A stretch of 64,000 bases of DNA from Acidovorax sp. T1 (lineage in GTDB: Bacteria; Pseudomonadota; Gammaproteobacteria; Burkholderiales; Burkholderiaceae_C), in NCBI RefSeq assembly GCF_002176815.1, contig NZ_CP021648.1, positions 3,542,001 through 3,606,000 of the forward strand, written 5' to 3'. Numbering within the stretch: the stretch's first letter is position 1; the number at the start of each line of letters is the position of its first letter. The position numbers were made by a program, and so were the translations under genes. Below are positions 1 to 64,000 of the stretch, one piece after another. The notes below the pieces were generated by a model. That model had not been told where the DNA came from, did no database searches, and saw nothing but the letters and a program-made list of their open reading frames with translations.

Positions 1-180
1 GCCGACCACGCCGGTCTTGCCCAGCCCCCGGTGGATGGGAATGCCCCATTCGGTGAGCTTTTGTGCCACCAGGTCAGCGGTGCGCACTTCTTCAAAGCAC
101 AGCTCGGGATGGGCGTGGATATCGCGGCGCACAACAGCAATACTGGCGGCCTGGGTGACGATGGAATCGATAACGTTCAT
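1..180 (-). CDS. M20-family amidohydrolase, N-terminal part (runs off the left edge)
   Basis: Sixty codons are visible from an ATG at 178-180 to the window edge. The start of the protein carries RRDIHAHPEL followed by FEEVRT, the N-terminal signature of M20D aminoacylase / hippurate-hydrolase peptidases. These cleave N-acyl amino acids with a two-metal centre; the H in HAHPEL lies in the region leading to the first metal ligands. The catalytic core is outside the window, so substrate cannot be judged. It shares strand with the ABC binding-protein gene at 330-1478, 150 bases away, which suggests but does not prove a peptide or amino-acid uptake context. Confidence 0.75.
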   Translation of the reverse strand, partial: MNVIDSIVTQAASIAVVRRDIHAHPELCFEEVRTADLVAQKLTEWGIPIHRGLGKTGVVG

Positions 181-329
181 GGTGTGCATCCTTACGATCT
201 GACAGTCTAGCCCGGTATCCCGAGGCCTGCAGCCCGAGCGATGGCACCCCTACGCCATGGTTTCTGTCCACGCCTTTGCACTGGCACGACGCCTCGGCTC
301 GGCGGGCGCGAAGCGCATCAATGGTTGCA

Positions 330-1478
330 TCAAGTTTTGACGCGCCCGTCGCCGGTCAACATGGACATTTCCACAAATTTCGAAGCCGCATGGCTGCTGG
401 CGCTGAACGACACAGGAAACCCGGAAATCACCTGCGAACCCAGGGATTCGAGGCCTGTGATGAAGCTATCGCGGGTGAGCTTGCCACCGGCCAGCGCCTG
501 GCGCAGGCCCTCGGTGAAAATGCGCGCCGCCAGAAAACCTTCCAGGCTGGAATAGTTGGCCTGCACCTTGTCGCCACCCTTCTTGATGGCCTCCAGAAAC
601 TCGCGCGTGATGGGGCGCGAGGGCTGGTAGGGCGAAGGCACCACCTGCGAGACCACCACGCCCGCTCCGTCCTTGCCCAGTTCGTCGGCCAGCGCCTGCG
701 TGCCCACAAACGATACGTTGTAGAAGGTGCCGCCAAAGCCCGCCTTGCGCGCAGCGCGCACAAATGCGGCACTGGCCGCATAGGCCGAGATCTGCACCAC
801 CGCGTCGGGCATGGCGGGCACCAGCTTATCCACGGCCGCCTGCACATCGGTCGAGTTGCGCTCCACCGTGGCCGTGGCCACCGGGGCCAGCTTGAGCCCG
901 GCGAGCGCCTTCGTCACCCCGTCCAGCCCCGCCTTGCCGTAGGCGTCGTTCTGGTAGAACACCGCGATCTTCTTGAGCCCCAGGTTGGTGAGCTGGCGCA
1001 CGATGAGCGCCGTTTCGTCGTAATACGAAGCGCGCACATGAAAAATCAGGCGGTTGAACGGCTGGCGCAGGGCCTCGGCACCGGTGAACGGCCCAAAAAA
1101 CGGCACACGTTCTTTGGTGAAGACGGGCAGGGCAGCCAGGCTGGTGGGGGTGCCGATGTAGCCAAACAGCGCGAACACGTCGTCGGCGATGAGCTTTCGG
1201 GTGTTCTCGGCGCAGCGGTCGGGCTCGTAGCCGTCGTCCATGGTGCGGATTTCCACCATGCGCTTGCCCACGCCGCCCTGGGCGTTGAGCCGGTCAAAAA
1301 AGAGCTTGGCGCCCTGATGGAACTGGATACCCAGCTGCGCAGCAGGGCCCGTGAAGGGCGCCGACTGCCCCAGCACGATACGGCCCTCGCCCTGCGCGCG
1401 TGCCAGATTGAATCCACCCAGCGCTGCCGCGCCCAGGCCCACGGAAAATTGTCTGCGCCCCAGTGCCGTTTGGTTCAT
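330..1478 (-). CDS. ABC transporter substrate-binding protein, branched-chain amino acid type
   Basis: 382 residues of the periplasmic binding protein family (Leu/Ile/Val-BP-like, Peripla_BP_6). The N terminus has a twin-arginine-like signal: GRRQF at residues 7-11, a hydrophobic stretch, then an AQ cleavage region near residue 28. The mature part begins with IVLGQSAPFTGPAAQ, typical of the family, and has GYIGTPTS and FYQNDAYGKAG further on. The open frame extends upstream, but this ATG is the one that places the signal peptide at the N terminus. No permease or ATPase genes flank it, so it is an orphan binding protein, common in Comamonadaceae. The ligand is unknown. It faces away from the molybdoenzyme gene at 1599. 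Confidence 0.85.
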   Translation of the reverse strand: MNQTALGRRQFSVGLGAAALGGFNLARAQGEGRIVLGQSAPFTGPAAQLGIQFHQGAKLFFDRLNAQGGVGKRMVEIRTMDDGYEPDRCAENTRKLIADDVFALFGYIGTPTSLAALPVFTKERVPFFGPFTGAEALRQPFNRLIFHVRASYYDETALIVRQLTNLGLKKIAVFYQNDAYGKAGLDGVTKALAGLKLAPVATATVERNSTDVQAAVDKLVPAMPDAVVQISAYAASAAFVRAARKAGFGGTFYNVSFVGTQALADELGKDGAGVVVSQVVPSPYQPSRPITREFLEAIKKGGDKVQANYSSLEGFLAARIFTEGLRQALAGGKLTRDSFITGLESLGSQVISGFPVSFSASSHAASKFVEMSMLTGDGRVKT

Positions 1479-1598
1479 GGTGAAATCTGTGCCCTTGTCA
1501 AAAAAAGAGGGCGATCCCTCTGTGCTGCCCTCTGGAAGAGATGCGTTGACTGCACACTGCTTCCATCCCTGTTTGCAGTCTAGCGACCAACCCAACGC

Positions 1599-3704
1599 AT
1601 GACCACATCTTCTGTCACAGAATTGCCACTGTCTGCACCGATGCAGGTGCGCGGGGCATGCCCGCACGACTGCCCCGACACCTGCGCCCTGCTCACCACG
1701 GTGGACAACGGCGTAGCCACCCGCGTGCAGGGCAACCCCGATCACCCGCACACCGATGGCGTGCTGTGCGCCAAGGTGTCGCGCTACACCGAGCGCAGCT
1801 ACCACCCCGAGCGCATCCTCACGCCACTCCGACGCACGGGGTCCAAGGGCAGCGGCCAGTTTGCACCCGTCTCCTGGGATGAAGCCCTGGCCGAGATTGC
1901 GCAGCGCCTTGCCACCATCGTGGCGCGCAACCCCGAGGCCATCCTGCCCTACAGCTACGCCGGCACCATGGGCATGGTGCAGGGCGAGAGCATGGACCGG
2001 CGGTTTTTTCACCGCCTGGGCGCATCGCAACTCGACCGCACCATCTGCGCATCGGCCGGCGCCGAAGCCCTGGTGCAGACGCTGGGCGGCAAGGTCGGCA
2101 TGCGGGTGGAGTTCTTCGCTGAATCACGGCTCATCCTGATCTGGGGCAGCAACGCGATTGGCAGCAACCTGCATTTCTGGCGCTACGCCCAGCAGGCCAA
2201 GCGCAATGGCGCCAGACTGGTGTGCATCGACCCTCGCAAGACGGAAACCGCCGACAAGTGCCATGAACACATAGCCCTGCGCCCCGGCACCGATGCCGCG
2301 CTGGCCCTGGCTCTGATGCACGAGCTGATCACCAACGACTGGCTGGATCACGACTACATCGCCCGCCACACACTGGGCTGGGAGGCGCTGCGCGAACGCG
2401 CCCTGCAATGGCCGCCCGAACGCGCTGCCGAGGTGTGCGGCGTTCCGGTGGAGCAGATCCGCCAGCTGGCCCACGACTACGGCACCACAAAGCCCGCCGC
2501 CATCCGACTGAACTACGGCATGCAGCGCGTGCGCGGCGGCGGCAACGCCGTGCGCGCCGTGGCCTGCCTGCCCGCGCTGACGGGCGCCTGGCGTCACCGC
2601 GCGGGCGGCATGCTGCTGTCGAGCTCGGGCCAGTTCCCGGCCCAGCGCGCCGTGCTGCAGCGGCCCGACCTGGTGCCCGCCGGGGTGCCGCGCACCATCA
2701 ACATGTCCACCATCGGCGACGACCTGCTGCGCGAAGCCTCGCCCCACTTTGGTCCCCGCATCGAGGCACTGGTGGTGTACAACAGCAACCCCGTGGCCGT
2801 GGCGCCGGATTCCAGCAAGGTGGTGCAGGGCTTTGCGCGCGAAGACCTGTTCACCGTGGTGCTGGAACACTTTCGCACAGACACGGCCGACTACGCTGAC
2901 TACATCCTGCCCGCCACCACGCAGCTGGAGCACTGGGATGTGCACCTGGCCTACGGCCACACCGACGTGATGCTCAACCGCCCCGCCATCGCCCCCGTGG
3001 GCGAGGCCCGCAGCAACGCCCAGATCTTCCGCGACCTGGCCGCCCGCATGGGCCTGACCGACCCCTGCTTTGCCGACAGCGACGAAGCCCTGTGCCGCCA
3101 GGCTTTTGGCAGCGGCGTGGACTACGCGCTGCTCGAATCCCAGGGCTTTGCCACGCTGGCTTTGCCCGATGCGCCGTTTGCCGAGGGCCACTTCCCCACA
3201 CCTTCCGGCCGCTGCGAGTTCTACAGCGCCCGCCTGGCCGCGCAGGGCCTGGACGGCCTGCCCGACCATGTACCCAACCACGAGCTGCAGGGCACCGACG
3301 CCCGCTACCCGCTGGCGATGATTTCGCCGCCTGCGCGCAACTTTTTGAATTCGACCTTCGTCAACGTCAAAAGCCTGCGCGACATCGAAGGCCGCCCGGT
3401 GCTGGAGATCCACCCCGACGACGCCGAGGCGCGCGGCATTGCCGACGGCAGCACCGTGCGCGTGTTCAACGACCGGGGCAGCTACGAGTGCCATGCGGTG
3501 GTGTCCCCCCGTGCGCGCCCTGGCGTGGTCAACGGCCTGGGTATCTGGTGGCGCAAGCTGGGGCTGAACGGCACCAACGTGAACGAGGTCACCAGCCAGG
3601 CCCTCACGGACCTGGGCCGCGCACCCACGTTTTACGACTGCCTGGTGGAGGTGGAGACCTGCACCCACCCAGAGGCGGCGGTCACCCCGCAAGCAGCTGG
3701 ATAA
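1599..3704 (+). CDS. Molybdopterin oxidoreductase of the formate dehydrogenase / BisC superfamily
   Basis: 701 residues. An N-terminal 4Fe-4S motif is complete: C21-x3-C25-x3-C29-x27-C57. The Mo-bisMGD catalytic region follows (SWDEAL near 90; RRFFHRLGA near 130 with a downstream cysteine that is a candidate Mo ligand). The C-terminal molydopterin-binding domain begins near ISPPARNFLNSTF and includes HPDDAEARGI. No twin-arginine signal is visible, so a cytoplasmic enzyme is likely. No partner Fe-S or membrane subunit lies beside it. The family holds assimilatory nitrate reductases, formate dehydrogenases and S/N-oxide reductases; the sequence seen here does not decide between them. Confidence 0.85.
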   Translation: MTTSSVTELPLSAPMQVRGACPHDCPDTCALLTTVDNGVATRVQGNPDHPHTDGVLCAKVSRYTERSYHPERILTPLRRTGSKGSGQFAPVSWDEALAEIAQRLATIVARNPEAILPYSYAGTMGMVQGESMDRRFFHRLGASQLDRTICASAGAEALVQTLGGKVGMRVEFFAESRLILIWGSNAIGSNLHFWRYAQQAKRNGARLVCIDPRKTETADKCHEHIALRPGTDAALALALMHELITNDWLDHDYIARHTLGWEALRERALQWPPERAAEVCGVPVEQIRQLAHDYGTTKPAAIRLNYGMQRVRGGGNAVRAVACLPALTGAWRHRAGGMLLSSSGQFPAQRAVLQRPDLVPAGVPRTINMSTIGDDLLREASPHFGPRIEALVVYNSNPVAVAPDSSKVVQGFAREDLFTVVLEHFRTDTADYADYILPATTQLEHWDVHLAYGHTDVMLNRPAIAPVGEARSNAQIFRDLAARMGLTDPCFADSDEALCRQAFGSGVDYALLESQGFATLALPDAPFAEGHFPTPSGRCEFYSARLAAQGLDGLPDHVPNHELQGTDARYPLAMISPPARNFLNSTFVNVKSLRDIEGRPVLEIHPDDAEARGIADGSTVRVFNDRGSYECHAVVSPRARPGVVNGLGIWWRKLGLNGTNVNEVTSQALTDLGRAPTFYDCLVEVETCTHPEAAVTPQAAG

Positions 3705-3743
3705 AGCGGCCAATTGAGGCGCCAGGACCGCCCAGACATCGCG

Positions 3744-3783
3744 TCAAAAACAATAGCTGCTAGCGCTTTCTGGATAAGCGCTA
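3744..3783. repeat. Dispersed palindromic intergenic repeat, left part (split by IS630)
   Basis: The left part reads through AATAGCTGCTAGCGCTT, a short spacer and AAGCGC; after the insertion sequence the element resumes at 4948-4969 with TAGCAGCCATTTTCATTCAAA. Without the insertion this gives a 50-60 bp interrupted palindrome built on GCTGCTAGCGCTT and its complement. Related copies lie at 10593, 34798, 36461, 37236 and 39169, all between chromosomal genes. Confidence 0.7.
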
Positions 3784-4917
3784 GTGTAGTGTTGCATTCT
3801 GTTTGGAACTTAATCGGCTATTGGCGCGGATGACCTTTTGCAGGATGTCGCGAGCGTTCTTGGTCCAGATGAACGGCTTGGGGTTGGTGTTGTGATGCGC
3901 GATGTACTCATCGATGGCCGAGACGAGTTCGGGCACGCTGGTGAACACCCCGCGGCGTAGCCGGTTCTCGGAGATGTCGCGAAAGAAGCGCTCGACCATG
4001 TTCAGCCACGATGCCGAGGTTGGCGTGAAGTGCATGTTGAATCTGGGGTGCTTGGCCAGCCACTCCTGCACAGCTGGATGCTTGTGCGTGGCGTAGTTGT
4101 CGGCGATCAGATGCAGCGTCTTGTCCTTGGGCGTCTCCCGATTGATTTGACGCAGGAACTTCAGCCACTCGATGTGGGTGTGGCGCTGCTGGCACTGGCC
4201 GATGACCTGACCGTTGAGCACGTTGAGCGCAGCGAACAAGGTGGTTGTGCCGTTGCGCTTGTAGTCGTGCGTCATGGTGGCCGCGCGCCCCTTCTTGAGC
4301 GGCAGCCCGGGCTGCGTTCGGTCCAGCGCCTGCACCTGGCTCTTTTCGTCGCAGCACAGCACCAGCGCATGCTCGGGCGGCGACATGTAAAGCCCCACGA
4401 TGTCTTCGAGCTTTTGCACGAACTGCGGATCGCGCGAGACCTTGAAGCCGCGCACGATGTGAGGCTTGAGACCGTGGGCCTGCCAATGGCGCATCACGGT
4501 GCTGGCGCTGACGCCCAACTCAGCGGCCATCGTGCGCGTGCTCCAGTGCGTGGCCGCCTCGGGCTTGGTCTGTGTGGTTAGCTTCACAAGCTTGGCCACA
4601 TCCACCTTCACCGGCGGTGCGCCGCGCGGCAAGTCGCGCTCGATACCTTGCAGCCCCAATTGCAGGTAGCGTTCACGCCAGCGCGCCACCTGCACGCGCC
4701 CAATGCCAAGCTGCTCGGCAATATCCTTGTTTTGCAGCCCCTGCGCGGCCAGCAGCACGATCTGGGCGCGCTGGGCCAATCTGACGCTGGTGCGCTTGGA
4801 GCGCGCCAGCCGGCTCAGCTCGCTTTCCTCTTCATCCGTCAACACAATCGTCGGGGCAACTCGCAATTTTTCACTCCAATGCAAACCGTAGTAGAGCATT
4901 GGAGCGTGGTTGCTCAA
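3781..4917 (-). CDS. IS630-family transposase
   Basis: 378 residues, full length for the family. The N-terminal third is a helix-turn-helix region (NKDIAEQLGIGRVQVARWRERY near residues 60-80, with a second HTH-like block ELGVSASTVMRHW). The DDE nuclease follows: first D in CCDEKSQVQ, second D in LIADNYATHKHP, glutamate in SWLNMVERFF. The TAG stop uses the base flanking the IS end plus the duplicated TA, so the reading frame ends at the element boundary. No frameshift is seen, so the copy looks active. Confidence 0.93.
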   Translation of the reverse strand: MSNHAPMLYYGLHWSEKLRVAPTIVLTDEEESELSRLARSKRTSVRLAQRAQIVLLAAQGLQNKDIAEQLGIGRVQVARWRERYLQLGLQGIERDLPRGAPPVKVDVAKLVKLTTQTKPEAATHWSTRTMAAELGVSASTVMRHWQAHGLKPHIVRGFKVSRDPQFVQKLEDIVGLYMSPPEHALVLCCDEKSQVQALDRTQPGLPLKKGRAATMTHDYKRNGTTTLFAALNVLNGQVIGQCQQRHTHIEWLKFLRQINRETPKDKTLHLIADNYATHKHPAVQEWLAKHPRFNMHFTPTSASWLNMVERFFRDISENRLRRGVFTSVPELVSAIDEYIAHHNTNPKPFIWTKNARDILQKVIRANSRLSSKQNATLH

Positions 4918-4947
4918 TTAAGTTTCATTAAGAATCAAACACTACAC
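3784..4947. mobile_element. IS630-family insertion sequence, complete
   Basis: Ends are perfect inverted repeats GTGTAGTGTT (3784-3793) and AACACTACAC (4938-4947). Each is flanked by TA (3782-3783 and 4948-4949), the target dinucleotide this family duplicates. One intact transposase gene fills it. The stop codon of that gene lies in the left TA/flank. The element interrupts a dispersed intergenic repeat whose two halves can be rejoined across the TA. Confidence 0.92.
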
Positions 4948-5000
4948 TAGCAGCCATTTTCATTCAAATTTTCGCCACCCACGTCTGGCGACTGCTGACG

Positions 5001-5114
5001 TCAGCCCAGCGTCTTCAGAAACGGAACCACCTCCGTCAACCCCACGGCGGCTTCCTTGGTGTTGGTGAAGCCGGTCACGTTGTTGCCCTTGACCACCGAT
5101 TGGCCATCCTTGTG
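5001..5114 (-). pseudogene. C-terminal remnant of a DJ-1/PfpI-family protein
   Basis: Read on the minus strand, the segment encodes HKDGQSVVKG, then NNVTGFTNTKEAAVGLTEVV and PFLKTLG before a TGA at 5001-5003. VTGFTN-x-EEAAVGLT-x-VVPFL is the characteristic C-terminal strand-helix of DJ-1/PfpI/HchA-like proteins. No start codon, nucleophile elbow or N-terminal part exists; similarity stops just after the yqhD stop codon at 5125. It is a broken gene fused by deletion to the yqhD downstream region, next to the IS630 element. Confidence 0.6.
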
Positions 5115-5124
5115 TTCCGGCGGT

Positions 5125-6288
5125 TTACAGCGCCGCTTCGAGGATGCGCCGGCTCACGGCCGGCGTCACCTCGCGCTGTTCGCCAAGTTGCACCATGCCG
5201 TGCGCTTCGAGCTGCGCCACCACGGTGTCGATGGTGTCCGCGCCCAGGCCGTAGCCCGACAGGCGCGTGGCGACGCCCATGCTTTCAAAGAAGTCGCGGG
5301 TGCGCGCGATGGCGGCGGTGATGCGTTCGTCCTCGGTTCCGGTGGTGATGCCCCACACCCGCTCGCCGTATTGCAGCAACTTGGCGCGCTTGGGGCCCCG
5401 GCGCTCGTGCAGCAGCGCAGGCAGCACGATGGCCAGCGTGCGTGCGTGGTCGATGTTGTGCAGCGCCGTCAGCTCATGGCCGATCATGTGCGTGGCCCAG
5501 TCTTGCGGCACACCGGCGCCAATCAGCCCGTTGAGCGCCATGGTGGCCGCCCACATCAGGTTGGCGCGGTCGTCGTACACGGGCTCGGGCGCGGCCAGCA
5601 GGCGCGGGCCGACTTCGATCAGCGTCTGCAAAATGCCTTCGGCAAAGCGGTCCTGCAACGGGGCGTTGACGGGGTAAGTCAGGTATTGCTCGACCGTGTG
5701 CACGAAGGCATCGACCACGCCGTTGGCCAGCTGCTGGGGCGGCAGCGTGTAGGTCTTGGTGGGGTCGAGCACCGAGAACCGGGGGAAGCTGTGCACACTG
5801 CTGAAGGCCAGCTTGGCGCCCTTGCCGCGGTGCGTGATGACGCCGCCGTTGTTCATTTCCGAGCCCGTGGCGGGCAGGGTAAGCACCGCGCCAAACGGCA
5901 CGACCTGCGTGATGTTGCGGCCGCGCTTTTCGAGGATGGCCCAGGCGTCGTCGCCTTCAAAGTGCACGGCGGCGGCGATGAACTTCACCGCGTCGATCAC
6001 CGAGCCACCGCCCACGGCGAGCAAAAAGTCGAACCCGCCTGCGCGGATCTGCGCCACGGCTTTCATCGAGGTCTCGTAGCTCGGGTTGGGCTCGATACCG
6101 CTGAAGGTGGCGTGCTGGCGCTCGCCCAGCGCGGCGCGCACCTCGGCCAGCGTGCCGGTTTTTTCGGCGCTGGCGCCGCCGATCAGGATCAGCACCTTGG
6201 CTGCGGCGGGAACCAGCTTGGCCAGGTCGGCCACGCGGCCCTTGCCGAAAACGATGTGGGTGGGGTTGTGGAAGTCGAAATTCAGCAT
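5125..6288 (-). CDS. yqhD: NADPH-dependent aldehyde reductase / iron-type alcohol dehydrogenase YqhD
   Basis: 387 residues, the same length as E. coli YqhD and alignable end to end from memory (NFDFHNPTHIVFGKG at the start, VSRRILEAAL at the end). The dinucleotide site GGGSVIDAVKF and the metal ligands in VVDAFVHTVEQY and GHELTALHNIDHARTLA are intact. YqhD enzymes reduce short aldehydes with NADPH and take part in detoxification of lipid-peroxidation and glyoxal-type aldehydes. In the family a DJ-1-like glyoxalase would be a plausible partner, and a broken DJ-1-type gene lies directly downstream. The start is the first ATG of the frame. Confidence 0.93.
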   Translation of the reverse strand: MLNFDFHNPTHIVFGKGRVADLAKLVPAAAKVLILIGGASAEKTGTLAEVRAALGERQHATFSGIEPNPSYETSMKAVAQIRAGGFDFLLAVGGGSVIDAVKFIAAAVHFEGDDAWAILEKRGRNITQVVPFGAVLTLPATGSEMNNGGVITHRGKGAKLAFSSVHSFPRFSVLDPTKTYTLPPQQLANGVVDAFVHTVEQYLTYPVNAPLQDRFAEGILQTLIEVGPRLLAAPEPVYDDRANLMWAATMALNGLIGAGVPQDWATHMIGHELTALHNIDHARTLAIVLPALLHERRGPKRAKLLQYGERVWGITTGTEDERITAAIARTRDFFESMGVATRLSGYGLGADTIDTVVAQLEAHGMVQLGEQREVTPAVSRRILEAAL

Positions 6289-6398
6289 GGCGATGTGTGG
6301 GGTAGTGGGCGGAACAGCGTTGGATCAGCCGACAGGCGCGTAAAAAGCCCGTCGTGCGGGTGGTTCATTGTCCGCGTGATCGCGCGTGCCAGCCTCAT

Positions 6399-7433
6399 TT
6401 ATTCACCCTTCGCCACCACCGATGCGTCCGCAGGCGATGCGATGGCCTGGTCGATGGCGCCGAAGATGCTGGCGCCGTCCGGGCCCTTGGCCTCGATGCG
6501 GATGGTGTCGCCAAACTGCATGAACTCGGTGCTGGGCTTGCCGTCCTGGATGGTTTCGATGCAGCGCTTTTCGGCGATGCAGCTGTAGCCCTTGGGCCAT
6601 TCCATGCGGCCGTTCTGCTCCACGCCCTGGTTGCTGACGGTGCCGCTGCCCACGATGGAGCCGGCGCGCACGTTGCGCGTCTTGGCCACATGGGCGATGA
6701 GCTGGCCGAAGTGGAAGGTCATCTCCGGGCCGGCATCGCACATGCCCACCTTGCGGCCGTTCCAGGTGGATTGCACCACCAGGTTCAGGCGGCCATGGCT
6801 CCAGGCGTCGCCCAGCTCATCGAGCGTCACGGCCACGGGGCTGAAGGCGGTGGCGGGTTTGCTCTGAAAAAAGCCGAAGCCCTTGGCCAGTTCAGCCGGG
6901 ATGAGGTGGCGCAGGCTCACGTCGTTGGCCAGCATGACGAGGCGGATGCCGTCGAGCGCCTGCTCGGGGCTGGCGCCCATCTTCACGTCGCCGGTGATGA
7001 CGGCGATCTCGGCCTCGAAGTCGATGCCCATGGCCTCGCTGGGCACCACCACGTCGTCGCAGGGGCCGATGAAGTCGTCGCTGCCGCCCTGGTACATCAG
7101 CGGGTCGGTGTAAAAACTCGCCGGCACTTCGGCGTTGCGCGCTTTTCGCACCAGTTCAACATGGTTGATGTACGCCGAGCCATCGGCCCACTGGTAGGCC
7201 CGGGGCAGCGGCGCCATGCACTGCTGCGGATCAAAGGGAAAAGCGTGGCGTGCGCGGCCGGCGTTGAGTTGGTCGTACAGGTCCTGCAGCTGGGGCGAGA
7301 GGAAGTTCCAGTCGTCCAGCACTTGCTGGAGCTTGCTGGCAATGCCGGTCGCATAATGGGCCGTGGCCAGGTCGCGGGAGACAACAAGCAGTTGGCCGTC
7401 GCGCGAACCGTCTTTATAGGTGGCAAGTTTCAT
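6399..7433 (-). CDS. Fumarylacetoacetate hydrolase family protein
   Basis: 344 residues. MKLATYKDGSRDGQLLVVS at the start and the metal-binding motif GIDFEAEIAVITGD (about residues 145-158) with GSGTVSNQG and CIAEKR downstream define the FAH fold used for C-C hydrolysis or decarboxylation of beta-diketo acids. The long N-terminal domain (about 100 residues before the core) resembles true fumarylacetoacetases and related aromatic-degradation hydrolases. It follows yqhD's 5' side on the same strand with a 110-base gap. It is divergent from the DUF3108 gene at 7534. Substrate not determinable from the sequence. Confidence 0.85.
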   Translation of the reverse strand: MKLATYKDGSRDGQLLVVSRDLATAHYATGIASKLQQVLDDWNFLSPQLQDLYDQLNAGRARHAFPFDPQQCMAPLPRAYQWADGSAYINHVELVRKARNAEVPASFYTDPLMYQGGSDDFIGPCDDVVVPSEAMGIDFEAEIAVITGDVKMGASPEQALDGIRLVMLANDVSLRHLIPAELAKGFGFFQSKPATAFSPVAVTLDELGDAWSHGRLNLVVQSTWNGRKVGMCDAGPEMTFHFGQLIAHVAKTRNVRAGSIVGSGTVSNQGVEQNGRMEWPKGYSCIAEKRCIETIQDGKPSTEFMQFGDTIRIEAKGPDGASIFGAIDQAIASPADASVVAKGE

Positions 7434-7533
7434 GGGGGCAGGGATTTTTGTCTTGGGTGGAAATGGTGCGCACCGTGCGCCCACTGCGCTGGGTAAATCT
7501 GGTTGAACTTAAAACTCGCGAACTTTAGTGCAC

Positions 7534-8835
7534 ATGGATAAAAAACGGGCAGGATCCCCGTTGGTGGACGGCGGTATTGCGCGGCCGGACGGGCTGGCTC
7601 GCGCTCGCTGGCCACTGCTGGCCCTGACCGCCATGGTGCTGGCACTGCACTGGCTGGTGCTGCAAGGGATACCCATGGCCTGGGACGGCCACCCGTCCAC
7701 GGCCCCCGCAGCACAGGTTTTCAGCACGCGCAGCATTGCCCCTGCCCCGCCGCCACCACCGGCAGCGGCAGTGGCGCCCCCAACCCCCCCCGCGCCCCCG
7801 CGCCCCCAAGTCGCGCGCAAGAAACCCGCTGCGGCCCCGGCGTCGCAAACTGCAGCCCAGGCAGCCCATACGCCTCCGCCCGCAGAGCCGCCGGCAGCAC
7901 CGACCGCAGGGGTTGCCGATCCCGAGGCACCCACCCCAGCCGTCCCAGCCACCCCGGCGGCGGAGGCTTCGGAGACAGCCCCTCCGGCACCACCCGAAAC
8001 CACCGAATCCACAGTCGCCACGGAGACAGCCGAGGTGGCTGCTGCTGCCCCACAGCCCCACGCCAGCGAGGCGACACCGCCATCGTCCAGCCCCGAAAGC
8101 CCCGCCACGGCGCCCGACAACGACATGGGTGCGGGCGTGGACATCCGCCCCCCCGGGGGGGCTGCGGGCCCTGCGGCCAGCACGGCAGCGCCGGCAGTGC
8201 GCCTGCCCGCGCCGGTGCGGCTGGCGTTTGACGTGAGCGGGCAGGCGAAAAAGTTCAACTACAGCGCCAACGCCGAACTGCTGTGGCAGCACGACGGCAG
8301 CCGCTATGAAGCGCGGCAGGAGATCAGCGCCTTTTTGGTGGGCAGCCGCTCCCAGAGCAGCGTGGGCCAGATCACCGCGCAGGGGCTGCAGCCCGAGCGC
8401 TTTGCCGACCGCTCGCGCAGCGAGCGGGCCGCGCACTTTGACCACGCCCAGGGCCGCGTCACCTTCAGCGCCAACACCCCGCCGGCAGCGGCCGGGCCTG
8501 GCGCGCAAGACCGCCTGAGCGTGTTCATCCAGCTCGGCGCGATGCTGGCGGCCGACCCTGGGCGGTTTGTGCCGGGCACCCAGGTCACGCTGACCACCGT
8601 CAGCGCCCGCAGCGCCGACCGCTGGACCTTCTCGATCGAAGGGCAAGAAAACCTGGACCTGCCCGCAGGCCCCCTGCTTGCCTGGAAACTGCAGCGCCTG
8701 CCGCGCCGCGACTACGACCAGAAAGCCGAACTGTGGCTGGCCCCCGAACTGGGCTACATGCCCGTGCGCATCCGCCTGACCCAGGCCAACGGTGACTTTG
8801 CCGACCTGCGCCTGCGCAGCAGCAGCCCGCCCTGA
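7534..8835 (+). CDS. DUF3108 domain protein with a proline/alanine-rich linker
   Basis: 433 residues from the ATG; a GTG two codons upstream is possible. Residues about 23-43 (WPLLALTAMVLALHWLVL) form a membrane anchor. Residues about 65-220 are almost entirely P, A, T and E, a TonB-like spacer. The C-terminal 200 residues hold the DUF3108 fold (LAFDVSGQAKKFNYSANAEL; WLAPELGYMPVRIRL near the end). This points to an inner-membrane protein with a periplasmic domain on a flexible stalk. DUF3108 is thought to be envelope related but has no fixed function. The 5' end is divergent from the FAH gene, with a 100-base shared promoter region. Confidence 0.8.
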   Translation: MDKKRAGSPLVDGGIARPDGLARARWPLLALTAMVLALHWLVLQGIPMAWDGHPSTAPAAQVFSTRSIAPAPPPPPAAAVAPPTPPAPPRPQVARKKPAAAPASQTAAQAAHTPPPAEPPAAPTAGVADPEAPTPAVPATPAAEASETAPPAPPETTESTVATETAEVAAAAPQPHASEATPPSSSPESPATAPDNDMGAGVDIRPPGGAAGPAASTAAPAVRLPAPVRLAFDVSGQAKKFNYSANAELLWQHDGSRYEARQEISAFLVGSRSQSSVGQITAQGLQPERFADRSRSERAAHFDHAQGRVTFSANTPPAAAGPGAQDRLSVFIQLGAMLAADPGRFVPGTQVTLTTVSARSADRWTFSIEGQENLDLPAGPLLAWKLQRLPRRDYDQKAELWLAPELGYMPVRIRLTQANGDFADLRLRSSSPP

Positions 8836-9014
8836 TCACCCGAGGGCGGCATTCCAGTGTTGCTTGCGTGCGCCATAACGGCGAAAAGCCCGCGCCAACC
8901 CAAAACAGGCCCTTTTTCGTGAAATACTGCAAAGCATCAGGTGCCAGGAAGCTGTGGGACTTGAACTCTGGCCACCCGCTGTCATCTGATTCACATATCG
9001 ACTGGGGGAACACC

Positions 9015-9311
9015 ATGCAAATGCTCTACGACTCTGACTCCTTTGTGGTCGTCCACATGCTGCCCGACGCCGTGGAGCAAAAAGGCACCCGGCTGCACGA
9101 CACTGCGCCGCCCGCACCCCAACTGGCCCGCCACGGCTTTGAAATCGTGGACAAACGCTCGGGCAAAGAGGTCTATCTGGATGGCTCCTGGGCCGAGATG
9201 TTCCAGCAGCAGATCCTGGCTTGGCAGCGCGACACCCCGACCCAGGAAGAAGTGGAAGACGCACTCGACCGCTATGCCGGTCTAGCGCAAAACCCGGTGA
9301 TAGTGCACTGA
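9015..9311 (+). CDS. DUF3567 small protein (BTH_I0359 family)
   Basis: 98 residues, beginning MQMLYDSDSFVVVHMLPD and containing HGFEIVDKRSGKEVYLDGSW, the conserved core of this betaproteobacterial family. No signal peptide, no membrane segment; the C-terminal half is helical and acidic. The function is unknown. The start ATG follows GGGGGAA by six bases. The upstream 180 bases contain no other gene. A strong terminator follows at 9335. Confidence 0.8.
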   Translation: MQMLYDSDSFVVVHMLPDAVEQKGTRLHDTAPPAPQLARHGFEIVDKRSGKEVYLDGSWAEMFQQQILAWQRDTPTQEEVEDALDRYAGLAQNPVIVH

Positions 9312-9334
9312 GAGTGCTGAGGCGAACACTGAGG

Positions 9335-9359
9335 AAAAGGGGCATTGCCCCTTTTTTTT
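9335..9359 (+). terminator. Rho-independent terminator after the DUF3567 gene
   Basis: AAGGGGCA and TGCCCCTT form a GC-rich stem directly followed by a run of eight T. It lies 24 bases after the stop codon at 9311. The A-run before the stem means it could also act for the convergent AbrB-family gene on the other strand. Confidence 0.85.
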
Positions 9360-9414
9360 CTGCCGGGAACTGCCCGCCGGACCACGATAAGGGACCGATG
9401 TGTTGCAGGGTCGC

Positions 9415-10485
9415 TCAAGCCGCTCGCGGGTAAATGCGCCGAAACAAGGGCTCCACCAGCACCAGCACCGCCATCAGCCGGCACACCTGGAACGCCGTCA
9501 CCACCGGCACGCCCAATTGCAGCACCTTGGCCGTGATGGCCATTTCGGTGATACCGCCCGGTGAGGTGCCCAGCAGCAGGGTCACCCAGGGCAGCCCGGT
9601 GGCCCAGGCCAGCAACGCCGAAAACAGGGCGCACAAAACCATCAGGACGAAGGTGCCCACCGCCACCGACGCCAGCCAGCGCGGCGCAGCGCGCAGAAAA
9701 TCGGCCCGGAACCGCACGCCCAGGCTCACGCCGATCACCAACTGCGCCGCGTTCACCAGCCCCTGGGGCACCGCCGTCAACGTAAGGCCCGCCATGGCCA
9801 GCCCCATCGAGACCACCAGCGCGCCCATGAACCAGGGGTTGGCGCGGCCCAGCCGGTCCATGGCCAGCGCTCCGGCCCCGGTCAGGAGCGCCAGCAGCGC
9901 CAGTCCCGGCCCGTTCACTGCGCGCACGGTGGGCGGCAGGATATCGAGGCCATGCAGCCCGCTCCACTGCAGCGCAAAGGGAATGGTCACCGTGACGATC
10001 AACAGGCGCAGGCTGTGGCTGGCGGCCACGAGATCGGTGCGGGCGTTTTCGCGCTCGGCCAGCAGCGTCATCTCGGACGCCGCGCCAATGGCGCCCGAAA
10101 AATAGCTGGTGGCCCGCATCATCGGCGCCGGCACGCCATGCATGCGCGGCGCGTGCAGCCGGTACAGCCAGGCGCCAAACAGCCAGCCCAGCACCAGCGC
10201 CCACACAATGCCCAGCGCAATGGCCCACCACAGGCTGGCCACCAGCGCCACCACCTGCGGCGTGAAATAAAGCCCCAGCGAGGCGCCGATCGACCACTGC
10301 CCGGCATTGCGCAGCGGGGCCCAGCTTTCGGTGGGCGCACCACCGATGGACAGCAGCGAGGTGGCCAGCAGCGGGCCAATCATCCAGGGCAACGGGGTGT
10401 GCAGCGCCACACAGGCGGCTGCGGCGGCCCAGGCCAGGGCCAAGGTCAAGGCCACACGGGCGATAAAAAGCAGGTGACTACGCAT
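9415..10485 (-). CDS. AbrB-family integral membrane protein
   Basis: 356 residues from MRSHLLFIARV; the frame continues upstream through a low-complexity arginine-rich stretch, so the later ATG at the start of the first membrane helix is preferred. Around ten hydrophobic segments are visible. The two internally related halves (PWMIGPLLATSLLS in the first, NPWFMGALVVSMGL in the second) match the AbrB duplication family named after E. coli AbrB. This is a putative transporter or regulator of ammonia monooxygenase-like function by name only, and is not the Bacillus AbrB DNA-binding protein. GTSPGGITEMAI near the C terminus is a conserved family motif. Confidence 0.8.
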   Translation of the reverse strand: MRSHLLFIARVALTLALAWAAAAACVALHTPLPWMIGPLLATSLLSIGGAPTESWAPLRNAGQWSIGASLGLYFTPQVVALVASLWWAIALGIVWALVLGWLFGAWLYRLHAPRMHGVPAPMMRATSYFSGAIGAASEMTLLAERENARTDLVAASHSLRLLIVTVTIPFALQWSGLHGLDILPPTVRAVNGPGLALLALLTGAGALAMDRLGRANPWFMGALVVSMGLAMAGLTLTAVPQGLVNAAQLVIGVSLGVRFRADFLRAAPRWLASVAVGTFVLMVLCALFSALLAWATGLPWVTLLLGTSPGGITEMAITAKVLQLGVPVVTAFQVCRLMAVLVLVEPLFRRIYPRAA

Positions 10486-10592
10486 ACAAGCCTGCCAGTA
10501 TCGTGCGGCTCTCCGCCCGCACCGCCGTAAGCGCCGGTCGGGCCCATGCTGGTGGGGCATGGTGGGTGTCGCACTTTGCGTGGGGTTTTTAG

Positions 10593-10645
10593 TCAAATCA
10601 GGCCGAAGCGCTTATGCAGCAAGCGCGAGCAGCTATGCTTTTTGA
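10593..10645. repeat. Dispersed palindromic intergenic repeat
   Basis: TCAAAT, GAAGCGCTTATGCAGCAAGCG and AGCAGCTATGCTTTTTGAA make an interrupted palindrome related to the copies at 3744, 34798, 36461, 37236 and 39169. It lies between the convergent-side ends of the AbrB-family and hemerythrin genes. Confidence 0.65.
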
Positions 10646-10678
10646 AGCACCGTCTCCCACGCACACGGGCTATGCAGG

Positions 10679-11221
10679 TCATCCCTTGCGGCGTATCGCC
10701 ATCTCGCTGCCCATTGCCTGCAGCGCCGGGGCGGCCAGCAAAGCTTGCGCTGCAGGATAGGCCACGGCCTCTTCGTCGGCGATGTGGCGGTCGTAACGGG
10801 CGATGAAGCGGTCGAACGCCGCGCCATCGGCCTCGCTGAACCCGGCCTGCCGGCCATCGGCCAGGGCCTGCAGCGGCAGGCGTGCGGCCGCCCAGTCGGC
10901 GGTCATGCAGAGGTGGTCGTGCTGCAGGCGCGCCACCAGCGCAGCCACGTCGGCGGTGCCTTGCGCCAAAAGCAGCGGAAACACATGCAGCTCCTCGTCT
11001 TCATGGTGCAGTGGCGCCGCGATGTCGAAGTAGCGCAGCACGTCGCGCGCCGCCTGCTGCGCGGCAACGTCTGCGCCGTGCTCCAGCACATGGGCGCGCA
11101 GCCGCTGCAGCAGGGTGAGCGTGCGCTGCACGCGCTCGTGGCAGGCTTCGAGCATGGCAAAGGGCTGCTCGAACCCCACGGCAGGCGCGTTGAAACCGGG
11201 CAGGGCCGAGGAAGTGCCCAT
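10679..11221 (-). CDS. Hemerythrin HHE domain protein
   Basis: 180 residues of all-helical sequence with the di-iron ligand pattern spread over four helices: H28 (ACHERVQR), H72/H73-E74 (LHHEDEELH), H101-D102-H103, and H146 with E150/E151 (YDRHIADEE). Bacterial HHE proteins bind O2 or NO or handle iron. Here the gene is the last of the minus-strand nrdJ operon, eight bases after the preceding stop. A role in iron or oxygen/NO handling beside nucleotide reduction under low oxygen is inference. Confidence 0.85.
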   Translation of the reverse strand: MGTSSALPGFNAPAVGFEQPFAMLEACHERVQRTLTLLQRLRAHVLEHGADVAAQQAARDVLRYFDIAAPLHHEDEELHVFPLLLAQGTADVAALVARLQHDHLCMTADWAAARLPLQALADGRQAGFSEADGAAFDRFIARYDRHIADEEAVAYPAAQALLAAPALQAMGSEMAIRRKG

Positions 11222-11229
11222 GGCCGCGA

Positions 11230-11643
11230 CTACCCGAACCGGACCGGCTGCCCCTGCCGGTCAAAAGGAATGTAGGCGCCATGCGCGCCGCCCTTGATGG
11301 CATCGACCATGCGCTGCAGGGGCGCCTGGGCATCGGCGCTGCTGGGTGCCTGGTTCAGCCTGCCCGACAGGGCCGCCGCAAACACCATGGCCCAGTCGTG
11401 GCCCGGGGCAGTGAACTGGCGGGCCTCTTCCACCAGCGCGTTGAACGAGGGCAGCTCTTGCGGCGTCTTGTCCACACACATCAGCGGCACCAGGGCGCCG
11501 CCCTGCCCGGCGGCAAAGCGCTCGCGCTGCGCGGGCGTGGCGTCGTCGGGCAGCTCAATAGCAGCAAACACAAACAACAGGCGCTGGGGTTCGGGTTGCA
11601 GGCGCGCGGCTTGCAGCAGATCGTCGAAGCTGGAAATGTCCAT
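11230..11643 (-). CDS. Conserved small protein of the nrdJ operon
   Basis: 137 residues, soluble, starting MDISSFDDLLQAA. PFDRQGQPVRFG ends the protein. It has no catalytic motif that I recognise. Orthologues in related genomes are sometimes labelled as ribonucleotide reductase subunit alpha, apparently by neighbourhood; nothing in the sequence resembles a reductase subunit. Gaps of 33 bases to the nitroreductase and 8 to the hemerythrin indicate one operon. Confidence 0.7.
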   Translation of the reverse strand: MDISSFDDLLQAARLQPEPQRLLFVFAAIELPDDATPAQRERFAAGQGGALVPLMCVDKTPQELPSFNALVEEARQFTAPGHDWAMVFAAALSGRLNQAPSSADAQAPLQRMVDAIKGGAHGAYIPFDRQGQPVRFG

Positions 11644-11676
11644 AAAAATTCTCGTTGTGAAAGAAGTTGGCCAGCG

Positions 11677-12348
11677 TCAGATCCCGGGCACCACGCCCCG
11701 GTCCGGGTCCAGCGTGCTGACATAAGCGCTTGCCACGGGCCGCGCCCGCGCCGGTTTGCGCGACAGCACGGTGCCGATGCTGATGAAGCACAGGGCCTGC
11801 TCGGAGGCCGTCAGCTGGAACAACGCGCGCAGGCTGGCCGCCTTGAGGGCCTTGCCGCTGGTCAGCGCCGAGCCATAGCCCTGCGCGGTGGCCACCAGCA
11901 GCATGTTTTGCACGGCGCAGCCGGCGGACAGCAGCCGCTCGGCCAGATCGATGTCGGGGTCGCCGCGCTCGCCATCTACCACCACCAGCGTCAGCACCGG
12001 GGCACGGTAGGCTTTTTCGCGCGCCTGCCCGCACTGCTCGGGCGTGGCGCAAGGGTCGCGCTCCAGCAGCGCCTGGGCAAACACCTCGGCCAACGGGGGG
12101 CGCGCGGCCTCGGGCACCAGCACAAAGCGCCAGGGCAGCAACTGGCCATGGTCGGGCGCATGGGCCGCGGCATTCAGGATGGCGGCCAGCTCGGCGGCAT
12201 CCGGCCCGGGTGCACCCAGGCGCTTGGGCAGGATGGTCTGGCGCGACTGGATCAGCGCTGCGGCCATGGCGGCCACGGCGCCATCGTCCGGGGCGGCAAA
12301 GGGCGCTGCGCCGGGCGCGTGGTTCAAGGTAGAGGGAATGGCCGCCAT
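11677..12348 (-). CDS. Nitroreductase-family flavoprotein (YdjA/RutE-like)
   Basis: 223 residues. The FMN-binding start of the fold is seen as QSRQTILPKRLG near residue 35, then AAHAPDHGQLLPWRF, matching the H-x-x-x-P-WRF motif of single-domain YdjA-type nitroreductases; AVQNMLLVATAQGYGS is the second FMN region. The lysine of the RxSxRxF motif is replaced, typical of the YdjA branch. It is expected to be an NAD(P)H-dependent reductase of small electrophiles, substrate unknown. It sits 68 bases downstream of nrdJ on the same strand, so probably co-transcribed. Confidence 0.82.
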   Translation of the reverse strand: MAAIPSTLNHAPGAAPFAAPDDGAVAAMAAALIQSRQTILPKRLGAPGPDAAELAAILNAAAHAPDHGQLLPWRFVLVPEAARPPLAEVFAQALLERDPCATPEQCGQAREKAYRAPVLTLVVVDGERGDPDIDLAERLLSAGCAVQNMLLVATAQGYGSALTSGKALKAASLRALFQLTASEQALCFISIGTVLSRKPARARPVASAYVSTLDPDRGVVPGI

Positions 12349-12416
12349 GTGCAGGTCCTTGGCTCAGCCGGACCGCCCTTGCGCATCCGGCACAACATCC
12401 AGAACAGGCCGGGAGC

Positions 12417-15400
12417 TCACCCGCAGGTTCCCAGGTGGCCGCACTGCGTGCAGTAGTCGCAGCCGTCCTTGCGGATCACGGCGTGCGCGCCGCATTCGGT
12501 GCATTTCTTGCCGGCCATGGCGGGGGGCATGCCGCTGGGCTGCGCTGCAGGCTCTTCCAGCGGCAGCTGCTGCTGCACCGGATCGGTCACGCGCCGCGCC
12601 AGGATGTTCTGGATGGCATAGGCCATGGCCGCCACCTCGGAGTCGTGCCACATGGGCACGCGGGTGCCGTCGTCCTTCTGGTGCGTGCCCAGGCGCACGG
12701 GGCCACGGTCCCACGCCACCTTGCGCATGTCAGAAAGCGCCCGCTCCAGAAAGCCGCCACGGGCCGCCAGCGACAGCAGGCGCATGCTGGCGGTGATCCA
12801 CTGCTGCGACTCGCCGCTCTGGCCCACGGGCATGAAGAACTCGATGGCGCGATCGACCGTGCCATTGCCGATGCCCGTGGGCACCGGCAGGAACGAGACG
12901 ATGAGGTACAGCGTCTTGTGGCCTTCCTGCGTCCAGTACTCCAGCTTTTCGGCCACCGCCGAGAGACCGCCCTGGGGCCGGCTCTCGATCACCGTGCGCA
13001 TGGGGTCCACGGACGATGGCGCAGGTGCGGCCACCTGTGCGACCACCGGTGCGGCATGGGTTTCGAGCACCGAACCCAGGATGGCGTTGGGCCGGTAGGT
13101 GGCCAGGCCCTTGAGGCGGGCGCGCCAGGCCTGCAGGTACAGGTCCTTGAAATCGTCGTAGGGGTAATCGGCCGGGATGTTCACGGTCTTGGAGATGGCC
13201 GTGTCCACATAGGGTTGCACCGCTTCCATCATCGCGATATGCCCTTCGGCAGGCATGGCCAGCGCCGAGATGAAATAGTCGGGCAGCGCATTCACGTCAC
13301 CGCCCAGATCGCGGTACAGCCGCCAGGCGTGGTCTTCCACCGAATATTCGCTGGTGCTGCCGTCGGCCTCGCGCTTCTTGCGCTTGTACATCCACGAGAA
13401 CGGCGGCTCGATGCCGTTGGAGGCGTTGTCGGCAAAGGCCAGGCTCACGGTGCCTGTCGGGGCGATCGACAGCAGGTGGCTGTTGCGGATGCCGTGCGTG
13501 CGAATGGCGTCCTTGATCGGCTCGGGCAGGCGGCTGGCGAAGGTGCCGGCGGCCAGATAGGGCTCGGCCTCGAACTTGGGGAAGGCCCCCTTTTCGCGGG
13601 CCAGCTCCACCGACGCGAGATAAGCCGCGTCGCGCATCGATTGCGCAATGCGCGCCGCCATGGCGCGCCCTTCCTGCATGTCGTAGCGCAGGCACAGCAT
13701 GGCCAGCGTGTTGCCCATGCCGGTAAAGCCCACACCAATGCGGCGCTTGGCCATGGCCTCGTCGCGCTGCTGCTGCAGGGGCCAGAAGGTCACGTCCAGC
13801 ACGTTGTCGAGCGCGCGCACCTGCAGGGCCACCACCTTCTCGAAAGCTTCAAAGTCAAACGACGGCAGGCCGTCAAATCCAAACGGATGGCGCACAAACC
13901 GGGTCAGGATGACGGGGCCGAGGTCGCAGCAGCCATAGGACGGCAGCGGCTGCTCGCCGCAGTTGTGCACCACCAGGCCGTTGGCGTCAAAAGCATGGAC
14001 ATCGGCCACGGTCACGTCATAGACATCCTCCACGCCCGCATCGACCAGCGCCTGCACCGTGGCGGTAAAGCGTTCACGGTTGAGCGCGCGCCGGTACTGC
14101 GCCAGGCCCTCTTCCAGGCGCGCCGATTTTTCGGTATCGCAAAAGCCCACGCGCTCGGCAAACACCAGCAGGTTGTCGCCGCTGATGACCAGCTCGTGCT
14201 GGGCACGGGTGGCATAGGGCTGGGTGCCACCTTGGCCATTGGGCAGCTGGCTGACCGAGGCCGGGCGGCGGTTGCGGTACAGCGTGGACGCAATGCCCAT
14301 GCGCAGCAGCATGCGTTGCACGGTTTGCAGCAGCGCCTCATCGCTTTGCGCCAGGCGCACGCTCAGGCCCTTGTCTTGCGCGCCTTGCACCGAGCCATCG
14401 GCGTCAAACAGCCCGCACAAAAGGCCTTGTGCGAACGCGGACGACTGCCGCTCCATCGCGGGCGTGATGGTTTTGGCCCCCGGCGCCATGCCCAGATCGT
14501 GCGCCAGCCGCCACAGCGCGGCACTGGCCATGCGCGCCTCGCCACGCCCGGCCACCGGACGCTGGAAGCCTTTGAAATCGGCACGGTGCGGCAAGGTGGC
14601 GGCGGCGGCCATGGCGGCTTGCATGATGCCGTCAGCGCCTGACGCCGCATAGGCCACCGCGCCCTGTCCCACGGCTTTGAGTTCGGGCGCCCACACCGAA
14701 ATCACGGCCTTGTCGGCCTTGAGGGTGCCATCGCCGATCAGCAGGCCGAGCAGATAGCCCTCCGCCTGCGTGCCCGCGCCAGCCCAGCCGGCAAATGCGC
14801 GGTGGTCGTGCAGCACCACCTCATCGCCGGGCTGCAGCTGCGCGGCCTCGGTCCACTCCACTTCCAGGCAGTAGCGGGTCTTGCGCGCCACGCGGCGCAC
14901 GCGGTGGTCTGCCGTGAGGCGCAGTGCATGCCCTTCACGGGTTTGCAACTGCAGTACGGGCTTGGTGCCGGTCTTGAAAAAGCCCTGGCTCTCCACCCGG
15001 TAGGAGCGCCCATCCACCACGGCGGCAAACGGGCGCCCCACCAGGTCGGCCACCTGCGCGGGTCCCTCGGCAGTCATCACCCAGGTGTCGGCGGTCACGC
15101 ACGGGTTGGTCGCAGCGATGTCTTCGCAGTAATTGAGGTTGTTGTCCTCGTTGATGCGCCCCAGGAACAGGATGCCCGGCTCGGCGAAGTCGTAGGCCGA
15201 CTTCATGATGGTGTCCCACAGCTCGCGCGCGGGCACGGTGGCATAGACCCACAGGCCGTCCGCGCGCTGGCGGGCGCCCTGGGCCAGCAGGTGGGCCCCG
15301 GGCTTGGCCTTGTGCACCAGCTCCCAGGGGGCGTTGGCCTGCACGGCGGCAATGAACTCGTCCGACACCCCCACCGACACGTTGAAATTGTTCCAGCGCC

Positions 15401-15992
15401 CCGGTGTGCGCTTGGCGGTGATGAACTCGTGCACATCGGGGTGGTCGATGCGCAGCACACCCATTTGCGCGCCCCGGCGCGCGCCCGCGCTCTCCACGGT
15501 GGAGCAGGACTGGTCAAACACGTTCATATAGCTGCAAGGCCCCGACGCCATGGAAGCCGTGGCCTTGACCTGCGCGCCCTTGGGCCGGATGCGCGAAAAG
15601 TCATAGCCCACGCCGCCGCCCCGGCGCATGGTTTCGGCGGCTTCGCGCAGGGCTTCGTAGATGCCGGGAAAGCCCTCGTCGTCCACGCCCTGGATGCAAT
15701 CGCCCACGGGCTGCACGAAGCAGTTGATGAGCGTGGCCTGGATGTCGGTGCCCGCTGCGCTCATGATGCGGCCCGCGCCAATGGCGCCCGCATGCAGGTT
15801 GTCCAGGAACAGGGTTTCGTACTTTTCGCGCAGGTCGGGGGCTTCTACCGAGGCCAGGGCGCGGGCCACGCGGCGGTAGAGGTCTTCGGCGCTGGTTTCG
15901 CCGGGTTTGAGGTATTTTTCACGCAGCACATCCAGGCTGATGGGCTGCGACGCAGAGGTGGAGTTCATGGTGGGATGGGGTTCGCGCTTCAT
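12417..15992 (-). CDS. nrdJ: Adenosylcobalamin-dependent (class II) ribonucleotide reductase containing an intein
   Basis: 1191 residues including a 380-residue intein (residues 298-677); the mature enzyme would be about 811. Class II reductases convert ribonucleotides to deoxyribonucleotides using a B12-derived radical and work with or without oxygen. Visible extein features are the substrate-site cysteine in [23 protein letters not shown], the active-site loop NP-CGE rebuilt after splicing, [12 protein letters not shown], and a C-terminal zinc-ribbon with CTEC and CTQC. The intein is inserted between P297 and the catalytic thiyl cysteine. MNSTSAS at residue 9 is an alternative start; neither start has a strong ribosome site. 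The gene heads an operon with the nitroreductase, a small protein and hemerythrin. Confidence 0.93.
13962..15101 (-). other. Intein with LAGLIDADG homing endonuclease inside nrdJ
   Basis: Residues 298-677 of the precursor. Block A starts with C298 ([10 protein letters not shown]). Block B has LRLTADHRV with the T-x-x-H pattern. The endonuclease motifs are [10 protein letters not shown] and [10 protein letters not shown], so two dodecapeptide motifs are present with their acidic residues. The C-terminal splice region is [21 protein letters not shown]677, followed by extein C678. All splicing nucleophiles (C1, terminal N, C+1) are present, though the usual penultimate pair is HN. The frame is open throughout, so the intein looks functional. 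Confidence 0.92.
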
Positions 15993-16049
15993 GGGTTCGG
16001 ATGATTGGATGTTCGCCTTCGCGTGGCATTGCGCACTGTCAAGAAGGAG

Positions 16050-16730
16050 TCAAAGCCCGTCCAAAAGAACCTGCCCGTCATGTTCCACATAGGGGTGGTA
16101 CGGCCCCGTACCACTGTTGTCAGCCAGCGACGCGGGCACAAAGCCCCCCGTCTTGACATCGAACACATGCACTTCCCCCTCCTCGATCACGTAGTGCCAG
16201 CCGTGCAGACTGATCTGGCCCGTCTGCACTCGGCTACGGACCATAGGATATTCCATCAGCCGCTCCAGCTGCAGCACCACGGCCCGCTGCTCGGTGCGAC
16301 GGAGCACCTCGGGGACGGGCTGCATGGGCAGCAAGGCCTCGCGGCCCAGGTCCAGCCAGCGGTTCAGGTTGGGCGCCTCGGGCGAAACCTCACCATACAT
16401 CGCCTTGATAGCCCCACAGTGGCTGTGGCCACACACCACGATGCGGCGCACCTGCAGATTGAGCACCGCGAACTCGATGGCCGCCGTGGTGCCATGGTGG
16501 CCGTGCGATCCGTCGTAAGGCGGAATGAACGCGCCCACGTTGCGCACCAGAAAAAGCTCGCCCGGCCCCGCCCCGGTCAGCAGGTAGGGCACCAGGCGCG
16601 AGTCGGAGCAGCCGATGAACAGGGTGGTGGGGTGCTGCCCCTCGTCCACCAGCGTCTGGAACTGCTCGCGGTACTGGGGAAAGGCGTCGTCGTGGAAACG
16701 GCGCAGGCGATCCAGCAGTTCATCTGGCAT
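16050..16730 (-). CDS. can: Beta-class carbonic anhydrase
   Basis: 226 residues from MPDELLDRL; the longer frame upstream lacks family similarity. Zinc and catalytic residues are intact: C41-x-D43-x-R45 (GCSDSRLVP), then H102 and C105 in CGHSHCGAI. The length and the motif GSHGHHGTTAAIEFAV fit the beta class, which interconverts CO2 and bicarbonate in the cytoplasm. It lies 25 bases after the PPIase gene that follows narI, on the same strand, so it may be the last gene of the nitrate-reductase transcript. Confidence 0.9.
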   Translation of the reverse strand: MPDELLDRLRRFHDDAFPQYREQFQTLVDEGQHPTTLFIGCSDSRLVPYLLTGAGPGELFLVRNVGAFIPPYDGSHGHHGTTAAIEFAVLNLQVRRIVVCGHSHCGAIKAMYGEVSPEAPNLNRWLDLGREALLPMQPVPEVLRRTEQRAVVLQLERLMEYPMVRSRVQTGQISLHGWHYVIEEGEVHVFDVKTGGFVPASLADNSGTGPYHPYVEHDGQVLLDGL

Positions 16731-16755
16731 GGGATGCGTCCGTGCTCCGTGGGCG

Positions 16756-17697
16756 CTACTGGACCAGCGGAGATTCGGCCGCGTCCAGCGCCACGCCGTC
16801 CACCACGGCCACGCCTGCCAGCAATTGCAGATACTGGCGCAATGCATTCACCCAGGCCTGCTGGCGCAGCGTGAGCGCGATGGCCTGGCGCACTTGCTCG
16901 AACGCGGGCTCCTGCCCCTGCTCGCGCGCCACCACTTCCACCACATGCAGGCCAAAGCGGCTGTGCACCAGGCGCGCCAGCACGCCGATCTCTGCGCTGC
17001 CAAACACCTCGCGGGCAAACTCGGGGGCGCAGTCGGCGCGGGTCAGCCAGCCCAGGTCACCACCCTGTTGGCCGCTGGGGCAGTTGGACCACTGGGCGGC
17101 GGCCTTGGCAAACTGGGCACCGCCGTCGTCCGCGCAGCGCAGCTCGATCAGCAAAGCCTCGGCACGCAGGCGCAACTGTTTCACATCGACGCCCGGCGTC
17201 ACGGCAAACAGCACATGGCGCAGTTGGGCACGCTCGCCCTGGGCATGGGCCGCCGGGTGGGCCTCGTGGTAACGGCGGCAGGCTTCTTCCGACGGATCGG
17301 GAATCGGCAGCTCGCGCTCGAGCAGTTGCTCGATGGCGTTCGAGGCCGCGGCGCTGATGGCGCCTTCGACGCCCGGCACATCGTCCTGCGCCAGCAAACC
17401 ACCTTGCTGGGCCGCCTGGCGCAGCAGCTCGGTGCAGGCGCGCTGGCGCAAGGCTTCTTCGTCCAGCAGTTCATGGGGCGCATTCAGGGCAACGCCATTG
17501 ATGCGCGCCACCGGCGCTTGCCCGATGGGTTGCCGGGTTGGCGGCACGGGCCCATCGGTCAGCGAGGGCACGCCCACCGTGGCGGCCAGGGCCTCGTACG
17601 CAGCCGCCTGCTCGGGGGAGAGCACGCTGTGGCCTGCGCTCTTGCTGCTTGTTTCGGTGGAACTGCATCCGCAGCTCCCGGTTCCGCATCCGCTCAT
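16756..17697 (-). CDS. Parvulin-type peptidylprolyl isomerase associated with the nar operon
   Basis: 313 residues. The N terminus is unusual: SGCGTGSCGCS, four cysteines in the first twelve residues, a possible metal-binding tag, with no signal peptide. A helical chaperone-like segment follows. The PpiC/rotamase domain starts near RHVLFAVTPGVD and runs through QWSNCPSGQQGGDLGWL to FGLHVVEVVAREQG. It begins 25 bases after narI on the same strand. PPIases in this position (nifM-like) are known from other beta- and gammaproteobacterial nar operons and are presumed to aid maturation of the nitrate reductase; that role is inference. Confidence 0.85.
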   Translation of the reverse strand: MSGCGTGSCGCSSTETSSKSAGHSVLSPEQAAAYEALAATVGVPSLTDGPVPPTRQPIGQAPVARINGVALNAPHELLDEEALRQRACTELLRQAAQQGGLLAQDDVPGVEGAISAAASNAIEQLLERELPIPDPSEEACRRYHEAHPAAHAQGERAQLRHVLFAVTPGVDVKQLRLRAEALLIELRCADDGGAQFAKAAAQWSNCPSGQQGGDLGWLTRADCAPEFAREVFGSAEIGVLARLVHSRFGLHVVEVVAREQGQEPAFEQVRQAIALTLRQQAWVNALRQYLQLLAGVAVVDGVALDAAESPLVQ

Positions 17698-17722
17698 GCT
17701 GTGCTCCTTGGGTTGTTTCGCT

Positions 17723-18454
17723 TCAGGCGCGACGGTCTTGCGATTGCATGTGTCCGGGCGGCAGGTTCAGGCGGCGCGCACGCACCACCTGGTAGGGGCG
17801 CAGCACATAGGCCAGCGTGCCAAAGCCGCTCCACACATGCACCAGGCGCGTGAACGGAAAGATCAGGAAGATGCTCATGCCCAGCACCATGTGCGCCTTG
17901 AAGATCCAGCCGGCACCGGCCAGCAGTTCCACCCCGCCAGAACGGAAGGTCACGATGCGCTGCGCCCACTCGGCGAGCAACATCATCATGGAGCCGTCCA
18001 GGTGCTGGGCCGACAACGGAATCGTGGCCAGGCCCAGGGCCAGTTGCAGCCACAGCAGCACCAGCAAAACGATGTCGCTGGTCTTGGACGTGGCGCGGAT
18101 GCGCGGGTCCGACAGGCGGCGGTGCAGCAGGATGGAAACGCCCACAAAACCCAGCAGCCCGGCGATCCCCCCCGTCACCATGGCCATCAGCTGCTTGTTG
18201 CCCGCGCTGATGAAACCCTCGTACAAGAAGTGCGGCGTGAGCATGCCCACGGTGTGGCCAAAGAACAGGAACAGCACGCCAATGTGGAACAGGTTGCTGC
18301 CCCAGCGCAGGCGGCCGGTGCGCAGCAGCTGCGACGAATCGCTCTTCCAGGTGTACTGGTCACGGTCAAACCGCGCCCAGCTGCCAATGAAGAAAACGGC
18401 CAGGCAAATATAGGGATAGATGCCAAACAACAGGGTGTCAAGCCAGGCGGTCAT
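17723..18454 (-). CDS. narI: Respiratory nitrate reductase gamma subunit (cytochrome b)
   Basis: 243 residues with five hydrophobic segments. The four haem-b ligands of E. coli NarI have counterparts at H57 and H67 (SNLFHIGVLFLFFGH) and at H188 and H206 (KAHMVLG; RLVHVWS). The protein oxidises quinol at the periplasmic side and passes electrons through two haems to NarH. Its start overlaps the narJ stop by four bases (ATGA), so translation is coupled. Confidence 0.96.
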   Translation of the reverse strand: MTAWLDTLLFGIYPYICLAVFFIGSWARFDRDQYTWKSDSSQLLRTGRLRWGSNLFHIGVLFLFFGHTVGMLTPHFLYEGFISAGNKQLMAMVTGGIAGLLGFVGVSILLHRRLSDPRIRATSKTSDIVLLVLLWLQLALGLATIPLSAQHLDGSMMMLLAEWAQRIVTFRSGGVELLAGAGWIFKAHMVLGMSIFLIFPFTRLVHVWSGFGTLAYVLRPYQVVRARRLNLPPGHMQSQDRRA

Positions 18455-19152
18455 GCTGAGACTCCTTCGGGTGCCCGCTCGGCGCGGGGGGTACGAACAA
18501 AATGCATGGGTTGCGGCTGGTCAGGCTTGGCCTGGCCCTGGGTGCTGCAGCCGCCAAACGCTTCGGGCTCGGCCCAGACCTCGTCCATGGGCGGCTCGGG
18601 GGTGAGCGCCACCGACTGCACACGCTGGCCCGACACTTCGAGCACCGCGGCAATCACGCTGGCATAGGGGCTGCTTCTGGCCACCAGCGCGCTGAACAGG
18701 GCGTTGAGGATGTGGGCCATTTCGCCCAGGAATTCCTTGGCCACTTCGGGCGGCTGGGTGGAGGCGAACTCCAGCACCACGGGCAGGTGGTCGGGCAGCT
18801 CGTCGGCCTGGAACTGCAGGCCAGCCTTTTCGTAGGTCTGCAGCAAATCGATGAGCGCCGGGCCCCGGTCGCGCGAGTCGCCGTGCACATGCTCGAACAG
18901 GTGCAGCGAGGTCTGGCGGCCGCGATCGAAGTTGTCCACGTAGCGGGCTTCGGCTTCGAGCGGGTCGAGTGCCGCCAGGTGCTCGCACACCGCCTTCAAT
19001 TCATCCATGCGTTCGGCCGTCAGGGCTTGCTCCGCCTGCAGCGCATCGATGAGCTGCGGCATCACGCTGCGCAGCTGCGCATCGGGATAACTCAGCAGGT
19101 AGCCCAGGGCGCGCAGGGTCAGGCGCACGGAGGTCGGGTTCTTCTTGAACAT
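18451..19152 (-). CDS. narJ: Nitrate reductase assembly chaperone NarJ
   Basis: 233 residues. The TorD/NarJ helical fold is seen as TLRALGYLLSYPD at the start, YVDNFDRGRQTSLHLFEHVHGDSRDRG in the middle and PDHLPVVLEFAS. NarJ binds NarG, allows insertion of the molybdenum cofactor and Fe-S cluster and is not part of the final enzyme. The last 50 residues (after the conserved region) are a variable tail ending in a proline/glutamine-rich segment. It starts 21 bases after narH and overlaps narI. Confidence 0.95.
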   Translation of the reverse strand: MFKKNPTSVRLTLRALGYLLSYPDAQLRSVMPQLIDALQAEQALTAERMDELKAVCEHLAALDPLEAEARYVDNFDRGRQTSLHLFEHVHGDSRDRGPALIDLLQTYEKAGLQFQADELPDHLPVVLEFASTQPPEVAKEFLGEMAHILNALFSALVARSSPYASVIAAVLEVSGQRVQSVALTPEPPMDEVWAEPEAFGGCSTQGQAKPDQPQPMHFVRTPRAERAPEGVSA

Positions 19153-19173
19153 GGTGATTCCTTTGCCTGTGCT

Positions 19174-20697
19174 TCAGACCGTGGCTTTGATCGGGATCGT
19201 GCGGGGCTTCTTGCCGCCGAACATGCTGACCTCGGTGGCGCCATCGGAGCAACCGTTGCCGAACGAAAAGCCGCAGCCGCCACGGATGTCAAACGCGTTC
19301 TCGGCGTACTCGCGGTGGGCCGTCGGGATGACGAAGCGGTCCTCGTAGTTGGCAATCGCCATCACGTGGTACATCTCCTCCACCTCGGCCATCGACAGGC
19401 CGGCCTGCTTGAGCACCGACAGGTTCTGGCGCTGCTCCACATGCTTGTCGCGCTGGTAGGTGCGCATGGCCAGCATGCGTTCCAGCGCCCGCACCACGGG
19501 GCCGGTGTCGCCAGCGGTCAGCAGGTTGGCCAGGTACTGCACGGGGATGCGCAGTTGCGAAACATCGGGGATGTCGCCATTCACACCCACATGGCCTGCG
19601 TTGGCAGCGGCCGTGATGGGCGACAGCGGTGGCACATACCAGACCATGGGCAGCGTGCGGTATTCGGGGTGCAGCGGCAGAGCCACCTTCCATTGCACAG
19701 CCATCTTGTAGACGGGGCTGTTGCGGGCAGCGTCCATCCAGCTGTCCGGGATGCCGTCGATGCGGGCCTGCTTGATCACGTCCGGGTCGTTCGGGTCCAG
19801 GAAGATGTCGAGCTGAGCCTGGTACAGGTCGCGGTCGCGCTCCACGCTGGCGGCTTCCTGGATGCGGTCTGCGTCATACAGCAGCACGCCCAGGTAGCGG
19901 ATACGGCCCACGCAGGTTTCGGAGCACACGGTCGGCTGGCCCGCTTCGATGCGCGGGTAGCAGAAGATGCACTTCTCGGCCTTGCCCGATTGCCAGTTGT
20001 AGTAAATCTTCTTGTAGGGGCAGCCGCTCACGCACATGCGCCAGCCACGGCACTTGTCCTGGTCGATCAGCACGATGCCGTCTTCCTCGCGCTTGTAGAT
20101 CGAGCCGCTGGGACACGATGCCACGCACGCCGGGTTCAGGCAGTGCTCGCACAGGCGCGGCAGGTACATCATGAAGGTGTTTTCGAACTGGCCGTAGATG
20201 TCTTTTTGCACATCGTCGAAGTTCTTGTCCTTGCTGCGCTTGATGAACTCGCCGCCCAGGATTTCTTCCCAGTTCGGGCCCCATTCGATCTTCTCCATGC
20301 GCTTACCGGTGATCAGGCTGCGCGGGCGGGCCGTGGGTGCGGCTTTGCTTTCAGGGGCCGACTGCAGGTGGTCGTAGTCGAACGTGAAGGGCTCGTAGTA
20401 GTCGTCGATCTGCGGCAGGTTGGGGTTGGCGAAGATGCGCATAAGCAGCTTCCACTTGCCGCCCTGGCGGGGAGCGATGGAGCCGTCGGGGTTGCGCACC
20501 CAGCCACCATTCCACTTGTCCTGGTTTTCCCATTCCTTGGGGTAGCCAATGCCGGGCTTGGTCTCGACGTTGTTGAACCAGGCGTATTCCACCCCGGGGC
20601 GGCTGGTCCAGACGTTCTTGCAGGTGACGGAACAGGTGTGGCAACCGATGCACTTGTCCAGATTCAGCACCATGCCGATTTGTGCGCGAATTTTCAT
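19174..20697 (-). CDS. narH: Respiratory nitrate reductase beta subunit (Fe-S)
   Basis: 507 residues; the ATG at MKIRAQIGMVLNLDKC is chosen because it matches the family start, although the frame is open further up. The first cluster motif C16-x2-C19-x2-C22-x3-C26 is at the E. coli positions. LCEHCLNPACVASCPSG and KCRGWRMCVSGCPYKK follow, the tryptophan in CRGW replacing a cysteine for the 3Fe-4S cluster. The four clusters carry electrons from NarI to NarG. It lies 17 bases after narG. Confidence 0.97.
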   Translation of the reverse strand: MKIRAQIGMVLNLDKCIGCHTCSVTCKNVWTSRPGVEYAWFNNVETKPGIGYPKEWENQDKWNGGWVRNPDGSIAPRQGGKWKLLMRIFANPNLPQIDDYYEPFTFDYDHLQSAPESKAAPTARPRSLITGKRMEKIEWGPNWEEILGGEFIKRSKDKNFDDVQKDIYGQFENTFMMYLPRLCEHCLNPACVASCPSGSIYKREEDGIVLIDQDKCRGWRMCVSGCPYKKIYYNWQSGKAEKCIFCYPRIEAGQPTVCSETCVGRIRYLGVLLYDADRIQEAASVERDRDLYQAQLDIFLDPNDPDVIKQARIDGIPDSWMDAARNSPVYKMAVQWKVALPLHPEYRTLPMVWYVPPLSPITAAANAGHVGVNGDIPDVSQLRIPVQYLANLLTAGDTGPVVRALERMLAMRTYQRDKHVEQRQNLSVLKQAGLSMAEVEEMYHVMAIANYEDRFVIPTAHREYAENAFDIRGGCGFSFGNGCSDGATEVSMFGGKKPRTIPIKATV

Positions 20698-20714
20698 CGT
20701 GTTTCTCCTTGGCT

Positions 20715-23700
20715 TCAGGCGTGGGCTGCGGTGCTGGACACGGGCTCGTCGTCGAGCCAGTCCACGCGGTCCATCTTGCGCACCAGCACGAACTCGTCGC
20801 GGTTGGTGCCAATGGTTCCGTAGTAGTTGAAGCCGTAGCTGTACTGTGCGTAGCCACCAATCATGTGGGTGGGCTTGAGCACGATGCGGGTGACCGAGTT
20901 GTGGATACCGCCACGGGTGCCGGTGATCTCGGAGCCGGGGGTGTTGATGATCTTCTCTTGCGAGTGGTACATCATCACCATGCCGGGTTTCACGCGCTGG
21001 CTCACCACCGCGCGGGCCGCAATGGCGCCATTGGCGTTGAAGAGTTCGACCCAGTCGTTGTCCACGATGCCGGCGACCTTGGCGTCGTCTTCGCTCAGCC
21101 ACACCACCGAGCCGCCCCGGTTCAGCGTGAGCATCATCAGGTTGTCGCTGTACGTGCTGTGGATGCCCCACTTCTGGTGCGGCGTGATGAAGTTCAGCGC
21201 AATCTCGCGGTTACCGTTGGGCTTCTTGCCTTCCACTTCTTCCAGCGTCTTGAGGTGCACGGGTGGGCGGTAGCTCACAAAGCCTTCGCCAAAGTCACGC
21301 ATCCACGGGTGGTCCTGGTAAAACTGCTGGCGGCCCGTGAGGGTGCGCCATGGGATGTACTCGTGCACATTGGTGTAGCCCGCGTTGTAGCTGACCTTCT
21401 CGCTTTCCAGACCTGACCAGGTGGGTGAGCTGATGATCTTGCGCGGTTGCGCCTGGATGTCACGGAAGCGGATCTTCTCGTCCTCGCGGTGCAGCGCCAG
21501 GTGCACGTGGTCGCGTCCGGTCTGCTTGCCCAGGGCTTCCCAGGCCTTGCAGGCTACGTGGCCATTGGTTTCGGGTGCCAGCATCATCACCACTTCGGTG
21601 GCGTCAATGTCGGTCACGATGCGGGGCATGCCCTGCGTCACGCCCTCTTCCTTCACGCGGCCGTTCAGGTCACCCAGCTGGCCCACCTCAGTTTGCGTGT
21701 TCCAGCCAATGCCCTTGCCGCCGTTGCCCACCTTCTCCATCAACGGGCCCAGCGCGGTAAAGCGTTTGTAGAGGTTGGGGTAATCGCGCTCGACCACCGT
21801 GACCTGCGGTGCTGTCTTGCCGGGGATGAGTTCGCACTCGCCTCGCTTCCAGTCGTGCACACCATAGGGCTGGGCCATTTCGCCCGCCGTGTCGTGCATG
21901 ATGGGTGTGAGCACCACGTCCTTTTCCACGCCCAGGTGGCCCACGCTGACCTCGCTCACGGCCTTGGCAAAACCCTTGTAGATCTCCCAGTCGCTCTTGG
22001 CCTGCCAGGCAGGGTCCACCGCCGTGGACAGCGGGTGGATGAAGGGGTGCATATCGCTGGTGTTGAGGTCGTTCTTCTCGTACCAGGTGGCTGTCGGCAG
22101 CACGATGTCGGAGTACAGGCAGGTCGTGCTCATGCGGAAGTCGAGCGTGACCAGCAGGTCCAGCTTGCCTTCTGGCGCATTGGCGTGCCATTGCACTTCT
22201 TCGGGCTTGGCTTCGTCCTTGCCCAAATCCTTGCCCTGCACGCCGTGGGTGGTGCCCAGCAGGTGCTTGAGGAAGTATTCATGCCCCTTGCCCGACGAGC
22301 CCAGGATGTTGGAGCGCCACACGAACATGTTGCGCGGCCAGTTGGACGGATGGTCCGGGTCTTCGCAGCTCATCTGCAGGCTGCCGTCTTTCAGTGACTG
22401 AACCACGTAGTCCTTGGCGTCCATGCCCTTGGCTGCGGCGTCTTTGGCCACCTGCAGCGGGCTGGTCTTGAGCTGGGGGGCCGATGGCAACCAGCCCATG
22501 CGCTCGGCGCGCACGTTGTAGTCGATCTGCGCACCGTGGTAGGCCTTCTTGTCGGCCAGGGGCGAGAGGATTTCCTCCACGCCCAGCTTCTCGTAGCGCC
22601 ACTGGTCGGTGTGAGCGTAGAAGAAGCTGGTGCTGTTCATCTGACGGGGCGGGCGGATCCAGTCCAGCGCAAAGGCCAGCGCCGTCCAGCCCGTCTGTGG
22701 GCGCAGCTTTTCCTGGCCCACATAGTGCGCCCAGCCGCCACCGCTCTGGCCAATGCAGCCGCACAGCATCAGCATGTTGATGATGCCGCGGTAGTTCATG
22801 TCACTGTGGTACCAGTGGTTCATGGCCGCGCCGATGATGACCATGGACTTGCCATGCGTCTTGTTCGCGTTGTCGGCGAACTGGCGCGCCACGGTGATGA
22901 TCTGCTCGCGCGGCACGCCGGTGATCTTTTCCTGCCAAGCGGGGGTGTACGGGCGGTCGCTGTCGTAAGTAACACCCTGCTCTTCGCCAGGCAGACCCCG
23001 GTCAATGCCGTAGTTGCCGGCCAGCAGGTCGAACACGGTGGCCACCATGACCCGGCCCTGGGCTTCGTGCCCGGCCAGCTCCAGATGGGACACCGGCACG
23101 CGGCGCACCATCACGTCGCCACCTTGCTCGTTGGCCGTGAAGTTGGGCGTTGCCACGCCGCCAAAGTACGGGAAGGCGACATCGGCAATGTCATGGGCCT
23201 GCGCGCCGTCTTCGATCACCGACAGCTTGAGCCGGGCGGTGTTGCCGGTGCGTGCTTCCTTGTTCTCCAGGTTCCACAGGCCCTGGTCGGGGCGGCCGTC
23301 CGCCCCCCAGCGAAAGCCGATGGAGCCATTGGGCAGCGTGACCTGGCCCAGCTCGTCGTAGCCCACGGTCTTCCAGTCGGGGTTGTTCGACTGGTCGAGC
23401 TGGCCGGGGAAGTCGCTGGCGCGCACATAGCGGTCGGGCACCATCACCGTGCGGCCATCGGGCAGCGTCTTTTCCTTCAGCACCACCAAGAGCGGCAGGT
23501 CGGTGTAGCGGCGGGCGTAATCGTCAAAGTACGCACTGCGGCCCTTGCCACCGTCCTTGAAGTAGAACTCCTTCAGGATCACATGGCCCATGGCCATGGC
23601 CACGGCAGCGTCGGTGCCCTGCTTGGGGTGTATCCACAAATCGCCCAGCTTGGCGACTTCGGAATAGTCGGGCGTGATGGACACGACCTTGGTGCCCTTG

Positions 23701-24518
23701 TAGCGCACTTCGGTCAAGAAGTGAGCGTCAGGCGTGCGTGTCTGGGGCACGTTGGAGCCCCAGGCAATGATGTACGAGCTGTTGTACCAGTCGGCCGACT
23801 CGGGCACGTCGGTCTGCTCGCCCCAGGTCTGCGGGCTGCTGGGAGGCAGGTCGCAGTACCAGTCGTAAAAGCTCATGCACACGCCGCCGATCAGGCTGAG
23901 GTAGCGGCTGCCTGCAGCGTACGAAATCATCGACATGGCCGGAATGGGCGAGAAGCCGATGATGCGGTCGGGCCCGTGTTTCTTGATGGTGTACACGTTG
24001 GCGGCGGCGATCATCTGGTTGACTTCGTCCCAGGTGCTGCGCACGAAGCCGCCCAGGCCGCGCTGCTTTTGCCATTCGCGCTTGGAGGCATCGTTTTCGA
24101 CGATGCTGGCCCAGGCGTCCACCGGGCTCTTGGCCAGTGCGATGGCGGCGCGCCAGTGCTTGAGCAGGCGGCCACGCACCATGGGGTACTTCACGCGGTT
24201 GGCGCTGTACAGGTACCAGCTGTAGCTGGCACCGCGTGCGCAGCCACGGGGCTCGTGGTTGGGCAGGTCGGGCCGGGTGCGGGGGTAGTCGGTCTGCTGG
24301 GTTTCCCAGGTGACGATGCCGCCCTTGACGTAGATCTTCCACGAGCACGAACCCGTGCAGTTCACACCGTGGGTGCTGCGCACGATCTTGTCGTGCGCCC
24401 AGCGGTCGCGGTAGGCGTCTTCCCAGGTGCGGTCTTCACCGTTGGTCTGGCCGTGGCCTTGGGCAAAGGTTTCGCGCGGTTGCGAGAAGTACGAGAGGCG
24501 ATCGAGGAAATGGCTCAT
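20715..24518 (-). CDS. narG: Respiratory nitrate reductase alpha subunit (Mo-bisMGD)
   Basis: 1267 residues, close to the E. coli length. The FS0 cluster ligands H50, C54, C58 and C93 are present (THGVNCTGSC; RGCARG). The Mo ligand aspartate is D223 in WYCDLPPSS. The protein reduces nitrate to nitrite on the cytoplasmic side of the membrane and generates proton motive force through NarI. The N terminus lacks a true twin-arginine motif, as expected for the membrane-anchored cytoplasmic enzyme. The upstream gap to narK2 is 171 bases and holds a family-specific repeat. Confidence 0.97.
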   Translation of the reverse strand: MSHFLDRLSYFSQPRETFAQGHGQTNGEDRTWEDAYRDRWAHDKIVRSTHGVNCTGSCSWKIYVKGGIVTWETQQTDYPRTRPDLPNHEPRGCARGASYSWYLYSANRVKYPMVRGRLLKHWRAAIALAKSPVDAWASIVENDASKREWQKQRGLGGFVRSTWDEVNQMIAAANVYTIKKHGPDRIIGFSPIPAMSMISYAAGSRYLSLIGGVCMSFYDWYCDLPPSSPQTWGEQTDVPESADWYNSSYIIAWGSNVPQTRTPDAHFLTEVRYKGTKVVSITPDYSEVAKLGDLWIHPKQGTDAAVAMAMGHVILKEFYFKDGGKGRSAYFDDYARRYTDLPLLVVLKEKTLPDGRTVMVPDRYVRASDFPGQLDQSNNPDWKTVGYDELGQVTLPNGSIGFRWGADGRPDQGLWNLENKEARTGNTARLKLSVIEDGAQAHDIADVAFPYFGGVATPNFTANEQGGDVMVRRVPVSHLELAGHEAQGRVMVATVFDLLAGNYGIDRGLPGEEQGVTYDSDRPYTPAWQEKITGVPREQIITVARQFADNANKTHGKSMVIIGAAMNHWYHSDMNYRGIINMLMLCGCIGQSGGGWAHYVGQEKLRPQTGWTALAFALDWIRPPRQMNSTSFFYAHTDQWRYEKLGVEEILSPLADKKAYHGAQIDYNVRAERMGWLPSAPQLKTSPLQVAKDAAAKGMDAKDYVVQSLKDGSLQMSCEDPDHPSNWPRNMFVWRSNILGSSGKGHEYFLKHLLGTTHGVQGKDLGKDEAKPEEVQWHANAPEGKLDLLVTLDFRMSTTCLYSDIVLPTATWYEKNDLNTSDMHPFIHPLSTAVDPAWQAKSDWEIYKGFAKAVSEVSVGHLGVEKDVVLTPIMHDTAGEMAQPYGVHDWKRGECELIPGKTAPQVTVVERDYPNLYKRFTALGPLMEKVGNGGKGIGWNTQTEVGQLGDLNGRVKEEGVTQGMPRIVTDIDATEVVMMLAPETNGHVACKAWEALGKQTGRDHVHLALHREDEKIRFRDIQAQPRKIISSPTWSGLESEKVSYNAGYTNVHEYIPWRTLTGRQQFYQDHPWMRDFGEGFVSYRPPVHLKTLEEVEGKKPNGNREIALNFITPHQKWGIHSTYSDNLMMLTLNRGGSVVWLSEDDAKVAGIVDNDWVELFNANGAIAARAVVSQRVKPGMVMMYHSQEKIINTPGSEITGTRGGIHNSVTRIVLKPTHMIGGYAQYSYGFNYYGTIGTNRDEFVLVRKMDRVDWLDDEPVSSTAAHA

Positions 24519-24589
24519 CGGGGGCTCCTTAATTTTTCAGTTGTCCATGGTTCTTATACGCAGCGCACCGCGTGTGAAACCGGCACGCT

Positions 24590-24680
24590 CCAAGCCAGCA
24601 GTCGCCGCGGAACTGGCTTTGCCAGGCCGCTGGCGGCGTCCCCCTGGAGGGGGAAGACACGAAGTGGCTCAGGGGGTGTT
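24590..24680. repeat. Intergenic repeat-like element between narK2 and narG
   Basis: A GC-rich block with CCAGTTCCGCGGCGAC-type sequence on the minus strand, GGCCGCTGGCGGCGTCCCC on the plus strand and a hairpin of CCCCCT and AGGGGG arms (24640-24653). I recall near-identical blocks scattered in Comamonadaceae genomes; only one copy is present here, so repeat status rests on recollection. It lies in the only sizeable gap of the nar operon. Confidence 0.4.
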
Positions 24681-24689
24681 CCATTTTTT

Positions 24690-26102
24690 TCAGCAAGGCA
24701 TCTCGGCGTGCTTGCGGGCGTAGTACCACCAGGTGATCACGATGCAGATGACGTAGAAGGCGACGAAGGTCCACAGTGCGGCGTCGGGGCCACCGGTCAG
24801 CGCAATGGAGCTGCCATAGCTCTTGGGGATGAAGAACCCACCGTAGGCGGCCATGGCGGCCGTGAAACCCAGGGTGGCAGCGCCCAGCGTGTTGCCCTCC
24901 TTGTTGGCCTGCGCCACCGCGGCGGTGTTGTTGCGGTCCACACCGCGCATGGCTTCGGTCAGAAAAATCACGGGAATCATGCGGAAGGTGGAGCCATTGC
25001 CGATGCCGGTGGTCAGGAACAGCACCAGGAAGCACAGGAAGAACCCGGTGAACTGCCCCTCGTTGCCACCCGAGGGTAGGAAGAACGTGACGCCCACCAC
25101 GGCCAGCGCCATGACAATGAAGTTCCACAGCGTGACGCGCGCGCCCCCGAGCTTGTCCGCCAGCCAGCCGCCAAAGGGGCGCACCACGGCACCGACCAGC
25201 GGCCCCAGCCAGGCGTAGGCCAGGGGGTTGATGCCGGGAAACTGGCTCTTGATCAGCAAGGGGAAACCGGCGGCATAGCCGATGAACGAACCGAACGTGC
25301 CCAGGTACAGCACGCACATCAGCCAGTTGTGCTTGCGCCGAAAAATGACGGCCTGGGTGGAAAACGACGCCTTGGCGTCGGCAATGTCGTTCATGCCGAA
25401 CCATGCGGCCAGCGAGGCCAGCGCGATCCATGGCACCCAGATGAAGGCCGCGTTCTGCGTCCACACCTCGACCGACTGGCCGCTCTTCACGATCGTCTGC
25501 GGGTCACCGCCAAAGATGCCGAAGATGCCTGCCGTCACCACCAGCGGGCTCAGAAACTGCACCACCGACACGCCCAGGTTGCCCAGGCCCGCATTCACCC
25601 CCAGGGCCGAACCCTTGCGCTCCTTCGGGAAAAAGAAACTGATGTTGGCCATGCTGGAGCTGAAATTGCCGCCCCCCAGGCCACACAGCAGCGCCAGCAC
25701 CAGCATCGTCGGATAGCTGGTGGTGTTGTCCTGCACCGCGTAGCCGATGCCGATGGCGGGGATGAGCAAGGTTGCAGTGGAGATGGCCGTCCAGCGGCGA
25801 CCGCCCACCAACGGCACCATGAACGAGTAAAAAATGCGCAACGTGGCACCGCTGAGCGCAGGCGCCGCAGCCAGCCAGAACAGCTGGTTGGTCGAATACT
25901 TGAACCCCAGCCCTGGCAGGCTGACGGCCACGACGCTCCAGACCTGCCAGATGGCAAAGGCCAGGAACAATGCAGGCACCGAGATCCACAGGTTGAGCTT
26001 GGCGACGGCTTCGCCTTCACGCTCCCAGAACGACTTGTCCTCGGGTGACCAGATGGTGAGCAGACGCCCCTGGCGGCCGCTGCTGTGTGGGTTGGCAGAC
26101 AT
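24690..26102 (-). CDS. narK2: Nitrate/nitrite transporter, NarK2-type (MFS)
   Basis: 470 residues with about twelve membrane helices. The N-terminal WSPEDKSFWEREGEAVAKLNLW matches the E. coli NarK/NarU type, and the two nitrate-signature regions are visible as GLGGGNFSSSMANISFFFP and TTGIGNGSTFRMIP. This branch works as a nitrate/nitrite antiporter in characterised members. It follows the NarK1-type gene by 17 bases, the paired order known from Pseudomonas aeruginosa and fused in Paracoccus. Confidence 0.93.
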   Translation of the reverse strand: MSANPHSSGRQGRLLTIWSPEDKSFWEREGEAVAKLNLWISVPALFLAFAIWQVWSVVAVSLPGLGFKYSTNQLFWLAAAPALSGATLRIFYSFMVPLVGGRRWTAISTATLLIPAIGIGYAVQDNTTSYPTMLVLALLCGLGGGNFSSSMANISFFFPKERKGSALGVNAGLGNLGVSVVQFLSPLVVTAGIFGIFGGDPQTIVKSGQSVEVWTQNAAFIWVPWIALASLAAWFGMNDIADAKASFSTQAVIFRRKHNWLMCVLYLGTFGSFIGYAAGFPLLIKSQFPGINPLAYAWLGPLVGAVVRPFGGWLADKLGGARVTLWNFIVMALAVVGVTFFLPSGGNEGQFTGFFLCFLVLFLTTGIGNGSTFRMIPVIFLTEAMRGVDRNNTAAVAQANKEGNTLGAATLGFTAAMAAYGGFFIPKSYGSSIALTGGPDAALWTFVAFYVICIVITWWYYARKHAEMPC

Positions 26103-26119
26103 GGTGTTCCCTTAAAAAT

Positions 26120-27412
26120 TTAGTGGGCGGCCTGGTGCGCCGAAGCACCGGTCGGATCCATCACATCGGTGCGACGGACTTCGGTGAAATACATCCAGAT
26201 CAGCGAGACCCAGACCACGCCATACATCAGCATGAAGGCGCTGGAACGGATGCCAGTGAGGTCCATCAAGGCGCCAAACAGGATGGGCAGCACAAAGCCC
26301 CCCAAACCACCGGCCAGGCCGACAATGCCGCTGATGGCGCCAATGTTTTCCGGATAGTCGTCACTGATGTACTTGAAGACGCTGGCCTTGCCGAAGGCAA
26401 ACGCCACGCCCAGCGCCCCCATCAGCGCGGTGAAGGCATAGACGTTCAAACCGATGTGGAACGTGGTGGGGCCGTTGACCGTGAGGATGGTGAAATCGGT
26501 CTGCGGATAGCTCAGCAGGAACAGGCAGATCCAGCTCACCCACATCACCCACCAGGTGACACTGTGGGCGCCATACTTGTCACTGAGCACACCACCAATG
26601 GCGCGCAGCACACCGCCCGGCAGCGAGAAGCAGGCTGCCAGCAGCGCCGCCACGCGGATGTCCAGGCCATACTCGCCCACGTAGTACTGCACCATCCACA
26701 GCGACAGCGCCACATAGCCACCGAACACAATGCTGTAGTACTGGCAATACTTGATGACCTTGGGGTCCTTGAGCGCCTTGAGCTGGTCGGTGAACTTGAC
26801 GTTGCTGGGCACCCGATGGGCCGGGTCGCTGTAGCTGAACAGCCAGAACAGCACCAGGGTGCCGAGCATGATGGCGGCATACACCTGCGGCACCATGGCC
26901 CAACCAAAGGCCACCAGCAGCACCGGCGCGACAAACTTGTTCACGGCCGCGCCCGAATTGCCCGCCCCATAAACACCCATCGCCATGCCCTGCCGGTTCT
27001 TGGGGAACCAGCGCGCCACATAGGGCGTGCCCACCGAGAACGAGCCACCCGCCAGCCCGACAAACAGGCCGATCGTGAGGAAATGCCAGTACTCGGTGGC
27101 ATAGCTCATGAGCCAGATCGCCGGCACCGTAATGGCCATGAGCACCGCCATCACGATCCGCCCACCAAACCGGTCGGTCCAGATGCCCAGCGGCACGCGC
27201 ACCAGCGAACCGGTGAGCACCGGCATGGCCGTGAGCAGGCCGAATTGCGTGGAGCTCAGGTTCAGCATTTTCTTGATGGGAATGCCGATCACCCCGAACA
27301 TCATCCACACCATGAAGCAGACGGTGAAGGCCAGCGTGCTCACCAAAAGCACCGACCAGGCCTGTCGGCTGCGTTGCGGACTGTCGCCCACCGAAAGCGA
27401 TGCGTTTGCCAT
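26120..27412 (-). CDS. narK1: Nitrate transporter, NarK1-type (MFS)
   Basis: 430 residues. The start is the ATG at 27410-27412, preceded by AGAGGGAACAACCC, a good ribosome site; the frame continues upstream without similarity. About twelve membrane helices, FTVCFMVWMMFGVIGIPIKK in helix one and GLAGGSFSVGTPYVARWFP as nitrate signature, with the second signature region GLAGGLGGFVLP. NarK1-type proteins are considered proton-linked nitrate importers, supplying the cytoplasmic active site until nitrite exchange by NarK2 takes over. The 157-base gap to narL holds a small hairpin (27453-27472). Confidence 0.93.
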   Translation of the reverse strand: MANASLSVGDSPQRSRQAWSVLLVSTLAFTVCFMVWMMFGVIGIPIKKMLNLSSTQFGLLTAMPVLTGSLVRVPLGIWTDRFGGRIVMAVLMAITVPAIWLMSYATEYWHFLTIGLFVGLAGGSFSVGTPYVARWFPKNRQGMAMGVYGAGNSGAAVNKFVAPVLLVAFGWAMVPQVYAAIMLGTLVLFWLFSYSDPAHRVPSNVKFTDQLKALKDPKVIKYCQYYSIVFGGYVALSLWMVQYYVGEYGLDIRVAALLAACFSLPGGVLRAIGGVLSDKYGAHSVTWWVMWVSWICLFLLSYPQTDFTILTVNGPTTFHIGLNVYAFTALMGALGVAFAFGKASVFKYISDDYPENIGAISGIVGLAGGLGGFVLPILFGALMDLTGIRSSAFMLMYGVVWVSLIWMYFTEVRRTDVMDPTGASAHQAAH

Positions 27413-27569
27413 GGGTTGTTCCCTCTTTCCTGTATGGCATGCATCGTCCCGCATGGGCAGGGGTTTGCCCATCCCTCTTCAGGAGGGGTCAGCGTGGCAA
27501 AAAGAACGAGGGGGTTACGCCGCCATCGTTCGAAAGAACTATGGGGAAGCAGGAAGCGGGGGATGCGCG

Positions 27570-28271
27570 CTAGCGCTGGCGATCAGAGGCGTACACGGCG
27601 GCCTGCACGCGCGAACTCAACCCCAGCTTGCGCAGGATGTGCTGCACATGGATCTTCACGGTGGTCTCGGCAATGTCCAGCGCCCGCGCGATTTCCTTGT
27701 TGCTGGCGCCGCGTGCAATCTCGCGCAGCACGTCTTCCTCGCGCGGCGACAGGGGTGTGCTCGGCTCTGCCGGCGCAGGCGCCTTGCCGGGCAGGGCCGA
27801 GGCCAGTGCGTCGTCCGCCTCCGGCGCGCCCTGCGACTGGAAGGCTGCCACCAGTTTGCCCATCAGCTCGGGGCTGACCACGGGCTCGCCGGCAGCAGCG
27901 CGGCGAATGGCCTGCGCCAGCAGATCCCCGTCAATGGTCTTGAGCAGATAGCCTTGCGCGCCGTTGCGCAGCGCCGTGGCCAAGTCCTGTGCGTCTTCGC
28001 TCACTGTGAGCATGAGCACGCGGGAAGCCGGCGAGGCCTCGCGCAGCCCCCGGATCGCATCCACCCCCGTCACCCCGGGCAAATGGTTGTCGAGCAGGAT
28101 CACGTCGGGCCGCAGCGCGGGGGCTAGGCGCAGCGCCTGCGCGGCGTCGCCCGCCTCGCCCACCACCTGCAGGCCCGGGTCCTGCCCCAGCAAGGCCACC
28201 AGGCCCCGGCGAAACAGGTTGTGATCGTCCACCACGAGCAAGCTGACAGGCGCAAAAGTAGGCATGGGCAT
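27570..28271 (-). CDS. narL: Nitrate/nitrite response regulator NarL
   Basis: 233 residues from the ATG that overlaps the narX stop codon by one base (TGATG). Receiver domain: acidic pair in LLVVDDHNLF, phosphoacceptor D in DVILLDNHLPG, lysine in GYLLKTIDGD. A long linker follows and a LuxR-type HTH, LSPREEDVLREIARGASNKE with ALDIAETTVKIHVQHILRKL. It should bind NarL heptamers at nar promoters after phosphorylation by NarX. It is translationally coupled to narX. Confidence 0.94.
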   Translation of the reverse strand: MPMPTFAPVSLLVVDDHNLFRRGLVALLGQDPGLQVVGEAGDAAQALRLAPALRPDVILLDNHLPGVTGVDAIRGLREASPASRVLMLTVSEDAQDLATALRNGAQGYLLKTIDGDLLAQAIRRAAAGEPVVSPELMGKLVAAFQSQGAPEADDALASALPGKAPAPAEPSTPLSPREEDVLREIARGASNKEIARALDIAETTVKIHVQHILRKLGLSSRVQAAVYASDRQR

Positions 28272-30196
28272 CAATGGACGGAATGGGCAGGATCGGCAAT
28301 GACGGGCAGGGGCGGCTCGCGGGGTTCCTGCGCGGTGGACAGGGTGGGAAGCTCGATGCACACGCGGGTGCCAGCGCCCGGCGCCGACTCCACCTGCACC
28401 ACCGCACCGATGCGTTGTGCACGCTCGCGCATGATGCCCAGGCCGACATGCACGGAGTCGGGCGGCACGGCCCGAACTTCAAACCCCGTCCCATTGTCCT
28501 GCACTTCAAAGCGCCAGCGGGGATGCCGGTGCACGCGCAGTTCCACCCGGGTGGCACCCGAATGCTTGCGCACGTTCGTCAATGCTTCCTGCACCATGTG
28601 CAGGACCTGAATCTGCACATCTGGCGGCAGGGGCAGGCCATGGCCCACCATCGTGAGCGTGGTGGCGATGCCGGTCTGGTGCTCGAATTTGGACAGGGTG
28701 GTGCGCAGCGCCGCCTCAATGTCTTCTTCGCTGGTGCGCGTGCGAAAGTGCAGCAACAGTTCGCGCACATCGCTATAGCACTCGCGCACGCCCACATCGA
28801 GCTCGCCCATGCTGCGGTCCCGCGCCGCGATGTCGCCCTTGGCCACGGCATCGCGCAGCAGCTGCGTCTGGATCTTGAGGAAAGCCAGCGACTGGGCAAT
28901 CGAGTCGTGCAGCTCGCGCGCCAGCAAGCTGCGCTCTTGCGCCACGGCGGCCTCACGCTCCAGGGCGGTGGCGCGCAAGCCTTCCATGGCGCTGGCCAGG
29001 TGGCGCGTCATGGCTTCCAGAAGTTCACGCACCTCATCGGTCAGCTCTACCGAGGAGCGAAAGAACAGATTGACCTCGCCGAGCATCCGCTGCTGCATCT
29101 GCACGGGAATAGCCACCAGGGTCTGATAGCCAGCATCGCGGCAATGCGGATACGCCAGCGTAGTGGACGCCATGATCGGTATGACGCGGGTGTGTGCCTG
29201 GCTCTGCGGCTGGCCACACATGCAAGTGCCCGTGTGCAGGCAATGCTCCTCTTCGGTCATGGCGCGCGGCATACCGTCGCCAGCCAGCAGCACATAGCGC
29301 TCATTGGCCTCGTCGGACCAGCGCGCCGCAACGGCATCGGCACCCGCCACACGGCGGATCTGCTTGACAAAGCCTTGCGCCAGGGCGTCCAGCCCGGTCG
29401 CCGTGGAGGCCAGCGCGCTCACTTCATACAGCGCCGCCAAGCGCTGGTTCTGCACGGCGATGCTGGCGGTCTTCTCGCGCACCTTTTGCTCCAGATCGTC
29501 GTGCGAGGCCTGCAATGCATGGGCCATCTGGTTGAAGCCCGCCGAGAGCTGGCCGAATTCGTCGTCAGTCTCCACCGGCAGCCGCGCCCCCCATTCGCCC
29601 TGGCGCAGCCGTGCCAGCGCCTGCTGCAGTTGCGACACCGGATTGAGCACCAGCAGATAACTCACCGCCATGAAGGTCACCGCAGCCGCAATGGCCACCG
29701 CCATCATGATCAGCTGAAACACATGCAACACGGCCGTCCAACCGGCGATCTGGATTTCTATGGCCTCGACAAAGCCGTCCACCTTCTGCACCAAGCTGTC
29801 GGCCTGGGCCAGCGAGCGGGCGCGGTCTGGCGGCAAGCCAGCAGCCCACTCCTTGCGCAATGCCGCCCAGGTGGTGCGGACTTCTTCAAAGCGCGCCCGC
29901 GTATCTGCCCCCCAGGGCACAAACAGGGGTCGCGAGGGATCTCCCGTGCGCAGCAACTCCAGGCTGGCGTCGAACTGCCGCGCATGCCTTTGCACCGCTT
30001 CGGGCGACTCAGTCTGCTGCACCAGAACCATGCGCAGCATGTTCATGCGCAGGCGCCCGGCCTCGTTGACGGCTGCGGCGCCCCCTTCGAGTTTCCAGGC
30101 CACCCACAGCGTCAAGCCGATGGATGCCAGGGCCACCAACAGAAAGCCCCCGCCCATGGCCAGCAGCTTGAAGGTCAGCGGGGACTTGGTGCGCAT
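28271..30196 (-). CDS. narX: Nitrate/nitrite sensor histidine kinase NarX
   Basis: 641 residues. A first membrane helix (LLAMGGGFLLVALASIGLTL) precedes the periplasmic P-box, seen as NEAGRLRMNMLRM, where nitrate is bound. A second membrane helix and HAMP domain follow, then the central cysteine-containing module (HCLHTGTCMCGQ and PHCRDAGYQ), and the HisKA_3-type kinase with the phosphorylated His in ARELHDSIAQSLAFLK; the ATPase has EALTNVRKHSGA and DNGTGFE. The chosen start places the membrane helix at the N terminus. It has an FNR/ANR box 41 bases upstream and a -10-like TACACT ending seven bases before the ATG. Confidence 0.93.
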   Translation of the reverse strand: MRTKSPLTFKLLAMGGGFLLVALASIGLTLWVAWKLEGGAAAVNEAGRLRMNMLRMVLVQQTESPEAVQRHARQFDASLELLRTGDPSRPLFVPWGADTRARFEEVRTTWAALRKEWAAGLPPDRARSLAQADSLVQKVDGFVEAIEIQIAGWTAVLHVFQLIMMAVAIAAAVTFMAVSYLLVLNPVSQLQQALARLRQGEWGARLPVETDDEFGQLSAGFNQMAHALQASHDDLEQKVREKTASIAVQNQRLAALYEVSALASTATGLDALAQGFVKQIRRVAGADAVAARWSDEANERYVLLAGDGMPRAMTEEEHCLHTGTCMCGQPQSQAHTRVIPIMASTTLAYPHCRDAGYQTLVAIPVQMQQRMLGEVNLFFRSSVELTDEVRELLEAMTRHLASAMEGLRATALEREAAVAQERSLLARELHDSIAQSLAFLKIQTQLLRDAVAKGDIAARDRSMGELDVGVRECYSDVRELLLHFRTRTSEEDIEAALRTTLSKFEHQTGIATTLTMVGHGLPLPPDVQIQVLHMVQEALTNVRKHSGATRVELRVHRHPRWRFEVQDNGTGFEVRAVPPDSVHVGLGIMRERAQRIGAVVQVESAPGAGTRVCIELPTLSTAQEPREPPLPVIADPAHSVH

Positions 30197-30202
30197 GGGC
30201 GC

Positions 30203-30208
30203 AGTGTA
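30203..30208 (-). promoter_or_regulatory. Candidate -10 box of the narX promoter
   Basis: TACACT on the minus strand, six bases upstream of the narX ATG and at the proper distance from the FNR box. It predicts a transcript with no or almost no leader. Confidence 0.5.
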
Positions 30209-30230
30209 GGAAGGTCGCGCGCCCCATGCC

Positions 30231-30244
30231 TTGACTTGAATCAA
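30231..30244 (-). promoter_or_regulatory. FNR/ANR binding site upstream of narX
   Basis: TTGACTTGAATCAA fits TTGAY-N4-RTCAA at every consensus position. Its centre is 41.5 bases from the first base of the narX ATG, so a class II FNR promoter would start transcription at the start codon. TACACT at 30203-30208 (read on the minus strand) is the matching -10. Confidence 0.75.
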
Positions 30245-30305
30245 GACCAGGGCGCGCAGCATGCCCCCCTGCCGCCGACAACGCCCAGACCCCGGCGGCC
30301 CGCGC

Positions 30306-32969
30306 CTACACGGCCTGCCGGGCCCGCACCAGCGCGGCAAACGCCTCGGCCGCAAGGGGACGGCTGCAGTGATACCCCTGATAGCTGTCGCAGCCGCGCT
30401 CGCGCAAAAACACCAGCTGCTCCGCCGTCTCAACCCCCTCGGCCAGCACCTGAAGGCCCATGCTGTGGCCCATGGCGATGATGGCCGCACTGATGGCCAT
30501 GTCGTCGGCGCTGCGCGGAATGTCGCGGATGAAGCCCTGGTCGATCTTGAGCACATCGATGGGAAAGCGCTTGAGCTGCGCCAGCGACGAATAGCCGGTG
30601 CCGAAATCATCCACCGCCAGCCGTAGGCCCAGTTCGCGCAGGCGCCGCATGGTCAGCCGTGCCTCGTCTTCGCGCTCGGCGAGCGCACTCTCGGTGATTT
30701 CCAGCTCCAGCAGCGCGGCCGGGAATCCGGTTTCCTTTAGCGCCGACGCGGTGCAACCCACCAGGTCGGTCAGCTGAAACTGGCGCGGCGACACGTTCAC
30801 CGCCAGCGTCAGCGCAGGCAGCCCCTCGTCGCGCCAGCGCTGCCCCTGGCGGCAGGCCTCGCCGATGATCCATTCCCCCAGGGGGCCGATGATGCCCGAC
30901 ACCTCGGCCACGGGGATGAAGCGGGCTGGCGAAATCAGGCCTTCCTCGGGGTCATTCCAGCGCACCAGCGCCTCGGCGCCCACGATGCGCCCCGTGGCAA
31001 TGTCGATCTGCGGCTGGTAATGCAGCACCATGTGGCCGTGCGCCAGCGCCAGGCGCAGGCGCGACTCCAGCGCTAACCGGTCGCGCGCGGACTGGGTCAT
31101 TTCCTCGGTGTAAAAACACCAGGCCCCGCGCCCCAGCGCCTTGACCCCATAGACGGCAGTATGGGCGCCCTGCAACAGGGTCTGAGCCGTGGCGGCATGC
31201 TCCGGAAACATGCAAATACCCACACTCGCGCCGGCCACCACCTCGAACCCGTCGGGCGAGTGCCAGGGCTGCGCCACCACGGCGATCAGCTGCTGTGCCA
31301 CCGCCGCCGCGCCATCGGCGTGGTGCAGATGGCGCACCACCACAGCCAGCTCATCCCCGGCCATGCGGCCCAGCAGGTCGCCCGGCCGCATGGCCGCCTG
31401 CACCCGGCGGGCGATGTCCTTGAGCACCTGGTCGCCCATGGCATGGCCATAACTGTCGTTCACGTCCTTGAACCGGTCCAGGTTGAGGTGCAGCACGGCC
31501 ATGCGCTCGCCGCTGCCGCGTGCCTGCACCACGGCGTCTTCCAGCTGCCCGCAGAACCACAGGCGGTTGGACAGGCCGGTGAGCGCGTCGTTGTGCGCCA
31601 GAAACTCCATGCGCTGGTGCTGCGCCTTCTCGTCGGAGATGTCGGTGAACATGCACACATAGTGCGTGGCCGTGCCAGCGGCATCGCGCACCACGCTCAG
31701 CGACATGTGCTCTGGAAACACATCGCCGCTCTTGCGCCGATTCCAGATTTCGCCCTGCCAGCGCCCGGTGCGCCTCATCGACTCCCACATCGCCTCGTAA
31801 AACGCCCGGTCGTGCCGGCCCGACTTGAAAACGCGCGGGGTCTTGCCCAGCAATTCGTCCTCGGTGTAGCCCAGCATCCGCGTGACCGAAGCGTTCACCG
31901 AGAGAATGCGGTTGTGCGTATCGGTCACGATCACGCCTTCGCTCATGTGGTCCATCACGGTGGACGCCAGGCGCTGGCGCTCATCGACCTGGCGCTCGCG
32001 GGTCAGGTCGGTCAGGATGCCCGAAAAGCGCTCGGGCTGCCCCGCCTCGTTCAGGTGGCGCACACCACGGGCCATGAACCAGCGGTAGTTTCCGTCAAAG
32101 CAGCGCAGGCGGGCCTTCTCGACAAAGGGCTCACCCGAGGCCAGGGCGTAGCGCACGGCCAGTCGCACGCGCTCGCTGTCGTCGGGATGGAGGCGCTCGC
32201 GCATGCGGAAATCCCGCGCGAAATCATCGCCCTGGTAGCGCAGCATGCGCGCCACGCTGGGCGAAAAAGTGGTGTGGGCGCTCTGCAAATCGCGGTCCCA
32301 CATGCCGCCCCCACTGCCCTCCACCGCCAGGCGAAGGCGCGTCTCGCTGCGCTCGAGCGCGGTGCGCGCGGCCTGGATCTCGCCCATATCCTGGAGCACA
32401 CAATCCAGATGGGCCGGTTCGTCGCCTTCTGCGGGCACAAAGGTCACGGTGTTGAGCACATGCACGATGCGCCCGTCGGACGGCCGGTGGCACTGCCGCG
32501 TGCCCAGGTAATGGTCGATCTCGCCGGCCAGCAGACGCTTGATCTGCTGCATGGCGTGGGCAAGGTCTGAGGCCTGGACAACGTCACGAAAATTCAGGGC
32601 CTGCAAGGCCTGCAGGTCCTCGCCCAGCATCCTGCACAGGCAGCCGTTGGCCCACAGGATGCGCCCGTCGAGTGCCACCCGCGCCATGCCCACCGGCGCG
32701 TGGTGCACGATCTGCGCCAGCTCGCGCGCCACCGCCGAGCGCTGCCGCTCCACCTTGCGCATGCGCCCCAGCAGCCAGCCGGCCATCGCACTGGTGACGA
32801 GCACATACAGCCAGCCCTTCCAGGTCTGCAAATGCGTGATCTGCTCGGGCGTGCCGGCCCACCGGGCCAACAATGCGTCGCCCGCAAACACCCATGCCAC
32901 GCCAAAAACGAGGTAAAGCACCACACCCCACCAAGGCGCCAGTTTCGGGATGCAACCCGTGATTCGCAT
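30306..32969 (-). CDS. Membrane-anchored PAS-PAS-PAS-GGDEF-EAL cyclic-di-GMP protein
   Basis: 887 residues; ATG at 32967-32969 with TAAGGAG seven bases upstream. Two membrane helices at about 12-30 and 48-64. PAS domains begin near residues 75, 205 and 345 (SEGVIVTDTHNRILSVN). The GGDEF domain has AGDEL (in GRMAGDELAVVV), a weakened signature. The EAL domain has EALVRW, NVSPRQF, ELEITESAL, DDFGTGYSSL and KIDQGFI, all metal and catalytic positions, so phosphodiesterase activity is expected while cyclase activity is doubtful. Its promoter region is shared with purU in a 51-base divergent gap. Confidence 0.92.
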   Translation of the reverse strand: MRITGCIPKLAPWWGVVLYLVFGVAWVFAGDALLARWAGTPEQITHLQTWKGWLYVLVTSAMAGWLLGRMRKVERQRSAVARELAQIVHHAPVGMARVALDGRILWANGCLCRMLGEDLQALQALNFRDVVQASDLAHAMQQIKRLLAGEIDHYLGTRQCHRPSDGRIVHVLNTVTFVPAEGDEPAHLDCVLQDMGEIQAARTALERSETRLRLAVEGSGGGMWDRDLQSAHTTFSPSVARMLRYQGDDFARDFRMRERLHPDDSERVRLAVRYALASGEPFVEKARLRCFDGNYRWFMARGVRHLNEAGQPERFSGILTDLTRERQVDERQRLASTVMDHMSEGVIVTDTHNRILSVNASVTRMLGYTEDELLGKTPRVFKSGRHDRAFYEAMWESMRRTGRWQGEIWNRRKSGDVFPEHMSLSVVRDAAGTATHYVCMFTDISDEKAQHQRMEFLAHNDALTGLSNRLWFCGQLEDAVVQARGSGERMAVLHLNLDRFKDVNDSYGHAMGDQVLKDIARRVQAAMRPGDLLGRMAGDELAVVVRHLHHADGAAAVAQQLIAVVAQPWHSPDGFEVVAGASVGICMFPEHAATAQTLLQGAHTAVYGVKALGRGAWCFYTEEMTQSARDRLALESRLRLALAHGHMVLHYQPQIDIATGRIVGAEALVRWNDPEEGLISPARFIPVAEVSGIIGPLGEWIIGEACRQGQRWRDEGLPALTLAVNVSPRQFQLTDLVGCTASALKETGFPAALLELEITESALAEREDEARLTMRRLRELGLRLAVDDFGTGYSSLAQLKRFPIDVLKIDQGFIRDIPRSADDMAISAAIIAMGHSMGLQVLAEGVETAEQLVFLRERGCDSYQGYHCSRPLAAEAFAALVRARQAV

Positions 32970-33020
32970 AAAGCTCCTTATTCCAACACCTACGGCCCTT
33001 GCTGCGACAATGGCGCAGCT

Positions 33021-33869
33021 ATGACCAACGCCTACATCCTTACCCTGTCCTGCCCCGACCGCCTGGGGCTGGTGCACGCCGTCTCGGGCTTTTTACTGGA
33101 GCACGGCGGCAACATCGAAGAAGCCGCGCAGTACAACGACCACGCCACGGGCCTGTTCTTCATGCGCGTGCAGTTTGCGTGCGACCAGCACGACCACGCC
33201 ACCCTTCAGGCCCGCCTGACCAGCTTTGCAGAGCCACACCAGATGCGCTGGAGCCTGCATGCCACGGCCCAGCCCGTCAAAACCGTGCTCATGGTCAGCA
33301 AGGAAGGCCATTGCCTGAACGACCTGCTGTTTCGCTGGAAAAGCGGCCTGCTGCCCATCGACATCCGCGCCATCATCAGCAACCACCGCGATTTTTATCA
33401 GCTGGCGGCCAGCTACAACGTGCCGTTTCACCACATTCCGCTCACCGGCAGCACCAAGGCGCAAGCCGAGGCAAAACAGTACGAGATTATCGAGGCCGAA
33501 GAAGCCGAGCTGGTGGTGCTGGCACGTTACATGCAGATACTTTCTCTTGACTTATGTCAAAAACTGGCCGGACGGGCCATCAACATCCACCACAGCTTCC
33601 TGCCGAGCTTCAAGGGCGCCAAGCCTTATTACCAGGCGCATGACCGGGGCGTGAAGCTGATTGGCGCCACCGCCCACTATGTGACGGCCGACCTGGACGA
33701 AGGCCCCATCATCGAGCAAGACGTGGCCCGTGCCGACCACACCGACACGGTGGAAGACCTCACCGCCCGCGGCCGCGACACCGAAAGCCAGGTGCTGGCC
33801 CGCGCCGTGAAGTGGCACAGCGAGCACCGGGTGCTGCTCAACGGCCACAAGACGGTTGTCTTCCGTTAG
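33021..33869 (+). CDS. purU: Formyltetrahydrofolate deformylase
   Basis: 282 residues starting MTNAYILTLSCPDRLGLVHA, an N-terminal ACT domain. The C-terminal formyltransferase fold has MVSKEGHCLNDLLFRWKSG and the catalytic region INIHHSFLPSFKGAKPYYQA with D in DLDEGPIIEQD. PurU hydrolyses 10-formyl-THF to formate and THF, balancing one-carbon pools. The frame is open 107 codons upstream but only this ATG begins with the ACT domain. It ends just before the LysR gene, 10 bases away. Confidence 0.95.
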   Translation: MTNAYILTLSCPDRLGLVHAVSGFLLEHGGNIEEAAQYNDHATGLFFMRVQFACDQHDHATLQARLTSFAEPHQMRWSLHATAQPVKTVLMVSKEGHCLNDLLFRWKSGLLPIDIRAIISNHRDFYQLAASYNVPFHHIPLTGSTKAQAEAKQYEIIEAEEAELVVLARYMQILSLDLCQKLAGRAINIHHSFLPSFKGAKPYYQAHDRGVKLIGATAHYVTADLDEGPIIEQDVARADHTDTVEDLTARGRDTESQVLARAVKWHSEHRVLLNGHKTVVFR

Positions 33870-33879
33870 CCGGCCACCC

Positions 33880-34785
33880 ATGGCCACTGCAGCCCCGTCC
33901 TTCTTCCTCAGCAGCGCCGCAAAGCGCATTCCACCCATCCAGTGCCTGCTGACGTTTGAAGCGCTGGCCCGGCTGCGCAGCGTGACGCAGACGGCCGACG
34001 AACTTTGTGTGACACCCAGCGCCGTGAGCCACCGCGTCAAGCAGCTCGAACAGATCCTGGGCGTGCGGCTGTTTGGCCGGGCCGATTTTTCGCTGACCAC
34101 CGAGGGCAGCGCCTACCTGGCCCATGTGCGCGAGGGCCTGGGCGCGCTGCAGCGCTTTCCGGGCGCTGCCTCGGCACCGGGCCGGCGGCGGCTCAAGCTG
34201 GCCGTCACGCCCACATTTGCGCGCGCCATCCTGATCCCGCGCCTGCGCCAGTTCACCGCGGCCTACCCCGAGATCGACCTGGCGCTGCAGGTGTCCATTC
34301 CGCTGCTGGACGTGGTGGCCGAAGACGCCGACCTGATGGTGCGCTTTGGCCCCGGTCACTATGCCGACGTGGAGCATGTGGAAATTGCCCGCGATGTGGT
34401 CACGCCCCTGGCATCCCCCGCCTTCGTGCGCGAGCACGGGCCTTTCGAGCGCCCCGAAGACCTCGAAGGCGTGCCCCTGCTGCGCAGCCCGCTGGAGCCC
34501 TGGCGCACCTGGTTTGCCGCCACGGGCCTGAACTGGGCCGAGCCCAGCGAGGGCTCGCAGTTCAACGACATCGGCCTGATGTGCGACGGCGCCGCCGCCG
34601 GCATGGGCGTGGCGCTGGTGCGCCTCAAGCTCGGCGCGCCCTGGCTGGAAAACGGCACCCTGGTGCGCCTGTTTGCCACCGACACCGCCAGCCCGCACGC
34701 GCACTACCTGTGCTGGCGCACCGGCACCATGGATCGGTGGGAGTGCGCGGCGTTTGCGGAATGGCTGCGCAAAACCATGGCATAA
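33880..34785 (+). CDS. LysR-type transcriptional regulator, GcvA-like
   Basis: 301 residues from the ATG (an in-frame TTG at 33856 overlaps purU and is less likely). HTH at residues 20-60: FEALARLRSVTQTADELCVT followed by PSAVSHRVKQLE. The effector domain follows a GcvA pattern, LAVTPTFARAILIPRL and NDIGLMCDGAAAGMGVALVR. The target is not clear: it may be purU or the downstream glcD. No divergent gene exists, which is unusual for LysR regulators. Confidence 0.87.
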   Translation: MATAAPSFFLSSAAKRIPPIQCLLTFEALARLRSVTQTADELCVTPSAVSHRVKQLEQILGVRLFGRADFSLTTEGSAYLAHVREGLGALQRFPGAASAPGRRRLKLAVTPTFARAILIPRLRQFTAAYPEIDLALQVSIPLLDVVAEDADLMVRFGPGHYADVEHVEIARDVVTPLASPAFVREHGPFERPEDLEGVPLLRSPLEPWRTWFAATGLNWAEPSEGSQFNDIGLMCDGAAAGMGVALVRLKLGAPWLENGTLVRLFATDTASPHAHYLCWRTGTMDRWECAAFAEWLRKTMA

Positions 34786-34797
34786 GATTTTCCAAGC

Positions 34798-34858
34798 AAA
34801 ATACATCTCTGGCGCTTTCTGGGCAATCGCCGACAGCTATTATTAAGATAGCATTCAA
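34798..34858. repeat. Dispersed palindromic intergenic repeat, diverged copy
   Basis: Contains TGGCGCTTTCTGGGCAATCG, GACAGCTATTATT and ATAGCATTCAA, matching the layout of the copies at 3744 and 37236 but with decayed arms. It lies directly after the LysR gene. Confidence 0.5.
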
Positions 34859-34938
34859 GCCATTCCATCGTTATTTTTCACGGCCACGCGCAAAAAAGCT
34901 CAAGCCTGGGCGCATGGCCATCCCCTACAGTGACAGCC

Positions 34939-36438
34939 ATGAATACTGCCGCCGCCCCCACCGCAGCCCTGTCCGAGCGCGCCGCACGCCAGGCCGAAGT
35001 TGTCCAGTCCCTGGGCCGTGTGCTGCCCGCACACGCACTGCTCTGGCACACCGAAGACACCACGCCCTACGAATGCGACGGCCTCACCGCCTACCGCCAG
35101 CGCCCGCTGGTGGTGTGCCTGCCCGAGACCGAGACGCAAGTCCAGGCCGTGCTGCAGGTGTGCCACCAGCTGCAGGTGCCCGTGGTGGCACGCGGCGCGG
35201 GCACAGGCCTGTCCGGCGGCGCCATGCCCCACGCCATGGGTGTGACGATGTCACTGGCCAAGTTCAACCGCATCCTCGACATCAACCCCGAAAGCCGCAC
35301 GGCCGTGGTGCAGTGTGGTGTGCGCAACCTGGCCATCAGCGAGGCGGCAGCGCCGTATGGCCTGTACTACGCGCCGGACCCCAGCAGCCAGATCGCCTGC
35401 ACCATCGGCGGCAACGTGGCCGAGAACTCGGGCGGCGTGCACTGCCTCAAATACGGCCTCACGGTGCACAACGTGCTCAAGGTGCGCGGCTTCACGGTGG
35501 AGGGCGAACCCGTCGAATTCGGCAGCGAAGCACTGGACGCCCCCGGCTACGACCTGCTGGCCGCCGTGATCGGCAGCGAGGGCATGCTGGCCGTCACCAC
35601 CGAGGTCACCGTCAAGCTGATCCCCAAGCCCCAGCTCGCGCGCTGCATCATGGCCAGCTTTGACGACGTGCGCAAAGCCGGCGACGCGGTGGCCGCCGTG
35701 ATCGCCGCCGGCATCATCCCCGCTGGCCTGGAGATGATGGACAAACCCATGACCGCCGCCGTGGAAGATTTTGTCCACGCGGGCTACGACCTGTCGGCCG
35801 AGGCCATCCTGCTGTGCGAAAGCGACGGCACGCCCGAAGAGGTGGAAGAAGAAATTGGCCGCATGAGCGACGTGCTGCGCGCCGCCGGCGCCACCGCCAT
35901 CTCGGTCAGCCGCGATGAGGCCGAACGCCTGCGCTTTTGGAGCGGCCGCAAAAACGCCTTCCCGGCCAGCGGCCGCATCAGCCCCGACTACATGTGCATG
36001 GACTCGACCATCCCGCGCAAGCGCCTGGCCGACATCCTGCTGGCCATCCAGGCGATGGAGAAAAAGTACCAGCTGCGCTGCGCCAACGTCTTCCACGCGG
36101 GCGATGGCAACCTGCATCCGCTGATCTTGTTCGACGCCAACGATGCCGACCAGCTGCACCGCTGCGAGCTGTTTGGCGCGGACATCCTGGAGACCAGCGT
36201 GGCCATGGGGGGCACGGTGACGGGCGAGCACGGGGTGGGGGTGGAGAAGCTCAACAGCATGTGCGTGCAGTTCTCGGCGGAAGAGAACGCGCAGATGTTG
36301 GGGCTCAAGCATGCGTTCGATCCAGCGGGGCTGTTGAACCCCGGCAAGGTGATTCCTACGCTGAACCGCTGTGCGGAATACGGGAAGATGCTGGTGCGCG
36401 GCGGGCAGATCAGCCATCCGGAGTTGCCGAGGTTTTGA
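34939..36438 (+). CDS. glcD: FAD-linked glycolate / D-lactate oxidase subunit GlcD
   Basis: 499 residues from ATG 34939; a GTG three codons earlier is possible. FAD-binding domain (VPVVARGAGTGLSGGAMPHA; CTIGGNVAENSGGVHCLKYG) and the FAD-oxidase C domain (NVFHAGDGNLHPLILFD; VTGEHGVGVEKL). GlcD oxidises glycolate to glyoxylate together with GlcE and GlcF, which normally follow; here ung follows on the other strand, so partners are encoded elsewhere or the protein acts as a stand-alone D-lactate or hydroxyacid dehydrogenase. Confidence 0.9.
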   Translation: MNTAAAPTAALSERAARQAEVVQSLGRVLPAHALLWHTEDTTPYECDGLTAYRQRPLVVCLPETETQVQAVLQVCHQLQVPVVARGAGTGLSGGAMPHAMGVTMSLAKFNRILDINPESRTAVVQCGVRNLAISEAAAPYGLYYAPDPSSQIACTIGGNVAENSGGVHCLKYGLTVHNVLKVRGFTVEGEPVEFGSEALDAPGYDLLAAVIGSEGMLAVTTEVTVKLIPKPQLARCIMASFDDVRKAGDAVAAVIAAGIIPAGLEMMDKPMTAAVEDFVHAGYDLSAEAILLCESDGTPEEVEEEIGRMSDVLRAAGATAISVSRDEAERLRFWSGRKNAFPASGRISPDYMCMDSTIPRKRLADILLAIQAMEKKYQLRCANVFHAGDGNLHPLILFDANDADQLHRCELFGADILETSVAMGGTVTGEHGVGVEKLNSMCVQFSAEENAQMLGLKHAFDPAGLLNPGKVIPTLNRCAEYGKMLVRGGQISHPELPRF

Positions 36439-36460
36439 GGGTGGCGCCGTTTTTGCGAGG

Positions 36461-36502
36461 AATTGGCTGCTGGTGCTTATCTACCAAGCAAAAACCACGA
36501 AT
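36461..36502. repeat. Half copy of the dispersed palindromic repeat
   Basis: AATTGGCTGCTGGTGCTTAT then CTACCAAGCAAAAACCACGA. Only the left arm is well kept. It lies between the convergent glcD and ung genes. Confidence 0.45.
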
Positions 36503-37234
36503 TCACCCCTGAGCCAACCACTCCCGAAACACCCCCGCCCGCCCAAAATGCCCACACCCGATGAACGGCACCGGCGGACGCAACGCCGACAGCGGCGAGG
36601 GATGGTTGGCACACAACACCCGGTGCCCGCGATCACCAGGAATGACCACCCGCTTGGTTTGCGCATGCGCGCCCCACAGCATGAACACCACCGGGCGCGG
36701 CCCTTCGGCCACCTGGCGGATGACGGCATCGGTCAGCACCTCCCAGCCCTTGCCCGCGTGGCTGGCGGGCTGGCCCTCTTCCACGGTAAGGCAGGTATTG
36801 AGCAGCAGCACGCCATTACGCGCCCACCGCACCAGGCTGCCGCCAGGCTGCGGAAACGCAGGCGGTGGCGTGCCCAGGTCGCGCTGCAACTCCTTGAAAA
36901 TGTTGCGCAGCGACGGGGGCAGCGGCACGCCCGGCGCCACTGAAAACGCCAACCCCTCGGCCTGACCCCGGCCGTGGTAGGGGTCCTGGCCCAGGATGAC
37001 CACGCGCACCGCTTCGGGCGGCGTCAACTCCAGTGCGCGCAGCGGGCGCGGGGGAAAGATGGTGGCGCCGGCGTCCAGCCGCGCTTGCAGAAATGACCGC
37101 AGCTTCTGGCCGGACGCGCTGGCAAAAAACCCATCCACCAGCGGCTGCCAGCCCGGTGCCACAGGCCAGTCGGCGGGGTCGGCACCCTGCAATTGCGCAG
37201 GGGCGGTCGCTGGGTCGGCAAACAGGTCATTCAT
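36503..37234 (-). CDS. ung: Uracil-DNA glycosylase, family 1
   Basis: 243 residues. The catalytic motif GQDPYHGRGQAEGLAFS carries the essential Asp, LLLNTCLTVE is the uracil pocket, and CANHPSPLSALR provides the His. It removes uracil from DNA as the first step of base-excision repair. MNDLFAD is used as start; TTG two codons upstream is possible. Its upstream gap to trpC carries a copy of the dispersed repeat. Confidence 0.95.
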   Translation of the reverse strand: MNDLFADPATAPAQLQGADPADWPVAPGWQPLVDGFFASASGQKLRSFLQARLDAGATIFPPRPLRALELTPPEAVRVVILGQDPYHGRGQAEGLAFSVAPGVPLPPSLRNIFKELQRDLGTPPPAFPQPGGSLVRWARNGVLLLNTCLTVEEGQPASHAGKGWEVLTDAVIRQVAEGPRPVVFMLWGAHAQTKRVVIPGDRGHRVLCANHPSPLSALRPPVPFIGCGHFGRAGVFREWLAQG

Positions 37235-37235
37235 A

Positions 37236-37291
37236 GTCAAAATGGCCTCCAGCGCTTATACAGAAAGCGCAAGCAGCTATCAATTTTGATA
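37236..37291. repeat. Dispersed palindromic intergenic repeat
   Basis: TCAAAATGGCCTCCAGCGCT, TATACAG and AAAGCGCAAGCAGCTATCAA followed by TTTTGATA. It fills the gap between ung and trpC, with the same arms as at 10593. Confidence 0.65.
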
Positions 37292-37292
37292 T

Positions 37293-38093
37293 TCAGGCAA
37301 ACAGCTTGGCCAGCGCCAGACCCGGATCTTCCGCACGCATGAACGCCTCGCCCACGAGAAAGGCGTGCACGCCGGCGTCGCGCATCGTCTTCACGTCCAC
37401 AGGCGTGAGGATGCCCGACTCGGTGACCAGCAAGCGGTCGGCCGGCACATCCTTGAGCATGCCCAGCGTGGTCTGCAGCGTCACCTCGAAGGTGCGCAGG
37501 TTGCGGTTGTTAATGCCGACCAGCGGGGTCTTGAGCTTCAAGGCGCGCTCCAGCTCGGGGCGGTCATGCACTTCCACCAGCACGGCCATGTCGAGGCTGC
37601 GGGCAATGACTTCGAAGTCGGCCATCTGCGCATCATCGAGGCAGGCGGCGATCAGCAAAATCGCGTCGGCGCCCATGGCGCGCGCTTCGTACACCTGGTA
37701 GGCGTCCACCAAAAAATCCTTGCGCAGCACCGGCAGCTGGCAGCTGGCCCGCGCCTGCTTGAGGTAGTCCACGCTGCCCTGAAAGAACTGCTTGTCGGTC
37801 AGCACCGACAGGCAGGCCGCACTGACGGTGCCATCGCCATCGGCGTAGCTTTGGGCGATGTCGGCGGGGATGAAATTGGCGCGGATCACGCCCTTGCTCG
37901 GGCTGGCTTTCTTGACCTCGGCAATCACCGCGGCCTGGCCCTTGGCGATTTTGGCGCGCAGCGCGCCTTCGAAGTCGCGGGTGAGCACGCGGCTCTCGGC
38001 GTCGGCGCGCATGGCGGCCAGGGGCATGCGCTTTTGTGCGGCGGCAACTTCTTCGTGCTTGACCGCGACGATTTTGTTCAGGATGTCACTCAT
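37293..38093 (-). CDS. trpC: Indole-3-glycerol-phosphate synthase
   Basis: 266 residues, ATG at 38091-38093. [19 protein letters not shown] and [20 protein letters not shown] contain the catalytic lysines and Glu of this TIM barrel; [13 protein letters not shown] and LVTESGI follow. The enzyme closes the indole ring in tryptophan synthesis. It is a stand-alone TrpC, not fused to TrpF. It lies 20 bases after trpD in the trpG-trpD-trpC order. Confidence 0.95.
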
Positions 38094-38113
38094 GGTTCGA
38101 ACCTCGCAACGGT

Positions 38114-39145
38114 TTAAGCGGCCAGCGCATGGGTGCGGGTGACCAGCTCGCCCAGCTTGGCCTTGGCGGCGCCGCTGTCGATGGCCTGCTGCGCACGCGA
38201 GAGGCCCGCGGCGATGCTGTCCACCACGTTGGCCGCATACAGCGCGGCGCCTGCGTTCAGGCAGACCACGTCGCGGGCGGGGCCGGGCTTGCCGTCCAGC
38301 ACATCCAGCACGATGGCGCGCGACTGCTCGGGGTTTTCGACGCGCAGCTGGCGGGTGCTGGTCATGGCCAGGCCAAAGTCTTCGGGGTGCACTTCGTATT
38401 CGCGGATGGCGCCGTCCTTGAGCTCGCCCACCAGGGTGGAGGCACCCAGGCTGATTTCGTCCAGACCGTCGCGCCCATAGATCACCAGGGCGTGCTGCGC
38501 ACCGAGGCGCTGCAGGGCGCGCACCTGGATGCCGACCAGGTCTTCGTGGAACACGCCCATGAGGATATTGGGGGCGCCCGCCGGGTTGGTCAGCGGCCCC
38601 AGGATGTTGAAGAGGGTGCGCACGCCCAGTTCCTTGCGCACGGGCGCCACGTTCTTCATGGCCGGGTGGTGGTTGGGCGCGAACATGAAGCCGATGCCCA
38701 CCTCGGCAATGCACTGGGCAATGGCTTCGGGCGACAGGTTGATGTGCACGCCCAGGGCTTCCATGGCGTCGGCGCTGCCGCTTTTGCTGCTGACGCTGCG
38801 CCCGCCATGCTTGCTGACCTTGCCGCCCGCCGCCGCGATGACAAAGGTGGCGCAGGTGGAGATGTTGAAGGTGTTGGCGCCGTCGCCGCCCGTGCCCACG
38901 ATATCGACCATGTGCGTGGTGTCGGGCACATGCACCTGGGTGGAAAACTCGCGCATCACCTGCGCGGCGGCGGTGATCTCGCCGATGGTTTCCTTTTTCA
39001 CGCGCAGGCCGGTCACGATGGCGGCCGTCATGACGGGCGAGAGCTCGCCGCGCATGATCAGGCGCATCAGGTGCAGCATCTCGTCGTGGAAAATTTCGCG
39101 GTGTTCGATGGTGCGCTGCAGCGCTTCCTGGGGGGTGATGGGCAT
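38114..39145 (-). CDS. trpD: Anthranilate phosphoribosyltransferase
   Basis: 343 residues from the ATG at 39143-39145, with GGAAAG seven bases upstream. The phosphoribosyl-pyrophosphate site is [33 protein letters not shown] and [18 protein letters not shown] line the anthranilate channel. It transfers phosphoribose to anthranilate. The frame upstream to 39316 crosses the dispersed repeat and is not coding. Confidence 0.95.
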
Positions 39146-39168
39146 GGTGTTCTTTCCGGTGTGCGTTT

Positions 39169-39233
39169 TCAATGAAATTGGCCGAAAGCCCAATACAGGC
39201 AAGCGGCAACAGCTATCTAAAAAATAGCAATCA
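39169..39233. repeat. Dispersed palindromic intergenic repeat, diverged copy
   Basis: Holds GAAAGCCC, a spacer AATACAGG, then AAGCGGCAACAGCTATCT and AATAGCAATCAA. It separates trpD from trpG within the operon and its end overlaps the trpG stop region. Confidence 0.5.
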
Positions 39234-39815
39234 AGCCGCCTGCTCCAGAAAATTGCGCAGCATGGCGTGGCCGTGCTCGGTGAGGATGCTCTCGGGGTGG
39301 AACTGCACGCCTTCAATCGGCAGCGTCTTGTGGCGCACGCCCATGATCTCGCCGTCCTCCGTCCAGGCGGTGATTTCCAGCACCTCGGGGCAGGTGGCGC
39401 GCTCGATGGCCAGCGAGTGGTAGCGGTTCACCGTGAACTGCGCGGGCAACCCGGCAAACACGCCTTTTTGCGTGGTGGTGATGACGCTGGTCTTGCCGTG
39501 CATGAGCTCTTGGGCCCGCACGATGCTGCCGCCAAACGCCGCGCCAATGGCCTGGTGGCCCAGGCACACGCCCAAAATGGGCAGCTTGCCGGCAAAGTGC
39601 TGGATGGCAGCCACCGAGATACCGGCCTCTGCGGGCGAGCAGGGGCCGGGCGAGATCACGAGGCGATCGAGCTGGCCGGCGTTCAGGCGCGCTTCGATCT
39701 CGGCCACGGTGATTTCGTCGTTGCGGAACACCTCCACCTGCGCGCCGAGTTCGCCGAAATACTGGACGATGTTGTAGGTGAAGCTGTCGTAGTTGTCGAC
39801 CATCAGGAGTCTCAT
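39231..39815 (-). CDS. trpG: Anthranilate synthase glutamine amidotransferase subunit
   Basis: 194 residues. The nucleophile is the Cys in [18 protein letters not shown] holds the His-Glu pair. It supplies ammonia to TrpE for anthranilate formation and may also serve folate synthesis with PabB. AAGGAC nine bases before the ATG is its ribosome site. TrpE, which it needs, is not upstream: the region beyond contains no recognisable trpE end and leads into the conjugative element. Confidence 0.95.
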
Positions 39816-39845
39816 GATTCTAAGTCCTTGATTTCATTAATGTTT

Positions 39846-39885
39846 TCCATTACACACAACCTCCATTACCCACTTTATTACACAC
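39846..39885. repeat. Three 12-bp direct repeats near the presumed ICE end
   Basis: TCCATTACACAC (39846), TCCATTACCCAC (39862) and TTTATTACACAC (39874); starts are 16 and 12 bases apart. Such short spaced direct repeats resemble arm-type integrase sites, or a regulator site for trpG; which one cannot be told from the sequence. Confidence 0.5.
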
Positions 39886-40159
39886 ATCGACAGTTGATTG
39901 CGATGGACGAAGCGCGAGCATGTGCTGGCTCAAGGTAGCAAGGGCTCCTGAGAGATGTCTTGGCGTGCGCCAGTGCGGTGTACTGACGCAGCGACGGCGC
40001 CCGCATGCCAGGGCCAAGTGCTGAGACTGGGCGGACAGACCTACCCCTCGCGGCGACACAGCGCGCGGGGCATCAGTTCTACGACGGGGCTGGGGTGCCA
40101 AGGGCATCGGGCAATCTCCTCAAATCTTGGAGCCGCCGTGCCGGGGAGCCTTCTTGAAA

Positions 40160-40228
40160 CCTTGCCTGCCGGTACGGCGGCAAGGTGCGGTCAAGACCGC
40201 AACGACATGCCGCTTCCTATTGGAAGCG
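40160..40228. other. Three adjacent perfect hairpins in noncoding DNA
   Basis: Hairpin one has arms CCTTGCC and GGCAAGG with an inner CCG/CGG (40160-40185). Hairpin two is GCGGTC-AA-GACCGC (40187-40200). Hairpin three is CGCTTCC-TATT-GGAAGCG (40211-40228). CGACATGCC links the last two, as in the ICE RNA elements at 52868 and 58040. It could be an RNA or a protein-binding region at the element's end. Confidence 0.45.
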
Positions 40229-40355
40229 CCACCACAGAGCGATGTTGGTCGAAGCGGTACGGGTCATGGACAGACCAAAGTGTTGAATTTAAAAGCCAGA
40301 ACTCGGCCCGAGTACACCCGAACGGAATTCCAAAGTAAGCCTGGGGAATTTTACC

Positions 40356-40709
40356 ATGAGCATGTTAGGCAAAGCCACTTCCTGGAATGCCAGGGCATTC
40401 ATCACCCCGCCCATCTACCTCGGACCGGACGACAACACTTCCAGTCTCGAAACCAGAGAGCAAGTAGACCAACTGCTACGGACTTGTGAGCATCGAATCT
40501 CAGGTTGGCAGTCATCTGGACCTGCGCGGGTGATGCTATATCGCTATATCAGCATCCGGGGCAGATATGACACCGCCGGATTTTCTCTGCCGACCCTAGG
40601 TCCCGGAGAACAGAAGCCGTTGATCGCAGCTTCTGAAACCATCGCCGTATCAGACCATACCAAATCGGTTTTGCGGGGAACAGCGCAGCGCATGACGCTG
40701 GTACCGTGA
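40356..40709 (+). CDS. Hypothetical protein at the ICE end
   Basis: 117 residues, starting MSMLGKATSWNARAFITPP with GGGGAA seven bases upstream of the ATG. No recognised domain, signal or membrane segment. Codon usage is less GC3-biased than that of neighbours. It could be a real ICE-end gene or chance; low certainty. Confidence 0.3.
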   Translation: MSMLGKATSWNARAFITPPIYLGPDDNTSSLETREQVDQLLRTCEHRISGWQSSGPARVMLYRYISIRGRYDTAGFSLPTLGPGEQKPLIAASETIAVSDHTKSVLRGTAQRMTLVP

Positions 40710-40937
40710 GCGCCAATATCGAGCTTTCGTCCTCATCGCTCGATGGGCCGGCAACCGATCGATTCTTGCACAACGAGCAAGACGAGGCCACCTACAGCGG
40801 ACGCCAAACCAATCACCTCGCCCGTCTACGTTCAGGGCATCTTCCCAGGCACCCGCGGAAGGTCATAACGACACAGCAGCCCTTGGCAGGGCAAGAAAGG
40901 AGCCGGTGATGTAGCGCTTCCGAAAGGAGACGAAGAC

Positions 40938-41684
40938 ATGCACAAGGACATTCCAACATCGAAGGTGTTCTATCGTCCCATCGAGGCTGCCATACGGTGG
41001 GCCGGGTTGCTGCGGTACCTGCCGATGATCCTGGCTGCGATCGCGTCACCGCGCTTCCTGCCTCCATCGTTGAATTGCCCGCGATGGAATGAGTGCCGGC
41101 TGTACTCGGAGCGTATCTATGACGGCATCCTCAACGGGGAGCTGCCCTACGGCCAGAACGGCATCACGCTCAATGATCCGAAGCTGCTGCAGTCGCCGGA
41201 TCTGACCGTTCGCCATGTCGATCTGAAGCGCTGGATGCGCAACCACTATCCCGAGCACCGGCCAGGATTCCTGTTCAGCCGTGGCGAACGCATGGCGCAT
41301 CCTTTTATCACCTTGGAAACAGGACAGGCGATCCTGATCGAGCGACTGGCCCTTCAGGCGGCCCTGGAGCATGCGCGTCGCCAGATGCAGGAATTGCAGG
41401 AGCAGCGCGACACCTTGCTCAAGCAGTCCACCGCGCTGCTGGCTTCCAAGCAATGCGAGATCAGCGAGCGAGCGGAGACGACGTATCTCAACATCATCGG
41501 CGGGATGCTGACGCTGATGCTGGGCCAGTCCCCTTCGGGTGTGCCCTATTCCAGCTTCAAAACACAGGAGGCACTCGTCTCGGCATTGGTCGCCCACTTC
41601 GGCGGCACCATGGGCATCACGGAGCGAACCTTGAACGGCAAGTTCGCCAACGCCAGGAAGTACGTCCGTAGCGCAAGCGCATGA
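40938..41684 (+). CDS. ICE regulatory protein, candidate BisR-type activator
   Basis: 248 residues with an excellent ribosome site, AAAGGAGACGAAGACATG. The protein has an N-terminal part with WNECRLYSERIYDGILNGEL, a coiled-coil-like helix at about 132-170 (ALEHARRQMQELQEQRDTLL), and a C-terminal half ending in MGITERTLNGKFANARKYV that resembles a DNA-binding or dimerisation unit. No Pfam domain is recognised. Its place directly before alpA and its length agree with BisR of ICEclc (about 250 residues), which switches on the alpA promoter. The identification is by context only. Confidence 0.6.
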   Translation: MHKDIPTSKVFYRPIEAAIRWAGLLRYLPMILAAIASPRFLPPSLNCPRWNECRLYSERIYDGILNGELPYGQNGITLNDPKLLQSPDLTVRHVDLKRWMRNHYPEHRPGFLFSRGERMAHPFITLETGQAILIERLALQAALEHARRQMQELQEQRDTLLKQSTALLASKQCEISERAETTYLNIIGGMLTLMLGQSPSGVPYSSFKTQEALVSALVAHFGGTMGITERTLNGKFANARKYVRSASA

Positions 41685-41710
41685 GGTTTTTCCAGCTTGT
41701 ATGTGCAACC

Positions 41711-41740
41711 GCGGAGATTGCATTTGCAATGTCTTTCCGC
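41711..41740. promoter_or_regulatory. Interrupted palindrome upstream of alpA, candidate operator
   Basis: ATTGCA-TT-TGCAAT (41717-41730) is nested in outer arms GCGGA and TCCGC (41711-41715 and 41736-41740). It lies between the upstream regulator gene and alpA, about 65 bases before the alpA start, in the place expected for the ICEclc-type alpA promoter switch. TTGAATAAAGG follows. Confidence 0.55.
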
Positions 41741-41803
41741 AGCCAGGTCTATTGAATAAAGGTCACGCCAACAAACGCCACCGAGCGTTCAGGAGTGACC
41801 GCC

Positions 41804-42016
41804 ATGTCGCAGCCCCCTGTACTCCCGCCGAACGAGCGCCGCATCCTGCGGCTCGATGAAGTCGAAGCCAAGTCCGGCTTCAAACGCGCCCACATTTACA
41901 ACCTGATGAAGAAGCGCCAGTTTCCCCAGGCGCTGCGCCTGGGCGTGCGCGCCGTCGGCTGGGATTCGATCGAAATCGACCAGTGGATCGCCGAGCGCCT
42001 CAACCACCGGACCTGA
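41804..42016 (+). CDS. alpA: AlpA-family excisionase-like regulator
   Basis: 70 residues. RILRLDEVEAKSGFKRAHIY with NLMKKRQFP and WDSIEIDQWIAERL is the full AlpA / phage excisionase-type winged HTH. AGGAG lies eight bases before the ATG; the GTG at 41795 overlaps this site. AlpA proteins regulate integrase or excision in related elements. It is the first gene of an operon through parA, shi-like, parB and the DUF2857 gene. Confidence 0.92.
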   Translation: MSQPPVLPPNERRILRLDEVEAKSGFKRAHIYNLMKKRQFPQALRLGVRAVGWDSIEIDQWIAERLNHRT

Positions 42017-42058
42017 CCCGTTCTCCCGCGGACTTCCCATTCCCAGCCGGAGAGCGCC

Positions 42059-42934
42059 ATGCAGGTCGTATCCATCATTTCAACGAAGGGCGGCGTCGGC
42101 AAGACCACGACGGCCGCCAACCTGGGCGGGCTCGCCGCGGACGCGGGCCTGCGCGTGCTGCTGCTCGATCTCGACGTGCAGCCCACCTTGTCCTCCTACT
42201 ACGAACTGACCCAGCGCGCGCCGGGCGGCATCTATGAGCTGTTGGCCTTCAACGAGCGCGACCTTGGCCAGCTCGTGTCCCGCACGATCATCGCGGGCCT
42301 GGACCTGGTGCTGTCCAACGACCACCGGGGCGAGCTGAACACCTTATTGCTGCATGCGCCGGATGGCCGCCTGCGGCTGCGGCATCTGCTGCCAGCACTT
42401 GCTCCCCTCTACGACCTGGTGCTGATCGACACCCAGGGCGCGCGTTCCGTGCTGCTGGAGATGGCGGTGCTCGCCTCCGACCTTGCGCTGTCGCCCGTCA
42501 CGCCGGAAATCCTCGCGGCCCGGGAGCTTCGACGCGGCACCATGCAGTTGCTCGAAGACATCGCGCCGTACCGGCACCTGGGCATCGAACCGCCGCCGCT
42601 GCACCTGCTCATCAACCGCGTCCACCCGGTGTCGGCGAACGCCCGACTGATCCAGCAGGCCCTGCGCGACCTGTTCCAAGACCATGCCGGCATCCGCGTG
42701 CTCGCCACCGACGTGCCAGCCATCGAAGCCTATCCGCGCGCCGCGACGCGCGGCCTGCCGGTGCATCGGGTCGAGCACCGCCAGCCGCCCGGCAGGGTCG
42801 CGCCGGCCTCGCTCGACACGATGCGCGCGCTCGCAAGCGAGCTGTTCCCGCAATGGCAGGACAGATTTGCCGCAATGTCCGGTCGCCCGCCACGTCCTCT
42901 TGATGCCGGGAGGTCCCATGGCGAACGCACATGA
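42059..42934 (+). CDS. parA: ParA-family partition ATPase of the ICE
   Basis: 291 residues. The deviant Walker A KGGVGKTTTAANLGG starts at residue 10, LLLDLDVQPTLSSYY is Walker A', and VLIDTQGAR is Walker B. ParA/Soj proteins of this ICE class are needed for maintenance of the excised circle. In ICEclc, parA and shi are implicated in the growth arrest of transfer-competent cells. The 3' end overlaps the next gene by 17 bases. Confidence 0.95.
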   Translation: MQVVSIISTKGGVGKTTTAANLGGLAADAGLRVLLLDLDVQPTLSSYYELTQRAPGGIYELLAFNERDLGQLVSRTIIAGLDLVLSNDHRGELNTLLLHAPDGRLRLRHLLPALAPLYDLVLIDTQGARSVLLEMAVLASDLALSPVTPEILAARELRRGTMQLLEDIAPYRHLGIEPPPLHLLINRVHPVSANARLIQQALRDLFQDHAGIRVLATDVPAIEAYPRAATRGLPVHRVEHRQPPGRVAPASLDTMRALASELFPQWQDRFAAMSGRPPRPLDAGRSHGERT

Positions 42935-43187
42935 ACTGGCCCGCGGCCACAAGCGGCTGCGCGCGCTGATCGAGTTCGCGGTCGGTGAAGGCTGGCACGT
43001 CAAGCGCACGCCGGGCGGGCACCTCAAGTTCACCAAGGCCGGCTGCGCGGCGATCTACACCAGTTCGACCGCGAGCGACCACCGGGCCGAATTGAACGCC
43101 CGTGCGCAGATCCGCCGCGCCGAGCGAGAGGCCCGCATGGCGCCGGCCGGCGGTCGTGGGGACTGCGAGGGGTGCGGCCATGGCTGA
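42918..43187 (+). CDS. Small shi-position protein with HicA-like features
   Basis: 89 residues; GGGAGG seven bases upstream of the ATG, overlapping parA and parB. The core ALIEFAVGEGWHVKRTPGGH with LKFTKAG resembles the HicA / dsRBD-like fold, where the His after the glycines is catalytic. No HicB-type antitoxin follows. By position it corresponds to shi of ICEclc, a gene linked with cell-division arrest. The similarity to HicA is my reading of the motif. Confidence 0.7.
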   Translation: MANAHELARGHKRLRALIEFAVGEGWHVKRTPGGHLKFTKAGCAAIYTSSTASDHRAELNARAQIRRAEREARMAPAGGRGDCEGCGHG

Positions 43188-44853
43188 CATGACCTCGCAG
43201 GACATGGCCGGCAAGCTGCTCGCGGCCGGCTTCGAGCGCAGCGGCCCAGCGGCTACGGCCTTGAGCGACCCGATCGCGGACACGCCCATGGTCGTGACGC
43301 TGGACCAGCTGCGGCCCTACGACCATGACCCGCGCATGAAGCGCAACCCCGCCTACGAGGAAATCAAGGCGTCCATCCGCGAGCGCGGCCTGGACGCGGC
43401 GCCAGCCATCACCCGCCGGCCCGGCGAGGACCACTACATCATCCGCAACGGCGGCAACACGCGGCTGGCGATCCTGCGCGAACTCTGGTCGGAGACCAAG
43501 GACGAACGCTTCTTCCGCATATCGTGCCTGTTTCGGCCATGGCCGGAGCGCGGTGAAATCGTCGCGCTGACCGGGCATCTTGCCGAGAACGAACTGCGCG
43601 GTGGCCTCACGTTCATCGAGCGCGCGCTCGGCGTCGAGAAAGCACGCGAGTTCTACGAGCAGGAGAGTAGCGCCGCCCTGAGCCAGTCGGAACTGGCCCG
43701 CCGCCTGGCGGCCGATGGGTTCCCCGTCCAGCGGTCGCACATCACCCGCATGGCCGACGCGGTGCGCTACCTGCTGCCCGCCATTCCCACTGTGCTCTAT
43801 GGCGGCCTGGGGCGCCACCAGGTCGAGCGGCTGTCGGTCATGCGGACGGCCTGCAAGCGCACCTGGGAGCACTATGCCAAGGACCGCACGCTGCCGCTGG
43901 ACTTCGACAGCTTCTTTCAGGAGGTGCTGGCGCAGTTCGACACGCAGGGCGACGAGTTCGCGCCGCAGCGCGTGCAGGACGAGCTGATCGGCCAGATGTC
44001 CGAGCTGCTGGGCATCGGCTACGACGTGTTGGCGCTGGACCTGACCGAATCGGAAAGCCGCCACCGGGCGCTGGTCAGTGACCCGACGCCACCTGCGGCG
44101 CCGCCGGCGTTGCCTTCGCCCACCGCCGGCACGCCGCCTCCCCCGGGCGTAGCATCGTCCATCGCCAAGCCTGCAGCGGCGGCCAGTCCTCCACCCGCCA
44201 GCCCTCCGGCGTCCGAGCCCACCTTGCGCGAGGATACGGCCCGAGAGACGACAACGGAAAGCCCCACGGCCGCACCAGGCGATCTGCTTCTCGAGCACAT
44301 CGTCTCGCCGGCACCGACGACCGAACGGCTGCAGTCGATCCAGCGCATGGTTGCCGACCAGTTGGGCGATGCGCTGCCGCCCGACTTCTCGGCGAGCGTG
44401 CTGCAGTCCATCCCGGTGCAAGCCGGCGGGCTCTATCCGATCTCCGACGTCTGGTACATCGACGCCGGCCTGGACACGCCCGATCGGCTGCGCATCCACA
44501 TCGCGCAGTTCGCGCGCGAGATCGCCGGGGAGGCAGCCCTGGACGAGTGCATCGAGGATCGCTCCGATGGCATCGGCTTCGTTTGCTGCGCGCCCGCCCA
44601 TGCACCATCGCCGCTCGGCCGGGCGGTGCTGGCGCTGCTCATCACTCTGACGGGTCAGCCCACTGCTGAAGCGGGCGTGGATGGCGCGCAGCTCGCCGCC
44701 GACTTGCCAGCACTGCTGCACGGCCAGGGTCAACACCACGGCGACTGCACAAGGCGCTTGAGCGACACGGCGTTGGTCAAGCTATTTCGGCTGCTCCGCC
44801 TGGCCCGGCGTCTGCTGGACCTGGAAGCCGGCACCACGGCGCCCGGGACGTGA
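43180..44853 (+). CDS. parB: ParB-family protein of the ICE (possible BisD counterpart)
   Basis: 557 residues. The ParB/Srx-like domain is at 40-130, with LDQLRPYDHDPRMKRNPAYE and the nucleotide-binding NGGNTRLAIL in place of GERRxRA. A HTH-like part follows (LSQSELARRLAADGFPVQRS). Residues about 300-370 are a proline/alanine-rich linker, and the C-terminal domain after 385 is unique to ICE ParB proteins. The start overlaps the preceding gene by eight bases. In ICEclc a protein from this operon combines with BisC as an FlhDC-like activator of transfer genes; which gene corresponds is judged by position only. Confidence 0.88.
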   Translation: MADMTSQDMAGKLLAAGFERSGPAATALSDPIADTPMVVTLDQLRPYDHDPRMKRNPAYEEIKASIRERGLDAAPAITRRPGEDHYIIRNGGNTRLAILRELWSETKDERFFRISCLFRPWPERGEIVALTGHLAENELRGGLTFIERALGVEKAREFYEQESSAALSQSELARRLAADGFPVQRSHITRMADAVRYLLPAIPTVLYGGLGRHQVERLSVMRTACKRTWEHYAKDRTLPLDFDSFFQEVLAQFDTQGDEFAPQRVQDELIGQMSELLGIGYDVLALDLTESESRHRALVSDPTPPAAPPALPSPTAGTPPPPGVASSIAKPAAAASPPPASPPASEPTLREDTARETTTESPTAAPGDLLLEHIVSPAPTTERLQSIQRMVADQLGDALPPDFSASVLQSIPVQAGGLYPISDVWYIDAGLDTPDRLRIHIAQFAREIAGEAALDECIEDRSDGIGFVCCAPAHAPSPLGRAVLALLITLTGQPTAEAGVDGAQLAADLPALLHGQGQHHGDCTRRLSDTALVKLFRLLRLARRLLDLEAGTTAPGT

Positions 44854-44867
44854 GCGAGGGAGGCCGC

Positions 44868-45428
44868 ATGTCCACATCGCATCCGCTCAACCAGGCCGTG
44901 ATTGCCCAGGCGCTGTATGACCTTCGCAACGGCCAACTGCGCCGCTGCAAGGCCATGGGCTTCGGCGAGGCCGAGCTGGATGCGCTCAAGCACCCCGCGC
45001 TGATCAGCGTGCTGGCCAACGCCAGCGTCTCGTGGTGCTCGGTCACGGTCAACCGCGAAGTGCTGCAGCGCCTGCTCAACCAGGCACAGGACGTGGAGAA
45101 GGAAATCGCCACGGTCGATCGCATGCTGCGGCTGGGGGCCAGCACGGAGATGGTCAGCCGCTTCTATGGCCTGACCCATCAGGAAGTCGCCCTGCGGCGG
45201 GAGATCCTCGGCCTGCCCAAGCGCAAGGGGCGCCACCCCGTCCTGGACGAGACCCAGGACACCGAACTTTGGCGGCAATGGAAAGCCGTGACCAGCAGCA
45301 GGAACGTCGATCTGGAGGATGAGACCTCGATTCTCGATGCGGCCATGGACCTGGCCGAGGGCATGTCACTGCCGCTCTCGGTGGTCTGGGCCGCGATCAG
45401 GAACTGGGTCGATCAGGGATTGGACTAG
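44868..45428 (+). CDS. DUF2857 protein, candidate BisC-type transfer activator
   Basis: 186 residues; GGGAGG six bases before the ATG, 14 bases after parB. LYDLRNGQLRRCKAMGFGEA, LVNRE-type segment SWCSVTVNREVLQRLL and a HTH-like LGASTEMVSRFYGLTHQEVA are the DUF2857 signature. This domain is distantly FlhC-like. In ICEclc the BisDC pair drives the core transfer promoters and sustains its own expression. The gene is found here between parB and the replication gene, as in relatives. Confidence 0.75.
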   Translation: MSTSHPLNQAVIAQALYDLRNGQLRRCKAMGFGEAELDALKHPALISVLANASVSWCSVTVNREVLQRLLNQAQDVEKEIATVDRMLRLGASTEMVSRFYGLTHQEVALRREILGLPKRKGRHPVLDETQDTELWRQWKAVTSSRNVDLEDETSILDAAMDLAEGMSLPLSVVWAAIRNWVDQGLD

Positions 45429-45431
45429 GCC

Positions 45432-46664
45432 ATGGCCGTGGACGACACCGCCCCACGAGCCCCGCGTCAAGGCCCCATCGCACTCGCCGACCTGTTCGAC
45501 GCTGCGCTGAAGGACCTCACGCCCAATCCAAATCCCCGCGCGCCAGCGCCCATGGCAGTGCCCACGCCTGCGGCGTCCGGCGACGCCTTCCTATTCAGTG
45601 GCAATCGGCACGAGAGCGTGCCGCGGCGGCTGTTCGTCGACCGCCGCCTGACACCGCTGGAGCGCAACGCCTGGCAGGTGTTCCGGCTGATGCTCAACGA
45701 CGACGGCGTCACGACGTTCCCGACCTATGAGCAGTTGCGCCCATGGCTGGCGTCCATGCCCTGCGCGGGACAAGCCTCCCACGAGACCGTCGCGCGGGCG
45801 CTGACGCTGCTGCGCCTGACGCGCTGGCTGAGCCTCGTGCGACGACGGCGCGACCCCAAGACCGGCCGCATCCTCGGAAACCTCTACGTCCTGCACGACG
45901 AACCCCTGACACTGTTCGAGGCCATGCAGCTCGACGCCGACTACCTGGCCCTGGTCAGCCAGTCGCTGGGGCATTCCGCCAAGGCCGTCCAGGTGGTGGG
46001 ACTCAACACCCTCCAGGAGATCGCGGACGACCCGATGTTGTCCGGACGCACCTTGCCGTCGCGGCTGCAAGTGCTCGCCGAGCGCCTGGCCGACCAGGGC
46101 ATCACCGCCACCGCAAGTTATCCACAGGAGGATGCGATCCACGATTCCGAAGAAGGGCCCGCCAGCCTTCTTCGGAATGGCGAACGCCCTTCTTCGGAAT
46201 CCGAAGCAGGGCCGAAACCCGCGCCAGACGGCGCTCTTCGGAATCCGAAGCAGGACCGTACAGTACGTAGTAGTCGTATTGATGAAGTACGTACTACCGC
46301 GCAGGCGCGCGCGCTGGGCGACCTGCAATGGCCCAAGCGTTTCGCGGAACTGAAGGCGGAACAGCAAGCCGGCGCCAGGATGGCGTTGCAGCAAGTGGAC
46401 GCTGCCCTGCGGCAGGCTGTGCTGGACGAGTGGGCCGCACGGTGCGGCAAGCATGGCATCCGCAACCCCGCCGGGTACCTGTTCGGCATCATCCAGCGCG
46501 CCATGCGCGGCGAGTTCAATGCGTGGGCCAAGCAGACCAGCCCGGCAGCGCCAACACCATCGGCGGCGCGAGCGCCACCGCCCGAGCCGCCGCGCAACGT
46601 CGTGCCGCCCGCGGTGGCCCGGCAGCACATCGAGCGCCTGCGCGATCTGCTGCGCAAATCCTGA
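45432..46664 (+). CDS. STY4528-family pathogenicity-island replication protein
   Basis: 410 residues. RRLFVDRRLTPLERNAWQVF and a winged-helix-like region with TFPTYEQLRPWLAS (residues 75-160) resemble plasmid and island replication initiators; LGNLYVLHDEPLTLFEAMQLD follows. Residues about 230-290 are a serine/proline-rich linker whose DNA carries a DnaA box and an array of inverted repeats. The C-terminal domain has QQVDAALRQAVLDEWAARC and NPAGYLFGIIQRA. It starts three bases after the DUF2857 stop. Its role in replication is from family naming, not from an experiment I can cite. Confidence 0.85.
   Translation: MAVDDTAPRAPRQGPIALADLFDAALKDLTPNPNPRAPAPMAVPTPAASGDAFLFSGNRHESVPRRLFVDRRLTPLERNAWQVFRLMLNDDGVTTFPTYEQLRPWLASMPCAGQASHETVARALTLLRLTRWLSLVRRRRDPKTGRILGNLYVLHDEPLTLFEAMQLDADYLALVSQSLGHSAKAVQVVGLNTLQEIADDPMLSGRTLPSRLQVLAERLADQGITATASYPQEDAIHDSEEGPASLLRNGERPSSESEAGPKPAPDGALRNPKQDRTVRSSRIDEVRTTAQARALGDLQWPKRFAELKAEQQAGARMALQQVDAALRQAVLDEWAARCGKHGIRNPAGYLFGIIQRAMRGEFNAWAKQTSPAAPTPSAARAPPPEPPRNVVPPAVARQHIERLRDLLRKS
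46118..46297. other. Candidate replication origin embedded in the replication gene
   Basis: A perfect DnaA box TTATCCACA at 46118-46126. Then the 13-mer CCTTCTTCGGAAT: inverted at 46144-46156, direct at 46166-46178 and 46188-46200, and a variant at 46235-46244. Two copies run on into CCGAAGCAGG, making odd palindromes around TTCGGAATCCGAA. Two TACGTA-centred motifs at 46264-46269 and 46288-46293 complete the array. The encoded residues are a low-complexity linker, so the DNA rather than the protein seems to be under constraint. Confidence 0.6.
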
Positions 46665-46890
46665 GCGCAGGGCCTGGCAAGGCCATGAAGCAGACCTCCT
46701 TGGCGGTCGGCAGAAACGGTCCCCAGGGGACGGCTGTGTGGTGAAACGCCGGACGACGGCGCGACATGCTGCGCAAAACCTGAGTAGAGCGCCTGCAAGA
46801 CCATGAAGCAGACCTCCATGGCGCTCAACGGAACGGTCCACTGGGGACGGCTGCGCGGCGAAGGATCGTGTCGAACGGCAGCGCGACGTG
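46647..46890. repeat. Two diverged direct repeats of about 120 bp after the replication gene
   Basis: Copy one is 46647-46765 and overlaps the last codons of the replication gene; copy two is 46766-46890. Shared blocks are GCTGCGCAAA, CATGAAGCAGACCTCC and GGGGACGGCTG; both carry a small hairpin around GTCC and GGGGAC. The rest of the gap up to 47083 shows no gene. A duplicated 3' end or a replication-related site are both possible. Confidence 0.6.
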
Positions 46891-47083
46891 CGGTGCAGTA
46901 CGCATACCGTCAACGACCGAGGCACGGAGCGCCAACGTGAATGCTCCGGCCTCCAAGGGACCGTTGCGCGCTGCGCCGCCAGCGCGCATAGAACCGGGGG
47001 CCGGCTCATTTCGGTTTGTTGACTGACTGCCTTCCGCTGCATGCGGATGCTGGCGGCTCCCTGTCCAACTGCGAGCGCTCACC

Positions 47084-47878
47084 ATGGCAACCAGCAACGA
47101 ACCATTGCAACTCAACCTCGGCTCCCTGCGCAGCGCGATGTCGCTGACGCTGCACACGCATCACGCTTCCCGCATCTGGCACGGCCGCGCCGCCGCCGAA
47201 GGGCGACCCGGCATCGTCGGCCTGAACGGCTACATCGCGGTGATGAATAAGATGAAGCGCGGCTCGGAGCAGGACGACCCCTACAGCGACTGGTGGATGC
47301 TGCGCATCGAGGACAAGCTCGACCAGACCAGGACCACGCTGCAGACCTTGCGCAAACAAGTGGACCAGGCACTGGCGGGCGTGCCTGCGGCATTGAGCCT
47401 GGGCGAGAACCTCAACGTGCAGCCCGTCAAGCTGCCGCTGTTCGTCAATGCGCAGTTGGGCTTTGCCGCCGTCTATCTCCTGGCCGACTACGACGACATC
47501 GCGCGCAAGCTGATCCTCGCCCACCACACCGCGCTGATCGACCGCAGCACTTTGGAGCGCTGGCTCAACGAGGGCGCGCACGCGCTGCGCAGCCTGTTCT
47601 CGCTGGCCCAGCAGTACCGCTACTCGGGCTGCACCCGCGACGATTTCGCGGCGAAGAATGCCGCAGCGCGGGTCGCGCTGGAGAAGTTCGGCGAGTTGCC
47701 GCAGGACGTCCTCGAAGGCACGCGCCGCTCGACGTTTGCGCCACCCATGGTGCGCCGTGGTCTGCAACAGCGCGGTGAGAATCCTGCCGCAGCCGCTACC
47801 AGCGTCGATGGTGATGCGGCCGCTGCTGCCGACCCGTCCGAAGGCGCAGCCACTGCCGGCGAGGACGAATCCGCATGA
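47084..47878 (+). CDS. ICE protein of the PFL_4669 / TIGR03761 family
   Basis: 264 residues. SLRSAMSLTLHTHHASRIWH, GIVGLNGYIAVMNKMKRGSE and DDPYSDWWMLRIEDKL are the conserved start of this family, found next to ssb and topB in PFGI-1-type elements. The C-terminal 50 residues are an alanine-rich acidic tail. The function is unknown; it is thought to belong to the element's DNA maintenance module. It overlaps the DUF3158 gene by four bases. Confidence 0.87.
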   Translation: MATSNEPLQLNLGSLRSAMSLTLHTHHASRIWHGRAAAEGRPGIVGLNGYIAVMNKMKRGSEQDDPYSDWWMLRIEDKLDQTRTTLQTLRKQVDQALAGVPAALSLGENLNVQPVKLPLFVNAQLGFAAVYLLADYDDIARKLILAHHTALIDRSTLERWLNEGAHALRSLFSLAQQYRYSGCTRDDFAAKNAAARVALEKFGELPQDVLEGTRRSTFAPPMVRRGLQQRGENPAAAATSVDGDAAAAADPSEGAATAGEDESA

Positions 47879-48402
47879 GCGATCTGAACCAGCCGACCCG
47901 CTACTTCCGGGGCCTGCAACAGGGAGCCTTCATGCGCCTGGAACACGCGGCCTCTCTAAAAGGCCTTTTAAAGCCTTTTAAAGGTAAAGGGGACTTGGAG
48001 GCCTGGGCCAGCCAGTGCTTCGCCATGCGCGACGAGTTGATCGGCCTGGCGCAGCGACAAGTGCTGCAACAGGCCGGTGGGCATCCCTTCCATCTGCTGC
48101 CCGTGGAACTGGCCCAGCAGACCACTGGCGCGGGAACGACGTTCCTGCGCTGGCGCAGGAACGACCGCTCGGCCATGGGCGTGGCCCTGTGGCAGGAGCT
48201 GATGGCGAGCACCAGCACGCCGGTCAACCTGCTGGCCGACCTGCACGCGATCGAGCTGCAGCGCATCACGCTGAACATGCAGATCAGCCTGTTGCACACC
48301 CTGGGTAGGCAGGCCCAGGAGTGCGCCAGCAAGGCCGCCGAGGCGGAAGACGCCTACCTGCGCCGGCTCGCGTCCATACCCCCCGGAGTGCGCGATCGGT
48401 GA
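47875..48402 (+). CDS. DUF3158-family ICE protein
   Basis: 175 residues. LKGLLKPFKGKGDLEAWA (about 29-46) and FLRWRRNDRSAMGVALW mark the family, known only from these elements. The last 40 residues are a helix with glutamate and alanine. Coding DNA at 47958-47983 has an AT-rich tandem repeat that stands out from the GC-rich background. It starts inside the previous gene (ATGA overlap), so the two are coupled. Confidence 0.82.
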   Translation: MSDLNQPTRYFRGLQQGAFMRLEHAASLKGLLKPFKGKGDLEAWASQCFAMRDELIGLAQRQVLQQAGGHPFHLLPVELAQQTTGAGTTFLRWRRNDRSAMGVALWQELMASTSTPVNLLADLHAIELQRITLNMQISLLHTLGRQAQECASKAAEAEDAYLRRLASIPPGVRDR

Positions 48403-48475
48403 TCGCGTCGGGCACCCCAGCACGCGCCCGACGCCGACATGGCACGGGTATTTCAACCACCAAGGAGATTGCACC

Positions 48476-48928
48476 ATGAGCACGCATTTTTCGGGCGAAG
48501 GCAACATCGGCTCGCCCCCCGAGTACCGGGAGTTCCCCAACGGCAACGACGAACCGCGGCGCTTGTTGCGGCTGAACGTGTATTTCGACAACCCCGTTCC
48601 CACCAAGGGCGGTGACTTCGAGGACCGCGGCGGCTTCTGGGCGCCGGTGGAAATCTGGCACCGCGACGCCGCACACTGGAAGGACCTTTACCAGAAGGGC
48701 ATGCGCGTGCTGGTCGTCGGCCGCATGGAGCGCGAACCCTGGACCGACAACGAGGATCAGCCGCGCGAGACCTGGCAGATCAACGCGCGCAGCGTCGGCA
48801 TCCTGCCGTTCCGCATCGAGTCCGTCGTTCTGAGCCCCAAATCGCAGGAGACCGCACAGGACGCGCAGCCCAAGCCCCAGGCCGCCCAGGAACCGGCAGC
48901 GTCGAAGGAGCCCAAGCGCAGGAAGTGA
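48476..48928 (+). CDS. ssb: Single-stranded DNA-binding protein of the ICE
   Basis: 150 residues, AAGGAGA eight bases before the ATG. An OB fold with LLRLNVYFDNPVPTKGGDFE, GGFWAPVEIWHRDA and GMRVLVVGRMEREPW matches the island-type SSB; the tail is Q/P-rich and ends PKRRK rather than the DDIPF-type acidic tip. In ICEclc the ssb promoter is controlled by the bistable switch. A GC-rich hairpin follows at 48937-48965. Confidence 0.88.
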   Translation: MSTHFSGEGNIGSPPEYREFPNGNDEPRRLLRLNVYFDNPVPTKGGDFEDRGGFWAPVEIWHRDAAHWKDLYQKGMRVLVVGRMEREPWTDNEDQPRETWQINARSVGILPFRIESVVLSPKSQETAQDAQPKPQAAQEPAASKEPKRRK

Positions 48929-48976
48929 TCCGGCGTGGGGGCGGCCGCAGTACGTTGCCGCCCCCCATGTCCTCGC

Positions 48977-48999
48977 GAGCTATCCCCAGGGGATAGCTC
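48977..48999. promoter_or_regulatory. Perfect 23-bp palindrome between ssb and topB
   Basis: Arms GAGCTATCCCC and GGGGATAGCTC are separated by one base. It stands 28 bases after the start of a 9-bp GC hairpin (48937-48965) that may end the ssb transcript. There is no T run after it, so a protein-binding site is more likely than a terminator. The remaining bases up to topB at 49205 show no gene. Confidence 0.6.
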
Positions 49000-49204
49000 C
49001 ATCAGCGTCCACCGGCTTCCGCGCGCTCCCGAACATCGCGGCTCCCGGCTCGCACACCGCCGGCCGCACGCCATCCCGCCCAAGCCGTTCCATCGGCGTG
49101 AAAGCGGTCGCTGCCGCATGCAGCTTGTTTGCTGCTGCCCCAACAGGCGCTCGGCATCCTCGATCCCAGCAACTCCATGAACAACGGGAAGCGGATGGAC
49201 GGAC

Positions 49205-51238
49205 ATGCGGCTGTTTCTGTGCGAGAAGCCCTCCCAGGGCAAAGACATCGGCCGGATTCTCGGCGCCACGCAGCGCGGTGAAGGCTGCCTCAACGCCTCC
49301 GGTGTCACGGTCACCTGGTGCATCGGCCATCTCGTCGAAGCGGCAGCACCCGAGGTCTATGACGCGGCGCTCAAGCGCTGGTCGCTGGAACAGCTGCCCA
49401 TCATTCCCCAGCAGTGGCGGGTCGAGGTCAAGCCGAAGACCGCCACGCAATTCAAGGTCGTCAAAGCGCTTCTGGCGAAGGCGACCCAGCTTGTCATCGC
49501 CACTGACGCCGACCGCGAAGGCGAACTGATCGCACGCGAGATCATCGACCTGTGCGGCTACCGCGGTCCCATCGAACGCCTGTGGCTGTCGGCGCTCAAC
49601 GATGCGTCCATCCGCACCGCGCTCGCCAAGCTGCGGCCCTCGGCCGAGACGCTGCCGATGTATTACTCGGCGCTGGCGCGCTCGCGCGCCGACTGGCTCG
49701 TGGGCATGAACCTCAGCCGGCTGTTCACCGTGCTCGGGCGGCAGGCCGGCTACGATGGCGTGCTGTCGGTCGGGCGTGTACAGACCCCGACGCTCAAACT
49801 CGTGGTGGACCGCGACCGAGAGATCGCGGCCTTCGTGTCCGTGCCGTACTGGGCCATCGACGTGTCGCTGTCCGCAGGCGGTCAGACGTTCACCGCGCAG
49901 TGGGTGGCACCCGATGCCAGCACCGACGACGCCGGCCGCTGCCTGCGGCAGCCCGTCGCACAGCAGGCCGCGCAGCAGATCCGCGCCGCGGGCAGTGCCC
50001 AGGTGGTGTCGGTCGAGACCGAGCGCGTGCGCGAAGGCCCGCCGCTGCTGTTCGACCTGGGCACCTTGCAGGAAGTCTGTTCCAAGCAGCTTGGGCTGGA
50101 CGTGCAGGAAACCTTGGAGATCGCCCAGGCCCTGTACGAGACGCACAAGGCCACGACGTACCCGCGCTCGGATTCGGGCTACCTGCCCGAAAGCATGTTC
50201 GCCGAAGTGCCCACGGTCCTGGACAGCCTGCTCAAGACCGATCCCACGCTGGCCCAGATCATGGGCCAGCTCGACCGCACCCAGCGCTCGCGCGCCTGGA
50301 ACGACGGCAAGGTGACGGCGCACCACGGCATCATCCCGACGCTCGAACCCGCGAATCTCTCCGCCATGAGCGAGAAGGAACGGGCGTTGTACCGGCTGAT
50401 CCGGGCACATTACCTGGCCCAGTTCCTCCCGCACCACGAGTTCGACCGCACCGTGGCGGATCTCTCCTGCGGCCAGCAGAAGCTGGTGGCTACGGGCAAG
50501 CAGGTCGTCGCCCGCGGCTGGCGCCTGGTGCTGGCCGAGTCCGAACGTGAAGGCAGCGCCGATGAGGATGGCGACGCCCCCGTGCGCACCCAGGTGCTGC
50601 CTGCGCTGCGTGACGGGATGGCATGCCAGGTCGCCGGGGCCGACATCAAGGCCCTCAAGACGATGCCGCCCAAGCCCTATACCCAGGGCGAACTGGTCAA
50701 GGCGATGAAGGGCGTTGCGCGTTTCGTGACCGACCCGCGCCTGAAGCAGAAGCTCAAGGACACGACGGGCATCGGCACCGAGGCGACGCGGGCCAACATC
50801 ATCAGCGGGCTGATCGCCCGCGGCTATATCGTGAAGAAGGGGCGCTCCATCCGCGCATCGGATGCGGCGTTCACGCTGATCGACGCCGTGCCCGCGGCGA
50901 TTGCCGACCCCGGCACCACCGCCGTCTGGGAACAGGCGCTGGACATGATCGAGGGCGGACAACTCACCCTGGATGTGTTCATCGGCAAGCAGGCCGCCTG
51001 GATTTCGCAGTTGATCGCGCAATACGGCAGCACGTCCCTGTCCATCAAGGTTCCCCAAGGACCGGCTTGTCCGCAGTGCGGCGCACCCACGCGCCAGCGA
51101 ACCGGCAAGAGCGGCCCGTTCTGGTCGTGCAGTCGCTACCCCGACTGCAAAGGCACGCTGCCGGTGGCAACCGGCACGTCCAGGCGTGGTGCCTCGCGTC
51201 CACGCCGTACCAGTGGCGGTGGCCGCAAAGGCGCCTGA
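49205..51238 (+). CDS. topB: DNA topoisomerase III of the ICE
   Basis: 677 residues. TOPRIM: MRLFLCEKPSQGKDIGRILG and ATDADREGELIARE (D101, D103). Active-site Tyr is Y319 in TTYPRSDSGYLPE, close to Tyr328 of E. coli TopB. The motif GVLSVGRVQTPTL lies near 190. C-terminal part: CPQCGAPTRQRTGKSG and CSRYPDCKGT, one zinc ribbon, then a basic RGASRPRRTSGGGRKGA tail. Type IA enzymes resolve replication or conjugation intermediates. It is the last gene of the DNA-processing block. Confidence 0.95.
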   Translation: MRLFLCEKPSQGKDIGRILGATQRGEGCLNASGVTVTWCIGHLVEAAAPEVYDAALKRWSLEQLPIIPQQWRVEVKPKTATQFKVVKALLAKATQLVIATDADREGELIAREIIDLCGYRGPIERLWLSALNDASIRTALAKLRPSAETLPMYYSALARSRADWLVGMNLSRLFTVLGRQAGYDGVLSVGRVQTPTLKLVVDRDREIAAFVSVPYWAIDVSLSAGGQTFTAQWVAPDASTDDAGRCLRQPVAQQAAQQIRAAGSAQVVSVETERVREGPPLLFDLGTLQEVCSKQLGLDVQETLEIAQALYETHKATTYPRSDSGYLPESMFAEVPTVLDSLLKTDPTLAQIMGQLDRTQRSRAWNDGKVTAHHGIIPTLEPANLSAMSEKERALYRLIRAHYLAQFLPHHEFDRTVADLSCGQQKLVATGKQVVARGWRLVLAESEREGSADEDGDAPVRTQVLPALRDGMACQVAGADIKALKTMPPKPYTQGELVKAMKGVARFVTDPRLKQKLKDTTGIGTEATRANIISGLIARGYIVKKGRSIRASDAAFTLIDAVPAAIADPGTTAVWEQALDMIEGGQLTLDVFIGKQAAWISQLIAQYGSTSLSIKVPQGPACPQCGAPTRQRTGKSGPFWSCSRYPDCKGTLPVATGTSRRGASRPRRTSGGGRKGA

Positions 51239-51439
51239 CCGCCCCCGTTCCCCGTGAGCCATGCCCGCCATCGGCGGCGTGGCCCGTGTCCCGCATGCCC
51301 TGCGGGACGCCCCAGCGCGCAACGCCTTCTTGCTCCGTGTGCGCGTCCCGTCCGGCCGGCCCCGGCCGCGGGACCTGAAGGTGGCTTCTCCGCGAACCGC
51401 ACCCCGCGCGTTCTCCTCGTCTGCATTCCTTCCGCCGCT

Positions 51440-51491
51440 GCGAAGGGTCCCCCGATGGCTTGCCTGTGCGAGCCATCCGGAGACCCTTCGC
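51440..51491. other. Long two-stem hairpin after topB
   Basis: Outer arms GCGAAGGGTC and GACCCTTCGC pair over ten bases; a 4/4 internal loop follows, then GATGGCT pairs AGCCATC around a ten-base loop. Stability and internal symmetry suggest a structured RNA or a transcript end. It begins about 200 bases after the topB stop. Confidence 0.55.
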
Positions 51492-51676
51492 GGTCAGCGG
51501 TATTCGGTGCCGGTGCCCGCCGGCGCAAAAACGGGCTCCCTTTGTGCGCGGATGTGCGCCAGACGATGCCGGCCCCAGCCACGACATGGGCCGGGTGTGA
51601 TTGCTGGATGAGCAGACGGTTCTAGCGACGACCGGGCCTGCCAATCAGCCCACGGGTGGTTCTTCTTTCCTCCCGA

Positions 51677-51701
51677 GCCGAAGGCCCCTGGGGCCTTCGG
51701 C
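51677..51701 (+). terminator. Terminator-like hairpin
   Basis: GCCGAAGGCCC and GGGCCTTCGGC are near-adjacent perfect arms, with GCCTTTCTCC after them. It separates topB from the cargo genes. Confidence 0.6.
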
Positions 51702-51966
51702 GCCTTTCTCCTGCCTTTCAACGCCCCGGCCAGGGCGATGGCCCTGCGCCACACGAACGGGAGACCCACATGACCGCCAACATTGCAATCCGCCTCACTA
51801 CGCACCGCCGATGCACCGAACTGCAAGGCGATCGGCAATTCCATGGCCGTGCTGTGCGTCGCGTGGCTGGGGACGCCGGCTGGTGCAGTACCTGCACAAG
51901 ACGGGATCGATCGCTTCGGATTGATGCAAGACGCGGCCGGCGGGTCGCGCGATCCTCCCTCCTGCA

Positions 51967-52035
51967 TTGCCGACGCATCGGCAACAGCCAGCAGCCAGGG
52001 TGTCCAGACTGCCGTGGGTTCCGCCCACGCCACCC
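51967..52035 (+). ncRNA. Structured RNA element, copy 1 (leader of the 52168 gene)
   Basis: Helix 1 TTGCCGA-CGCA-TCGGCAA; helix 2 GCAGCC with GACTGC (one mismatch); helix 3 GTGGG-TTCCG-CCCAC; pseudoknot GGGTG in the helix 2 loop with CACCC at 52031-52035. The same plan recurs at 52868, 55870 and 58040 with different paired bases. It sits 133 bases before the ATG at 52168. Confidence 0.65.
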
Positions 52036-52167
52036 GCCAGTTCGCCCCGGCATCTCTCCGGCGAACGCTGCCCACCGGGCATCGATGCCACCTTCCTCCA
52101 ACCCACGGGATGTATGCCGCGTCCCGTCAGGGGCGTGTCGTCAACCCGGTCGATATCAGGACTTCCC

Positions 52168-52725
52168 ATGGACACCATCACCCGACAAGACCGCATCACC
52201 CTCAAGAACCTCAAGGTCGCGGATTTCGCGAGCGAGGAAACGCTGTGCTTCACCGCCACCGTCATGTTCGACGGCAGGCCCATCGCCGAAGCCCGCAACG
52301 ACGGACACGGCGGCTCGACGTTCGTGCGCGCGTTGCAAGGCCAGGCCGCGCTGCTGGCCCAGGCCGAGGAATTCGCCAAGAGCCTGCCGCCGGCATCGCT
52401 CGACGTCGAACGCGAAGACGACGAGCCGCTTCTCATCGACATGACGCTCGACTTCCTAGTGGACCAATTGGCCGATGCCATGCACGCGGAGCGCAAGCTG
52501 CGCACCGCGTTCAACCGCGACATCGGCAACAAGGTGCTGTTCATCAAGGACGGCAGGCTGCTGTTCCTCAAGGGCATCAAGCTCAAGGCCATTGCCGACC
52601 GCGCAGCGTATTTCGCAAAGCTGCGCAGCCGACAGGACCAGCCCATCGTCATCCTGGCCGAGCTGCCAGCGGACGAGGCATTCGCCATCTGGAAGCAGCA
52701 TGTCCTGGGCGACAAGCCCCGCTGA
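52168..52725 (+). CDS. ICE cargo protein of unknown function
   Basis: 185 residues, soluble. MDTITRQDRITLKNLKVADF and VMFDGRPIAEARNDGHGGS are followed by a helical middle and a C-terminal KVLFIKDGRLLFLKGIKLK with IADRAAYFAKLRSRQD. I do not recognise a domain. The ATG was chosen over the longer frame because the upstream part overlaps the RNA element. It is followed by its own terminator. Confidence 0.7.
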   Translation: MDTITRQDRITLKNLKVADFASEETLCFTATVMFDGRPIAEARNDGHGGSTFVRALQGQAALLAQAEEFAKSLPPASLDVEREDDEPLLIDMTLDFLVDQLADAMHAERKLRTAFNRDIGNKVLFIKDGRLLFLKGIKLKAIADRAAYFAKLRSRQDQPIVILAELPADEAFAIWKQHVLGDKPR

Positions 52726-52751
52726 TCCAGCCTCACCGCACCGTCATGACC

Positions 52752-52781
52752 GCCCCGCACTTGCTGCGGGGCTTTTCTTTG
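52752..52781 (+). terminator. Rho-independent terminator
   Basis: GCCCCGCA and TGCGGGGC pair over eight bases with a CTTGC loop, then TTTTCTTTG. Lies 27 bases after the stop codon at 52725. Confidence 0.8.
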
Positions 52782-52867
52782 TCTCTGCGTACATCAATCG
52801 GGGCTGGACCAGATGCCGATTTCCAACTGACGTGGCGCGCCCCCCCCACGAAGCTGCCCGCATGCTC

Positions 52868-52934
52868 GCTGATTCGTCAGCACATGCCAGCAGCCAGGGT
52901 TTCAGGCTGCCGCGGGGTTCTCCCCGCGCAACCC
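52868..52934 (+). ncRNA. Structured RNA element, copy 2 (leader of the 53059 gene)
   Basis: Helix 1 GCTGA-TTCG-TCAGC with a UUCG tetraloop; linker ACATGCCA; helix 2 GCAGCC with GGCTGC around AGGGTTTCA; helix 3 CGCGGGG-TTCT-CCCCGCG; pseudoknot GGGTT with AACCC at 52930-52934. It is the best-formed copy. The 333-base gap 52726-53058 otherwise holds only the terminator at 52752. Confidence 0.7.
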
Positions 52935-53058
52935 ACCAGTCCGCATCGCATCCATTGCGCGGACGCGCGTCGCCAAGACGCTGATGCTTTTTTTCAACCG
53001 CGTGCGGGAGCTGCCATCCCGTGAGGGACAGGGCCCCGCTTTTCCAAGGAGCCCATCC

Positions 53059-53280
53059 ATGTCCCAGCAAGCCTCTTTCGGCCGATTCGGTCAATTGGCC
53101 TTGACCTACTGCGGCAAGTTCCTGCCGCTCGAAGTCCTGCACAGCGCCGCCGGCCACTACATCGGCACGCGCGATACCGAAGGTCCCGTTTCGCGGGAAT
53201 CTCGTGAGTACTTCCGCAGCCATGCCGCGGCTCAACGTGCCCTCGAAAGAGGCGGCTGGTCCCAGCTCGCCGTTCCCTGA
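53059..53280 (+). CDS. Small ICE cargo protein
   Basis: 73 residues, beginning MSQQASFGRFGQLALTYCGK and ending in a helix SRESREYFRSHAAAQRALER. AAGGAG eight bases before the ATG supports translation. No recognised domain. It is followed 21 bases later by the next cargo gene, so these two may share a transcript. Confidence 0.65.
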   Translation: MSQQASFGRFGQLALTYCGKFLPLEVLHSAAGHYIGTRDTEGPVSRESREYFRSHAAAQRALERGGWSQLAVP

Positions 53281-53301
53281 TCCAACTGGAGGAATCACGT
53301 C

Positions 53302-53694
53302 ATGAACCAGCTACTGCCGCAGGAAGTCGTCGATCAGATCGTTCGGGAAGAACGGCATTTCAGCGCCGCGCCCCAAGCCTTTTTCGAGGCATGGAAGCGT
53401 GGTGTCGAGATCGCCGGCCCGCAATGGTTTGGCGATGGCACCCGTGAAGGTCTGAACCAGGCCAAGAGCAAGTGGGATCTGCGCCCCGACATGCTGCGCC
53501 TCAACGACGCCCTCGGCGTCCTGAGCAGCGGGGAACGCATGTTCCTGTCCGCGATGGTCAGCTTCTACAACGCGCGCGAGGGCGGTGCCATGCTCAAGCG
53601 CTGCCACTTCAACGGGTTGTCGGACTTCGACGGCCTCGATCTGCCTCGTCGCCAGGTGATCGCCGACCTCCTGCTGAACTACAGCGGTTGGTGA
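53302..53694 (+). CDS. ICE cargo protein of unknown function
   Basis: 130 residues with ribosome site TGGAGG nine bases before the ATG. MNQLLPQEVVDQIVREERHF, KSKWDLRPDMLRLNDALGVL and LSSGERMFLSAMVSFYN are amphipathic helices; the sequence has no clear catalytic motif. It is a typical small protein of PFGI-1-like elements. A long hairpin follows. Confidence 0.7.
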   Translation: MNQLLPQEVVDQIVREERHFSAAPQAFFEAWKRGVEIAGPQWFGDGTREGLNQAKSKWDLRPDMLRLNDALGVLSSGERMFLSAMVSFYNAREGGAMLKRCHFNGLSDFDGLDLPRRQVIADLLLNYSGW

Positions 53695-53739
53695 GCCGGT
53701 CCCCGGCACACCTTCATCACTGCGTTCACGCGACCCCAT

Positions 53740-53774
53740 GAGGGACATGCGCCTCGCCCGAGGCCATGTCCCTC
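53740..53774 (+). terminator. Long terminator-like hairpin
   Basis: GAGGGACATG and CATGTCCCTC pair over ten bases and GCCTCG with CGAGGC continue the stem, followed by GCGTTTCTCC. Confidence 0.6.
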
Positions 53775-53874
53775 GCGTTTCTCCCCGCCCAGTGCCATCC
53801 GGCATCAGGCGGTTCCCCTGCGGATGCCATCGTCCGCAAGGGCTGGCTCCGTTCATTCATCGAAAGGAGCCTTC

Positions 53875-54561
53875 ATGGCCAACAATTACTACGAAGCCAC
53901 CGGCGTTCTCGTGCTCGACCGTGTGACGCCCGTCATCCAGGCGCTGTTCGGCGCCTTCGCGCTGGACGAGAGCCATCCCGGCAACGGGCAGGCCTACATC
54001 GCCCAGATCGCCGAGACCACCAATCCGCAATGGCCGGACGTGCTCGATGGCCTGGAAGACCTGGCCACGCAACTCGGCATTCCGATGCCGGACGACGAAG
54101 GGCTTTCGATCCCGCCGCTGCTCGAACTGCTCGCCGTGCACTTCGGTGCCGATGAGGACGAAGAGCTGGGGAACTTGATCGAGCGTCATTCGTTCGAGGA
54201 CACCGCCGATCTCGACGCATTGTTTCTGATCGCCACCCGATTCGATGACGGCCACCACCTGACCGCCATCCAGTTCGAGGGATGCTGGTATTGCAGCAAG
54301 CCGCGGCTGTTCGAGTTCGGCGGCAACGGCTGCTACCTGAGCCGCGAGGTCCGCGTCATCAGTTCCTCCTCGCAGGCCCTCCAGCTCGGCGACCAACTGC
54401 GCAAGGCCATTGTGGCCGCCGACATCGAAGAGGCCTCGGCCCTGATTGCGCTGGAGACCATCAATCTGCTGGCGGGCGTCAGCGACGAGCCATTCCGCAT
54501 GAATTTGCGCCGACGCGTCGCCGAGCGATTGGCCCAAACGCCAACGATCAGCGTCACCTGA
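53875..54561 (+). CDS. ICE cargo protein of unknown function
   Basis: 228 residues from the ATG with AAAGGAG six bases upstream. The sequence is acidic; VLVLDRVTPVIQALFGAF, HFGADEDEELGNLIERH and TAIQFEGCWYCSKPRLFEFG are the most distinctive segments. The last matches a style of small adaptor-like or antirestriction-neighbour proteins in mobile elements, but I cannot name a family. Followed by a leader-type hairpin and the next cargo gene. Confidence 0.7.
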   Translation: MANNYYEATGVLVLDRVTPVIQALFGAFALDESHPGNGQAYIAQIAETTNPQWPDVLDGLEDLATQLGIPMPDDEGLSIPPLLELLAVHFGADEDEELGNLIERHSFEDTADLDALFLIATRFDDGHHLTAIQFEGCWYCSKPRLFEFGGNGCYLSREVRVISSSSQALQLGDQLRKAIVAADIEEASALIALETINLLAGVSDEPFRMNLRRRVAERLAQTPTISVT

Positions 54562-54582
54562 CGCTGTTTCCTTTCTTTCCAC

Positions 54583-54605
54583 CCACCGGGGTCAATTCCC
54601 GGTGG
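54583..54605 (+). promoter_or_regulatory. Leader hairpin before the 54645 gene
   Basis: CCACCGGG and CCCGGTGG pair over eight bases with a GTCAATT loop; the start codon follows 39 bases later. Similar hairpins precede most cargo genes to the right. Confidence 0.5.
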
Positions 54606-54644
54606 CGGGGATTGGCTCCATCATTATTCTGTTGGAGAAATCCC

Positions 54645-55376
54645 ATGTCCCAGAATCCCAATCCCTTTCTACGCGGCTACTGGAATCTGAAAATCGTCCG
54701 CACGCTGTCCATCAGCCACGAGGACGGAAGCCCGCATGTCTGGCGAAACATCCACCAGAGCCAAGAACACCTCTCCGATGAGGAGCTGGTTTCAGCATCC
54801 TGCATCGTCACCAGCGATTTCGCCGTAGTCAGCAATGGCCCAGACTCCGTGAGTGCCGAGGTGCTGGCCGAACGCGATGCCGGTGAAGGCGCCTACGGCG
54901 TGGTGGGTGCCGTGGTGTACGCGATCCACGGCGACGACTTCGACGGCCTCCCCGTCCACATTGGCGACACTTATTCGGCCGAGGCCGCACGGGAAGTCGT
55001 GCAGCGGTTGAGCTTCGAGACCGGCTACTACAGCCGGTGCTGGGAAATCAGCAGCGCGCACATCAGCCACGAAACCGGCCAGTACCTGGCCAACCTGGCT
55101 GACCTCGCGACGCCGGAAGCCTTTTTGTTCATTGCGTTCCGGGTTCCCTACAGCCCGGCGATCGGCGTCAAGCTGATTTCCACGCCCTGGACGGGCCAGC
55201 ACCTGCAGGACGTCGAGGAGATCTCCGCCGAGCAGCTTCGGCAGGAGCACTGCAGCAAGGGCATGCCGGACGACCTGGCACAGATCCTTGCACTGGCCGG
55301 CCAGGCCGATGTGCGCATCCTCATTCTCGATGCCGACGCACCCGTGTTGCCGGGCCTGCCGTTGGCCGGCGAATAA
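54645..55376 (+). CDS. ICE cargo protein of unknown function
   Basis: 243 residues; GGAGAAA six bases before the ATG. SRCWEISSAHISHETGQYLA and IGVKLISTPWTGQHLQDVEE stand in the middle; ILILDADAPVLPGLPL ends the protein. I recall the SSAHISxET segment from uncharacterised mobile-element proteins (possibly the DUF5983 type) but am not certain. No signal or membrane segment. Confidence 0.7.
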   Translation: MSQNPNPFLRGYWNLKIVRTLSISHEDGSPHVWRNIHQSQEHLSDEELVSASCIVTSDFAVVSNGPDSVSAEVLAERDAGEGAYGVVGAVVYAIHGDDFDGLPVHIGDTYSAEAAREVVQRLSFETGYYSRCWEISSAHISHETGQYLANLADLATPEAFLFIAFRVPYSPAIGVKLISTPWTGQHLQDVEEISAEQLRQEHCSKGMPDDLAQILALAGQADVRILILDADAPVLPGLPLAGE

Positions 55377-55417
55377 CTGCCAGACACATCCCCAGCCTAC
55401 CTTTTCCTCACCGCATG

Positions 55418-55449
55418 CCGGCCCGTCTCCCGCCAGGGAGCCGGGCCGG
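55418..55449 (+). promoter_or_regulatory. Leader hairpin before the 55473 gene
   Basis: CCGGCCCG with CGGGCCGG, continued inside by CTCCC with GGGAG; followed by TTCACTTTCAT and AGGAG before the ATG. Confidence 0.5.
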
Positions 55450-55472
55450 TTCACTTTCATAGGAGCGATCCC

Positions 55473-55751
55473 ATGTTCCCCGATCTCATCTCGCCCGTAT
55501 CGGACTTCGAGCACCAGCTTGGAGCCTGCTTCAATGCCATGAGCCAGGACGATGCCATCGGCCAGATCCTGGTAGTCGAGCGCATGAGCGGCATGCTGCA
55601 CATGCGCCATATCGCCAGCGCCGACCTGATGGACACCGACGTGGACGACTACGAAATGGTCATCTTCGACGGTGGCAACACAAGCGGGGACACGTGGAAG
55701 CACGTGTTCTTTCCGCGTCAGCGCGAGCACTACTTCGTGTACCAAGCCTGA
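55473..55751 (+). CDS. Small acidic ICE cargo protein
   Basis: 92 residues, AGGAG eight bases before the ATG. SADLMDTDVDDYEMVIFDGG is strongly acidic; RQREHYFVYQA closes it. The negative charge resembles DNA-mimic anti-restriction proteins, which is speculation. Followed by a clear terminator. Confidence 0.65.
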   Translation: MFPDLISPVSDFEHQLGACFNAMSQDDAIGQILVVERMSGMLHMRHIASADLMDTDVDDYEMVIFDGGNTSGDTWKHVFFPRQREHYFVYQA

Positions 55752-55759
55752 CCCCTCCG

Positions 55760-55781
55760 GCCCCTTTCGAGGGGCTTTTTC
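55760..55781 (+). terminator. Rho-independent terminator with UUCG loop
   Basis: GCCCCT-TTCG-AGGGGC followed by TTTTTC, nine bases after the stop codon at 55751. Confidence 0.85.
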
Positions 55782-55869
55782 TTGTACGCAGCACAGGAAT
55801 GCGGGCATGTTGCGGTGCCGTTTCCTGCGGGCAGGCCGACCACCCCGGGGCCATGCTTACCCCATGTCC

Positions 55870-55940
55870 GTCGGCGCTGCCGACACATGCCCAGGCAGTC
55901 GAGACCTTCGAGGCTGCAAGCACGGGAAACCGTGCTGGTC
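55870..55940 (+). ncRNA. Structured RNA element, copy 3 (leader of the 56040 gene)
   Basis: Helix 1 GTCGGC-GCT-GCCGAC; linker ACATGCCCAG; helix 2 GCAGTC with GGCTGC (one G-U pair) around GAGACCTTCGA; helix 3 GCACGG-GAAA-CCGTGC with a GNRA loop; pseudoknot GACC (55903) with GGTC (55937). CCATGCTTACCCCATG upstream is shared with copy 4. Confidence 0.65.
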
Positions 55941-55981
55941 GTTTCTTCCTACGGACCTACCGCGTCCATCCACGCCACCCA

Positions 55982-56017
55982 CAAGGGACCTCTCCCTTGC
56001 GGGCGGGGAATCCCTTG
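55982..56017 (+). promoter_or_regulatory. Leader hairpin with two alternative partners
   Basis: CAAGGGA (55982-55988) can pair with TCCCTTG at 55993-55999 or with an identical TCCCTTG at 56011-56017. The AAGGAG ribosome site follows at about 56027. Confidence 0.45.
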
Positions 56018-56039
56018 TTATTTCTCAAGGAGTTTCCCC

Positions 56040-56864
56040 ATGGACCGTTCCCTCATCAAATCCATGATGCCTTCGCTGGTCGCAGGCCATGTGCCCCGTA
56101 ACGTGCGATCGTTCAAGTACCGCGTGTTCGATGATCAGCCGCTGTCCTCAACGCTGGGCTTTGCCATCGACCCCCAACCCTTCGACGGCAAGGTGGTCGC
56201 TGCGACCGACGATGCCATCGTCGTCAAGCTCAAGCCTTCCGAGTTCGCGGTGCTCGATCCCAGCCTGGTGACCACGGTTCCTGCCGAAGGCGCCAAGGTG
56301 CATGTCCAACCCTATGCCCGTCGTCGCTTCGACGGACTGCGCGCGGACACGCCGGAGGTCATCACCGAGAAGACTTCGGACGGCACGCCGTACACCATCA
56401 CGAGGCACATCCTCGGCTCGGCGCCGGCCAAGCTGCCCATTCCCACGCCGCAGTGCATGGAGTTGGGCCAGCTCATCGAGCAGTTGGAAGAGATGCCGGC
56501 CCCCGATCGCTTCCGGCGCATCACCCACATGCTGGTGGATGCCGGTGCCCGCGACTTCACCTGGGTCGATCCCACGCCCTCCAAGATCATCGAGACCCCG
56601 CCGGCGATCAGCTTCACGGTCTCGACCGCGAAGTTCGAGGGCCGGGTGACGATCCTCTACGACCGCGGCGGAGACACCTACGTGGTGGAACTGCACCGTC
56701 AGAACGGTGAATCGGTCGAACTGGTCGATCGGCACGACGAGGTGTATTTCGACATGCTCGGCGAAGTGCTGGAGCGGCTCATCGACGACGGGCGCTGGCG
56801 CCAGATCGACGTGAGCATCCTCGACGCGAAGGCGGCCCGTAAGCGCCAAGCCGTCCCGGCATGA
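56040..56864 (+). CDS. ICE cargo protein of unknown function
   Basis: 274 residues, CAAGGAG nine bases upstream of the ATG. MDRSLIKSMMPSLVAGHVPR; AATDDAIVVKLKPSEFAVLD; a central RRFDGLRADTPEVITEKTSD; C-terminal VTILYDRGGDTYVVELHRQN and VLERLIDDGRWRQIDVSIL. No named domain is recognised. It occurs in the same slot in other elements of the class, as I recall. A strong terminator follows. Confidence 0.7.
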   Translation: MDRSLIKSMMPSLVAGHVPRNVRSFKYRVFDDQPLSSTLGFAIDPQPFDGKVVAATDDAIVVKLKPSEFAVLDPSLVTTVPAEGAKVHVQPYARRRFDGLRADTPEVITEKTSDGTPYTITRHILGSAPAKLPIPTPQCMELGQLIEQLEEMPAPDRFRRITHMLVDAGARDFTWVDPTPSKIIETPPAISFTVSTAKFEGRVTILYDRGGDTYVVELHRQNGESVELVDRHDEVYFDMLGEVLERLIDDGRWRQIDVSILDAKAARKRQAVPA

Positions 56865-56927
56865 CGCCCCTCGGCTGACCCGAGGCACCCGCCACGGCGT
56901 TCCAGCCATTCCGGCCGCGTGACCTAC

Positions 56928-56969
56928 AGGCCCTTCATCCCATCGGGTGGAGGGCCTTTCTCTTTTTTT
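56928..56969 (+). terminator. Rho-independent terminator
   Basis: AGGCCCT and AGGGCCT arms with inner pairing around CATCCCATCGGGTG, then TTCTCTTTTTTT. It stands only 20 bases before the next start codon, so it may also act as an attenuator for that gene. Confidence 0.82.
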
Positions 56970-56988
56970 AACACAGGAGATTTCATCC

Positions 56989-57342
56989 ATGTCACTGCGA
57001 TTCAAAGGCGCCGACCTGCGCCCCGTGCTGACCGAAGCCATCGCCAATCAGTGCCGCATCGTCCTGGTCAAGGACCAGGGCGTGTACTTCCTCGCCGAGC
57101 GTGGGGAGCGTCGCCCGGATGGACGCCAGCAACTGCTCGCCTACGCCGTCGGCTGCAACCCGGACACCGACCCGTTCGATGACTGGTGGCACCTCGCCGG
57201 CCGCGAGCTGGGTGGCGACGATTTTGCGGAGTATTTCGACCCGAAGGACGGCCTGTTCACGCGCCTCCTGCACTCGGCGGACGATCTCGTGCTGTCCGCC
57301 ACCGCCACGCACCTGTCCTTGGCCGTGGTGCCTCCCGCCTGA
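56989..57342 (+). CDS. DUF3085-type ICE protein
   Basis: 117 residues, CAGGAGA eight bases before the ATG. CRIVLVKDQGVYFLAERGER, LLAYAVGCNPDTDPFDDWW and ELGGDDFAEYFDP are the family pattern as I recall it. Members are small proteins of plasmids and ICEs without known activity. It is enclosed by terminators on both sides, so it should be a single-gene transcript. Confidence 0.72.
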   Translation: MSLRFKGADLRPVLTEAIANQCRIVLVKDQGVYFLAERGERRPDGRQQLLAYAVGCNPDTDPFDDWWHLAGRELGGDDFAEYFDPKDGLFTRLLHSADDLVLSATATHLSLAVVPPA

Positions 57343-57368
57343 AGCGGCAACCGCCGCGCAGCCCTCGC

Positions 57369-57395
57369 AGCCCCCGCACCGGGGGCTTTCTTTTG
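57369..57395 (+). terminator. Rho-independent terminator
   Basis: AGCCCCCG-CAC-CGGGGGCT followed by TTCTTTTG, 27 bases after the stop codon at 57342. Confidence 0.85.
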
Positions 57396-57492
57396 TTCGC
57401 ACCGCGGCCATCGCCGCGCATGCGCGTTCGTCTCCAGCCGCCAAGGCACGCCCCGCGGGCCACAGCGCCGGCATGCCACCGGAGACGACCGC

Positions 57493-58029
57493 ATGAACAC
57501 ATCATCGACCTCGCCGAGGCTGCACCTGCTGCCGGTGTCGCTGCGCACGGCCAACGTCTTCGTGCTGGCACACCATCACCGTCCGGTCCAGGCTGCGAAG
57601 TTCGCCCTGGCCGTCACGCTGGTCGACAGCGACCTGATCCGCGGCGTGGCCATCGTCGGCCGGCCGGTCGCGCGGCACCTGGACGATGGCTGGACGCGGG
57701 AAGTCACACGGCTGTGCACCGACAGCACACCCAACGCCTGCAGCAAGCTATACGGCGCGGCCTGGCAGGCGGCAAAGTCGCTGGGCTACATCCGCCTGAT
57801 CACCTACACCTTACCCGACGAAGGCGGCGCCAGCCCGCGCGCCGCCGGCTGGCGGCTGATTGGCGCGCGCGGCGGCGGCGCCTGGAGCCGTCCCAGCCGC
57901 CCCCTCGCCGATACCCCGAGCACCTGCGCCGCCCCAAATGCCTGTGGCAGGCGCCGGGCGGCGCGGACAAAGGGAAGCACCCGGATGCCGATTGATTGCT
58001 GCCGCGCGCGCGAGGCCCGGCCATGCTGA
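57493..58029 (+). CDS. XF1762-family GNAT-like protein, C terminus possibly frameshifted
   Basis: 178 residues as read. LHLLPVSLRTANVFVLAHHH, VAIVGRPVARHLDDGWTREV and TRLCTDSTPNACSKLYGAAW are the XF1762 signature, an acetyltransferase-like family of mobile elements. After SRPSRP the frame continues into ADTPSTCAAPNACG, while the +1-shifted frame gives YPEHLRRPKCLWQAPGG, the kind of PK-x-LW ending the family has. A one-base change in the run of five C near 57900 would restore it, ending at 57995. Either a real frameshift or a sequence error. Confidence 0.75.
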   Translation: MNTSSTSPRLHLLPVSLRTANVFVLAHHHRPVQAAKFALAVTLVDSDLIRGVAIVGRPVARHLDDGWTREVTRLCTDSTPNACSKLYGAAWQAAKSLGYIRLITYTLPDEGGASPRAAGWRLIGARGGGAWSRPSRPLADTPSTCAAPNACGRRRAARTKGSTRMPIDCCRAREARPC

Positions 58030-58039
58030 CCCCATGCCT

Positions 58040-58113
58040 GCTGACGTTGTCAGCGACATGCCAGGCAACCATCGGTCTTCGAGGTTGCGGCGCAGTTCCC
58101 ACTGCGTGACCGA
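58040..58113 (+). ncRNA. Structured RNA element, copy 4 (leader of the DUF3577 gene)
   Basis: Helix 1 GCTGAC-GTT-GTCAGC; linker GACATGCCAG; helix 2 GCAACC with GGTTGC around ATCGGTCTTCGA; helix 3 CGCAGT-TCCC-ACTGCG; pseudoknot TCGGTC (58072) with GACCGA (58108). Preceded by CCATGCTGACCCCATG as in copy 3. A fourth hairpin GCCACCAG-CCT-CTGGTGGC lies downstream near 58144. Confidence 0.7.
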
Positions 58114-58182
58114 GCCAGCTCGCACCGCATCCATCCGCGAGCGGCCACCAGCCTCTGGTGGCGGATGCTTTCGCCTTATCAA

Positions 58183-58220
58183 CCCACCGCGGGGTTACGC
58201 ACCTTCCCCGCATGCGTGGG
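58183..58220 (+). promoter_or_regulatory. Two-tier leader hairpin before the DUF3577 gene
   Basis: CCCAC with GTGGG outside and GCGGGG with CCCCGC inside, loop TTACGCACCTT. The ATG is 38 bases further. Confidence 0.5.
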
Positions 58221-58257
58221 CCGGTGTGTCTCCGCTTCATCCCAATGGAGATTCACC

Positions 58258-59163
58258 ATGAACACCACGTCCAACGAGAAATCGTATTTCGACCTCCACA
58301 CCTCGGGCATCGGCTACGTCCAGCGTGTCCGTGAAGTGCCCGTCCGGGGCGGCCGCCGTGCGCAGCCTTTCCTTGCTTGCACCATCGCCGCGCTGGTCGG
58401 CCCCGCCCGGGACCCCAGCTACCGCTACTTCGACGTCAAGGTCTCGGGTGCCGAGGCCAAGAAGCTCGTTCAGCGCTACATCGGCGTTGACGATCCCAAG
58501 CAGCGCCCGCTGGTGCGATTTCGCCTCGGTGACCTGTGGGGCGATGCGTACATCCGCGACAAGGGTGAGCAGAAGGGTCAGGCCGCCGCGTCCCTCAAGG
58601 CGCGACTGCTCAAGGCCGAACTGATCGACCGGGCCGAACTGGCTTCGATCGAGCAGCACGAGCTGATCACCCGCGGCATCGGCTATCTCAATCGTGTGAA
58701 GGACGTCACCCCAAAGGCTGGCGACTCGTTCCTCTCTTGCACCGTCGCAGCACTGGCCGGGCCTGTCGATGAACCGGAGTATCGGTACTTCGACACCATC
58801 GTCGCCACCCCGGAAGCCGAGCATCTGGTTCGCCGGTGCGTTCAGGCCATCGAGGGTGACCGCAAGGTGCTGATCGCCTTCCGTCTGAACGACATGAAGA
58901 TCGATCCGTACATCCGCACCAAGGGCGAGCACGCCGGGGAACCGGCCGCAAGCCTGGAATCGACGCTGGTCCACATCGGTCTGATCAAGATCGACGGCAC
59001 CCAGGTCTATCCGACGAGCCAGGCGCAACCCGAGGCGCCGCCGGCCGAAGACGCATCCGCGTCCGAAGCCGACGACGCCATCGACACGGCCACCGAGCCC
59101 GCCGAGCGCGAGCCCGAGGCGCAAGTCGAGGAGCAGGAGCCGGCATTGGCTGCTTCGTTCTGA
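58258..59163 (+). CDS. STY4534-family ICE replication protein with two DUF3577 repeats
   Basis: 301 residues; TGGAGA eight bases before the ATG. Two tandem copies of one domain are visible: residues about 12-120 (TSGIGYVQRVREVPVR to LLKAELIDR) and 133-240 (TRGIGYLNRVKDVTPK to LVHIGLIKID), each with YRYFD, an RFRL/AFRL strand and Y-IR-KGE. The last 55 residues are acidic and low complexity. Members are named replication proteins in this ICE class; their biochemical role is not established to my knowledge. Confidence 0.85.
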   Translation: MNTTSNEKSYFDLHTSGIGYVQRVREVPVRGGRRAQPFLACTIAALVGPARDPSYRYFDVKVSGAEAKKLVQRYIGVDDPKQRPLVRFRLGDLWGDAYIRDKGEQKGQAAASLKARLLKAELIDRAELASIEQHELITRGIGYLNRVKDVTPKAGDSFLSCTVAALAGPVDEPEYRYFDTIVATPEAEHLVRRCVQAIEGDRKVLIAFRLNDMKIDPYIRTKGEHAGEPAASLESTLVHIGLIKIDGTQVYPTSQAQPEAPPAEDASASEADDAIDTATEPAEREPEAQVEEQEPALAASF

Positions 59164-59171
59164 TACGGCAT

Positions 59172-59187
59172 GGCCCCTCACGGGGCC
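59172..59187 (+). terminator. Weak terminator-like hairpin
   Basis: GGCCCC-TCAC-GGGGCC, nine bases after the DUF3577 stop, tail TTGTCGCTTCTC. Confidence 0.5.
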
Positions 59188-59307
59188 TTGTCGCTTCTCT
59201 TCCCGCATCCGCCGCGTCCCCATGACGCGCGCTTGCGCATTTCATCCCCCGAGTTCCGCGTGGTCTCACCGCCGCGCGGTTACCGCATTTCTCAAAGGAG
59301 ATCAGCC

Positions 59308-60135
59308 ATGTCTCTGGCATCCCGTTTTGCTCCGCAATCCCCGATCCTGCGCTCCGATCGTCCACTCTCGGACGACCGCATTCGTGCCGTCGTTCCGTCG
59401 ATCTTCGCCGACGCTCCGCATGGGAGCCGGTCCGATCGGTATGCCTACATACCGACCTCGACCGTGCTGACCAAGCTGCGCCAGGAGGGCTTCGAGCCCT
59501 TCATGGTGTGCCAGACACGCGTGCGCAACGAAGACCGGCGCGAGTACACGAAGCACCTCATCCGACTTCGCCATGCGAGCCAGATCAACGGCGACGAGGC
59601 GAACGAGATCATCCTGCTCAACAGCCACGACGGCACGAGCAGCTATCAGATGCTCGCCGGCATGTTCCGGTTCGTCTGCCACAACGGCCTGGTTTGCGGT
59701 GACACCACCGCCGACATCCGCGTTCCCCACAAGGGCGACGTGGCCAGCCAGGTGATCGAAGGTGCCTACGGAGTCCTCGAAGGCTTCGAGCGCGTGCAGA
59801 ACGCGCGCGATGCGATGCGCACCATCACCCTCGATGAGGGCGAAGCGGAGGTCTTTGCAAACTCCGCGCTCGCACTCAAGTACGACGATCCAGCCAAGTC
59901 CACGCCTGTCACGGAGAGCCAACTGCTGGCACCCCGGCGATGGGACGACCGCAAGAACGACTTGTGGGCCGTCTTCAACCGCGTCCAGGAGAACCTCGTC
60001 AAAGGGGGCCTGAACGGACGCACGGCCAACGGCCGCAATCAGCGCACCCGTCCGGTGCAAGGCATCGACCAGAACCTGCGCCTGAACCGGGCGTTGTGGC
60101 TGCTGGCCGAAGGCATGCGCCAGCTCAAGGCGTGA
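59308..60135 (+). CDS. DUF932 protein (phage/plasmid-like)
   Basis: 275 residues; AAAGGAG nine bases before the ATG. RSDRYAYIPTSTVLTKLRQE, RHLIRLRH-type strand KHLIRLRHASQINGDEANEI, NSHDGTSSYQMLAGMFRFVC and HNGLVCGDT are the DUF932 core. DUF932 proteins are widespread on plasmids, phages and ICEs and of unknown function. LNRALWLLAEGMRQL ends it. Confidence 0.88.
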   Translation: MSLASRFAPQSPILRSDRPLSDDRIRAVVPSIFADAPHGSRSDRYAYIPTSTVLTKLRQEGFEPFMVCQTRVRNEDRREYTKHLIRLRHASQINGDEANEIILLNSHDGTSSYQMLAGMFRFVCHNGLVCGDTTADIRVPHKGDVASQVIEGAYGVLEGFERVQNARDAMRTITLDEGEAEVFANSALALKYDDPAKSTPVTESQLLAPRRWDDRKNDLWAVFNRVQENLVKGGLNGRTANGRNQRTRPVQGIDQNLRLNRALWLLAEGMRQLKA

Positions 60136-60146
60136 TGCCACGCGGA

Positions 60147-60167
60147 CCTCGCCCACCTCGGGCGAGG
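60147..60167 (+). terminator. Terminator-like hairpin
   Basis: CCTCGCCC-ACCTC-GGGCGAGG, tail CCATTTCCTCTC, 12 bases after the DUF932 stop. Confidence 0.6.
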
Positions 60168-60185
60168 CCATTTCCTCTCATCCAC

Positions 60186-60205
60186 CGGGTGCCGTCGGCG
60201 GCCCG
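60186..60205 (+). promoter_or_regulatory. Leader hairpin before the DUF3275 gene
   Basis: CGGG with CCCG outside and GCCG-T-CGGC inside; CAGGAG and the ATG follow within 25 bases. Confidence 0.4.
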
Positions 60206-60229
60206 TCATTCATCATCAGGAGAACCATC

Positions 60230-60919
60230 ATGGCAACCCCATCGGCTTCCGAGAAATCGGTTGCGCCCATCGTCGTCCCCGGCCAGCTCACGCTGCGTAC
60301 CATCCGCGGCAAGAACGGCCCGTTCACGGTTGGCCGCCTCGCCACGCACCTCGGTACTTTCGAGGTCAAAGACCCGGAGCTGGAGCAGTACCCCGAAGGC
60401 AAGTACGACGGGGAATTCATCATCAGGTACATCTTCCCGAAGTCCTATCCGGTCGGCGGCGGCATGCGGTTCGAGATCCGTGCCAGCCTCGACGGCATGA
60501 CGCTCAACGGCATCGACAAACTCAGCCGCGACGAAGCCCGCAGCTTCGCCACCCAGGACGTCGATCCGCTCGATGAAGAGCAAGGGGCGCAGCCTGCGAC
60601 AACGCCGGCCAAGCCGACCAAAGCGTCCAGGCCCGCCAAGCCCGCACCCGTGCAGGCGTCCGCGGACCCGATGGTCGATACCACGCCCTTTGGCGTGGAT
60701 GCGCCGCCACCTGCTGAGGCTGCTGCCCCCGGCAGCACCCAAGACGGTGACCCCGCGCTCTTCGGCCTGCTGTGGCCGCTGGGCGAGTCCGTGAAACTGG
60801 ATTCGACCATCGACCGCCGCGCTTTGCGTGCACAGATCGCCCGCCTGGGCGAGCTGGGCTACGCGCTGGACTTCAAGACGCAGGAGTGGAGCCGCCAGGC
60901 CGAACTGCAACCTGCGTGA
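60230..60919 (+). CDS. DUF3275-family ICE protein
   Basis: 229 residues. ITVPGQ-type start IVVPGQLTLRTIRGKNGPF, VGRLATHLGTFEVKDPELEQ, EGKYDGEFIIRYIFPKSYP and GGGMRFEIRASLDGM are the N-terminal conserved region; residues about 118-175 are a P/A/T-rich linker; the C-terminal end (LFGLLWPLGESVKLDSTIDR) is a second conserved part. An OB-like single-stranded DNA role has been suggested by its shape to me, but that is guesswork. CAGGAG lies eight bases before the ATG. Confidence 0.8.
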   Translation: MATPSASEKSVAPIVVPGQLTLRTIRGKNGPFTVGRLATHLGTFEVKDPELEQYPEGKYDGEFIIRYIFPKSYPVGGGMRFEIRASLDGMTLNGIDKLSRDEARSFATQDVDPLDEEQGAQPATTPAKPTKASRPAKPAPVQASADPMVDTTPFGVDAPPPAEAAAPGSTQDGDPALFGLLWPLGESVKLDSTIDRRALRAQIARLGELGYALDFKTQEWSRQAELQPA

Positions 60920-60953
60920 TCGTAGACGCCGCATGCGCGGTGTTCTTCATCCA

Positions 60954-60980
60954 CCCGCCGGGGTTCCTTCCCCATGCGGG
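60954..60980 (+). promoter_or_regulatory. Two-tier leader hairpin before the 61014 gene
   Basis: CCCGC with GCGGG outside, GGGG-TTCCTT-CCCC inside. The ATG is 34 bases downstream, after GGAGG. Confidence 0.5.
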
Positions 60981-61013
60981 GGAGGCCCTGGCCATCTTCT
61001 GGAGGTCTTCATC

Positions 61014-61352
61014 ATGTCCACCATCGCTTGCGATATCCCCCGCTCCGCGCTGGATGAACCCGCGTGGCGGGCTCTCTGCGAGACGGCAGCCGCACAAGCC
61101 ACCAAGGGTTGCGGACTGTCTCACGACTACTACGTCGAACGCTTCAGTTCGGCGATCGACGCGCAACTCGGTCGATTGCCGGAAGAACAGCGCGCACAGG
61201 CGCTGAAGATCGCACAGGAATGGGACTACGCAACACCGGCCGAACGGCAGGAAACCCAGGACTGGAATGCGGAGCATGGCTATTGCTCGCATGGGATCGA
61301 GTTCGGCTGCTGTCCGGCCGGTTGTGATCGCGACGATGACGACTGGGACTAA
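61014..61352 (+). CDS. Small ICE protein with a cysteine-rich acidic tail
   Basis: 112 residues; TGGAGG eight bases before the ATG. The C terminus GYCSHGIEFGCCPAGCDRDD with DDWD has four cysteines, a possible small zinc site followed by an acidic end. The N-terminal part is helical. Not recognised beyond its occurrence in such elements. Confidence 0.65.
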   Translation: MSTIACDIPRSALDEPAWRALCETAAAQATKGCGLSHDYYVERFSSAIDAQLGRLPEEQRAQALKIAQEWDYATPAERQETQDWNAEHGYCSHGIEFGCCPAGCDRDDDDWD

Positions 61353-61398
61353 GGGTAAGGCATAGGTTTTCCTTCGCTGCACCTGCGGCATTCCATCA

Positions 61399-61423
61399 CC
61401 CACTGGGGGTTCTTCCCCACGGG
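61399..61423 (+). promoter_or_regulatory. Leader hairpin before the 61459 gene
   Basis: CCC with GGG outside and GGGG-TTCTT-CCCC inside. A second short hairpin around GGCCTCC and GGAGGCC at 61426-61455 overlaps the ribosome site GAGGAGG, so it could hide it. Confidence 0.5.
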
Positions 61424-61458
61424 GAGGCCTCCAGCTCAACTTTTCGAGGAGGCCTCTC

Positions 61459-61866
61459 ATGGGCTGGTATTTCTCTCCCCAATCGCGGTCTGAACTGATC
61501 GCGGAACTGATCGCACCACAGCAGACCGAGCGCGTCAGCGCGAAGGTTATCGCTCACGCATTGCGCGGCAACGTGCTGTGGTCAGTGGTCGAACTGACCG
61601 CCAAGGTCGAAGGTGTGCATCGTGATCTCGCGCCGGGCCAGTCCTTGCGCTACATCCGCTGCGATCTGCTGGAACGCAGCGGCAACCAGTGGGGCTACAA
61701 GCCGTTGGAAGAGTCCATGCACCCGTACTACTACTCGTGCCCGCTGTCCTATCTGGACCTCGCACCGGAGCAGTCCGCCGACTGGCGTGCAGGCGTTCGC
61801 GCCTACCACGCACGGCGGCGCACACCCACGGCTGTCACGGCTCCCGCCGCGACGCTGATGGCCTGA
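61459..61866 (+). CDS. ICE cargo protein, probably DUF6927
   Basis: 135 residues. MGWYFSPQSRSELIAELIAP, HALRGNVLWSVVELTAKVEG, YIRCDLLERSGNQWGYKPLE and ESMHPYYYSCPLSYLDLAP are a distinctive pattern that I associate with DUF6927. Aromatic-rich and soluble. GAGGAGG before the start codon lies in a possible hairpin. The next gene starts 16 bases later, so the two are probably co-transcribed. Confidence 0.7.
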   Translation: MGWYFSPQSRSELIAELIAPQQTERVSAKVIAHALRGNVLWSVVELTAKVEGVHRDLAPGQSLRYIRCDLLERSGNQWGYKPLEESMHPYYYSCPLSYLDLAPEQSADWRAGVRAYHARRRTPTAVTAPAATLMA

Positions 61867-61882
61867 GCCAGGAGGAACCAAC

Positions 61883-62143
61883 ATGGACCCGATCCTGGCT
61901 GCGCTCTCACCCTCGCTGCTGGCACTCGTTGAAGGAAGTTTGTCCAACGACGAAGTGTCCTCCGACGAGGAGATGCTGGAGTACTTCATCAGCAACGGCC
62001 TCACCGAGGAACAGGCACGGCAGGCACTGACCTACCGCGACCAGTACCTCAACAACATCTACCTGGACGGCTTCACGCCGATCACCGCGGTGGACGAGGC
62101 GCTTCACTTCAACCCGCACACCCGGCAGTTCGAGCCGGACTGA
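61883..62143 (+). CDS. Small acidic ICE protein
   Basis: 86 residues; AGGAGGAACC seven bases before the ATG. SLSNDEVSSDEEMLEYFISN, GLTEEQARQALTYRDQYLNN. Predicted helical and acidic. Paired with the gene before it. No domain recognised. Confidence 0.65.
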   Translation: MDPILAALSPSLLALVEGSLSNDEVSSDEEMLEYFISNGLTEEQARQALTYRDQYLNNIYLDGFTPITAVDEALHFNPHTRQFEPD

Positions 62144-62161
62144 GCGATTTTCTTCCACCCC

Positions 62162-62182
62162 CTGGGGCAGTACTTGCCCCAG
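62162..62182 (+). promoter_or_regulatory. Leader hairpin before the 62220 gene
   Basis: CTGGGGCA-GTACT-TGCCCCAG, eight base pairs, 38 bases before the ATG; CCACCCC and GGGCGG flank it as at other cargo leaders. Confidence 0.5.
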
Positions 62183-62219
62183 CGGGCGGTGCTGTTCCCG
62201 TTAATCCGAGGACACCACC

Positions 62220-62870
62220 ATGCTCGCAAACACTTCTTCCACCACGCTGTACCGCATCGACGAATGCCCGGACGTGATGGCCGACGCTTGCGTCGGCGAT
62301 GACCAGGGCAACCTGATCTTCCTGTCCATCTGGGCGCGCGACACCGCCGTCCAGCAGTTCCTGGCTCGCCTGACCCTCGGGCGCGACGAGCAGGGACTGG
62401 ACCAGTTCCACATCATCACCGACCAGGGCGGCAGCGTCCCGGTGTTCATCGGCAACGTCGATCGCCTGGAAAAGCGCGTCACGCGCGCCTATCGGCGAAC
62501 GCTGTTCGGTTCGCTGTCCAACGTGTGGCTGTTCGACCGCCGCTGCGTCAAGCCCGACAAGGCCAACGCCAGCGCACTGGCACTGCTGCCGCGCGACAGC
62601 GCCCACCGGCTCGACCGCCTGTGGATGCTGGTGCGGGACACCTGCCCATTGCCGCTGCTCGACCACTGGCGCGAGACCGTGCTGGAACTGCTGCAAAGCC
62701 GCGAGATGCTGGCCCGCCTTCCGTTCGCCCTCGGGCCGCTGGAAGGCCATCGGCTAGCCATCGACGTGCCGGCGCTGACCTTGGCGCTGGGTTCGCTGAT
62801 CCGCAGTGATGTGCTCACCGCCTATCCATACCCGGCCAAGATCTGGACGCCGGAAGTGGTAGCGGCCTGA
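62220..62870 (+). CDS. ICE cargo protein of unknown function
   Basis: 216 residues. VGDDQGNLIFLSIWARDTAV, ITDQGGSVPVFIGNVDRLEK and YRRTLFGSLSNVWLFDRRCV look like a conserved beta-rich first half; the second half (LWMLVRDTCPLPLLDHWRET) is helical. I do not recognise the family. Start supported by CCGAGGA nine bases upstream. Confidence 0.68.
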   Translation: MLANTSSTTLYRIDECPDVMADACVGDDQGNLIFLSIWARDTAVQQFLARLTLGRDEQGLDQFHIITDQGGSVPVFIGNVDRLEKRVTRAYRRTLFGSLSNVWLFDRRCVKPDKANASALALLPRDSAHRLDRLWMLVRDTCPLPLLDHWRETVLELLQSREMLARLPFALGPLEGHRLAIDVPALTLALGSLIRSDVLTAYPYPAKIWTPEVVAA

Positions 62871-62877
62871 CCCACCC

Positions 62878-62905
62878 ACGGAGGCACGCCTTGGCGTGCT
62901 TCCGT
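62878..62905 (+). terminator. Strong hairpin between two cargo genes
   Basis: ACGGAGGCACGCC and GGCGTGCTTCCGT pair over thirteen bases with a two-base gap (one G-U pair), then GTTTCC. Terminator or leader hairpin for the next gene. Confidence 0.6.
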
Positions 62906-62934
62906 GTTTCCTCCCCGCCAACCAGGAGACTTCC

Positions 62935-64000
62935 ATGGCCCTCATGTTCCCGCGGCTCGCCCGCAATTTCGCTAAGAACGGTTACTACCCGACTGACGAA
63001 CCCACGCTCGAAAGAGCCCTCAACGCACTGATGCCCAGCGACGGGCCCATGTGCATCCTCGATCCCTGCGCCGGCGAAGGCGTGGCGATCGCCGAAGCCG
63101 CCCATGCCCTCGGGCGCGAGCAGGCCAAGGCGTTCGCGGTCGAGTTCGACGCGGAGCGGGCACGCCATGCCCGCGGCCTGGTCGATCACTGCCTGCACGC
63201 GGACCTGATGGACACGATGGTCTCCAAGCAGTCGTTCGGGCTGCTCTGGCTCAACCCGCCGTATGGCGACTTGTCCAAGGACGTCAACGGCAACATCGGC
63301 TATCAGGGCCAGGGCCGTGCCCGCCTCGAAAAGCTGTTCTATCAGCGTTCGCTGTCGCTGTTGCAGTACGGCGGCGTGCTGGTCTTCATCGTCCCCGCCT
63401 ACGTGCTCGATGCGGAGCTGGTCGGCTGGCTGACACGCCACTACACGGACCTGCGCATCTACCGAGCGGTGGAGACGCAGTTCAAGCAGGTGGTGATCTT
63501 CGGCCGAAGGGTGCGACAGCGTGAACAGGCTCCCGATGGCGTCAAGGCCGTGCGCAATCTGCTGCTGCAGGTTGGGCTTGGCGAAGTCGAAGCCGAGGAG
63601 CTGCCGAGCGATTGGCCGTTCCTGCCGTACATCGTCCCCGCCAGTCCGGCCGAGCCGGAGCATTTCTTCCGCGTGACGATGGAGCCGGAGCAGTTCGCCG
63701 ATGAAGTCGGCCGGCTGCAAGGCCTCTGGCCGTCGCTGGACACGCACCTGGGGGCCGCGCAGCAGTCGCTGCGTCCGCCGGCGCGTGCCTTGTCCCACTG
63801 GCATCTCGCCCTGGCTCTGGCCGCGGGTGCGATCTCGGGGGTTGTGCGCTCCAAGACCGGGCGCGTGCTCGTCGTCAAGGGTGACACCCACAAGGACAAG
63901 ACGCTCCAGCGGGAATTCACCGAACGCGACGACGGCTCCATCGCCGAGACCCGCATCCTCACCGACAAGTTCGTGCCCGTCATCCGCGCGTGGGACATGA
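62935..64000 (+). CDS. DUF6094 protein with methyltransferase motifs (runs off the right edge)
   Basis: 355 codons are visible. ILDPCAGEGVAIAEAAHALG is an AdoMet-binding motif I and LLWLNPPYGDLSKDVNGNIG holds NPPY, motif IV of N6-adenine DNA methyltransferases; KAFAVEFDAERARHAR is the acidic motif II. The gene belongs to the DUF6094 group seen in PFGI-1-type ICEs, where a helicase gene often follows. It could methylate the element's DNA to avoid host restriction, which is inference. CAGGAGA six bases before the ATG. Confidence 0.82.
   Translation, partial: MALMFPRLARNFAKNGYYPTDEPTLERALNALMPSDGPMCILDPCAGEGVAIAEAAHALGREQAKAFAVEFDAERARHARGLVDHCLHADLMDTMVSKQSFGLLWLNPPYGDLSKDVNGNIGYQGQGRARLEKLFYQRSLSLLQYGGVLVFIVPAYVLDAELVGWLTRHYTDLRIYRAVETQFKQVVIFGRRVRQREQAPDGVKAVRNLLLQVGLGEVEAEELPSDWPFLPYIVPASPAEPEHFFRVTMEPEQFADEVGRLQGLWPSLDTHLGAAQQSLRPPARALSHWHLALALAAGAISGVVRSKTGRVLVVKGDTHKDKTLQREFTERDDGSIAETRILTDKFVPVIRAWDM

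Follow-up and report, generated by a model that had tools for sequence, protein, structure and literature searches.

The four structured elements found on the plus strand of a 64,000-nucleotide stretch of Acidovorax sp. T1 DNA (the window) are almost certainly radC RNAs (RF01754), and they very probably act in cis, as leaders of the genes behind them; that they thereby control the translation of transfer-competence genes in several units of an ICEclc-type element is a functional reading that, judged from sequence, stands at about even chances. In the Rfam covariance model, whose gathering threshold is 40 bits, copies 2, 3 and 4 score 94.5, 106.5 and 124.8 bits (E from 1.4e-16 to 1.9e-23). Copy 1 is sub-threshold for RF01754, with no Rfam report at E ≤ 1; two of its orthologues score 70.7 and 69.8 bits, the latter being the ICEclc leader, to which copy 1 is 87% identical across 218 nt. 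The initial annotation had stated that a match to a described Rfam family would remove the novelty but not the RNA; such a match is present, and a new RNA family is rejected. The radC RNA appears as a candidate structured RNA in the accessible portion of its 2010 publication (Weinberg et al., 2010; PMC2864571). A literature search on radC RNA and RF01754, also in combination with ICEs, Rfam and genomic islands, found no functional study. The family has been described upstream of genes for DNA-related proteins, including radC, integrase and methyltransferase; a RadC-domain gene lies behind copy 5 (see below), and integrase genes lie near one representative (L411).

The copies share one plan: behind a helix P1 come pseudoknot modules in tandem, P2/P3/PK1 and P4/P5/PK2, each with a hairpin loop that pairs with the strand immediately 3' of the hairpin after it. 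Some of the leaders continue with a third module, P6/PK3, and then a helix, P7, over the Shine-Dalgarno (SD) sequence. Copy 1 (51967..52089) has P1 at 51967-51973/51978-51984, PK1 at 51998-52002/52031-52035, P4 at 52040-52045/52061-52066 and PK2 at 52049-52054/52084-52089. Copy 2 (52851..52987) has P1 at 52868-52872/52877-52881, P2 at 52890-52895/52905-52910, P3 at 52911-52917/52922-52928, PK1 at 52897-52901/52930-52934, P4 at 52939-52944/52959-52964 and PK2 at 52948-52952/52983-52987. Copy 3 (55853..56004) belongs to a short class with the first module only: P1 at 55870-55875/55879-55884, P2 at 55894-55900/55912-55917, P3 at 55920-55925/55930-55935 and PK1 at 55901-55906/55937-55940, with a separate SD-covering hairpin, CCTTG with CAAGG, at 56012..56032. 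Copy 4 (58023..58168) has P1 at 58040-58045/58049-58054, PK1 at 58073-58077/58108-58112, P4 at 58118-58123/58137-58142, P5 at 58145-58151/58155-58161 and PK2 at 58127-58132/58163-58168; its third module and ribosome-binding-site (RBS) helix (58189..58252) comprise P6 at 58189-58194/58206-58211, PK3 at 58197-58203/58223-58229 and P7, in which an anti-SD strand (58228-58233) pairs with the SD (58247-58252), so that PK3 and P7 share 58228-58229. Outside the window, 36 kb downstream, there is a fifth copy, and a second ICE of the same genome carries five more.

The one shared plan that had been read from 51967-52035, 52868-52934, 55870-55940 and 58040-58113 is thus borne out, the arms named for hairpin 1, hairpin 3 and the pseudoknot all being found there. 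The positions of the elements were right and their lengths too short, as the Rfam model has 149 positions and 187-235 nt reach up to the start codon; copies 2-4 share the linker ACATGCC, where copy 1 has ACAGCC, and P2 of copy 1 is imperfect.

For covariation, a set of 200 RNA sequences was made non-redundant at 90% identity, which gave 97 representatives (of the 29 loci L366-L394, 7 did not fit the anchor pattern); 14 of the 97 were set aside by a sequence rule as module A only, and removal of five short-class or poorly aligned sequences from the remaining 83 left an alignment of 78. In this alignment the share of paired cells is 89.2%, compared with 24-44% when partners are slid; two-sided changes occur in 451 cells, against 129 in shuffles, and at 40 of the 46 pairs both sides change in some sequence, supporting the earlier claim of covarying helices and a pseudoknot in a structured RNA. 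P4 is paired in 98% of cells, PK1 in 83-93% and PK2 in 83%, the last count being lowered because the outermost pairs of PK2 are gapped in 26 of the 78 rows and seemingly out of register in a similar number; PK2 occurs as GCATCC/GGATGC, GCTTCCG/TGGAAGC, GCTTCTG/TAGAAGC and GCACTC/GAGTGC. A tree-preserving test placed its lowest E values in P4, P2 and P1 (in one subset, in P1); one PK1 pair reached E 0.02 in another subset and PK1 only 0.1 in the wider set, and no PK2 pair came to E 0.2 or better. For PK3, 29% of the 75 leaders examined have a helix score of at least 5, compared with 10% when partners are swapped. On the mRNA strand, G-U exceeds A-C by 153 to 85 cells over all eight helices and by 85 to 40 in five of them (P1, P2, P3, P4 and PK1), although in PK1 alone A-C (16) exceeds G-U (14). 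When genome and viral contigs were scanned with a sequence pattern, many unrelated phyla stood among the matches listed, and the pattern was judged too loose; of 16 genome-scan loci followed up, two lay in genomes that carry the RNA, and copy 4 as query found no match in a phage collection.

The genes behind the copies place the RNA in an ICEclc-type element. Copy 1 precedes a 185-aa gene (52168..52725; orthologue at ICEclc 88949-89500), copy 2 a 73-aa gene (53059..53280; ORF88400), copy 3 a 274-aa gene (56040..56864; ORF84835) and copy 4 the gene of a DUF3577/STY4534-family ICE protein (58258..59163; ORF81655), all on the plus strand; eight of ten window genes tested had no NCBIfam match. The served genes had been called cargo, wrongly: their orthologues, at 75-93% protein identity, belong to the core region of ICEclc, and a role as cargo leaders is rejected. 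Five radC RNA copies were located on ICEclc itself, in a genome that we identified as carrying it, and four of the five lie before the gene with which a published, mapped transcript opens. The gene upstream of copy 5 runs into it with its end, and ICEclc RNA-seq has no drop in reads at the equivalent site; it is thus not a 5' terminus.

An RBS and start codon lie within 170 nt behind 92 of the 97 representatives by a crude start finder, and behind 85 by a stricter one that needs GGAG; of the two roles initially proposed, cis-regulator or free small RNA, the former is therefore retained and the latter becomes less likely. The crude finder left five representatives without a start codon, two of which (L411 and L417) have their next sizeable gene about 490-550 nt away and so are exceptions to the family's location in presumed 5' UTRs. 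The SD is preceded by CTCC in 43 of the 85 leaders (26 expected; 42 are without it), and flanking pairs extend P7 by at least two in 31 of these 43, against 28% after swapping; a first test with the crude finder was weaker (helix score of at least 6 in 29% of 92, against 12% swapped), and P7 is weak in copies 1 and 2. At the other end of the RNA, a perfect TTGACA occurs at -36 to -17 in 16 of 97 representatives, and in a control stretch in 0 of 97 (at least five of six matches: 27 against 7). The pattern NANNNT is present at -1 to +4 in 59 of the 97; ten other registers gave 0-5. In a subset of leaders TTGACA thus lies 17-19 nt upstream of a box resembling a -10 element, which coincides with the first bases of the RNA, and in these leaders transcription probably begins with the RNA. 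Copy 2 has a weak match (52827..52855, plus strand: CTGACG and, after 17 nt, GAAGCT on the 5' edge of the RNA), read as a promoter by analogy with the strong ones of its relatives; a search for the published 27-bp ICEclc promoter motif failed to recover the motif. We infer that the copies are transcribed in Acidovorax sp. T1.

We tentatively place the main control point at translation initiation. Several transcription units of the element would each be headed by a radC RNA that by default keeps the ribosome-binding site covered. The site would open once the upstream modules fold, or once a ribosome or factor binds them, an effect suggested by the 3' strand of PK3 abutting or overlapping the anti-SD strand, and all units so headed could then be translated together in the transfer-competence programme.

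Control could instead lie in elongation, the nascent RNA modifying RNA polymerase, in the manner of put, EAR, conAn or canT, and thereby letting it pass the intrinsic terminators of the unit that the RNA heads, an alternative that we consider unlikely. All 12 terminator-like sites at 51240-64000 lie on the RNA's strand (7.4 expected on both strands), among them a hairpin with a T-run between co-directional genes (56928..56967, directly 5' of the SD of the gene at 56989), and the 3.0- and 2.6-kb transcripts mapped in ICEclc span gene pairs that carry such hairpins. Among co-directional gene pairs with gaps of up to 170 nt, as called by a crude gene finder, terminator-like hairpins occur in 90 of 240 from 44 RNA-bearing regions, against 6 of 56 from 12 DUF3577 loci without the RNA and 11 of 206 from the chromosome; however, once redundancy is removed (18 regions), the RNA-bearing regions give 22 of 84 and the loci without the RNA 6 of 56 (Fisher 0.03; 0.09 in a per-element test), and by strict criteria these become 6 of 84 and 1 of 56 (Fisher 0.24), with 6 of 206 in the chromosome. 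The strong terminators just 5' of 24 of the 97 RNAs are, moreover, the ordinary end of the preceding unit; in the window, intrinsic-terminator-like hairpins stand upstream of copies 2 (52752..52780) and 3 (55759..55782), both on the plus strand. A U-tract attenuator was rejected as the general case, since only 12 of the 97 representatives contain a terminator-like hairpin within the RNA, three by strict criteria (T-runs behind PK2 were inspected by eye).

Somewhat less likely still is a role in mRNA processing or stability, in which the pseudoknotted leader would shield the downstream mRNA or mark a cleavage site. Upstream of ORF84835 and ORF89247 of ICEclc, both radC RNA sites, published coverage rises and the cloned fragments lack subpopulation expression, and the authors suspect processing or incomplete fragments; yet ORF73676, where we found no radC RNA, behaves likewise, the ORF89247 fragment is above background in the whole population, and a subset of copies seems to own a promoter at the 5' edge. 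An abrupt change in the published array near 86,000 coincides with the radC RNA at 85681-85832, and ORF81655 combines the highest coverage with a reporter similar to Pint, for which its authors suggest post-transcriptional regulation.

The copy number per element (at least two in 28 of 33 clusters) and the nearly invariant letters of the radC RNAs would suit a switch, of any platform, with a metabolite or a single protein of the element as the common ligand of every copy; this is improbable. DUF3577 and the RNA co-occur, in that 30 of 34 Pseudomonadaceae genomes with DUF3577 also have the RNA, but it occurs without the RNA in the other four, in seven class-sample genomes and at one locus of the Acidovorax sp. 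T1 genome, and the RNA occurs without DUF3577 at least in genomes G799 and G802. That the element works as single-stranded DNA of the transferred strand, as a leading-region promoter or initiation site, agrees with the mobile-element context and with all copies of a cluster sharing one strand (28 of 28 multi-copy clusters; strand sense alone is compatible with it), but is made very unlikely by the excess of G-U over A-C, the ordinary promoter of the subset and the SD-linked P7.

Speculatively, the radC RNAs could form a riboregulon, in which one element- or host-encoded factor would address every copy and so turn on the translation, or the elongation, of the ICEclc-type late core. If true, this would add a post-transcriptional layer above the known bistable promoters, and could explain the published mismatch of coverage and reporter at ORF81655, ORF84835 and ORF89247. 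Because five copies lie on ICEclc, a laboratory model, at transcript starts for which its authors had no full explanation, the function of the family is directly testable, and the fuller fold (tandem pseudoknots, RBS helix, 5'-edge promoter in a subset) tells which bases to change.

Copies 2-4 cover the whole RF01754 model (1-149), with P1, P2, P3 and P5 as in its structure line. The predicted P4 is new relative to this model, which pairs the 3' arm of P4 with its own last bases instead; PK2 and, in part of the leaders, PK3 and P7 are further predicted beyond the pseudoknot of the initial annotation, P6/PK3/P7 lying past the end of the model. Since a covariance model cannot hold pseudoknots and the comparison was with the model alone, PK1 and PK2 may or may not stand in the drawings of Rfam or the original authors; the available part of PMC7657543 counts radC with the families that show more covariation than the structure in the database accounts for. 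The STAXI motif, as far as the accessible text of Weinberg et al. (2010) describes it, likewise has tandem pseudoknots near DNA-processing genes; STAXI (RF01728) had no match at gathering in the window, and a search of 185 genomes gave no match in the controls either, so that it does not discriminate. The tisB mRNA standby site, in the portion of PMC7708055 available, resembles the leaders in a 5'-end pseudoknot with a sequestered RBS about 100 nt downstream, and differs in its unrelated gene and single pseudoknot; the likeness does not imply binding of ribosome or S1 by radC RNA. With put (HK022), EAR, conAn (pLS20) and canT (Tn916), as far as the excerpts available describe them, the likeness is in arrangement: in each an RNA heads a mobile-element or long operon with internal terminators, and radC RNAs stand apart in having several copies per element.

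The four elements that the initial annotation described as covarying pseudoknot RNAs standing before ICE cargo genes (copies 1-4; window positions 51967-52035, 52868-52934, 55870-55940 and 58040-58113) are all present there, a correct and careful observation; they are not new, as copies 2, 3 and 4 match the described Rfam family RF01754, radC RNA, over the full model length (94.5, 106.5 and 124.8 bits, respectively). Copy 1 gives no RF01754 match up to E = 1 in the Rfam scan; judged by its relatives, it is a diverged member, since an ICEclc leader with 87% identity to it over 218 nt scores 69.8 bits for radC RNA, its equivalent in the second ICE of the Acidovorax genome scores 70.7 bits, and directly 5' of it (51807-51872) lies a remnant that matches the end of ICEclc ORF89746, assigned by Pfam to the C5-cytosine methylases, with 86% identity across 22 residues.

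Of 200 gathered sequences, 97 were retained as representatives at <90% identity. The fold begins with helix P1, followed by module A, where PK1 joins the loop of P2 to the strand following P3, and then by module B, where PK2 joins the loop of P4 to the strand following P5; copy 3 and 13 further representatives were excluded as having module A only. When 46 pairs were scored in 78 sequences, 89.2% of all cells proved to be paired, against 24-44% in slid controls, and 40 of the 46 pairs show at least some change on both sides; none of 500 shuffles attains any observed pairing measure, which is not to be taken as a probability. In an R-scape-like test corrected for phylogeny few pairs pass, and these belong to P4, P2 and P1; the E for PK1 is 0.02 or 0.1, depending on the set, and that for P3 is 0.087, and PK2 has no pair at E 0.2 or better. 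The case for PK2 is per-sequence pairing: its helix score is at least 5 in 77/83 sequences, but shuffled loops attain the same in 50%, so that the evidence lies in its fixed position and its compensatory variants (GCATCC/GGATGC, GCTTCCG/TGGAAGC, GCTTCTG/TAGAAGC, GCACTC/GAGTGC and others). In the 78-sequence alignment, this helix (helix 8) is 83% paired, with both-sided changes in four of six pairs. P4 is missing from the structure line of RF01754; because pseudoknots cannot appear in such a line, PK1 and PK2 cannot be called new from the Rfam model. The radC family has been named among those whose covariation exceeds the stored structure (PMC7657543).

The Acidovorax genome contains nine radC RNA matches, across two elements. 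Besides copies 1-4, the window's element has a fifth copy, 36 kb onward and directly 5' of a RadC-domain gene whose NCBIfam score lies slightly under the curated cut-offs; the neighbouring genes (ParA-like, ICE ParB, STY4528, PFL_4669, SSB, topoisomerase, STY4534/DUF3577) mark it, by sequence, as an element of the ICEclc/PAGI-2 type. The RNA occurs in 2/369 genomes across the class, in 9/150 and 23/399 within the family (two samples), in 1/7 of another family, in 2/16 of the pattern-reached genomes, and in 91/298 of the Pseudomonas family, to which one pattern-reached genome belongs. In the 112-hit table, 28 of 33 clusters hold at least two copies, which share one strand in all 28. Among DUF3577 genomes of the Pseudomonas family sample, 30/34 are also RNA-positive; a third DUF3577 locus of the Acidovorax genome (L444, G000:C1:1603001-1615000) is without the RNA. 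Two sites on a replicon of Tistrella mobilis (NC_017958.1, 68623-68768 and 37272-37422) are 97-98% identical to copies 4 and 5, which suggests recent spread to this alphaproteobacterium. At two atypical loci (L411:5424-6046 and L417:4805-5502, minus strand), a radC RNA lies close to a gene for an integrase or a DUF3987 protein, and ~490-550 nt without an obvious gene follow it. Inspection by eye shows in this stretch a strong hairpin, GCCCGTCTC...GAGACGGGC, as well as another conserved block, which CCTCAC/GTGAGG closes; the stretch, which has no further Rfam match at gathering, is possibly another structured RNA.

Upstream, a perfect TTGACA lies at -36 to -17 of the RNA in 16/97 representatives, against 0/97 at -100 to -81, and a distance of 17-19 nt separates it from the best -10-like hexamer. 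In Rfam model numbering, NANNNT occupies -1 to +4 in 59/97 (0-5 at ten other registers). Strong terminators within 230 nt 5' of the RNA are found on the sense strand in 24/97 and on the antisense strand in none (33 versus 5 under loose criteria). From this promoter position and these sense-strand terminators, the RNA seems in a subset to open a new unit, starting at its +1 or close to it. The promoter matches of the window copies are weak, and copy 5 has no recognisable one upstream; all 12 terminator-like sites at 51240-64000 are on the + strand.

Some leaders carry a third hairpin (P6) 3' of module B, whose loop pairs (PK3) with the strand behind it, scoring at least 5 in 29% of 75 leaders versus 10% when swapped. 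Next along such leaders, the Shine-Dalgarno (SD) sequence is covered by a further helix, P7, whose anti-SD strand CTCC occurs in 43/85 leaders (26 expected), with flanks that extend the pairing in 31/43 (28% when swapped); in the copy-3 class another hairpin covers the SD (CCTTG/CAAGG, TTCCG/CGGAG). In copy 4, PK3 (58223-58229) and the anti-SD (58228-58233) overlap by two bases. As the SD helix covaries and adjoins PK3, we favour translational control by the leader as the proposed reading. The main rival is antitermination, by which the RNA would promote read-through of the terminator-like hairpins between co-directional genes; these are found in 90/240 gene pairs where the RNA is present, and are rarer at DUF3577 loci without it (6/56) and on the chromosome (11/206), but the counts depend on a crude gene finder, and the excess falls to 22/84 versus 6/56 once redundancy is removed (Fisher 0.03, per-element 0.09) and to 6/84 versus 1/56 under strict criteria (Fisher 0.24).

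ICEclc was represented by a genome that we take to be P. knackmussii B13, in which the ORF 3' ends, compared with 36 published ICEclc ORF numbers, fit one offset in 14 cases and an offset 16 bases away in 11. It carries five radC RNAs, before the gene at 89500 (region of ORF89247), ORF88400, ORF84835, ORF81655 and ORF58432. Four of these five genes are the first of mapped transcripts (Gaillard 2010, Table 1; PMC2892462). According to Sulser 2022 (PMC9286271), bistable promoters lie at ORF88400 and ORF81655, and that of ORF58432 is weak or doubtful; read coverage rises at ORF84835 and ORF89247 without subpopulation expression, the cloned fragment being at background in the former and above it in all cells in the latter, and it also rises at ORF73676, again without subpopulation expression, where our ICEclc search found no radC RNA. 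A possible role in mRNA stability or processing would fit these coverage data. The main text of neither study mentions radC; beyond the known family, our analysis adds a fuller fold, the placement of the promoter for a subset of copies, and a connection to the ICEclc transcripts.
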